Source: Cellvibrionales bacterium (GTDB taxonomy: Bacteria > Pseudomonadota > Gammaproteobacteria > Pseudomonadales > JAHEIH01). Taken from it: DNA of 33,916 nt. This document shows, in pieces, positions 1 to 33,916 of the stretch. The stretch spans positions 485,630 through 519,545 of the forward strand of contig JAHEIH010000026.1 in the NCBI GenBank assembly GCA_024639455.1. The letters run 5' to 3'. The translations under genes were made by a program, and so were the position numbers. Under the pieces are notes generated by a model. It searched no databases. It was not told the origin of the DNA and was given only the letters and a program-made list of their open reading frames with translations. Position 1 is the first letter of the stretch. Each line of letters starts with the position of its first letter.

Positions 1-117
1 CTTATGCCGTGAAAGGCAGGTATGAGGCTTTATGCCGAGATGGCGACAGTGTCAGCATGTCATGGCACATCTTACCATTGCACTTCACTCCCAGCCGCAA
101 TAGTCTTGGCTTCAATA

Positions 118-1107
118 ATGAAAAACGGTCGTGGCATGAAACCATTGCTCATCCTAATCTTGTGGTTCGCTAGCTACTCCCATGCTCTGGGGGACGAGAT
201 GCGCCCAGCGGCGTTGCGTCTGCACGCGCTTGAAAACGGCGCTACCGCGGTGACTTGGCAGTTACCGCTGGCGAATAACGAGCGACGATTGCCGTTGCGC
301 CTCGCTCTGAATGGGTCCCTGTTAGATGAATCTAAGGCGACAGGTTATCGCCAAGGAACCTATTGGATCAGCCGGCAGCAGGTTGACCTGCCGACTCCGT
401 TTAGCGTACAGGTGGGCGGCTTAACCGACACCAATACCGAATTGTTGATTAGTTTGGATTACCCCAGCGGCGAGCGAGCTACCCATCGACTGCAATCAGA
501 TAGTGAGATGCTGGATGTGGATTGGCGAGCTGGCAGTGGGGTCGGCATTTGGGCCTATATTGGATTAGGCGTCGAGCATATTTTGATCGGCGCTGACCAT
601 CTGCTATTTGTAGCCGCGTTGATGTTACTAGTGACGCAAATGCGTATGCTGGTATGGGCCATTACGTCGTTCACACTTGCACACAGTCTGACCTTGGGCG
701 CGGCATCTATGGGATGGTTGCAGTTGCCCATTGCACCAGTGGAAGCGGTCATCGCGCTGAGCATTGTGTTTGTAGCGCGTGAAGTGGTGATGCGTGAGCG
801 TGGCCAGACGGATATTTCATCGCGACAACCTTGGTTGGTCGCCTTTTGTTTTGGCTTATTACATGGCCTAGGATTTGCCTCGGTATTGGCTGATATCGGT
901 TTGCCTGAGGACGCTCGCGTGGCGGCGCTGCTACTATTTAATGTCGGAGTAGAAGTCGGGCAGTTGTTGTTTGTAGGTGTGCTGTTGGGGGTATGGTATA
1001 TGGCTCGCAAAGTCTTGCCCGCGGACTGGCTTAACCCGGTGGCACCCTCTTACGCCATTGGCGCGGTGGCTGCCTTTTGGATGATTGAACGGACGATTTG
1101 GTTTTAA
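118..1107 (+). CDS. HupE/UreJ-like multi-pass membrane protein
   Basis: The N-terminus looks like a signal peptide (basic start, leucine-rich core, SHA-LG cleavage-like site), followed by a roughly 130-residue soluble, probably periplasmic part and then six or so hydrophobic segments. The membrane part carries blocks I associate with the HupE/UreJ_2 family: GVEHILIGADHLLF, SFTLAHSLTL, FGLLHGLGFA and a final GAVAAFWMIER. These His/Asp/Glu-rich helices suggest a metal-linked transporter, since HupE/UreJ relatives are proposed nickel permeases, but the substrate here is unknown. The stop overlaps the next start as TAATG, so translation is probably coupled. The start is uncertain: ATG 118 and ATG 136 both give a signal peptide, while ATG 22 has the best Shine-Dalgarno (AAAGG) but adds an unlikely leader. 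Confidence 0.8.
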   Translation: MKNGRGMKPLLILILWFASYSHALGDEMRPAALRLHALENGATAVTWQLPLANNERRLPLRLALNGSLLDESKATGYRQGTYWISRQQVDLPTPFSVQVGGLTDTNTELLISLDYPSGERATHRLQSDSEMLDVDWRAGSGVGIWAYIGLGVEHILIGADHLLFVAALMLLVTQMRMLVWAITSFTLAHSLTLGAASMGWLQLPIAPVEAVIALSIVFVAREVVMRERGQTDISSRQPWLVAFCFGLLHGLGFASVLADIGLPEDARVAALLLFNVGVEVGQLLFVGVLLGVWYMARKVLPADWLNPVAPSYAIGAVAAFWMIERTIWF

Positions 1108-1913
1108 TGAAAAGACTACTAAAAGAACCGCTATTGCATTTCCTTTTTTTGGGGGCATTAATTTTTGCTGTATACCAATGGCGGCAGGGGGCCACTGACG
1201 AAGGTGCTCTCGTCGTTAGCGCAGCCACGGTAGAGCAATTGGCCAGCCAATACCGCAAGACTTGGCTTAAGGAACCCGATCGAGCGACGTTACAGCAAGC
1301 GGTCGACAACCACATTGCCAACCTGTTATTTGCCGAAAGTGGCTTTGCGATGGCTATGCACAAAGACGACCCAGTGGTGGCACGACGTATGCGCATGAAG
1401 GTAGAAATGCTCAACGACCTGTTAATTGATCCGACGACTGAGCAGGAAGTTAGTGCTTACTTCAAAGAGAATATCCAGGCCTATACCGGTGGCGGTCGCT
1501 ACAGTCTTGAACAGCGTTTTTTTTCCAAGTCGGTGCCTGAAATAGAGCTTGCTGAGGTGTTAAATGCGTTACAAAACGGCGATGATGTCGCCTCGCAACC
1601 GAGTTTGTTTAACGACAGCTATGTGGATGCCTCTGAGCAACAATTGGCGCGGGCATTTGGCAGTGCCTTCGCTGAGCAGATCCTCGCACTTTCGTTAGGT
1701 ACGTGGCAGGGCCCCATGGCGAGCCCTTTGGGTTGGCATTTTATTAAATTGACCCAGCGGGTAGAGGCGTCACCGCCTTCCTTGGAGACGATTTATAACC
1801 AAGTGCAGCGCGATGCCACAGATGCCAAGCGCGCGATGGCAAGAAAACAATTTCAACAACAACTCATCGATAGTCGCCACGTGGTGATTGAATGGCCGGA
1901 GACCCTGCAATGA
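1107..1913 (+). CDS. Membrane-anchored parvulin-like (PpiC family) protein
   Basis: 268 residues. One N-terminal hydrophobic segment (about residues 8-24) anchors a soluble domain. The C-terminal half resembles the end of a parvulin prolyl isomerase domain: the segment with LGTWQGPMASPLGWHFIKL matches the usual end of PpiC domains (GxxxGPVxSxxGWHIIKV). The first part of the domain is short and the usual His-containing ASHILV strand reads YSLEQRFF, so catalysis is doubtful and a chaperone-like role is possible. The start ATG overlaps the upstream stop (TAATG) and its own stop overlaps the next start (ATGA), placing it mid-operon. An inference is that it helps fold or tether the secreted DUF3604 protein. 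A TTG start nine bases upstream is less likely. Confidence 0.75.
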   Translation: MKRLLKEPLLHFLFLGALIFAVYQWRQGATDEGALVVSAATVEQLASQYRKTWLKEPDRATLQQAVDNHIANLLFAESGFAMAMHKDDPVVARRMRMKVEMLNDLLIDPTTEQEVSAYFKENIQAYTGGGRYSLEQRFFSKSVPEIELAEVLNALQNGDDVASQPSLFNDSYVDASEQQLARAFGSAFAEQILALSLGTWQGPMASPLGWHFIKLTQRVEASPPSLETIYNQVQRDATDAKRAMARKQFQQQLIDSRHVVIEWPETLQ

Positions 1914-3766
1914 AAGCTCTCGTCGTACTGAGTATATTCGCGTTATTACCGGGCCTAGCTCAGGCACAAAAAGTGTATTCGCCCCGAGCTTCAGCAGATG
2001 TTCCCACACAGTTATTGTTCGGAGATCTGCATTTGCATACCTCGTATTCCACCGACGCAGGGATGGTTGGGGCGAGTTTGGGGCCTGCTGAAGCCTATCG
2101 CTTTGCGCGGGGTGAAAAGTTGGTCTCTAATTTTGGTTCGCCGGTACAGATCGCGCGTCCATTGGATTTTTTGGCGGTGACCGACCACGCCGAGAATCTC
2201 GGTTTAGCGCCGATGGTAGTGCGCTCCGATCCTGAGTTATTTAAGTCGGCGTGGGGGTGGCGCGTGCACGACGCCTATAAATCGGGTAATCAAACCGGTG
2301 CCTATGGGATGTGGATTGCGGCTAAGAATACCGGCAAAGATCCATTGGCAGGATTTGATTCAGTCGCGCGCCAGGCGTGGCAGGACATTGTGGCCGCAGC
2401 AGAACATTACAATGATCCTGGGCAGTTTACTGCGTTGATCGGCTACGAGTGGACATCCGCGCCAGGCGGTGACAACTTACATCGCAACGTTATTTTCAAA
2501 GGCGGGGCCGAGCACGCCTTACAAACGCTACCGTTTTCCCTGTTTGATAGTGAGGATCCTGAAGCCCTTTGGCAGTGGATGAATAGCTATCAACTGCAAA
2601 CGGGTGATCGCGTGTTGGCGATTCCCCACAACAGCAATTTATCGGTTGGCCGAATGTTTGCCGATAGGCGTTTTGATGGTTCTGCCATTGATAAAGAATA
2701 CGCCTTGCAGCGCCAGCGCTTTGAACCGATTTATGAGACGACTCAGGCCAAGGGCGATAGTGAAACCCACCCTGTATTATCACCCAACGATGAATTCGCT
2801 GATTTCGAAACCTGGGATGTCGGTGGCTTTGGTGCCGCACCACACAATACGGGGATGTTGGCCGCTGAATACACGCGTTCGGCCTATAAGCGTGGTCTTC
2901 AGTTTCAGCAGCAGATCGGCGCTAATCCCTTCCGCTTTGGTCTCATTGGCAGCACGGACTCCCACACGGCATTGGCCACGGCATCAGAAGATAATTGGTT
3001 TGGCAAGGTGGCCATGTTTGAACCCTCGCGCCGCGACATGCGCTTTAGCGAGAAAATTCTGGGCCGAATTCCCGCCAGCGACGGCAGTGATAACAGCGCG
3101 CTTTCGGTGGAGTCTAGCGCTAGTGGGCTGACGGCGGTATGGGCCAAAGCAAACACGCGCGAAGACATTTGGGATGCTTTAAACAACAAAGAAACTTACG
3201 CCACCACCGGTAGTCGCATTGGCTTGCGCTTATTTGCGGGTTTTGAGTTCACCGTTGAGGATGTTACCCAATCAGATTTTGCCGAGCGCGGCTATGCCAA
3301 TGGTGTTCCGATGGGAGGCACACTTCAGGCAATGGCGGACAAAGTGCCTGGGTTGATTATTCGTGCCCAAGCTGATCCACAAGGGGCTTTTTTGGATCGC
3401 GTACAGGTCATTAAGTTGTGGGTCGATGCGCAGGGTGAAAGCCATGAGCGAATCTTTGATGTGGCTGTATCGGGTGACCGAGAGGCCGATGCCTCAGGGC
3501 GAGTAAACGCGGCCGTTGGTAACACCGTAGATATCGAGCGCGCCACGTATAGCAATAGCATTGGCGAAGCTGTGCTGATGGCCTTTTGGCAGGACCCACA
3601 ATACGATCCTAAACAACACGCTATGTACTACGTACGTGTACTAGAAATCCCAACCCCCCGTTGGTCTACCAAGGACGCGGTGTTCTATGGAGAGCCACTG
3701 CCCGAGAGAGTACCCGCCACCATTCAAGAGCGCGCCTACAGCTCACCGGTGTGGATCAATCCATAG
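1910..3766 (+). CDS. Secreted DUF3604 protein (PHP-like metal-dependent fold)
   Basis: 618 residues with a clear signal peptide (LVVLSIFALLPGLAQAQ). Motifs typical of DUF3604 and the PHP phosphoesterase superfamily follow: GDLHLHTSYSTDAG (His41, His43), LAVTDHAENLG (Asp92, His93), LIGYEWTS, AIPHNSN and LIGSTDSHTA near residue 350. These His/Asp/Glu positions could bind two or three metal ions. The substrate is not known and cannot be read from the sequence. ATG 1910 was chosen because it overlaps the upstream stop as ATGA and directly begins the signal peptide; the in-frame ATG at 1892 would only add six residues in front of it. It ends in TAG, and the same frame stays open into a small downstream ORF. 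Confidence 0.85.
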   Translation: MKALVVLSIFALLPGLAQAQKVYSPRASADVPTQLLFGDLHLHTSYSTDAGMVGASLGPAEAYRFARGEKLVSNFGSPVQIARPLDFLAVTDHAENLGLAPMVVRSDPELFKSAWGWRVHDAYKSGNQTGAYGMWIAAKNTGKDPLAGFDSVARQAWQDIVAAAEHYNDPGQFTALIGYEWTSAPGGDNLHRNVIFKGGAEHALQTLPFSLFDSEDPEALWQWMNSYQLQTGDRVLAIPHNSNLSVGRMFADRRFDGSAIDKEYALQRQRFEPIYETTQAKGDSETHPVLSPNDEFADFETWDVGGFGAAPHNTGMLAAEYTRSAYKRGLQFQQQIGANPFRFGLIGSTDSHTALATASEDNWFGKVAMFEPSRRDMRFSEKILGRIPASDGSDNSALSVESSASGLTAVWAKANTREDIWDALNNKETYATTGSRIGLRLFAGFEFTVEDVTQSDFAERGYANGVPMGGTLQAMADKVPGLIIRAQADPQGAFLDRVQVIKLWVDAQGESHERIFDVAVSGDREADASGRVNAAVGNTVDIERATYSNSIGEAVLMAFWQDPQYDPKQHAMYYVRVLEIPTPRWSTKDAVFYGEPLPERVPATIQERAYSSPVWINP

Positions 3767-3777
3767 CCTTTTAAGCC

Positions 3778-3801
3778 AGTCGCATGCTTTGTCATGCGAC
3801 T
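3778..3801 (+). promoter_or_regulatory. Hairpin covering the start codon of the small ORF
   Basis: A perfect 9-bp inverted repeat: AGTCGCATG at 3778-3786, a six-base loop, then CATGCGACT at 3793-3801. No T-tract follows, so it does not look like an intrinsic terminator. Its 3' arm contains the ATG (3794) of the small ORF, and its 5' arm begins 12 bases after the DUF3604 stop codon, within reach of a terminating ribosome. Coupled initiation or stop-codon readthrough control are inferences; the hairpin itself is directly visible. Confidence 0.55.
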
Positions 3802-3961
3802 GTCATTATACAAGCAGTATGCGGAATTGTGTGACCCGGAGGGGCTGGTTTTCATGGACTACGGCGTCGATCCCGATTTTGCCGATGCCATCGATAGCCT
3901 AATTATGATGGATACCTACCATCTGACTGAAGCAAAGCAGCAGCGTTATTTAGGACAATAA
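3794..3961 (+). CDS. Small hypothetical protein, 55 residues
   Basis: A 55-codon ORF starting MRLSLYKQYAELCDPEG and ending QQRYLGQ before TAA. It is acidic, has no signal peptide or membrane segment, and its composition looks like a real folded protein: a dense run of Asp around VDPDFADAID, with aromatic and charged residues evenly spread. It lies in the same frame as the DUF3604 gene, nine sense codons beyond its TAG. A rho-independent terminator follows 25 bases after its stop, so it would be the last gene of the operon. I see no Shine-Dalgarno sequence, and the ATG sits in a hairpin arm. I do not recognise the family; no function is proposed. Confidence 0.65.
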   Translation: MRLSLYKQYAELCDPEGLVFMDYGVDPDFADAIDSLIMMDTYHLTEAKQQRYLGQ

Positions 3962-3986
3962 CAATACGTTCACGGAAGAACATTCG

Positions 3987-4008
3987 GGCGCCAGATGGCG
4001 CCTTTTTT
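3987..4008 (+). terminator. Rho-independent terminator ending the DUF3604 operon
   Basis: GGCGCC (3987-3992), loop AGAT, GGCGCC (3997-4002), immediately followed by six T (4003-4008). This is a compact canonical intrinsic terminator on the plus strand. Confidence 0.85.
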
Positions 4009-4090
4009 AGCAACTGGGCGTAAAAAGACCATTGAGAGAGTAGTGGTTTATTGATAGGTTTTATAGATCGTTTTGATCGCAATATTTAAC

Positions 4091-4118
4091 TGGACGAAAC
4101 GGTAGCCAATTCTATACT
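4091..4118 (+). promoter_or_regulatory. Candidate sigma-70 promoter of the rubrerythrin operon
   Basis: TGGACG (4091-4096), a 16-bp spacer, then TATACT (4113-4118), about 68 bases before the rubrerythrin start. The -10 element is good and the -35 element moderate. The AT-rich stretch 4049-4090 upstream could hold an activator site: TTGAT-CGCA-ATATT (4073-4086) is a partial match to an FNR/Anr box. Confidence 0.5.
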
Positions 4119-4185
4119 CGATCAAGAGCCCGCGTTTGGGTTTGGGTTGAAATCAATTCACAGTGACAATAACAGGAGTATTCGG

Positions 4186-4617
4186 ATGAATCTCAAAGGA
4201 ACTAAAACGGAAGAAAATTTGAAAGAAGCATTTGCTGGAGAGTCACAGGCTAACCGTCGTTACCTGTACTTCGCCAACATGGCTGATATCCAGGGCGCTC
4301 CAGAAGTTGCCAACGTATTCCGCAACACCGCGGAAGGCGAAACCGGTCACGCCCACGGCCACATGGAATACTTGATCAGCGGCGGCGCAGGTGAGCCCGG
4401 CACTGGTATGCCTGCAGGCTCAGTAGCGGAAGCGCTGGAAGCAGCTATTGCTGGTGAAACCCACGAGTACACTGACATGTACCCCGGTATGGCTAAAGCG
4501 GCTCGCGAAGAAGGCTTCGACGAGATTGCTGACTGGTTTGAAACCCTGGCCAAAGCTGAGCGCAGCCACGCTAATAAGTTCCAGAAAACCCTGGACGCTT
4601 ATAAAGCGGAAGCTTAA
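4186..4617 (+). CDS. Rubrerythrin-family diiron protein without rubredoxin domain
   Basis: 143 residues, a four-helix ferritin-like domain only. The diiron ligands of rubrerythrins can be placed: Glu19 (AGESQAN), Glu52/His55 (EGETGHAH), Glu91/Glu94 (GETHEY) and Glu125/His128 (AERSHAN). The C-terminal rubredoxin FeCys4 domain of classical rubrerythrins is absent, as the protein stops at LDAYKAEA. Family members reduce hydrogen peroxide using electrons from a rubredoxin-like donor, so an external donor is needed; the adjacent Fe-S protein is a candidate. Start ATG 4186 has a perfect AGGAG (4174-4178) seven bases away, whereas an upstream in-frame codon would add only unrelated residues. Cytoplasmic; first gene of a three-gene operon. 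Confidence 0.93.
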
Positions 4618-4630
4618 TCGCGCTACCTTC

Positions 4631-4651
4631 GAGCTGGGTATCGCCCAGCTC
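4631..4651 (+). other. Intercistronic hairpin after the rubrerythrin gene
   Basis: GAGCTGGG (4631-4638), loop TATCG, CCCAGCTC (4644-4651). This is a perfect 8-bp stem with no T-tract, 13 bases after the rubrerythrin stop and 32 before the next start. It may stabilise the upstream mRNA segment or attenuate readthrough, giving more rubrerythrin than Fe-S protein. Confidence 0.5.
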
Positions 4652-4683
4652 GTCCCCATTCTGCACACCGCCGGAGCATAATA

Positions 4684-6021
4684 ATGAGCACACCGAAAGA
4701 AGGAAATCTCGAGGCGCCCACCAGACATCCTATCGACTGGAAGAACCCGGAATACTACAACCGTGAAAAACTCGACGCAGAATTGGAGCGCGTGTTTGAT
4801 ATTTGCCACGGTTGCCGTCGTTGCCACAGTCTTTGCGATGCATTCCCCACCCTATTCGACTTGGTGGATGAAAGTGACACCATGGAAATGGATGGCGTCG
4901 ACAAGGCCGACTACATCAAGGTGGTTGACCAGTGTTACCTGTGCGATATGTGCTATGTGGCGAAGTGCCCCTACGTGCCGCCCCACCCCTTTAACCTAGA
5001 TTTTCCGCATTTGATGCTACAAGCCAAAGCGGTTGAGACCAAACAAAAGGGTTTGTCGTTCCGCGATAAATTCCTATCGGATACCGACGGTACGGGTAAA
5101 TTGGCGGGCATTCCCGTTATTTCAGAAACCATTAATATCGTGAACCAGTGGACACCCACCCGCAAGGTGTTAGCCGCAACGCTTGGCGTTGATGAGGCGG
5201 CGTGGATTCCCCCACTGGCGAGCAAAAAATTACGCAGCACCGCTAAACCTAAGGCGATCGAGCCGGTCACTGGCGAGCGCACGCCCGGCAAGGTAGGCTT
5301 GTTTGCCACTTGCTACGTGAACTACAACGAACCCGGGATTGGCGAAGATTTAATCGCCGTACTGGAGCACAACGATATCGCCTGGAGCTTTGCCGAAAAA
5401 GAGGTGTGCTGTGGCATGCCCAAGCTTGAACAGGGTGACTTAGAAGGCGTAGAAGCCTTGGTGCGCGTTAATATTCCACGCTTGGCGAAATTGGCCCGAG
5501 AGGGCTATGCGCTGATGTCAGCGGTGCCAAGTTGTACGCTGATGTTTAAACAGGAAATCCCTTTGCTGTTCCCCGATGACGAGGATGTTCAAGCTGTCAA
5601 AGAGGCCTTTTGGGATCCCTTTGAATACTTATTGGCGCGCCAGAAAGATGGCCTGCTGAAGGGTGAATTGAAGCATGGCTTGGGTAAGGTGTCCTATCAC
5701 GTTCCCTGTCACGGACGTGTGCAAAACATCGGTAAGAAAACCGAAGAAATGCTAAAGCAAATCCCTGATACCGAAATTAATACCGTGGAGCGTTGCAGTG
5801 GTCACGCTGGTACCTACGGGGTTAAGAAAGAATTTCACGCCCACGCGATGAAGATTGGTCGTCCAGTGTTCCGCCAAATGAGCAGCAACGAGCCTGACTA
5901 TATTTCGAGCGACTGCCCCTTGGGCGGCGCGCACATCGCTGAAGGTATTGAGAAAAACCACCAACAGACACCGCAAAAGGCCCACCCAATTAGCTTGTTG
6001 CGGAAGTCGTACGGAATTTAG
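4684..6021 (+). CDS. GlpC/HdrD-like iron-sulfur oxidoreductase subunit
   Basis: 445 residues with the layout of GlpC and heterodisulfide-reductase-related proteins. The N-terminal dicluster ferredoxin region has Cys41, 44, 47, 51 and then Cys84, 87, 90, 95 followed by Pro. Two cysteine-rich CCG-type domains follow: the first has GLFATCY and EVCCGMPKLE; the second has YHVPCHGR, ERCSGHAGTYG and SSDCPLGG, with Ser replacing one Cys of the usual CCG. No membrane anchor or flavin-binding motif was seen. In this context it probably passes electrons to or from the rubrerythrin; that is inference from adjacency and the missing rubredoxin domain. GGAG (4673-4676) sits seven bases before ATG 4684. The next gene follows after 13 bases. 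Confidence 0.88.
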   Translation: MSTPKEGNLEAPTRHPIDWKNPEYYNREKLDAELERVFDICHGCRRCHSLCDAFPTLFDLVDESDTMEMDGVDKADYIKVVDQCYLCDMCYVAKCPYVPPHPFNLDFPHLMLQAKAVETKQKGLSFRDKFLSDTDGTGKLAGIPVISETINIVNQWTPTRKVLAATLGVDEAAWIPPLASKKLRSTAKPKAIEPVTGERTPGKVGLFATCYVNYNEPGIGEDLIAVLEHNDIAWSFAEKEVCCGMPKLEQGDLEGVEALVRVNIPRLAKLAREGYALMSAVPSCTLMFKQEIPLLFPDDEDVQAVKEAFWDPFEYLLARQKDGLLKGELKHGLGKVSYHVPCHGRVQNIGKKTEEMLKQIPDTEINTVERCSGHAGTYGVKKEFHAHAMKIGRPVFRQMSSNEPDYISSDCPLGGAHIAEGIEKNHQQTPQKAHPISLLRKSYGI

Positions 6022-6034
6022 AGGAGAAAAAATC

Positions 6035-6619
6035 ATGGTTAAGATCGCCCGTGACTCATTGATGTCGCTTGAGACTTACCACCGCGAGCGTCCTGATTTT
6101 CGTCAAAAGGCCTTGCAGCACCGCCGCGTGCGCACGGTGTTTATTGGTCCCAATGTGACGCTACAGTTTGAGGACGAGTTGACGATTCGCTACCAGATCC
6201 AAGAGATGCTGCGTATCGAAAAGACCTTCGACGACGAGGGTATACAGGATGAATTGGATGCCTATAACCCATTGGTTCCCGATGGATGTAACTTGAAAGG
6301 CACCATGTTGATCGAGTTTGTCGATGTTGAAGAACGCAAGCGCGAATTAGCCAAGCTTAGCGGTATTGAGCACCGCACATATATTCAGGTCAGTGGTCAC
6401 GATCGCGTCTACGCGATCGCTGATGAGGACTTAGAGCGCAGCACCGAAGAAAAGACCAGTGCGGTTCACTTCATGCGTTTTGAATTTACCTCAGAGATGA
6501 TCGTAGCGGTTAAATCAGGCGCCGCGATCGCGATGGGTGTGGATCACAAAAACTACAGCCACCGGGTCGACGAAATTGCCCCCGAGACCCAGGGTTCACT
6601 GGCGCAAGATTTTCATTAA
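6035..6619 (+). CDS. DUF3501 family protein
   Basis: 194 residues, soluble, with no signal peptide. I recognise the family (DUF3501) by its opening (IARDSLMSLETYHRERPDFR) and by its position behind a rubrerythrin and a GlpC-like Fe-S protein, a trio I recall from other proteobacteria. No catalytic motif or metal-binding cysteine cluster is evident; the C-terminal third has a FTSEMIVAVKSGAAIAMGVDH segment. The function is unknown, with a role in the same peroxide or redox system being likely. ATG 6035 has a strong GAGGAG (6021-6026) eight bases upstream that overlaps the preceding stop. An upstream in-frame ATG at 5948 lies inside the previous gene and is rejected. Confidence 0.85.
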   Translation: MVKIARDSLMSLETYHRERPDFRQKALQHRRVRTVFIGPNVTLQFEDELTIRYQIQEMLRIEKTFDDEGIQDELDAYNPLVPDGCNLKGTMLIEFVDVEERKRELAKLSGIEHRTYIQVSGHDRVYAIADEDLERSTEEKTSAVHFMRFEFTSEMIVAVKSGAAIAMGVDHKNYSHRVDEIAPETQGSLAQDFH

Positions 6620-6625
6620 TTAACG

Positions 6626-6650
6626 AGGGGGCGTTCGCTCCCTTGTCTCT
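6626..6650 (+). terminator. Possible terminator after the DUF3501 gene
   Basis: AGGGGGC (6626-6632), loop GTTC, GCTCCCT (6637-6643) with one G-T pair, followed by the pyrimidine-rich but interrupted TGTCTCT. It lies seven bases after the stop. The weak T-tract keeps confidence moderate. Confidence 0.5.
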
Positions 6651-6671
6651 CCTCCCGTATCACTTACACTG

Positions 6672-6700
6672 TTGCTCGTTTTCTTCTTAAGAGTTATAGG
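6672..6700 (+). promoter_or_regulatory. Candidate promoter of the coiled-coil gene
   Basis: TTGCTC (6672-6677), 17-bp spacer, TATAGG (6695-6700). The leader also holds a 6-bp hairpin, AACGCC/GGCGTT (6733-6738 and 6745-6750). Both hexamers match consensus at four of six positions. Confidence 0.35.
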
Positions 6701-6814
6701 GAGAGCTGGCACGACGTAGCGTTGTTTTATTTAACGCCTAGGTGGGCGTTGCTGTTGCCATGAACCGCCACCTGTATCATCATTTGCGTTAACAACAATT
6801 TCACGAGACCCAGC

Positions 6815-7570
6815 ATGAACACCCGCGACGACGATTTGCACGATCTGCCCAGTTTTGCCCCCGATAGCGATGAGCTCAAGGCGCGCCGCCAAGCCGCCAG
6901 TAGTGACTTATTGTTGGAGGCCAGTGCGGGTGGCGGTGCCAGCACCGGTTTGGTGTGGTTTTTATTTGTGCTGGTGTTAGCTGTTGGTGGCGCCGCCGGT
7001 TACTTATACAGCGAATTATTGAAATCCAACGAGCGTATTACCTCGTTGGAGTCGCGCCTGTCGGAGGCCGGTGAAAGCATGGACCAATCCAGTGCGACCA
7101 TTGGCTTGCGCTTGAAGGAGTTGACCGACAAGACCAATGAACTTTGGACGCAGATGGATAAGCTGTGGGCATCGGCGTGGCGTCGCAATCAAAGTGAAAT
7201 CGCCGCCTTGCGCGATGATATTAAGGGTATTAATAAACAGTCTGTCGCCTTCAAAACGAGCTTGGAATCTTTACAGGGCGCGGTTAAAGGCGTACCCGAA
7301 CTAGAGCGACGAGTCGCTGAGCTAGGTACCTTGCAGGCGCAGATCGATAAGGCGGTGGCAACCGCGGGCGGTATGGCGACTAAGGTCAATAATCTTGAGG
7401 CCAGTGTTTCACGAGCCCAGGGATCGCAGGGTGATTTTGAGAAACGTATTGCCAGCAACGAGCAGTGGATCGAGTCGATCAATGCCTATCGCAAGCAGGT
7501 GAATCGTCGTCTTGAAGAGTTGCAGAACCTGATTGCGCCCACCAATACGGCAACGCCCCGACTCAACTAA
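6815..7570 (+). CDS. Single-pass membrane protein with long periplasmic coiled coil
   Basis: 251 residues. An acidic, charged cytoplasmic N-terminus (about 1-43) is followed by one strong transmembrane segment (about 44-67, GLVWFLFVLVLAVGGAAG) and then a long heptad-rich region to near the C-terminus with few prolines. No catalytic motif is visible. Its position converging on proS resembles an uncharacterised Pseudomonas neighbour of proS (PA0957, from memory). A structural or envelope-tethering role is possible but not shown. The Shine-Dalgarno sequence is weak (CGAGA). The end of the coding region overlaps a large inverted repeat shared with the convergent proS side. Confidence 0.8.
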   Translation: MNTRDDDLHDLPSFAPDSDELKARRQAASSDLLLEASAGGGASTGLVWFLFVLVLAVGGAAGYLYSELLKSNERITSLESRLSEAGESMDQSSATIGLRLKELTDKTNELWTQMDKLWASAWRRNQSEIAALRDDIKGINKQSVAFKTSLESLQGAVKGVPELERRVAELGTLQAQIDKAVATAGGMATKVNNLEASVSRAQGSQGDFEKRIASNEQWIESINAYRKQVNRRLEELQNLIAPTNTATPRLN

Positions 7571-7591
7571 AGAGTCGCTGTGCCGGGGCGT
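7553..7591. terminator. Inverted repeat between convergent genes
   Basis: ACGCCCCG-ACTC (7553-7564) pairs with GAGT (7572-7575) and CGGGGCGT (7584-7591), leaving an eight-base bulge on the right arm and a seven-base loop. It spans the stop codon at 7568-7570 and ends 16 bases before the proS stop. No T-tract is present on either strand, so it may act as a bidirectional insulator or RNA 3'-end structure. Confidence 0.45.
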
Positions 7592-7607
7592 CATTGAGTG
7601 CCGTTGA

Positions 7608-9347
7608 TTAGAGACGGATGGTGTCTTTTAAGAAGGCGGCTAAGTCGTCGAGTGCGATGTCACGGCTTTCGCTGTCGCGACGGCCCTTGTATTCGACGCT
7701 GCCTTTCTCGAGGCCGCGGTCACCCACCACCAAGCGGTGCGGGATACCCATCAATTCGGTGTCCGCTAGCATCACACCAAGACGCGCTTTCGCTTCATCC
7801 ATAAACAGTACGTCGAAACCTGCCGCGCTCAGTTCGGCGTACAGGGCTTCGCACTGGGCAGCAACGGCTTCGCTCTTGTGCATGTTGATGGGGATCAAGG
7901 CTATGTGGAAGGGGGCGATGGCGTCGGGCCAAATAATGCCGTTGTCGTCGTGGTTTTGCTCGATGGTCGCCGCGACGACGCGCGAAACACCAATACCGTA
8001 ACAACCCATTTCGACCGCCACGTCTTTACCGTTTTCATCCAGTACTGTGGCTTTTAATGCTTCCGAGTATTTAGTGCCCAATTGGAAAATGTGGCCCACT
8101 TCGATACCGCGTTTGATTTCCAGGGTACCTTGGCCGCAAGGGCTAGGGTCGCCGGCTTCTACGTTGCGCAAATCCGCGAATTCAACTTGGCTGTCGTCGA
8201 GATCACGGCCCCAGTTCACGCCAGACAGGTGGTAACCAGTTTTGTTGGCACCGCACAACATGTCCGACATGAGGCGGGTACTGTGGTCAGCGATCACGCG
8301 GAATTTGCCGACCACTCCCACCGGGCCCAATGAGCCGACTTTGGCTCCTAGGTTAGATTCAATCAGCGATTCGTCAGCCCATGTCAGGGGGCTGGCTACA
8401 CCGGGAATCTTTTCGGCTTTAAGGGCGTTCAATGTATGGTCACCGCGCAGAATCAATACCACCATGTCAGCGTTGCCGCTCTCGTCCTCTTCGCCCATCA
8501 CAATGAGGGTTTTCAGGTTAGAGGTAGCGGGAATACCTAAAAATTCTGATACTTCGGCAATGGTGTTTTGGCCGGGGGTGGCTACCTCAGACATGTCTTG
8601 GCTAGGGGCAGCGCGCTCGCCTGTGGGAGGGATTGCCTCGGCGAGCTCAACGTTAGCGGCGTAATTGCTGGCGTTAGAGAAGGCGATGTCGTCTTCACCC
8701 GACTGAGCTAGCACGTGGAATTCATGCGATGCCGAACCACCGATGGAGCCTGTGTCGGCCATCACGGGGCGATAGTCCAGGCCGATGCGATCAAACACAT
8801 TACAGTAGGTCTGGTGCATCACATCGTAGGTCTCTTGCAGCGAGGCCTTATCAAGGTGGAAAGAATAAGCATCCTTCATGGTAAATTCGCGCGCACGCAT
8901 CACGCCAAAACGGGGGCGAATTTCATCGCGGAATTTGGTTTGAATTTGGTAGAAGTTACAGGGCAACTGCTTGTAGCTGTTGATCTGATTGCGCACCAAG
9001 TCGGTGATGACTTCTTCATGAGTGGGTCCCAAGCAAAATTCGCGCTCGTGGCGGTCGGATACACGGCACAGTTCGGGGCCGTATTGCTGCCAGCGGCCAG
9101 ATTCTTGCCACAGCTCAGCAGGTTGTACCACGGGCATGAGTACTTCTTGTGCCCCGGAGGCGTCCATTTCTTGGCGTACAATGTTTTCAATCTTACGCAG
9201 TACGCGCAGACCGGTCGGCAGCCAATTGTAGAGGCCTGAGGCCACGTTGCGGATCAAACCTGCGCGCAGCATCAGTTTGTGGCTGATGACGGTGGCGTCG
9301 GCGGGGGTTTCTTTCAGTGTGGCGATTAAATACTTACTGGCGCGCAT
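7608..9347 (-). CDS. proS: Prolyl-tRNA synthetase (ProS)
   Basis: 579 residues, the full length of bacterial-type ProRS. Class II aminoacyl-tRNA synthetase motifs are present: [16 protein letters not shown] and [25 protein letters not shown] (motif 2 region), and [17 protein letters not shown] (motif 3). Between them lies the YbaK-like editing insertion (about residues 230-390), which clears mischarged alanine. The C-terminal anticodon-binding domain follows motif 3. Cytoplasmic, charges tRNA-Pro with proline. ATG 9347 gives the standard [17 protein letters not shown] start. It is divergent from the HIT gene and convergent with the coiled-coil gene; a TATAAA on the minus strand (9384-9389) could be its -10 box, but no good -35 is visible. 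Confidence 0.98.
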
Positions 9348-9451
9348 CGTTAAACTCGTTGCTAAAAATGTAAAAAACGCTATTTTATAGATCGTTGCGG
9401 CGCTTGCCTATCATTAAAAATTACCATGCTCAGAATTCCTCGGAGGCCACC

Positions 9452-9865
9452 ATGTTTGAACTCAATTCTGTGTTAGATAGCGATACTGTCACAGTGGTGG
9501 AATGGCCACTGTCATTGGTGTTGTTGAGCCTTGATGCTAACTACCCTTGGTGCATTTTGGTGCCGCGTCGTGCAGGTATCCGCGAGATCTATGAGCTCGA
9601 TGCCGCTGATCAGCAACAGTTGCTGCGCGAGTCGAGTGCATTGGGCGAAACCATGATGGCGCTTTTTCAGGGGGATAAACTCAACGTGGCTGCGTTGGGA
9701 AATATGGTCCCGCAACTCCACCTGCACCACATTGTGCGTTACGAGGGAGATGAAGCGTGGCCGGGGCCGGTGTGGGGAGTGGTTGAAAAGTTGGAATATA
9801 GCGAGGAGTTACTCCACGAGCGCGTCGAGTCTTTGCGCGACGCACTCGCGGATGTGACCTTTTAG
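9452..9865 (+). CDS. HIT-superfamily protein
   Basis: 137 residues. It contains a histidine-triad-like motif late in the protein ([10 protein letters not shown]), after the LNVAALGN strand that precedes the triad in HIT hydrolases. The first triad position is Gln88 instead of His; His90 and His92 occupy the other two, and His90 would be the nucleophile by comparison with Hint. The family hydrolyses or transfers nucleotide phosphoramidates and dinucleoside polyphosphates, but the substrate here is unknown. Start ATG 9452 is supported by CGGAGG (9441-9446). The stop overlaps the convergent fabB stop. Confidence 0.88.
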
Positions 9866-11079
9866 CCTTGGTACTTTTGGAAAACCAGTGAGGCGTTAGT
9901 ACCGCCGAAGCCAAAGCTGTTAGACATCACTGTGGTTAACTCTGCATTGTCGACGCGCTCGCACACGATCGGCATGCCTTCTGCTTCAGGATCCAAGGTG
10001 TCAATGTTAGCTGATGCCGCCACAAAGTTGTTTTGTTGCATCAATAGCGTGTAGATCGCTTCGTGAACACCAGCCGCACCTAATGAGTGGCCAGATAGCG
10101 ACTTGGTGGAACCCACCATGGGGATTTCGCTACCGAAGGCTTCTTTCACCGCCTGCAGTTCTTTCATGTCGCCAGCGGGGGTGCTGGTACCATGGGCGTT
10201 GATGTAGTCGATCTTGCCATCGACCGTCGACATCGCCATTTGCATACAGCGCATGGCGCCTTCACCTGAAGGAGCGACCATGTCGTAGCCGTCAGAAGTA
10301 GCGCCGTAACCGACCACTTCGGCGTAGATTTTGGCGCCGCGCGCCAGGGCGTGTTCCAACTCTTCCAATACCAACATGCCGCCGCCGCCAGCGATGACGA
10401 AACCATCGCGGTCGGCATCGTACGCACGAGACGCAGTGCTTGGCGCATCGTTGCGCTTGCTAGAAAGCGCGCCCATGGCGTCGAACAGTGAGGTAAGGGT
10501 CCAGTGCTCGTCTTCACCGCCGCCGGCGAATACGATGTCCTGTTTGCCCATTTGAATCATTTCGTAGCCGTTACCAATGCAGTGCGCACTGGTTGAACAC
10601 GCCGAAGAAATCGAGTAGTTCACACCTTTGATCTTGAAGGGAGTCGCCAAACAAGCCGACACCGTTGAACCCATGGTTTGGGTCACACGGTATGGGCCAA
10701 CGCGTTTGTTGCCTTTTTCGCGCAGTGTATCGACAGCGTCAACTTGGGCGGCAGAACCCGCGCCACCTGAACCGGCGATGATGCCGGTGCGGATGTTCGA
10801 TACTTGATCTTCGCTCAGGCCCGAATCCGCCACGGCTTGTTGCATGGCGATAAAGGCGTAAGCCGCTGTGTTGCCCATAAAGCGAAGCATCTTGCGATCA
10901 ATGTGCTCAGAAATGTCGATGTCGATGCTGCCGGCGACATGGCTACGGAAGCCAAGGTCGGCGTAGTCTTGCTTGAATTTGATGCCCGATGTGCCGTTGC
11001 GCAATGACTCGGTGACGCTGGCAGCGTCGTTGCCTAGACTAGAAACAACGCCCAAACCGGTAATGACGACTCTTTTCAT
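9862..11079 (-). CDS. fabB: 3-oxoacyl-ACP synthase I (FabB)
   Basis: 405 residues, full length for KAS I. The thiolase-fold active site is complete: Cys161 in the nucleophile elbow ([12 protein letters not shown]), His296 ([12 protein letters not shown]), Lys326 and His331 ([14 protein letters not shown]). It elongates acyl-ACP by condensation with malonyl-ACP and, with FabA, is specific for the unsaturated branch of type II fatty acid synthesis. It lies 12 bases behind fabA, so the two are co-transcribed. The gene ends tail-to-tail with the HIT gene, the two stop codons overlapping. Confidence 0.98.
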
Positions 11080-11091
11080 GCTAAACCTCGA

Positions 11092-11607
11092 TTAGAAATC
11101 AGTGGTAGAGGTGAACAAACCAACGCGCAGGTCGGTGGCGGTGTAAATTTCACGACCGTCGACGCTCAGGCTTCCATCGGCAATGCCCATCACCAATTTG
11201 CGCTCAATCACGCGTTTCAGATCAATTTTGTAGGTCACTTTCTTGGCGGTAGGCAGTACCTGGCCAAAGAATTTCACTTCACCTGAGCCCAGGGCGCGGC
11301 CGCGACCAGGGTTGCCCTTCCAGCCCAAGAAGAAGCCAACCAATTGCCACATGGCGTCTAAGCCAAGGCAGCCGGGCATTACGGGGTCGGTGGGGAAGTG
11401 GCATTCGAAGAACCAAAGATCGGGGTTGATATCCAGTTCTGCGATGATTTGGCCCTTGCCGTACTCGCCGCCGTCGGTGGTGATACTAACAATGCGATCC
11501 AACATCAACATGTTGTCCACGGGTAGACGCGCGTTGCCTTCACCGAATAATTCACCGTGGCCGCAGGCGACCAATTCTTCTTTGGTAAAGCTGTTTTGTA
11601 GTGACAT
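11092..11607 (-). CDS. fabA: 3-hydroxydecanoyl-ACP dehydratase/isomerase (FabA)
   Basis: 171 residues, the usual FabA length. The active-site block is intact: His70 in [17 protein letters not shown] and Asp84 in [15 protein letters not shown]. The enzyme dehydrates 3-hydroxydecanoyl-ACP and isomerises the trans-2 to the cis-3 product, starting unsaturated fatty acid synthesis; it acts as a cytoplasmic dimer. The start at 11607 gives the standard [13 protein letters not shown]-terminus with a weak AAGAG upstream; an in-frame extension to 11649 is unlikely. First gene of the fabA-fabB operon. I found no convincing FabR, FadR or DesT-like palindrome in the upstream region. Confidence 0.98.
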
Positions 11608-11705
11608 TTGTAAAACTCTTGTTGTTAATCTTTGGTGTCTCTGGCGCATTGGTTATGATGCTCAGATCACCTCAAAGGATGACAAGTTTATATGTTTGAC
11701 CACAT

Positions 11706-13139
11706 ATGTCTAGTTCAGCGCGATTTTCACGACACTCGGAGCGTCATTTGAAACGTCTACAACTGCCCATTTTAACGTCCTTGGAAGGCTTTAAAGCCTA
11801 CGATCTACGGGCAATTGTGCCCGATCAATTAGATGCGGATATTGCCTATCGCATCGGTTTGGCGTTTGCGCATTGGGGACGCTTAAAACGGGTGGCGGTA
11901 GGGCGAGATATTCGGCCAACGTCCCAAGGTTTGGCAAAAGCGTTGATGCGCGGCCTGGCCGAGGCGGGTGTGGAGGTAGCAGATATCGGTGAATGTGGTA
12001 GCGAACAGGTCTATTTTGCCACCGCGCAGTATGGATTTGACGGGGGTGTGATGGTTACTGCAAGCCATAATCCCCTGCGTTATAACGGCATGAAGTTTGT
12101 CGCCGCAGGTGGTGCACCGATAGGGCTCGATAACGGTCTTGCTGAGATCCGTGATATTGCGGCGGCGGGGACGTTCAGCGTGGCGGAGACGGCGGCGGAC
12201 GTATTTCCAATGGATTGTGTTGATGCTTATATTGATCATCTTTTGTCGTTAGTGGATGTCGAGTTCATACAGCCGTTGCGCTTGTGGGCTGATGCTGGGC
12301 ACGGTGGTGCCGGGCCGATACTGCAGCGCCTTTTTGAGCGTTTACCGGCGCAGTTATTGAGTTCTACCCTAGAACCTGATCCCAGCTATCCGCGCGGTGT
12401 ACCCAATCCCATGCTGGCCGAGCAGCGTTTACAAACACAGCGCGATGTTGTGGCCGCGGGAGTGGATGTTGGGATGTCGTGGGACGGTGATTTTGACCGG
12501 TGTTTTTTCTTTGATGAGCGAGGGCAATATATCGATCCCTACTATATCGTCGGATTGTTGGGTCAGGCCTTTCTCGATCGTCACCCGGGTGAAACCATTG
12601 TGCACGATATCCGTTTGGCTTGGCACAGTGAGCAAGCCATCGCCGCCGCGGGGGGCGTATCTTATCCCAGTGCTTCTGGGCACGCCTTTATGAAGCGTGC
12701 GATGCGAAAAAGCGGTGCTATTTATGGCGGTGAAACCACCGGCCATCATTACTTTAAAGATTTCTTCTGTTGCGACAGTGGCATGCTGCCCTGCCTGTTG
12801 ATGTTGGTTTTGTTGTCGCAGCGCCATCAGCCGTTGTCTGCCTTGGTGGCTGCCAGTCAGCGAGCCTTCCCTTGCAGTGGCGAAATCAATCTGCCGGTAC
12901 AGGGCGACAGCCGATTATTGCTTGAATTAGTGGAGGCACACTTTGCTAGCTCAGCTAGGCACATCGATCACATCGATGGCTTGAGTGTGGCGTTTGATGC
13001 TTGGCGCTTTAATCTGCGGGCGTCCAATACTGAACCTTTGATTCGCTTGAATATAGAGTCGCGCGGGGATGAGGGATTAGTGAGAGAGAAGAGCGATGAG
13101 CTACTGCAACTCATCGCTCGTTTAGAAGGCGAGTGCTAA
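11706..13139 (+). CDS. Phosphomannomutase/phosphoglucomutase
   Basis: 477 residues of the alpha-D-phosphohexomutase superfamily. All four active-site loops are visible: the phosphoserine loop VMVTASHNPLRYNGMK (Ser120), the metal loop WDGDFDRC (Asp260, 262, 264), the sugar-recognition loop YGGETTGHHYF, and the phosphate-binding RASNTEPLIRL near the C-terminus. The recognition loop resembles E. coli CpsG-type phosphomannomutases, so mannose-6-P to mannose-1-P for GDP-mannose is likely; AlgC-like dual activity is possible. The start is uncertain: ATG 11706 has no ribosome site, whereas TTG 11748 lies six bases after GGAG and removes an atypical 14-residue leader. It ends one base before the convergent M2 peptidase stop. 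Confidence 0.9.
   Translation: MSSSARFSRHSERHLKRLQLPILTSLEGFKAYDLRAIVPDQLDADIAYRIGLAFAHWGRLKRVAVGRDIRPTSQGLAKALMRGLAEAGVEVADIGECGSEQVYFATAQYGFDGGVMVTASHNPLRYNGMKFVAAGGAPIGLDNGLAEIRDIAAAGTFSVAETAADVFPMDCVDAYIDHLLSLVDVEFIQPLRLWADAGHGGAGPILQRLFERLPAQLLSSTLEPDPSYPRGVPNPMLAEQRLQTQRDVVAAGVDVGMSWDGDFDRCFFFDERGQYIDPYYIVGLLGQAFLDRHPGETIVHDIRLAWHSEQAIAAAGGVSYPSASGHAFMKRAMRKSGAIYGGETTGHHYFKDFFCCDSGMLPCLLMLVLLSQRHQPLSALVAASQRAFPCSGEINLPVQGDSRLLLELVEAHFASSARHIDHIDGLSVAFDAWRFNLRASNTEPLIRLNIESRGDEGLVREKSDELLQLIARLEGEC
13091..13119. terminator. Inverted repeat near the convergent mutase/M2 peptidase junction
   Basis: GAGCGATGAG (13091-13100), nine-base loop, CTCATCGCTC (13110-13119): a perfect 10-bp stem inside the last codons of the mutase gene, followed by GTTTAG. 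The two genes are only one base apart, so any terminator must lie within coding sequence. The T-tract is short. Confidence 0.4.
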
Positions 13140-13140
13140 C

Positions 13141-14958
13141 TTACCAGCCGCACTGGCGGCCTTGGTTCTGCTCGTCGAGCCACACTTTCAGCGGGGCGAA
13201 GTAGTTGGCAATGGCAGTACCGTTCATCTCGCGCGTACCGGCAATGGCGTCAAGAGCGTCGGGCCAAGGCTTGCTCATGCCCATTTCCAACAGGGCATTG
13301 AGCGCCTTGCCGGCGTCCTGGTTGCCATAAATAGTACAGCGGTTGATCGGGCCTTCATCACCGGCAATTTCACACAGAGCCTCGTGCAATTGGAACTGCA
13401 GGATGTGGGCGAGGAAGTAGCGGGTGTAGGGCGTATTGCCGGGGATGTGATACTTGGCGCCGGGGTCAAAAGCATCTGCGGGGCGCTCGATAGGCGCGCG
13501 TACACCTTGGTATTTCTCGCGTAGTTCCCACCATACCTTGTTGTAGTCCTCGGGGGCAACGTCGCCTGAAAATACCTTCCAGCGCCACTGGTCGACCATC
13601 ACGCTGAAGGGCAGGAAGGCGATTTTTTCTAGCGCCAGTTGCATCAGCATGCCGATGTCGTTATTGGCGTCGGGAATCTCGTCAATTAGCCCAATGTCCT
13701 TCAGGTATTTTGGTGTAATCGATAGGCCAATGGTATCGCCAACCGCTTCGTGAAAACCGTCGTGGGCTGAGCCTCGATACAGCAGGGGTTGATCCTTGTA
13801 GGCGCGCTGGTAATAGTTGTGGCCAAGTTCGTGGTGCACAGTTTGGAAATCTTCACCGGTTTGTTGGGTGCACATTTTGATGCGGATATCGTCCTTGTCA
13901 TCGATGTTCCAGGCGGACGCGTGGCACACCACGTCGCGATCGGCGGGCTTGGTGATCAATGAGCGCTCCCAGAATGTGTCTGGTAGTGGCGCAAAGCCCA
14001 GTGAGCTGAAGAAAGCCTCGCCCGTTTTTACCATCTGTAGTTGGTCGACGTTGTTGTCTTTTAGCGCCTGGGTCACGTCAACCACTTGCATGTCTTGCTT
14101 AGGTTTGACGATGTCGTAGATGTTGCCCCAGCTCTGAGCCCACATATTGCCCAATAAGTGAGCCGGAATGGCTTGATCTTGCGGCACAATATCTTCGCCG
14201 TAGTAGTCGCCTAGTTCGGCGCGCACGTGGCAGTGCAAGGCATCGTAGAAGGGTTTAACCTGACCCCACAAACGATCGACTTCGTTGGCAAAATCGGCGC
14301 TCGGCATGTCGTACTTGGCTCGCCATAAATCGCTAAGGTCGTTAAAGCCCAGCTCTTTGGCGCCTTCGTTGGCGATCTCGGTTTGGCGAATATAAAGCTC
14401 TTTCATTGGGGGCGATACTTCGCGCCAGCCGGCCCAAAGTTCCAATTGCTCGGCCGGGTCGCGCGAATTCGCCAACATTAATGTCATGTCGGGTAGACTC
14501 AAGCATTCACCGTTGTCGCGGCAGTATTTACCCTTGCCATACATGCCGTCTAAGTCGGCGCCAATCTTCGCCAATTCTGCTGATTTAGCCGCATCGGCTG
14601 GGGCGGGTAGGGTCAGAGACTGCTTCAGTAATTCCAGTTGGCGACGCGTATCAGGGTCTACGTCTACATCGTTGAACTTAGCCGCTTCAACGGCGTAACG
14701 CACAGCGGCTGAACTGAGTTTTTCACCAAGATTGGCGCTGAGCGCGGCACTATCTTCGGTAATAAAGTTTTGGTAGACCCAGGCTGCTTGCACGGCGGGG
14801 AGTTGTAATTGTTGTAGGTCGGCTTGGGCGTCGGCGAGAAATTGTTTGGCATCGGCGGCGGTGGGGTTGGCATGGTTGGCGGTGTCGTTGCCGCAAGCGG
14901 CGAGCGCAACTAAAGCCATTACACCACAGCCCCGCTTAAGCAGGTTGTGCGATAGCAT
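13141..14958 (-). CDS. M2 family zinc metallopeptidase, lipoprotein (ACE-like)
   Basis: 605 residues. The N-terminus is a lipoprotein signal with lipobox LAAC (Cys22), so the protein is probably anchored to a periplasmic or outer membrane leaflet. The zinc site is complete: HELGH (His376, Glu377, His380) and a third ligand Glu404 in GFHEAVGD, the arrangement of peptidase family M2 (angiotensin-converting-enzyme type dipeptidyl carboxypeptidases). Length matches bacterial members. It probably removes dipeptides from peptide C-termini in the periplasm. It is 21 bases downstream of uppP and may be the last gene of an ispB-uppP-peptidase transcript, although a functional link is not obvious. Confidence 0.93.
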   Translation of the reverse strand: MLSHNLLKRGCGVMALVALAACGNDTANHANPTAADAKQFLADAQADLQQLQLPAVQAAWVYQNFITEDSAALSANLGEKLSSAAVRYAVEAAKFNDVDVDPDTRRQLELLKQSLTLPAPADAAKSAELAKIGADLDGMYGKGKYCRDNGECLSLPDMTLMLANSRDPAEQLELWAGWREVSPPMKELYIRQTEIANEGAKELGFNDLSDLWRAKYDMPSADFANEVDRLWGQVKPFYDALHCHVRAELGDYYGEDIVPQDQAIPAHLLGNMWAQSWGNIYDIVKPKQDMQVVDVTQALKDNNVDQLQMVKTGEAFFSSLGFAPLPDTFWERSLITKPADRDVVCHASAWNIDDKDDIRIKMCTQQTGEDFQTVHHELGHNYYQRAYKDQPLLYRGSAHDGFHEAVGDTIGLSITPKYLKDIGLIDEIPDANNDIGMLMQLALEKIAFLPFSVMVDQWRWKVFSGDVAPEDYNKVWWELREKYQGVRAPIERPADAFDPGAKYHIPGNTPYTRYFLAHILQFQLHEALCEIAGDEGPINRCTIYGNQDAGKALNALLEMGMSKPWPDALDAIAGTREMNGTAIANYFAPLKVWLDEQNQGRQCGW

Positions 14959-14979
14959 GTAGGTCCCTCTTGTGTTGGT

Positions 14980-15780
14980 TTAAATCAGGGCAATGCCGAA
15001 TAGCGCGGCGCCCAAAATTAAACGGTATATCACAAAGGGTGTCATGCCGATGCGGTCAATGAAGGCCAGAAAGGTGCGGATACAAATATAGGCAGTGATA
15101 CCCGACATGGTGGCACCTAGCAACAAGTTGCCCCAGTGCACGGCGATATCCGAGGTGGCCAGCTCGATTGTCTTGAGACCGCCCGCGGCTAAAATCAGTG
15201 GCACTGAGAGCAGGAACGAGAACTGCGCCGCTGAGTGGCGGTTGAGACCCAGTAGTAGTGCGGCTGTTATGGTAATACCGGAGCGTGAAGTGCCGGGTAT
15301 CAGCGCTAAGGCCTGGGCAATGCCGATCATGATGGCCGCGGCCATAGTAAGTTGTGCCAGTTCGTAGCGACGGCTGCCGAATTTATCCGCCCAGCCCAAA
15401 CACATACCAAACACGATGGTGGTTGTAGCTATCACGGTAATGCTGCGTAGATGGGCTTCGATGAAATCGTCGGCGGCAAGACCGACTAGTGCGGCGGGTA
15501 TGGTGGCGTAGATGACCTGCCAGGCCAGTTTACTGTCGTCGCTTTTGACGCCTTTAAAAATGCGGTTTAGCCACGCCAGCGCGATACGCCACAAGTCATT
15601 GCGGAAATACCACACGACAGCGGCAAGCGAGCCTACGTGCACGGCGACATCGAACGCTAGGCCTTGGTCTTCCCAGCCAAACAGTTGCGCCGGCAAAATC
15701 AGGTGGGCCGAGCTCGAAATGGGTAAAAACTCGGTGAGTCCTTGCACGATGGCAAGGATTAGCGCCTGGTACCACTCCAT
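14980..15780 (-). CDS. uppP: Undecaprenyl-diphosphatase (UppP/BacA)
   Basis: 266 residues, strongly hydrophobic with about eight membrane segments. Family signatures are intact: [15 protein letters not shown] (residues 13-27, with the (E/Q)xxxE motif and the conserved serines and His26) and PGTSRSGIT. It dephosphorylates undecaprenyl diphosphate at the periplasmic face to recycle the lipid carrier for peptidoglycan and other polymers. It lies nine bases behind ispB, suggesting co-transcription of two polyprenyl-diphosphate genes. Confidence 0.97.
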
Positions 15781-15789
15781 GAATGCTCC

Positions 15790-16752
15790 TTAGACTTTGC
15801 GCTCTACGGCCAATTTTGCCAGGCGTGCCATTTGTTCGGTGTAATTATTGTTTTCAAGGTGGACGAGGGTGGCGAGTGCTTTGTCGCTGTAGGCCACCGC
15901 CATATCGTAAGTGTAGTTCAATGCGCCACAGGCTTTGACATCGACGGCAATCATTTCCAGTTGGCTTGCATCCTTATTGAGGATGGCGCTGCGCACCCGT
16001 TCGGCCTGTTCTGAGGTGCCGACTTGCATGGTGCGGATCAATGGCAGTGTGGGTTTGCCCTCGGCAAGGTCGTCGCCCAGATTCTTGCCCATTTCTGCGG
16101 GGTCGCCGCTGTAGTCAAGCACGTCGTCGATCAGTTGAAAGGCGATGCCTAAATTTAGGCCGTAATCGTAAAGTTGTTGTTGTATTTCTTCACTAGCGCC
16201 CGCAAGTAAGGCTGCACCGCGTGTGGCGGCCCCAAAAAGCACCGCAGTTTTGGTGGTAATCACCTGCAGGTAGTCGTCGAGGTCTGTCTCGGGGTCGCCG
16301 GCTTTGGTGAGCTGTAGGACTTCGCCTTCGGCGATGGTGTTGGTGGTGTCTGAAATCAGCTGCATGATGTCCATGTCGCCTAATTCCACCAGCATTTGGA
16401 AGGCGCGAGAATAAATGAAATCGCCGACTAGAACACTTGGCGCATTGCCGAATTCTGCGTTAGCGGTAGGTCGACCGCGGCGCATACTTGAGACGTCGAC
16501 GACATCATCATGCAGCAAGGTGGCGGTGTGCAAAAATTCGATCACGGCGGCCAATTGTATGTGGTGACTGCCGCTGTAGCCGAGTGCACCACTGCTTAAC
16601 AAAACCAACATCGGACGCAGACGCTTGCCGCCTGCTTCAATAATGTAGTGGCCGATGTTTTCCACCAACGGGACACGCGAATGCAATTTGTCGATAATGC
16701 ATTGATTAACGCGTTCAAAATCGTCGGCGACCAGCGCTCTGGCGTGTTGCAT
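15790..16752 (-). CDS. ispB: Octaprenyl diphosphate synthase
   Basis: 320 residues, trans-prenyltransferase fold. Both aspartate-rich motifs are present: HDDVVD (Asp82, 83, 86) and IDDVLDYSGD (Asp209, 210, 213), as is the GGKRLRPML substrate-binding segment near residue 41. It makes the ubiquinone (or menaquinone) side chain from farnesyl-PP and IPP. Chain length cannot be read by eye; octaprenyl or nonaprenyl (Pseudomonas-like) are both possible. It is divergent from rplU as in many gammaproteobacteria. A weak minus-strand promoter (TTTTTA, 17 bp, AATAAT) lies in the AT-rich spacer. Confidence 0.95.
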   Translation of the reverse strand: MQHARALVADDFERVNQCIIDKLHSRVPLVENIGHYIIEAGGKRLRPMLVLLSSGALGYSGSHHIQLAAVIEFLHTATLLHDDVVDVSSMRRGRPTANAEFGNAPSVLVGDFIYSRAFQMLVELGDMDIMQLISDTTNTIAEGEVLQLTKAGDPETDLDDYLQVITTKTAVLFGAATRGAALLAGASEEIQQQLYDYGLNLGIAFQLIDDVLDYSGDPAEMGKNLGDDLAEGKPTLPLIRTMQVGTSEQAERVRSAILNKDASQLEMIAVDVKACGALNYTYDMAVAYSDKALATLVHLENNNYTEQMARLAKLAVERKV

Positions 16753-17061
16753 GATGTGGGAATCCCGTCGTTGCTGCGTGATGTGTTACAAAAAGGCTGA
16801 GTTTATCACCGAATTGATGGTCTGCTCATTATTAGCCGTTATAAATGGCATAAAAAATGATTTTTGTGAGGAATAATTGTGTTTGTGTGTTCGAAAGGCT
16901 TGCTATGGATATAGGGATCGCATACAATTCGCGGCCCTGAAATTCGTCAAAAACCTATCCCGGACACGGGTTAGTGCCTGATTTGCCCACAGTGAATGAC
17001 GCAAGGCGGCATTCCCAAATCGCGAATCACAGGATGCAAACAGGCCATTATGGAGTAAAAC
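16753..17061. other. Divergent ispB/rplU intergenic region
   Basis: 309 bases without a gene. The left part (about 16830-16890) is AT-rich and could act as an UP element for the rplU promoter. The right part is the rplU leader of about 127 nt, which has short inverted repeats (for example CCCG/CGGG around 16961-16972 and GAATG/CATTC). I see no recognisable riboswitch or small ORF. Confidence 0.6.
16900..16928 (+). promoter_or_regulatory. rplU-rpmA promoter
   Basis: TTGCTA (16900-16905), 17-bp spacer, TACAAT (16923-16928). This is close to sigma-70 consensus with optimal spacing, preceded by AT-rich DNA. The expected start near 16935 gives a leader of about 127 nt before rplU, long enough for autogenous control. 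Confidence 0.75.
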
Positions 17062-17373
17062 ATGTACGCGATTATTAAAGCCGGTGGTAAACAGCACCGC
17101 GTAGTTGAAGGCGAAACCCTGAAACTCGAAAAAATTGAAGCCGAAACTGGCGCATCAATCAACTTCGACGAAGTATTGATGGTTGGTGCAGGCGCTGACG
17201 TTAAAATTGGCCAGCCCGTTGTTGCTGGAGCTAAAGTAAGTGCTGAGATCGTTTCTCACGGCCGTCACGACAAAGTGACCATCGTGAAGTTCAAGCGTCG
17301 CAAGCACCACCGCAAACAGGCCGGTCACCGTCAGTGGTACACCGAAGTTAAAATCACTGGTATCAGTGCATAA
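17062..17373 (+). CDS. rplU: Ribosomal protein bL21
   Basis: 103 residues, the standard L21 length and start ([14 protein letters not shown]). The basic [16 protein letters not shown] segment near the C-terminus is the conserved rRNA-binding part. The gene is first in the rplU-rpmA operon, with GGAG upstream of the ATG and rpmA 22 bases downstream. Confidence 0.99.
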
Positions 17374-17395
17374 GCATTAAGGTAGGAGAAATACA

Positions 17396-17653
17396 ATGGC
17401 TCACAAGAAAGCTGGTGGTAGTACTCGTAACGGACGCGATTCCGAAAGTAAACGCCTTGGTGTGAAGCGCTTCGGCGGTCAGCAAGTGTCTGCTGGTAGC
17501 ATCATCGTTCGTCAACGCGGCACCAAGTTCCACGCTGGCGCCAACGTAGGCATGGGCAAAGATCACACGTTGTTCGCTACCGTTGACGGTGCTGTTGAGT
17601 TCGTGGTCAAAGGCCCGCAGAACCGCAAATACGTGAACATCGTTAGCGCTTAA
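17396..17653 (+). CDS. rpmA: Ribosomal protein bL27
   Basis: 85 residues. It starts [16 protein letters not shown], the short proteobacterial form with the flexible N-terminal tail that reaches the peptidyl-transferase centre, without the cleaved extension seen in Firmicutes. [16 protein letters not shown] and the C-terminal [11 protein letters not shown] are typical. AGGAG precedes the ATG. A strong intrinsic terminator follows 21 bases after the stop. Confidence 0.99.
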
Positions 17654-17674
17654 TTAGCTGCTAATGATCTTCAC

Positions 17675-17708
17675 GAAAGCCTCGTCATTGACGGGGCTTT
17701 CTTGTTTT
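17675..17708 (+). terminator. Rho-independent terminator after rpmA
   Basis: GAAAGCCTCGTC (17675-17686), loop ATT, GACGGGGCTTTC (17690-17701) with one G-T pair in a 12-bp stem, followed by TTGTTTT. It separates rplU-rpmA from obgE, so obgE is expressed by readthrough or by its own promoter between 17702 and 17740. Confidence 0.92.
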
Positions 17709-17734
17709 GGGCAACGCCTTTTGCCCGAGGATAG

Positions 17735-18946
<1,212 letters not shown>

Positions 18947-18957
18947 GGAGCCGCTGC

Positions 18958-20091
18958 ATGATTGATCAGGGACGAGCAACGCTGCTGCGCGGTCGCCGTT
19001 GGGTGATCAAAATTGGTAGCGCGTTACTGACCAATAATGGCAAAGGCTTGCACCGCGAAGCGATGCAGGCTTGGGTCGAGCAAATGGCAGAGCTGGCGCA
19101 GGCCGGTTATGAGATTGTGCTGGTGTCGTCGGGAGCTGTGGCGGCGGGTATGGGGGCCTTGGGTTGGACGAAGCGTCCCACGGCTATCAACGAATTACAG
19201 GCTGCTGCCGCTGTTGGGCAGATGGGCTTGATCCACAGCTATGAAATGATGTTCAAGTCTTATGGTATCCACACCGCGCAAGTGTTGTTGATCAACGATG
19301 ATTTGGCGAGCCGTTCGCGCTATTTGAATGCGCGTAGTACCCTCAACACGCTGATTGATCACAAGGTCATTCCCATCGTTAACGAAAACGACACAGTGGC
19401 GACCGATGAGATCCGCTTTGGTGACAACGATACGCTGGCGGCGATGGTAGCGAACCTGATTGATGCCGACGGTCTGATTATCATGACGGACCAGCTCGGT
19501 TTGTTTGATGCTGATCCGCGCAACAACCCTGAGGCCACGTTGATTACAAACGCCTTTGCAGATGATGCGGCGCTTGATGGTATGGCGGGCGAATCGAAAG
19601 GCGAGCTTGGGCGCGGCGGCATGTTTACAAAGCTGCGTGCGGCACGATTGGCTTCGCGCTCGGGTACGTCGACCATTATTGTGGGTGGTTCGCAGCCTGG
19701 TGTACTGCGCCGTTTGTTCGCGGGCGAGCAGCTCGGCACCTGCTTAGAGGCGCGTCAGCAGCCTTTGGCGGCGCGTAAGCAGTGGTTGGCTGGTATGCTA
19801 AATGTGTCAGGAGCGTTGGTGTTGGATGATGGTGCGGCACGGGTGTTGCACGGTCAGGGTCGTTCCTTGCTTCCTGTTGGTGTGGCTGACGTTATAGGAG
19901 AATTTGAGCGTGGGGCAGTGGTAGAGTGTCGCGATCAAAACGGTATTCTTATTGCGCGCGGCTTAAGTAATTACAGCGCCAGCGAGGCGCGTAAAATTGC
20001 TCGCCACAGCAGTGCTGACATACTCGGAATTTTGGGTTATCAAGGTGAGCCTGAGCTCATTCATCGCGACAACATGGTTGTCATGGTCTAA
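18958..20091 (+). CDS. proB: Glutamate 5-kinase (ProB)
   Basis: 377 residues with an amino-acid kinase domain (about 12-255) and a C-terminal PUA domain (about 285-365), as in E. coli ProB. Key segments are [10 protein letters not shown] (Lys18, Gly20, Ser21), [27 protein letters not shown] and [13 protein letters not shown]. It phosphorylates glutamate in the first, feedback-inhibited step of proline synthesis. ATG 18958 has AAGGAG seven bases upstream, embedded in the obgE stop, so the pair is probably translationally linked. Confidence 0.97.
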
Positions 20092-20147
20092 CGCGCACAC
20101 GAAATAGTGTCGCAACATCTATCGCAACAAATGTAAACTGGTCAGGG

Positions 20148-20176
20148 AAAAGTGCGACCGGTAGAGCACCGGTCGC
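20148..20176 (-). terminator. Terminator of rpsT
   Basis: GCGACCGGT (20154-20162), loop of five, ACCGGTCGC (20168-20176): a perfect 9-bp stem. On the minus strand it is followed by A-C-TTTT (complement of 20148-20153), placing the T-tract on the rpsT side. On the plus strand no T-tract follows, although the stem could also help end proB transcripts. Confidence 0.8.
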
Positions 20177-20183
20177 TAGAGAA

Positions 20184-20450
20184 TTAAGCGGCCAGTGCTT
20201 TAACTTTAGCGCTTAGACGGCTCTTGTGACGAGCAGCTTTGTTCTTGTGGATGATGCCTTTGTTAACCATGGCGTCGATCACAGGAACAGCAGTCTCGTA
20301 TGCTGCTTTAGCATTGCCAGCGTCGCCTGATTCGATGGCAGCAACTACTTTCTTGATGTAGGTGCGAACAGTTGAGCGCAGGCTAGCGTTTTGCTGACGG
20401 CGTTTTTCAGCCTGTTTTGCTCTTTTCTTAGCTTGTGGTGAATTCGCCAC
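20184..20450 (-). CDS. rpsT: Ribosomal protein bS20
   Basis: 88 residues, very basic, starting [26 protein letters not shown] in the typical S20 pattern, ending [21 protein letters not shown]. The start codon is GTG (complement of 20448-20450) with AGAGGA seven bases upstream. E. coli rpsT also uses a non-ATG start (UUG), which is linked to its autogenous control. It lies downstream of trpE on the same strand but is separated by a terminator. Confidence 0.99.
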
Positions 20451-20500
20451 GTTGTAATCCTCTAGGTTTAACAGTTGTAGTGCGGCAAACTTCAGTGCCG

Positions 20501-20534
20501 AAATTTAAGGGCGGGAATTATTCCTTTTCCCGCC
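20501..20534 (-). terminator. Terminator of trpE
   Basis: GGCGGGAA (20510-20517) and TTCCCGCC (20527-20534) form a perfect 8-bp stem with a nine-base loop. On the minus strand it is followed by CTTAAATTT, an imperfect T-tract. It begins seven bases after the trpE stop. Confidence 0.7.
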
Positions 20535-20541
20535 GGGGATG

Positions 20542-22023
20542 TCAAGCAGTTCTCGTCGCTAGTGCGGCGGCGCGAATAATGGCTCGCGCCTTGTTCATGG
20601 TTTCTTGCCATTCCATCGTGGGTACTGAATCGGCGACAACCCCGGCGCCAGCTTGAACATACAGGGTGTTGTTCTTAATCACCGCGGTGCGGATGGCAAT
20701 CGCATTGTCGGTATTACCCTGCCAAGAAATGTAGCCCACTGCGCCGCCGTATACGCCCCGTTTGACGGATTCCACTTCGTCGATGATTTCCATGGCGCGA
20801 ATTTTGGGGGCACCACTCAAGGTGCCGGTGGGCAGTGACGCCTGCAATACATCCAGTGCGCTCAGCGAAGGATCCAGTTGACCTTGCACATTTGAGACGA
20901 TGTGCATCACGTGAGAGTAACGCTCGACCACCATGTTCTCGGTGACTTCTACGCTGCCGGTCTGTGCCACACGACCTACATCGTTGCGTCCGAGGTCGAT
21001 CAGCATTAAGTGCTCGGCTATTTCCTTCGGATCTGCCAGTAGTTCTTTCTCTAGCGCGAGGTCTTCGGCTTCGGTCGCGCCGCGTGGACGAGTCCCCGCG
21101 ATGGGGCGGATGGTGACGATGTCGTCTTCGACTCGCGCCAAAATTTCAGGCGAAGAGCCGACGATCTGGAAGTCATCGAGGTCCAGGAAGTACATGTGTG
21201 GCGATGGATTTAGGTGGCGCAAAGCGCGGTACAAATGGATGGGGTCGGTGCTGAACTCAACGCTGAGTCGTTGCGAGGGCACCACTTGCATAGCGTCGCC
21301 GGCGAGTACGTACTCACGAATTTTTTCAACCGCTGCTTCATAGGCCTGTTGGCCCATCTGCGAGGTGAAGTCAGATTCTTTGATGCCGGTATCGCCGCCG
21401 TTGAGGTTTAAGCTAGGCAGGTGTGGCGAAGGCTCACCTAATTTGGCAGCCAGTGCGTCGAGGCGGGCATTGGCTTTTTCCAAGGCGTCAGGCTCACTGG
21501 TGTCGGCGTGGCAAATGATGGCGATGGTGCCCATCAGGTTGTCGAATACCAGCACCTCTTCCGACACCATCAGCAAAATATCGGGGTTGCCGATGTCGTC
21601 GTTGGGGGTGGAGTGGGCTAGGCGTTGCTCGACGTAGCGCACGGTATCGTAGCCAAAGTAACCGACCAAACCGCCGTGGAATCGGGGCATGTCTTCGATA
21701 TCGGGCACGTGGTAGCGTGCTTTAAACTTGTCCACAAAATGGTAGGGATTGTCGTATTCGTATTGCTCAGTGATAGCGCCATCGATGCTAACGGTGACCA
21801 TATTGCCGCGCGCTGCCATGATGGTGCGGCAGGGCAAGCCTATAATCGAGTAACGGCCCCATTTTTCGCCGCCCTGTACCGATTCAAATAAATAAGAATA
21901 AGGGCCGCGAGCAAGTTTTACATAGCTCGACAACGGCGTGTCGAGGTCGGCCAGTACAGTGCGTATCACCGGGATGCGGTTGTAGCCTTGGGCGGCTAAT
22001 TCAGAAAAGCGTTCGGGTGTCAT
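20542..22023 (-). CDS. trpE: Anthranilate synthase component I (TrpE)
   Basis: 493 residues. The chorismate-binding domain is complete, including [22 protein letters not shown], the [10 protein letters not shown] segment and [19 protein letters not shown]. The N-terminal [19 protein letters not shown] is the tryptophan-binding feedback site (LLES-like motif at residues 45-48). With TrpG it makes anthranilate from chorismate and glutamine. No trpG follows: a terminator and rpsT do. In pseudomonads trpE is likewise apart from trpGDC and sits after rpe and gph. No Trp-rich leader peptide was found upstream. Confidence 0.97.
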
Positions 22024-22143
22024 AGTATCAATCTCAGTGTATTAGTTCAGTCGGGGTGGCTCTGGTCGATTAGTGACGCCATCGAAAACTGTAGGTGACT
22101 GCTAGGTACACTTGAGATCCTTGAAAGTTAAAAGTTGCGCAAC

Positions 22144-22171
22144 ATTGTAACTGCTGCGCTGCTCAACACAA
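22144..22171 (-). promoter_or_regulatory. Candidate trpE promoter
   Basis: On the minus strand TTGTGT (complement of 22166-22171), 16-bp spacer, TACAAT (complement of 22144-22149), about 120 bases before the trpE start. The remaining leader has no tryptophan codons in short ORFs and no obvious attenuator. Confidence 0.5.
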
Positions 22172-22175
22172 AGCC

Positions 22176-22853
22176 CTAGCCGCGATTTACCCCGCTAAGC
22201 TGACTGCGCATCTGGGCGATGGCATCAGCGCGCGACGGGGCGTTAAAAATTGCCGAGCCAGCGACAAAAGTGTCGGCGCCGGCGGCGGCGATCTCGGCAA
22301 TGTTTTTCACGTTTACGCCGCCATCGATTTCAAGGCGAATATCGAGACCGCTATCGTCGATGAGGCATCGAGCTTCGCGAAGTTTATCCAGCGTATTGGG
22401 GATAAAGGCTTGGCCTCCAAAGCCAGGGTTTACCGACATCAGTAGGATCATGTCGAGTTTGTCCATGACGTATTTGGCGGCGTCTAGCCCGGTGGCAGGG
22501 TTAAATACCAAGCCGGCCTTGCAACCTAAATCTTTGATCAGCTGAAGCGAGCGATCGACGTGCTGAGATGCTTCGGGGTGAAAGGTGATATAGGTGGCAC
22601 CAGCGTTGGCGAACTGTTCGATGAGGGCATCGACAGGGCTGACCATGAGGTGCACATCTATCGGGGCTGTGATGCCGAAATCGCGCAGCGCTTTGCACAC
22701 CATGGGTCCGACCGTCAGGTTGGGTACGTAGTGGTTGTCCATCACATCGAAGTGAACGATGTCGGTCCCGAGCTCCAGGACTTCTTCAACTTCGCTGCCG
22801 AGCTTGGCGAAGTCAGCGGAGAGGATCGAGGGGGCAATCAAAAAATCTTTCAT
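22176..22853 (-). CDS. rpe: Ribulose-phosphate 3-epimerase
   Basis: 225 residues, TIM-barrel. Characteristic segments are [29 protein letters not shown] (metal-binding His and Asp), [16 protein letters not shown] and LEIDGGV. It interconverts ribulose 5-phosphate and xylulose 5-phosphate in the pentose phosphate pathway. In pseudomonads gph follows between rpe and trpE; here a 152-base gap takes its place. It is divergent from the Nudix gene. Confidence 0.97.
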
Positions 22854-22882
22854 GGTGATTTTCCGTGGTTATTTTTTACAGC

Positions 22883-22909
22883 ATTTTAACAGCCGCGGCC
22901 GCGGCCGCC
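22883..22909 (-). promoter_or_regulatory. Candidate extended -10 promoter of rpe with GC-rich spacer
   Basis: On the minus strand TGTTAAAAT (complement of 22883-22891) matches the extended -10 pattern TGnTAtAAT. It is directly preceded by a tract of overlapping GCGGCC units (22892-22909) that fills the spacer, and no -35 hexamer is visible. It lies about 30 bases upstream of the rpe start. Confidence 0.4.
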
Positions 22910-23022
22910 ACCCCATTGTTATGAATTGCCGTCATCATTGTGAGGTATGCCAAATATGGCGTCATTGACCCCGTCATTAAAGGGGGGATGGTGTAAGCTG
23001 AGGTGAGTGATAAGGGAGTAGC

Positions 23023-23595
23023 ATGTACACACTTGAAAAAATTCGGCGCGCACTGCCAAGGTTGCGCGTTGATAAGTACCCTCAGCGACACGAGGTGAAG
23101 CGCTCTGCGGTGGTCATTATGCTGCGCGAAGGTGATTCGGGCGCCGAAATGCTAATGATGAAGCGAGCTGAGCGCGATGGTGACCCTTGGTCGGGTCATA
23201 TGGGTTTTCCTGGTGGCCGCCAGGAACCAGGAGATGCGTCGATCTTTGCCACCGCCATAAGGGAGGTTCGTGAAGAGATGGGCTTTGATGTGCAGGCCGT
23301 GACTGACACGTCTTTACGCCTATCGGATATCCGCGCTACGGGGCGCGGGCGAGTGCTGCCCTTGGTGGTAACGCCCTATGTAATGTTTGCCCACAGTGAC
23401 ATCCCTATAGTGCCCAACGAAGAGGTCGCAGAAGCGATGTGGATTCCGCTGCACTTTTTTACACCAGGAAAACGGCAGAACTTTGACGTAGTGTATGACG
23501 GGCAGACCTATACCATGCCGTGTTACTACTACCGTCAGTATCGTATTTGGGGCTTGTCGTTGCGGATGTTGGACGAGCTGCTAGAGGTGCTCTAG
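23023..23595 (+). CDS. Nudix hydrolase, probable CoA pyrophosphatase
   Basis: 190 residues. The Nudix box is GGRQEPGDASIFATAIREVREEMGF (about residues 64-88, quoted here up to the REVREE core), of the subtype seen in NudL and related CoA diphosphatases, where D-A-S replaces the usual upstream Glu. Such enzymes cleave CoA and its esters to 3',5'-ADP and acyl-phosphopantetheine. The preceding LMMKRAERDGDPWSGHMGFPGG segment also fits. AGGGAG lies just upstream of the ATG. The last codons form half of a perfect 12-bp inverted repeat. The exact substrate is inferred from the family. Confidence 0.88.
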   Translation: MYTLEKIRRALPRLRVDKYPQRHEVKRSAVVIMLREGDSGAEMLMMKRAERDGDPWSGHMGFPGGRQEPGDASIFATAIREVREEMGFDVQAVTDTSLRLSDIRATGRGRVLPLVVTPYVMFAHSDIPIVPNEEVAEAMWIPLHFFTPGKRQNFDVVYDGQTYTMPCYYYRQYRIWGLSLRMLDELLEVL

Positions 23596-23601
23596 CAGCT
23601 C
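23575..23601. terminator. Perfect 12-bp inverted repeat at the Nudix stop codon
   Basis: GAGCTGCTAGAG (23575-23586), loop GTG, CTCTAGCAGCTC (23590-23601). It encodes the last residues of the Nudix protein and spans its stop, 12 bases before the hemL stop on the other strand. There is no T-tract on either side; it may act as a bidirectional 3'-end structure. Confidence 0.5.
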
Positions 23602-23613
23602 GCCCGAAAGTCG

Positions 23614-24882
23614 TTACAGTGTCTTCATGACGCGCAGGGTGCGCTCGAGGGTGGCGTCGATCACATCGTCGGTGTGGCACGATGAAGTAAAGCCCGCTTC
23701 ATATGAGGCCGGTGCTAGGTAAACCCCTTCGTTCAGCATGCCGTGGAAGAACTTGTTGTAGTGATCCTTGTTACAAGCCATCACTTGTTGATAGTTCTGT
23801 ACCGTTTCTTCTTCAGTAAAGAAAATGCCAAACATGCTGCCCACATGGTTGGTGGTGAAAGGAATACCGCAGTCGTCGGCGATACCTTGCATGCCCTCGA
23901 CTAAGCGAGTGGTCGCACGCGTGAGCATCTCGTATAAACCGTCTTCTTCAACCGCGTCCATCATGGCAAGGCCAGCGGCCATAGCCACTGGGTTACCCGA
24001 CAACGTACCCGCTTGATATACCGGGCCGAGGGGCGACAGGTGTTCCATAATCGCGCGTTTGCCACCGAAGGCGGCGCAGGGCATGCCGCCACCTATTACC
24101 TTGCCCAAACAGGTGAGGTCAGCTTCGAGGTTGTAATAACCTTGCGCGCCAGTTTTGGACACGCGGAAGCCTGTCATCACCTCGTCGACAATCAGTAGTG
24201 CGCCGTATTGGTCGCAAACCTCACGTAGTGTTTCCAAGAAACCTGGCACGGGGGGTATGCAGCTCATGTTGCCTACCACGGGTTCGAGGATGATACCTGC
24301 CACTTGGTCGCCGATGTCGGCCATGGCTTGTTTAACGCCCTCGATATCGTTGTAAGTCAGTGTCACGGTTTTTTCTGCAAGCGCTGCGGGTACGCCCGGC
24401 GAGCTGGGAACGCCGAAGGTCAGCGCGCCAGAGCCTGCCTTGACCAGTAGCGAATCGCTGTGGCCGTGGTAGCAGCCCTCGAACTTGATGATGGTCTCGC
24501 GGTTGGTGTAACCACGCGCCAAGCGAATGGCGCTCATGGTGGCTTCGGTGCCAGAGTTGACCATGCGCACCAGATCCATATTAGGCATCATTTCGCAGAG
24601 GCGTTTGGCCATGGCCGTTTCAAGGCCTGTAGGGGCGCCAAAACTCAAGCCGCGGGTGACTTGGTCGCGCACCGCTTCTACCACCGGTGGGTAGCAGTGG
24701 CCGCGCAACATCGGGCCCCATGACAGTACGTAGTCGATGTACTGTTTGTCGTCGTGGTCGTAGAGGTAGGCTCCCTCGCCGCGTCTGAAAAAGATGGGTG
24801 TGCCACCCACCGCTTTAAACGCGCGAACGGGCGAGTTCACGCCGCCGGGGATGTATTGTTGGGCTTCGCTAAACAGATCCAT
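23614..24882 (-). CDS. hemL: Glutamate-1-semialdehyde 2,1-aminomutase (HemL)
   Basis: 422 residues, class III PLP aminotransferase fold. PLP-binding lysine is Lys261 in [10 protein letters not shown], and the HemL-specific blocks [33 protein letters not shown] and VDEVMTGFR are present. It makes 5-aminolevulinate from glutamate-1-semialdehyde in the C5 haem pathway. It starts nine bases after the hemJ stop on the minus strand, so the two haem genes are probably one transcript. It is a few residues shorter at the N-terminus than typical family members. Confidence 0.98.
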
Positions 24883-24891
24883 GACAAGTCC

Positions 24892-25311
24892 TTAAAACGG
24901 TCTAACCACCGCCAGAATGACGATGGCGAAAAGTAAAAATACAGGGATTTCGTTGTAAACGCGGAAGTATTTGTGGCCGCGGCAATTGCGGTCTTCGGCG
25001 AATACCTTGGTGTAGTAGCCGCAGCTGAGATGGTAGGCGATCAGTACGATAACCAAACCTAACTTGACGTGCAGCCATTTTTGTAGGCTGTAGGCCTCCC
25101 AGTAGCTCACTGCTAAATAGGTACCAAGGGCAATGGCGAATACGGCTAGTCCGGTGGTAAATCGGTATAGCTTTCGCTCCATCACTTTTAAGGTGGCGAT
25201 GGTATTGGCATTATCAGTCATGGCGTGGTTGACAAATAGGCGTGGTAAATAAAACAGGCCAGCAAACCAGCACACCACAAAAATTATGTGAAAAGCCTTA
25301 ATCCAAAGCAT
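24892..25311 (-). CDS. hemJ: HemJ-type protoporphyrinogen IX oxidase
   Basis: 139 residues with four membrane segments, the size and layout of the HemJ (UPF0093) family. Signature positions include LWIKAFHIIFVVCWFAGLFYLPRLFV (His8 and following; quoted in part), MERKLYRF, and LHVKLGLV with Lys and His in helix 3. HemJ oxidises protoporphyrinogen IX to protoporphyrin IX in organisms lacking HemG or HemY. ATG 25311 follows AAGGGG and begins the first helix; a TTG 18 bases upstream is rejected. Pairing with hemL supports the assignment. Confidence 0.88.
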   Translation of the reverse strand: MLWIKAFHIIFVVCWFAGLFYLPRLFVNHAMTDNANTIATLKVMERKLYRFTTGLAVFAIALGTYLAVSYWEAYSLQKWLHVKLGLVIVLIAYHLSCGYYTKVFAEDRNCRGHKYFRVYNEIPVFLLFAIVILAVVRPF

Positions 25312-25331
25312 GGTTATCCCCTTGTTCAAGC

Positions 25332-25376
25332 GGCGATAGTATACCCTTTATGAGCATTCCATGCTTGCCTATCGCC
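25332..25376. repeat. Nested inverted repeat between CLC and hemJ
   Basis: Outer arms GGCGATAG (25332-25339) and CTATCGCC (25369-25376) enclose an inner AGCAT-TCC-ATGCT hairpin (25353-25365). The right outer arm covers the CLC stop codon and the left arm overlaps a minus-strand TATACT (complement of 25338-25343) that could be the hemJ -10 box. It could be a terminator-like or regulatory RNA structure. Confidence 0.5.
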
Positions 25377-27078
25377 CCCATCCTGAGTCAATGTCTACAA
25401 CATCGTTGAGCATTTTACGGCTGAGGAGGCCAACAGGTTGAGGATGGGTGTTATTGAACACAACGAGGATGTCGCGGTTGTGTTGTTGCAAGGTCTGGTG
25501 TGCTTCTAACAGGGTGGCATTGCTATTAATGATGTGTGCGCCTTTTGGTGTGTCGACAAAAACGAGGGTTGGCCTTACCTCGTCGATGTCTTCGGTCCCT
25601 TGCAGCTTAATCTGGCTGCGTTCAAAAACATACCACTGATGGTCGACTTTGCAGGTAAAAAAGTTAACGTCTTCTTGTAATAGGGCGTTAAAGGTACTGG
25701 CTTTGATGCTGGGTGGAATTTGGCTAACTTTTGTAGCCATACAGCTGTTGACCACGACGCGTTGTAACACATTACGCATGGGTGACATTTGGTGGCGGCT
25801 GCCCACGGTGGTCAGCATCACACTGACAAGCGACGGCTGCCGCAGTATGTCGGTGTTTATTACGTTGGCGGTGATCACGGTTAGCATCACTGGCAGGATC
25901 ATGTGGGTACTTTGGGTGAGCTCTATCACCGCGATGATGGCTGCCAAGGGGGCGTTGAGGGTGGCTCCCATACAGGCGCCAATCCCCAGTAGGGCGTAGA
26001 AGCCAATCGGTGAAGCTTGCTCGGGGCTGATGAGACTAGCCGCGATGCCAAATATCGCACCAAGGCAGGCGCCAATGACAAATGTGGGGCCGATGAAGCC
26101 AATCGGCATACCGAGGCCGCAGCTAATACTGGTGGCAATTAACTTGGCGGAAATCAGCATGGCCAGTGCCAGTAATCCCATCTGCCCTGTCATCGCCAGT
26201 TGTATGCTGTCATAGCCGAGCCCCATCACTCCGGGCACCGCCATGGCGATGGCGCCAGTAATACCGCCTGCCAATGTCATTCGCGCCACGATATGCCAGT
26301 GGCGCAGGCGAGTGACTCTTTTCTGCAGCGCGATGAACAGCCCGGCCACAAATCCACAGGCCACGCCTAGTAGTGCCATGAGTGGAAGTTCTAAAAGGCT
26401 GGCGAGACTGAGGTTATCGATCGCTAACGCGGGCGCCGATCCGAGCGCGGTGTGGGTAATAAGGGTGCCTGTTACCGCTGCAGCAATCACTGGTATAAAG
26501 CCCGCTACGCTGTATTCCATGAGCACCACTTCCATGGCAAAAATGACACCGGCAATGGGGGTATTAAACGAGGCAGCTATCGCAGCGGCGACACCGCTGC
26601 CGACCAAAATACGCAGGCTGTTGTTAGGCAATTTGAAACGCCTGCAAAGCCAGCTGTTGACCGCGGCACCAAGGTGAATGGCGGGTCCCTCGCGACCGGC
26701 AGATTGGCCGCCTGCGATAGCAATAGCGCCCCCGATAAACTGAACCAGTGCGTTGCGCAGCGGCATGATGCTGTGGTGGTTGTGGACGCGGTCCACAACG
26801 TGCACTAAGCCGGTGCGCGTGTTGGCGTTACCGCTCACCCACAACAGCAAGCCAAGCAACAAGCCACTGCCGCAGGCGAGAACAAAACGGGTCACTGGGG
26901 TGAGGCTCTCGTAGTCATCAAGTAAGCCGCTGGGTAACAGGCTAGTTTGAGGGAGTTCCAGTGCCATGCGAAATGCCAAAATGACAATGCCCACCAACAA
27001 CCCCGATAAAATACCTAGGGTGGCGTAGTGGGTGGTGCGCTCTGAATTTTCGAGTCGTTCACGCAGGGCGTTTAGCAT
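25369..27078 (-). CDS. CLC-family chloride channel/antiporter with C-terminal CBS region
   Basis: 569 residues. The CLC membrane core (about 1-410) has the gating-glutamate motif GREGPAIHLG (Glu130) and the AAAIAASFNTPIAGVIFAMEV helix. About 150 C-terminal residues form a soluble region that fits a CBS-domain pair; the segment near the end (LLEAHQTLQQHNRDILVV) looks like a CBS half. The usual selectivity motifs are divergent: GSGIP is replaced by a NTRTGLVHVV region, and GxFxP by GFIGP. Anion specificity and channel or exchanger mode are therefore open. Minus strand, divergent from argC and upstream of hemJ. Confidence 0.9.
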   Translation of the reverse strand: MLNALRERLENSERTTHYATLGILSGLLVGIVILAFRMALELPQTSLLPSGLLDDYESLTPVTRFVLACGSGLLLGLLLWVSGNANTRTGLVHVVDRVHNHHSIMPLRNALVQFIGGAIAIAGGQSAGREGPAIHLGAAVNSWLCRRFKLPNNSLRILVGSGVAAAIAASFNTPIAGVIFAMEVVLMEYSVAGFIPVIAAAVTGTLITHTALGSAPALAIDNLSLASLLELPLMALLGVACGFVAGLFIALQKRVTRLRHWHIVARMTLAGGITGAIAMAVPGVMGLGYDSIQLAMTGQMGLLALAMLISAKLIATSISCGLGMPIGFIGPTFVIGACLGAIFGIAASLISPEQASPIGFYALLGIGACMGATLNAPLAAIIAVIELTQSTHMILPVMLTVITANVINTDILRQPSLVSVMLTTVGSRHQMSPMRNVLQRVVVNSCMATKVSQIPPSIKASTFNALLQEDVNFFTCKVDHQWYVFERSQIKLQGTEDIDEVRPTLVFVDTPKGAHIINSNATLLEAHQTLQQHNRDILVVFNNTHPQPVGLLSRKMLNDVVDIDSGWGR

Positions 27079-27183
27079 GGTTTAGTACAGATCTTCTGAT
27101 GTTTATCACGGTTTGCCGCTTTTGATTTGTATCGCAGCAGCTTATCATAGACGACTTATTCATTGTTGAGCTTTGTGAGAGTC

Positions 27184-28218
27184 ATGATCAGAGTAGGTAT
27201 TGTAGGCGGAACCGGCTATACCGGTGTAGAACTGTTGCGTTTATTGGCGACCCATCCCCAGGCAGAAGTCGTTGCAATTACTTCACGTTCTGAAGCGGGT
27301 ATGAGCGTGGCTGAGTTGTTCCCAAATTTACGCGGCTGCTATGATGAGTTGCGCTACTCTGAACCAGACGTCGAAGTGTTGAGCCAGTGTTATGTAGTGT
27401 TTTTTGCTACGCCTCACGGTGTGGCGATGGCAATGATGCCTGAATTAGTGGCTCGCGGTGTACGAGTTATCGACCTTTCGGCAGACTTCCGTATTAAAAA
27501 TACTGAATTGTGGGCGGAATGGTACGGCATGCCACACAGTTGCCCCGATATCGTACAGCAGGCGGTGTACGGTTTGCCCGAGATTAATCGCGACACAATC
27601 GCCAACGCGCAGGTAGTGGCGGCGCCTGGTTGTTACCCTACTGCAGTACAGTTGGGCTTCATGCCTCTGTTGCGCCACGGCTTGATCAATCCTTCTCGCT
27701 TGATTGCCAATGCGGCTTCCGGTGTGAGCGGTGCGGGTCGACAGGGGAAAATCGACAACCTGTTTGCCGAGGTGGGTGATAGTTTTAAAGCCTACGGTGT
27801 GCCGGGTCACCGCCACCTGCCTGAGATTGAGCAGGGCTTGGCGCGCATGACCAGCGGCAATGTGAATCTGACGTTTGTTCCCCATCTGCTGCCGATGATT
27901 CGCGGCATTCACGCGACCCTTTACGCCGAGCTCAATGTGGGCGAATACGATTTGCAGGGGCTGTTTGAAGACACCTATCGCGACGAGGCGTTTGTCGATG
28001 TGATGCCAGCGGGCTCTCACCCACAAACCCGCAGCGTTAAAGGTGCCAATATGTGCCGTATCGCCGTGCATCGCCCACAGGGACGCGATACCGTCGTTGT
28101 GCTGTCGGTGATTGATAATTTGGTGAAAGGGGCGTCTGGTCAAGCGATGCAAATTATGAATATTATGTTTGGTTTTGATGAGCGCGAGGGCTTGCAAGGC
28201 TTGGGATTGATTCCCTAG
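27184..28218 (+). CDS. argC: N-acetyl-gamma-glutamyl-phosphate reductase
   Basis: 344 residues, matching the ArgC length of the bacterial short type. The NADP-binding loop [15 protein letters not shown] (residues 7-21), the catalytic Cys150 in APGCYPTA and the histidine segment [10 protein letters not shown] are all present. It reduces N-acetylglutamyl-5-phosphate to the semialdehyde in arginine synthesis. ATG 27184 gives the standard N-terminus; a TTG-initiated extension at 27163 is unlikely. The next gene starts three bases after its stop, forming an operon with the membrane/coiled-coil gene, bactofilin and erpA. Confidence 0.98.
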
Positions 28219-28221
28219 GTC

Positions 28222-28962
28222 ATGTCACAGCACGGCACTCCACACTACAAAAGCGAAGTGGTTCGCTATGTTCCCTGGCGGCGTTACTTCGGCTGGGGGG
28301 TGTCATCCTTTTTGGTCCTTTTAGTGGTGATCTTGGCCTACTATGGAGGGGGCTTTAGTGGCAAAAAGTGGCGCGAAAGTTTGGAGCAGACCAACGTAGC
28401 GCAACGCGCAAAAATCGAACGCTTGGAGCACGATTTGGCGATGGCGAAGCGCCAGTTGACGAGCCATGAGTTGAGCGTTGAGTTGGGGCGTCGCTCCAGT
28501 GAGGAATTGCGCCAAGCCATGGTTACGCTCGAGCAGATCAATGCCGATCTAGAGGAGCAAATCGCCTTTTATAAGGGTTTGATGGACCCAACAATAAATG
28601 GCAATATTAGCTTTCGCGGCGTTCAAGTACGCCCTGGTATTGGTGCGGGTGAGTACGGAATCTCTGCTGTGGTGCAGCAATTATCGCTCAATCACAGCCT
28701 GATAAAGGGATCGCTGCGTTGGCGGTTAGAGGGAGTTGAAACCCAGCCCGATGGCAGTGTTAGCGAAAGGGTGTTAACAGGAAAGGCCTTTGCTAGCGGC
28801 GGTGCAATTAAATTACGTTTTAAGTATTTTCAGAATGCGGCTGACACGGTGATGTTGCCTGAGGGGTTTGCTCCTGTGACTCTGCACTTGGCCGTTGTGA
28901 CGTCGGGTAAAAACAGTGTTGAAGCCAATGGCGAGTACGCCTGGTCTTCGATTACAAAATAA
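28222..28962 (+). CDS. DUF6776-like single-pass coiled-coil membrane protein
   Basis: 246 residues. A short basic N-terminus, one membrane segment (about 24-42), a charged coiled coil (about 51-118) and a C-terminal beta-rich domain containing FRGVQVRPGIGAGEYG. I recognise it as the protein between argC and a bactofilin in Pseudomonas (PA0663 in P. aeruginosa, from memory), now called DUF6776. The function is unknown; adjacency to a bactofilin suggests an envelope or cytoskeletal partner. No clear ribosome-binding site precedes the ATG, only three bases from the argC stop, so coupling is likely. Confidence 0.85.
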   Translation: MSQHGTPHYKSEVVRYVPWRRYFGWGVSSFLVLLVVILAYYGGGFSGKKWRESLEQTNVAQRAKIERLEHDLAMAKRQLTSHELSVELGRRSSEELRQAMVTLEQINADLEEQIAFYKGLMDPTINGNISFRGVQVRPGIGAGEYGISAVVQQLSLNHSLIKGSLRWRLEGVETQPDGSVSERVLTGKAFASGGAIKLRFKYFQNAADTVMLPEGFAPVTLHLAVVTSGKNSVEANGEYAWSSITK

Positions 28963-28979
28963 TAGCGGGTAGTGGATGT

Positions 28980-29360
28980 ATGTTCGGCTCGAATGGAAAT
29001 GGTGGTAGCTTGACTAGTCTGATTTCAAACGGCACCAAAGTGCAAGGTGATATAGAATTTACTGATCACATGGAGGTCGAGGGCGAGCTGAATGGCAATA
29101 TTGCCGCTGCCGATGGCGCTAAAGCGAGCCTGCGAGTAGCGGAGGGTGGTGTGGTGCGTGGTGAGATTCGCGTGCCAAATATCGTGGTTAACGGTTTCGT
29201 TGAAGGCGATATCTTTGCTAGTGAGCACGTTGAATTGGCCAACAAAGCCAACATTCAGGGCACCATTTACTATAAAAGCATGGAAATGGTTAAAGGTGCG
29301 GTGGTGTCGGGACAGCTTCGCCCAATTAATGAGGTTAGTGGCACCGAGTCTGGCGAGTAA
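28980..29360 (+). CDS. Bactofilin (polymer-forming cytoskeletal protein)
   Basis: 126 residues, bactofilin/CcmA family. After a short disordered N-terminus comes a beta-helical core of repeating turns: VQGDIEF, VEGELNG, VVRGEIRV, VNGFVEGDIFA, VELANKANIQGTIYY, VKGAVVSGQL. Bactofilins polymerise at the inner membrane and position cell-wall enzymes, stalks or polar complexes. The adjacent membrane protein is a plausible anchor. The start ATG 28980 lies 17 bases after the upstream stop. Confidence 0.95.
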   Translation: MFGSNGNGGSLTSLISNGTKVQGDIEFTDHMEVEGELNGNIAAADGAKASLRVAEGGVVRGEIRVPNIVVNGFVEGDIFASEHVELANKANIQGTIYYKSMEMVKGAVVSGQLRPINEVSGTESGE

Positions 29361-29423
29361 TACTTGACCGTCGCGCTTGGTTTTTGCGACAATCTGTTAC
29401 CTGTTTATCAACTGAGAATCGAC

Positions 29424-29777
29424 ATGTCTGAAGCATTTACTTTCGACCCTATGACTATGCAGTTTACGCAGCGCGCTGCGGCAAAGGTGCGTGCGTTGAA
29501 AGAAGAAGAAGGCAACGACGATTTACGCCTTCGTGTGTTTGTGACCGGTGGCGGTTGTGCCGGTTTTCAGTACGGATTTACTTTCGACGAATTGGCAGCT
29601 GACGACGACACATTAATTGAAACGGATGGTGTAGGTCTGTTGGTCGATGCCATGAGTATTCAATATTTAGCGGGTGCCGAGGTGGATTACACCGAAGGGT
29701 TGGAAGGCTCGCGCTTTATCGTGACTAACCCAAATGCAGAAACGACCTGCGGTTGCGGTTCTTCATTTTCTATCTAA
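29424..29777 (+). CDS. erpA: Iron-sulfur insertion protein ErpA
   Basis: 117 residues, A-type carrier. The three ligand cysteines are Cys45 ([11 protein letters not shown]) and Cys109/Cys111 ([11 protein letters not shown]). ErpA delivers Fe-S clusters to apoproteins such as IspG/IspH and respiratory enzymes. ATG 29424 gives the usual MSEAFTF-like N-terminus; the 20 extra residues possible upstream lack family resemblance. It ends three bases from the convergent anmK stop. The order bactofilin-erpA-anmK matches pseudomonads. Confidence 0.97.
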
Positions 29778-29780
29778 ATC

Positions 29781-30884
29781 TTATTTAGCGCTGTAAATAG
29801 CGCCTAATACTAGTTCCTTCGCGGCGCCCGTCACGCTGGGGGCGTTGCTATGGAGTTGTTTTAGCGTCCTCATGGCAAACCACGCAAAGGCGATCGCCTC
29901 CATCCACTGCGGTGAAATGCCGTAATGGTGACTGCTGACTATCTCTATGCCGCTGTTGGCTTGGATGCGTTGGCATAAATATTGGTTGAATGCTCCGCCT
30001 CCGCAAACAATGATCTGATCTACCCTGCGTCCACTGGTTTCGAGGCCTAGACAAATACTCTTGGCAGTAAATTCTGTGAGCGTGGCGATCAAGTCAGTGG
30101 GTGAAACGGCCCGACAGTGTTGTTGCAGAATCTGCTCTACCCAGTGTTGGTCAAAATTTTCTCGGCCGCAGCTCTTTGGTGCGGGTAGCGCCAGGAAAGG
30201 ATGTTGCATCATACGCGCGAGTAGATCTTGGTCGACAGTTCCGGAGGCCGCTAAACGACCGCCATCATCGAAGCTAATTTGGAAGTGCTTACGGCAATAG
30301 TGGTCGATTAATACGTTGCCCGGTCCAGTGTCAAAGCCGAGGATAGGCGAGGCCAATAAGCTGAGATTTGCCATGCCGCCAATGTTAAGCAGCGCGCCAT
30401 TCTTACAGTGCTCGGCAAACATGGCGTGGTGAAAGGCGGGAACCAGTGGAGCGCCTTGCCCGCCCGCTGCAATATCCTTGCGGCGAAAATCAGCGATGGT
30501 ATCGATACCCGTGAGGTAGGCAATAGTATTGGGGTCACCAATCTGAAGGGTGAAGCCAAGCTCATCATCTACACTCGGGCGGTGGCGGATGGTCTGCCCG
30601 TGACTTCCTATGGCGACCACATCATGATGATTAATTTTATGACGATTTAGGGTGGTCTCCACCGCACTTGCGAAGTCGATGCCTAATTGGCGATCGAGCC
30701 GTCCCATTTTTTCGATCTCGTTGTTGCCCGATTGGCATAGATCCAAAATGCCACGGCGGCGGATATCAGGAATTGGAAAAGATTCAGCTGCGAGGACTGT
30801 TGCTCCCTCGGAAAAATCCACGATCACACAGTCGATGGCGTCGAGGCTAGTGCCCGACATTAGCCCAACGTAAAGCTCTGTCAT
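29781..30884 (-). CDS. anmK: Anhydro-N-acetylmuramic acid kinase
   Basis: 367 residues, ASKHA-fold kinase. Characteristic segments are GLMSGTSLDAIDCV (7-20), IGSHGQTIRH, NIGGMANLSLL, GFDTGPGNVLID and VCGGGAFN. It cleaves and phosphorylates 1,6-anhydro-MurNAc during cell-wall recycling. Its start overlaps the stop of the M23 peptidase gene as TAATG, so the wall hydrolase and recycling kinase are translationally coupled. Confidence 0.97.
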   Translation of the reverse strand: MTELYVGLMSGTSLDAIDCVIVDFSEGATVLAAESFPIPDIRRRGILDLCQSGNNEIEKMGRLDRQLGIDFASAVETTLNRHKINHHDVVAIGSHGQTIRHRPSVDDELGFTLQIGDPNTIAYLTGIDTIADFRRKDIAAGGQGAPLVPAFHHAMFAEHCKNGALLNIGGMANLSLLASPILGFDTGPGNVLIDHYCRKHFQISFDDGGRLAASGTVDQDLLARMMQHPFLALPAPKSCGRENFDQHWVEQILQQHCRAVSPTDLIATLTEFTAKSICLGLETSGRRVDQIIVCGGGAFNQYLCQRIQANSGIEIVSSHHYGISPQWMEAIAFAWFAMRTLKQLHSNAPSVTGAAKELVLGAIYSAK

Positions 30885-32227
30885 TAGTTGCCTTGATCGG
30901 CGGACATGTCATTCATGGCGAAACGTTGCTGGTAAGCGGCAAACTGTTGCGCCACAGGCTGGGTTGCTTCATTGAAGCGCGCCATTTCACGTTTGTCGAT
31001 CGACTTTGCCTTGGGCAGTTTGTCGACAATGGTGCGAGGGTTGCGGTGCACGCCGTTAACCAGGAATTCATAGTGTAAGTGTGGGCCGGTAGCGTAACCC
31101 GTGGAGCCAACGCTGCCGATGATTTGTTTTTGCTTGACGCGCTGGCCCTGCTTTACCTTGCGCTTGTGCAGGTGCAGGTACTTGGTAACGTATTGTTCGC
31201 CGTGTTGGATAAACACGTAATTGCCGTTTGCTCTGCTAAAACCCGCTTTTATTACACGGCCATCCCCCGCTGCGTAAATCGGGGTGCCACGTGGAGCGGC
31301 ATAATCGATGCCACGATGGGCTTTGATCTTGTTGTGAATCGGGTGCTTGCGGCGTAAGTTGAAGCTAGAACTAATTCGAGTGAAGTCTAATGGGGCACGC
31401 AGAAAGGCTTTGCGCATGCTCACACCGTCGGGCGAATAGAAGCCGACATTACCTTGCTCATCGGTATAGCGGTAGGCGGTGTATTCACCGTCGTTACCGT
31501 TGTATTGCGCAGCAATGATATTGCCGTCACCAATTTTTTCACCATTCAGGAACAGTTCTTCATACAGCACACTGAAGTTATCACCCTTACGCGGATCGAG
31601 TACAAAGTCGATCACGCCGCTAAAAATTCCGGCGACTTCCATGATTTGATTCTGGCTCAAACCGGCACGCTGTCCCGCTAAGAAAAGTGAGCTGTCGATG
31701 GTGGCGGTTTTGTATTGCTCAAAGACGTCCGGGGTAAGGACGATTTTGTCTGCTTCGATACCGTTTTCGGTGAGCGTAAACTCGGTGCTTTCCAAGCGAG
31801 AGATATGGTGCCGTAGACCGATGAGTTTGCCGCGTTCATTGCGGGCGTAGCTAATGCTTTGGCCGGGATAAATACGTGTTAAGCTTTTGCCGTGGTTACC
31901 GCTGTTGATAATGTTCATCATGTCACTGGCAGGAAGGTTGGCGCGGGCGAACATATCGGACAGGGTGTCGCCTTTGCCGACGCTTAATTCGCGCCATTCA
32001 ATCTGTGGCTCGATGATTTCTTCAGCAACGGGCGTTTCATCCACGCTTGGTGTTATGACATTTAATTCCACCGCTTGGCTAATGCGTTCAGCTTCAACAG
32101 GTTCGCTTGGCATGAATAAAAGCCCTGCAGCCATGCCGAGCAAAATAGCTCCGGCAGCATACATGTGCCTGCGCGGAAATTTGCTGGCCGATTTGGCTGT
32201 GATGGGCGTGGCTTGTGGTTTGTGCAT
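30884..32227 (-). CDS. M23 peptidoglycan endopeptidase, MepM-like
   Basis: 447 residues. An N-terminal membrane anchor (about 22-39), an OapA/LysM-like region (about 78-135, GKGDTLSDMF), then a LytM domain (about 285-400). Zinc ligands fit His304 and Asp308 (HRGIDYA) and His385 in GPHLHYEF, with His352/His354 in the catalytic pocket. The domain architecture is that of E. coli MepM/YebA, which cuts D-Ala-meso-DAP crosslinks to allow wall growth. Divergent from tyrS and coupled to anmK. No clear ribosome-binding site precedes the ATG. Confidence 0.93.
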   Translation of the reverse strand: MHKPQATPITAKSASKFPRRHMYAAGAILLGMAAGLLFMPSEPVEAERISQAVELNVITPSVDETPVAEEIIEPQIEWRELSVGKGDTLSDMFARANLPASDMMNIINSGNHGKSLTRIYPGQSISYARNERGKLIGLRHHISRLESTEFTLTENGIEADKIVLTPDVFEQYKTATIDSSLFLAGQRAGLSQNQIMEVAGIFSGVIDFVLDPRKGDNFSVLYEELFLNGEKIGDGNIIAAQYNGNDGEYTAYRYTDEQGNVGFYSPDGVSMRKAFLRAPLDFTRISSSFNLRRKHPIHNKIKAHRGIDYAAPRGTPIYAAGDGRVIKAGFSRANGNYVFIQHGEQYVTKYLHLHKRKVKQGQRVKQKQIIGSVGSTGYATGPHLHYEFLVNGVHRNPRTIVDKLPKAKSIDKREMARFNEATQPVAQQFAAYQQRFAMNDMSADQGN

Positions 32228-32432
32228 ACTTATAATGGTGTTTTGTGGCTAAAGCTTGTTGTGGAGTATAACTGGCAAGCTATTGTTTTTTCTAGTGCGT
32301 AGATCACAATTTGATCAATTGGCGGAATTCTTTTTGGTTTCGTACTAATGGCGTGTAAGCCGCATGCTGCTTGCATTTTAACGGTTTTGTTGTAAGGTGC
32401 GCGCTCACTTTTGTTTTGAGCGAGATTTTCCA
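32228..32432. promoter_or_regulatory. Divergent M23 peptidase/tyrS regulatory region
   Basis: 205 bases without an annotated gene. A palindrome GATCA-CAATT-TGATC lies at 32302-32316. A possible tyrS promoter is TTGGCG, 18 bp, TACTAA ending at 32347. Downstream, TGTAAGC (32354-32360) and GCTTGCA (32369-32375) form a 7-bp stem with one wobble pair followed by TTTT, which looks like an attenuator or terminator in the tyrS leader. A 15-codon ORF (ATG 32348, stop ending 32395) overlaps it and contains no tyrosine codons. Confidence 0.4.
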
Positions 32433-33731
32433 ATGATTGACGGTCGCAGTTTTCTGGCTGATTTAGAAGCGCGAGGCCTAGTGTCACAGACTTCGGGTGG
32501 TGATGAGTTTGAGTCGTTTTTGTCGCAGTCACGCACCCTGTATTGCGGTTTTGATCCCACTGCTGACAGTTTGCATATTGGTAGTCTTGTTCCTCTGTTG
32601 ATGTTGAAGCGTTTTCAGTTGGCTGGTCATAAGCCTATTGCGCTAGTAGGCGGTGCAACGGGTCTGATTGGGGATCCTTCGTTTAAAGCTCAAGAGCGCA
32701 AACTAAATACTCCTGATGTTGTTGCGGGTTGGGTTGATAAATTAAAAGCGCAGGTGTCTGCCTTTATCAATTTTGATTGTGGTGATAACTCGGCCTTGGT
32801 GGTTAACAATCTCGATTGGACCCAAGATGTCAGTGTGTTGGATTTCCTGCGTGACATCGGTAAACACTTTTCTGTTAACCAGATGATCGCGAAAGAATCT
32901 GTTAAGCAGCGTATCGATCGCGAAGGTGCAGGTATCTCGTTTACTGAGTTTACCTACATGATTCTACAGAGCTATGATTTTGCAGAGCTGTTTAATCGCT
33001 ATAAGTGTGAACTACAAATCGGTGGCTCTGATCAGTGGGGGAATATCACCGGCGGTATTGATTTGGCGCGCCGCATGTATGGTGGCAGCGTATTTGGTTT
33101 GACCATGCCGTTGGTGACAAAAGCGGATGGTACAAAATTTGGTAAAACAGAAAGCGGCACCATTTGGTTGGATCCTGCCAAGACTTCGCCCTATGCCTTT
33201 TACCAGTTCTGGTTGAATACGGCAGATGCGGACGTCTATAAGTTCTTGCGTTATTTTACCTTCTTACCTGTAGCAGAGATTGCTCGCATCGAAGCGGAAG
33301 ATGCAGCGGCGGAAGGTCGTCCTCAGGCACAGTCAGTGCTAGCCCGCGAAATGACGTCGATGATCCATGGTGAAGAGGGTTTGGCTGCTGCGCAACGTAT
33401 TACTGAGGCTTTGTTTAGCGGTGAGTTGAGTGAGTTGTCGGCGAGTGATTTGGCGCAGATCAAAATGGATGGCTTGCCCTCTTCCGATATCGTTCCTGCG
33501 GATCTGTCAGAAATGCCATTGACTTCTCTATTGGCAGAACACGGTATGGCGGCTTCTGGTAAGCAGGTAAAAGATGCTTTACAGCGAAATTCAGTGTTCG
33601 TGAATGGTATCGCTTATGGTATGGATGCCAATATGCAGGTGCCAGAAGTTTTCTCAGTGGGTAGCGCTATGCACGAGAAGTATTTCGTTGTTCGCTTGGG
33701 TAAGAAGAAGTACCACTTGTTCGAAATCTAA
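32433..33731 (+). CDS. tyrS: Tyrosyl-tRNA synthetase (TyrS)
   Basis: 432 residues, the E. coli-like TyrRS class I type. The HIGH motif reads HIGS (His48-Ser51, in DPTADSLHIGSLVPL), and the KMSKS motif is KFGKT, as in E. coli. The GGSDQWGNI tyrosine-binding segment and a C-terminal S4-like RNA-binding domain (about residues 365-430) are present. It charges tRNA-Tyr. ATG 32433 gives the usual start; the 12 residues possible upstream are not conserved-looking. Followed by an 8-bp inverted repeat and a stable-RNA promoter. Confidence 0.98.
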   Translation: MIDGRSFLADLEARGLVSQTSGGDEFESFLSQSRTLYCGFDPTADSLHIGSLVPLLMLKRFQLAGHKPIALVGGATGLIGDPSFKAQERKLNTPDVVAGWVDKLKAQVSAFINFDCGDNSALVVNNLDWTQDVSVLDFLRDIGKHFSVNQMIAKESVKQRIDREGAGISFTEFTYMILQSYDFAELFNRYKCELQIGGSDQWGNITGGIDLARRMYGGSVFGLTMPLVTKADGTKFGKTESGTIWLDPAKTSPYAFYQFWLNTADADVYKFLRYFTFLPVAEIARIEAEDAAAEGRPQAQSVLAREMTSMIHGEEGLAAAQRITEALFSGELSELSASDLAQIKMDGLPSSDIVPADLSEMPLTSLLAEHGMAASGKQVKDALQRNSVFVNGIAYGMDANMQVPEVFSVGSAMHEKYFVVRLGKKKYHLFEI

Positions 33732-33737
33732 ACGTAT

Positions 33738-33774
33738 TGATCGCGTTTTGAGCGATGTGGTTGTCGCGCGATCA
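33738..33774 (+). repeat. Inverted repeat after tyrS
   Basis: TGATCGCG (33738-33745) and CGCGATCA (33767-33774) are perfect 8-base arms with a 21-base loop. Competing with it is ATCGC/GCGAT inside the left half. There is no T-tract; it may end or shape tyrS mRNA just before the next promoter. Confidence 0.4.
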
Positions 33775-33780
33775 TATTCG

Positions 33781-33849
33781 TCATTAATTATAGTAATTTT
33801 CAAAATAACGCTTGCGTCCCCCGTTCGAAATACCTATAGTGCGCCTCCC
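33781..33849 (+). promoter_or_regulatory. Stable-RNA promoter, probably of an rRNA operon
   Basis: TTGCGT (33812-33817), 17-bp spacer, TATAGT (33835-33840), then a GC-rich discriminator GCGCCTCCC. An AT-rich stretch (33781-33810) resembles an UP element. This combination is typical of growth-rate-controlled rrn P1 promoters. The downstream leader begins with a CCCT-loop-AGGG hairpin (about 33847-33859). In P. aeruginosa, 16S rRNA follows tyrS (from memory). The RNA gene itself would begin beyond the window. Confidence 0.75.
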
Positions 33850-33916
33850 TTGTCGAGGGGCTCTAACGAGCGAGATCGACGGGGTGTTTGGTGAAGCGAA
33901 ATCGACAGCAAACAGA

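Follow-up and report, generated by a model that had tools for sequence, protein, structure and literature searches.

A conserved three-gene locus links DUF3604 proteins to a parvulin-like PPIase and a HupE/UreJ-2 type membrane protein

We have identified a three-gene locus whose linkage is near-obligate in the sampled genomes, joining a HupE_UreJ_2 gene, a parvulin-type PPIase gene and a DUF3604 gene, in that order, at positions 118-3766 of the window (the whole 33,916-nucleotide stretch of DNA analysed, from a Cellvibrionales bacterium). We propose, tentatively and at somewhat less than an even chance, that this trio is a conserved envelope module in which the PPIase and HupE are metal-and-folding partners of an exported PHP-fold hydrolase, DUF3604.

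Layout and recurrence of the locus

ORF and Pfam searches place three genes on the forward strand: a HupE/UreJ-2 type membrane protein of 329 amino acids (118-1107; PF13795, E 8.2e-48), for which the ATG at 136 is an equally plausible start; a parvulin-like PPIase of 268 amino acids (1107-1913; PF13145, E 6.5e-17); and a DUF3604 protein of 618 amino acids (1910-3766; PF12228, E 3.9e-231). HupE and PPIase overlap by one base (TAATG) and PPIase and DUF3604 by four (ATGA), exactly where the sequence-only reading had seen overlapping frames; the word 'fused' in its title was wrong, as only the genes overlap and the proteins are separate. A perfect 10-bp inverted repeat 3' of the operon (3777-3802, forward strand) is without a T run and was not called a terminator. 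The first downstream terminator-like site on this strand lies at 3986-4003, and three promoter-like sites were observed against 4.3 expected from shuffles.

Among 299 Pseudomonadota genomes, intact DUF3604 occurs in 17 (weak or broken matches in G012, G265, G297 and G378 being excluded), accompanied by a matching PPIase in 16 and by the full trio within 5 kb in 15. Only one of the 282 other genomes scored for a trio-type PPIase, and there it adjoins a broken DUF3604. The resulting table (both 16, one alone 1 and 1, neither 281) gives a Fisher p of 2.2e-24, a value that presumes independent genomes, which these are not; the 17 span 12 family codes. Trio-type PPIases form a separate score class, as the interval between 75.4 and 207 bits is empty and DUF3604-free genomes reach 75.4 bits at most. 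Of the 17 positive genomes, 11 contributed PPIases to the search profile (G262, G297, G355, G369, G385 and G397 did not), and at most eight first-look candidates were scored per genome, so that PPIase absence is less sure than presence.

Trios were found too in Acidobacteria, a Burkholderiales and rhizobial plasmids, and this recurrence across the surveyed genomes rules out a local accident of the window. Rare co-occurrence in neighbourhood surveys had been named as the outcome that would undo the claim that the three genes belong together; the near-exact co-occurrence of DUF3604 and PPIase instead bears that claim out. As the trio recurs in distant bacteria, the partners probably serve the DUF3604 enzyme. 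In 20 genomes picked for a first DUF3604 locus without a partner, a PPIase of at least 113 bits was present in 19, with HupE directly after it in 18; thus, DUF3604 paralogues seem to be served in trans.

A class survey of 143 genomes, in which the PPIase search covered less than the whole genome, yielded 15 with a match and nine with DUF3604 below E 1e-40. The full trio is present in five of these nine (G000, G010, G025, G038 and G087), G005 and G138 have its parts split between contigs, and G093 has only a HupE fragment. Three genomes count against the partner reading: G011 of this survey, with DUF3604 and no HupE match; G435, a MAG with DUF3604 in which the partners were not found; and G257 (listed as 100% complete), whose divergent DUF3604 has an N-terminal membrane stretch and for which neither partner was found with 8 of 25 PPIase candidates scored.

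Three predicted envelope proteins

The DUF3604 protein (769 bits against PF12228, curated cut-off 20.4) is modelled with high confidence (pLDDT 90.6, pTM 0.91) as a PHP-type barrel followed by a C-terminal beta-sandwich, and resembles the PHP structures 3e38 (Z 15.8) and 2anu (Z 15.2). Nine candidate metal ligands, so designated from PHP motifs, lie at 2030-2965 on the forward strand (H41, H43, D92, H93, E180, H191, H240, D350 and H352); across 45 sequences each is either invariant or conserved in at least 90%. Together with the fold, this His/Asp set supports DUF3604 as a predicted PHP-type metallohydrolase, in keeping with the earlier description of a secreted PHP-like protein with a putative metal site. 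It shares the fold and the HxH, DH, H and DxH residues with PHP-type hydrolases (BVU_3505, 3e38; TM0559, 2anu; RNase AM) and CehA/McbA, but unlike them has no PDB relative by sequence. CehA/McbA membership was rejected, as NF038032 scores 18.5 bits, far below its cut-off of 80. Sequence searches of solved structures with DUF3604, HupE and PPIase, and with DUF3604 and HupE profiles, returned nothing usable.

By eye, the DUF3604 leader peptide is Sec-type; a loose twin-arginine regex matched five of 126 DUF3604 N-termini (a set with duplicates and weak matches), and none looks like a clear Tat signal. With a Sec-type leader, DUF3604 would be expected to reach its folded, metal-bound state outside the cytoplasm. 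An importer would carry metal inward, so the suggestion that the enzyme has its own, plain metal importer fits poorly.

HupE (162.5 bits against PF13795, curated cut-off 24.5) is modelled as a beta-sandwich followed by helices (mean pLDDT 87.3). Its predicted periplasmic N-domain (193-540, forward strand; end approximate, signal cleavage by eye) resembles known metal-binding domains, such as the copper/nickel-binding anglerase Ang-1 (9gce; Z 8.0, rmsd 2.6 over 99 aligned residues, borderline by the tool's own note), and also matches ZrgA (8f1b, Z 8.3) and PA4063 (7bgo, Z 7.7). The presumptive first mature residue is His in 45 and Asp in 17 of 62 homologues, and thus one or the other in all 62; in the window it would be Asp (codon 193-195, cleavage judged by eye).

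Close to where the membrane domain begins lies an H-x5-D-H motif (H148, D154 and H155; 577-600, forward strand), a candidate link to nickel/cobalt permease function. H148, D154, H155, H183, E216, H243 and E273 (numbered from the ATG at 136) are invariant in 22 sequences. This conserved His/Asp/Glu set could also suit an exporter that delivers metal outward to the hydrolase, or a membrane enzyme that shares the hydrolase's substrate. An exporter would solve the direction problem, but fold matches of the membrane domain do not rise above background (7vcf, Z 8.3 over 179), and we know of no HupE relative with shown export; we consider this explanation quite improbable. A Foldseek search with HupE gave nothing at E 0.001 or better.

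The PPIase combines an N-terminal hydrophobic anchor, identified by eye, with a parvulin-like domain, as do membrane parvulins of the PrsA/PpiC kind (PF13145). It differs from them in its separate score class and at what we assume to be the parvulin catalytic site: the first His position holds His in 35 and Gln in 21 of 56 PPIases, and the second is His in all 56. The window protein has Gln136 and retains His211; thus, it appears to lack one of the two His expected of a catalytic parvulin.

The pair, its neighbours and competing explanations

We suggest that DUF3604 would be exported as a PHP-fold hydrolase needing metal ions (Zn, Ni, Co or Cu being candidates), and that the membrane-anchored PPIase would take the unfolded protein at the translocon exit, acting as a chaperone perhaps in physical contact with it. 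HupE may supply or control metal at that place, via its N-terminal metal-binding domain and His/Asp-rich membrane domain, and so load the enzyme. The sequence-only reading, an envelope metalloenzyme with importer and folding factor, stands as regards linkage, the PHP enzyme and the metal-binding-like N-domain, and falls short on 'own metal importer'. Counted against the partner reading are the 21 PPIases, the window's included, without the first parvulin His, the lack of a first His in window HupE, pairs that lie near other genes, and the null searches for Rfam families (no match in nine loci) and for metal-regulator boxes (Zur, Fur and NikR consensus; nothing convincing in 21 upstream regions). 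HupE relatives are described as importers, which was also counted against it. Locus L137 has one Zur-like site with five mismatches that was not matched in 60 shuffles, and was not counted as evidence.

PPIase precedes HupE in 67 of 68 distinct pairs, a non-random set of loci gathered for other reasons that overlaps the 11 genomes in the PPIase profile; the window's HupE-first order is the sole exception. PPIase and HupE remain paired in three different gene orders and in one case where DUF3604 lies on the opposite strand, and 23 of the 68 have no DUF3604 within 2.5 kb in the flanking DNA available. These pairs and the solitary DUF3604 paralogues do not bear out the expectation of a fixed ratio of three products. 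The pairs without a near DUF3604 also suit an explanation in which the PPIase folds the periplasmic domain of HupE only, and DUF3604 is a co-regulated catabolic enzyme needing neither, as do the constant order and the 4-base PPIase/HupE overlap in five of six annotated plasmid loci (L198 is annotated with 115 bases). We nevertheless judge this unlikely, as high-scoring PPIases were seen in the 299 only in DUF3604 genomes, save the one with a DUF3604 remnant, and other HupE_UreJ_2 genes manage without: none of 24 class-survey loci, in genomes without a DUF3604 match, has a trio-type PPIase within 1.5 kb. On that count we also rejected the idea that HupE_UreJ_2 genes are generally accompanied by this PPIase.

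In two genomes, L169 and L181, such a pair follows an exported arginase-family enzyme (the two enzymes 59% identical, with leader peptides), an unrelated hydrolase family with the same kind of partners, which we counted for the partner reading. A close relative occurs in one of 378 genomes; it lacks a leader peptide, and the 16 kb of sequence read there contain no pair. The pair might even be a general maturation system, an envelope equivalent of the HypAB and UreDEFG helpers, for metalloenzymes folding outside the cytoplasm. One pair would then serve a cell's DUF3604 paralogues, and exported arginase-fold enzymes would have recruited separate copies; we hold this extension to be doubtful.

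Other neighbours bear on a scavenging explanation, which we regard as rather unlikely: the exported hydrolase degrades an organic, perhaps metal-binding, compound in the periplasm, HupE imports the freed metal, and the PPIase folds the hydrolase or the HupE periplasmic domain. The direction agrees with known HupE import and with the anglerase model of metal capture as given in the covered part of PMC12537917. In both Caulobacteraceae trios (L016 and L019) the pair has TonB receptor genes upstream. Such genes also adjoin the solitary DUF3604 of L018, and the DUF3604-free pair of G376 has TonB receptor, cytochrome c and PepSY genes nearby. Nik/Opp-type ABC and ZigA-like GTPase genes adjoin the Alisedimentitalea pair (L199), and a second HupE gene adjoins the trio of the clover symbiont R. 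leguminosarum WSM1325 (RLEG_RS33255, RS33260 and RS33265). A Novosphingobium pair lies near genes for a Tat-like molybdenum protein and urease, which we counted against the partner reading along with the TonB receptor, Nik/Opp-type ABC and ZigA-like neighbours of the pairs. However, a TonB receptor could equally import the hydrolase's organic substrate, the regulator-box search gave nothing convincing, and TonB receptors are absent from the 25 commonest of 157 Pfam families among 105 neighbours at 34 trio or pair loci. Sulfatase, metallo-beta-lactamase-fold, DUF1254 and DUF1214 genes lead there (genes were called with a home-made caller; one count used 105 of 127 selected neighbours and listed the top 25 of 157 families, the other 112 of 117 and the top 25 of 141).

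Known systems and implications

The closest known protein is the Ang-1 anglerase-HupE/UreJ-2 (RbAng-1a, 9GCE; PMC12537917, covered in part), in which a PF13795 membrane domain is likewise preceded by a beta-sandwich and whose first mature His is matched in the 45 homologues above. Unlike Ang-1, the window N-domain has about 120 rather than about 176 residues, its model is without the three-helix insert, and it would begin with Asp where the covered part of that paper gives an N-terminal His in 100%. Linkage to PPIase and DUF3604 also sets it apart: the main text of PMC12537917 is without the word 'isomerase', and the paper is not among literature matches for 'DUF3604'. The metformin hydrolase operon (hypA-hypB-ureohydrolases-hupE), whose enzyme depends on Ni and HypAB according to the covered part of PMC11399263, is a precedent for the partner reading: there, too, a HupE gene accompanies a metallohydrolase and helpers dedicated to inserting its metal. 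Those helpers are of HypAB type and that HupE is described as a nickel uptake transporter, whereas in the trio the helper is parvulin-like and the enzyme would be exported.

Literature searches on the families of the trio found no publication describing it: DUF3604 gave only a transposon table entry, and PF12228, and 'HupE UreJ' with 'isomerase', gave nothing. PMC5557971 describes a nickel-induced HupE/UreJ gene, with neither PPIase nor DUF among the words of its covered part.

For DUF3604, a family without a known function, these results provide a fold, a putative metal site and partners that are near-obligate in the sample; anglerase-type permeases, described only recently, acquire in it a specific client that can be tested. 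Should metal loading of exported enzymes by the pair prove real, Sec-exported enzymes would have a route to a chosen metal outside the cytoplasm.

Recurrence of the three-gene linkage

The three window genes lie on the forward strand and encode a HupE_UreJ_2 protein (PF13795; 118 or 136 to 1107, the start having two candidate positions), a parvulin-type PPIase (PF13145; 1107-1913) and a DUF3604 protein (PF12228; 1910-3766), joined at TAATG and ATGA, respectively. A Cpn60/GroEL-family gene lies upstream, just before the window (L055:5695-7338, own genome), and rubrerythrin-like, CCG-domain Fe-S protein and DUF3501 genes stand in tandem downstream (4186-6619).

Scanning named genomes with the window's DUF3604 protein gave 51 loci, 12 of which hold all three genes: one in Burkholderiales (DUF3604 truncated by the contig end), seven in Acidobacteria/Vicinamibacteria, one in a Rhodospirillaceae MAG, two in Caulobacteraceae and one in Ruegeria arenilitoris (DUF3604 in two frames). 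Many of the remaining 39 are weak matches or truncated by contig ends. Among 299 Pseudomonadota genomes, PF12228 matches in 21, with an intact strong match (E < 1e-60) in 17, and against a profile of the trio-type PPIase, 20 genes in 17 genomes reach at least 207 bits and nothing else exceeds 75.4 bits. Sixteen genomes are common to both lists; genome G257 has DUF3604 without the PPIase, and in G297 the DUF3604 next to PPIase and HupE is a fragment containing a stop. Of the 17 strong-DUF3604 genomes, 15 hold all three genes within 5 kb, and in G397 the PPIase-HupE pair is ~40 kb from one of two DUF3604 genes. Fisher's p of 2.2e-24 for DUF3604/PPIase co-occurrence is overstated because the genomes are related (17 in 12 family codes). 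These near-matching lists and the 12 loci extend beyond the window the association proposed by the sequence-only reading.

No fourth family common to all trio loci was found. Frames antisense to the trio aside, the widest neighbour recurrences were among related Acidobacteria (seven loci) and of a sulfatase (6 of 39 loci). A 333-aa frame in G012 (C2:46141-46476; L067/L124) fuses positions 1 to ~55 of DUF3604 to the HupE end, as if a deletion had removed the middle of a DUF-PPI-HupE operon.

The PPIase comes first in 67 of 68 distinct PPIase-HupE pairs, the window being the sole case of HupE first. DUF3604 lies within 2.5 kb of 45 of the 68, ordered DUF-PPI-HupE (31), PPI-HupE-DUF (7), with two DUF3604 frames ahead of the pair (4, including the split Ruegeria gene) or in single arrangements (3). 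PPIase and HupE overlap by four bases in five of six annotated plasmid loci. DUF3604 occurs in 79 plasmid records and the PPIase in 74, with 48 records common to both among the matches listed (60 for each); Roseibium NZ_CP045633, PPIase-only among the matches listed, does hold the trio. In Rhodobacteraceae M382, plasmid CP081101 (L187) carries a two-frame DUF3604 near sulfatase and formylglycine-generating enzyme genes, and a trio-type PPIase sits on a different plasmid, CP081100.

Pairs apart from DUF3604 and a second enzyme family

The window's own genome has one trio-type PPIase and a second, solitary DUF3604, intact and 48% identical (G000:C2:29037-30875; L056 and L057 cover the extra copies); a third is disrupted by stops (G000:C13:83497-83924). 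We sampled 20 genomes in which no partner was seen at the first DUF3604 locus. The PPIase is present in 19 (113.9-290 bits), with HupE directly after it in 18; the PPIase-bearing contig of G440 lacks a HupE gene, and neither was found in G435. At 20 pair loci read from 17 of these genomes, another DUF3604 adjoins five, and none occurs on the DNA read in 15. Thus, a single pair may serve several DUF3604 enzymes in trans.

Arginase-family enzymes are di-metal hydrolases. At two loci, in Fluviibacterium sp. MJW13 (L169:8138-9394) and a gammaproteobacterial MAG (L181:7659-8918), an exported member of this family is encoded directly 5' of the pair and downstream of an OprB-type porin gene. The two proteins (419-420 aa, with leader peptides) are 59% identical. 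Cytoplasmic relatives are reported to require Ni and HypAB (PMC11399263). These two loci are our main reason for suggesting that pairs may serve exported metallohydrolases generally; a search of 378 genomes found one close relative, which has no leader and, over the 16 kb read, no pair.

Features of the three proteins

The predicted HupE model (pLDDT 87.3) runs from a signal-like stretch through a beta-sandwich to helices. Its N-domain matches ZrgA (8f1b, Z 8.3), the anglerase Ang-1 (9gce, Z 8.0) and PA4063 (7bgo, Z 7.7), which together fill ranks 2 to 8 of the match table; Z near 8 is borderline, but one match shares the HupE architecture. Ang-1 is reported to bind Cu and Ni via His1 (PMC12537917), whereas the window HupE has Asp at the inferred first mature residue. 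Of 62 HupE sequences (six non-trio), 45 have His at this residue and 17 have Asp. Membrane-domain residues H148, D154, H155, H183, E216, H243 and E273 are kept in 22 of 22 aligned sequences.

The PPIase begins, by eye, with a hydrophobic anchor. The second parvulin His is present in all 56 PPIases; at the first position 35 have His and 21, the window's among them, have Gln, so it is plausible that the window protein acts as a chaperone-like factor instead of a catalyst.

DUF3604 carries a Sec-type leader, as judged by eye, and its good model (pLDDT 90.6, pTM 0.91) has PHP proteins as top fold matches: 3e38 (Z 15.8), 2anu (15.2), EndoQ (12.8), PsfC (12.2) and RNase AM (8.7-8.9). Its conserved residues agree with the PHP motifs (HxH, DH, H, H, DxH). 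Membership of CehA/McbA was rejected, the model match falling far below cut-off. Among the neighbours examined, the 105 at 34 trio or pair loci include six sulfatases, four metallo-beta-lactamase-fold proteins, four DUF1214 and three DUF1254, and the 112 at solitary loci two alkyl sulfatases, two DUF1214 and two DUF1254; this context hints at organic-ester breakdown.

Possible metal handling and role of the pair

TonB receptor genes occur in three alphaproteobacteria, upstream of the pair in two Caulobacteraceae trios (L016:2178-4565; L019:1905-4256) and adjoining a solitary DUF3604 (L018:9890-12346). In G376, TonB receptor, cytochrome c and PepSY genes lie beside a divergent pair without DUF3604. 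A divergent pair type with PF13795 matching in two pieces and no adjoining DUF3604 was seen at L159, L171, L189 and L190. In Alisedimentitalea the pair comes after ABC genes that score best, though below cut-off, against nickel-type ABC models, and after a ZigA-like GTPase gene truncated at the edge of the DNA read. In Rhizobium indicum, PPI-HupE-DUF3604 is followed by genes for a GntH-type metallo-beta-lactamase-fold protein and a CobW-family GTPase (L200:9996-12610), and Novosphingobium RL4 has a Tat-like molybdenum protein-PPI-HupE arrangement with arginase and urease genes opposite. R. leguminosarum WSM1325 carries a second, canonical HupE (PF04955) convergent to the trio (L185:12081-12680).

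These contexts fit metal handling generally, and they fit scavenging, in which the exported hydrolase breaks down a compound and HupE imports the freed metal, as well as enzyme maturation. The proposal that HupE imports the enzyme's own metal meets an objection, as an enzyme exported by Sec would lie across the membrane from the imported metal. The objection lapses if the N-domain passes metal straight on, or if transport runs outward, with HupE as an exporter. The rivals to our preferred reading are such scavenging, an exporting HupE and a PPIase that acts for HupE alone.

In the 5.39 million papers searched, DUF3604 has a single mention, a table entry, and nothing was found with PF12228 or with 'HupE UreJ' plus 'isomerase'. 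The trio is visible side by side in public annotation, yet undescribed in that literature. Its linkage is far surer than the mechanism, for which our leading but tentative reading is that the PPIase-HupE pair would act as a metal-and-folding partner of exported hydrolases.
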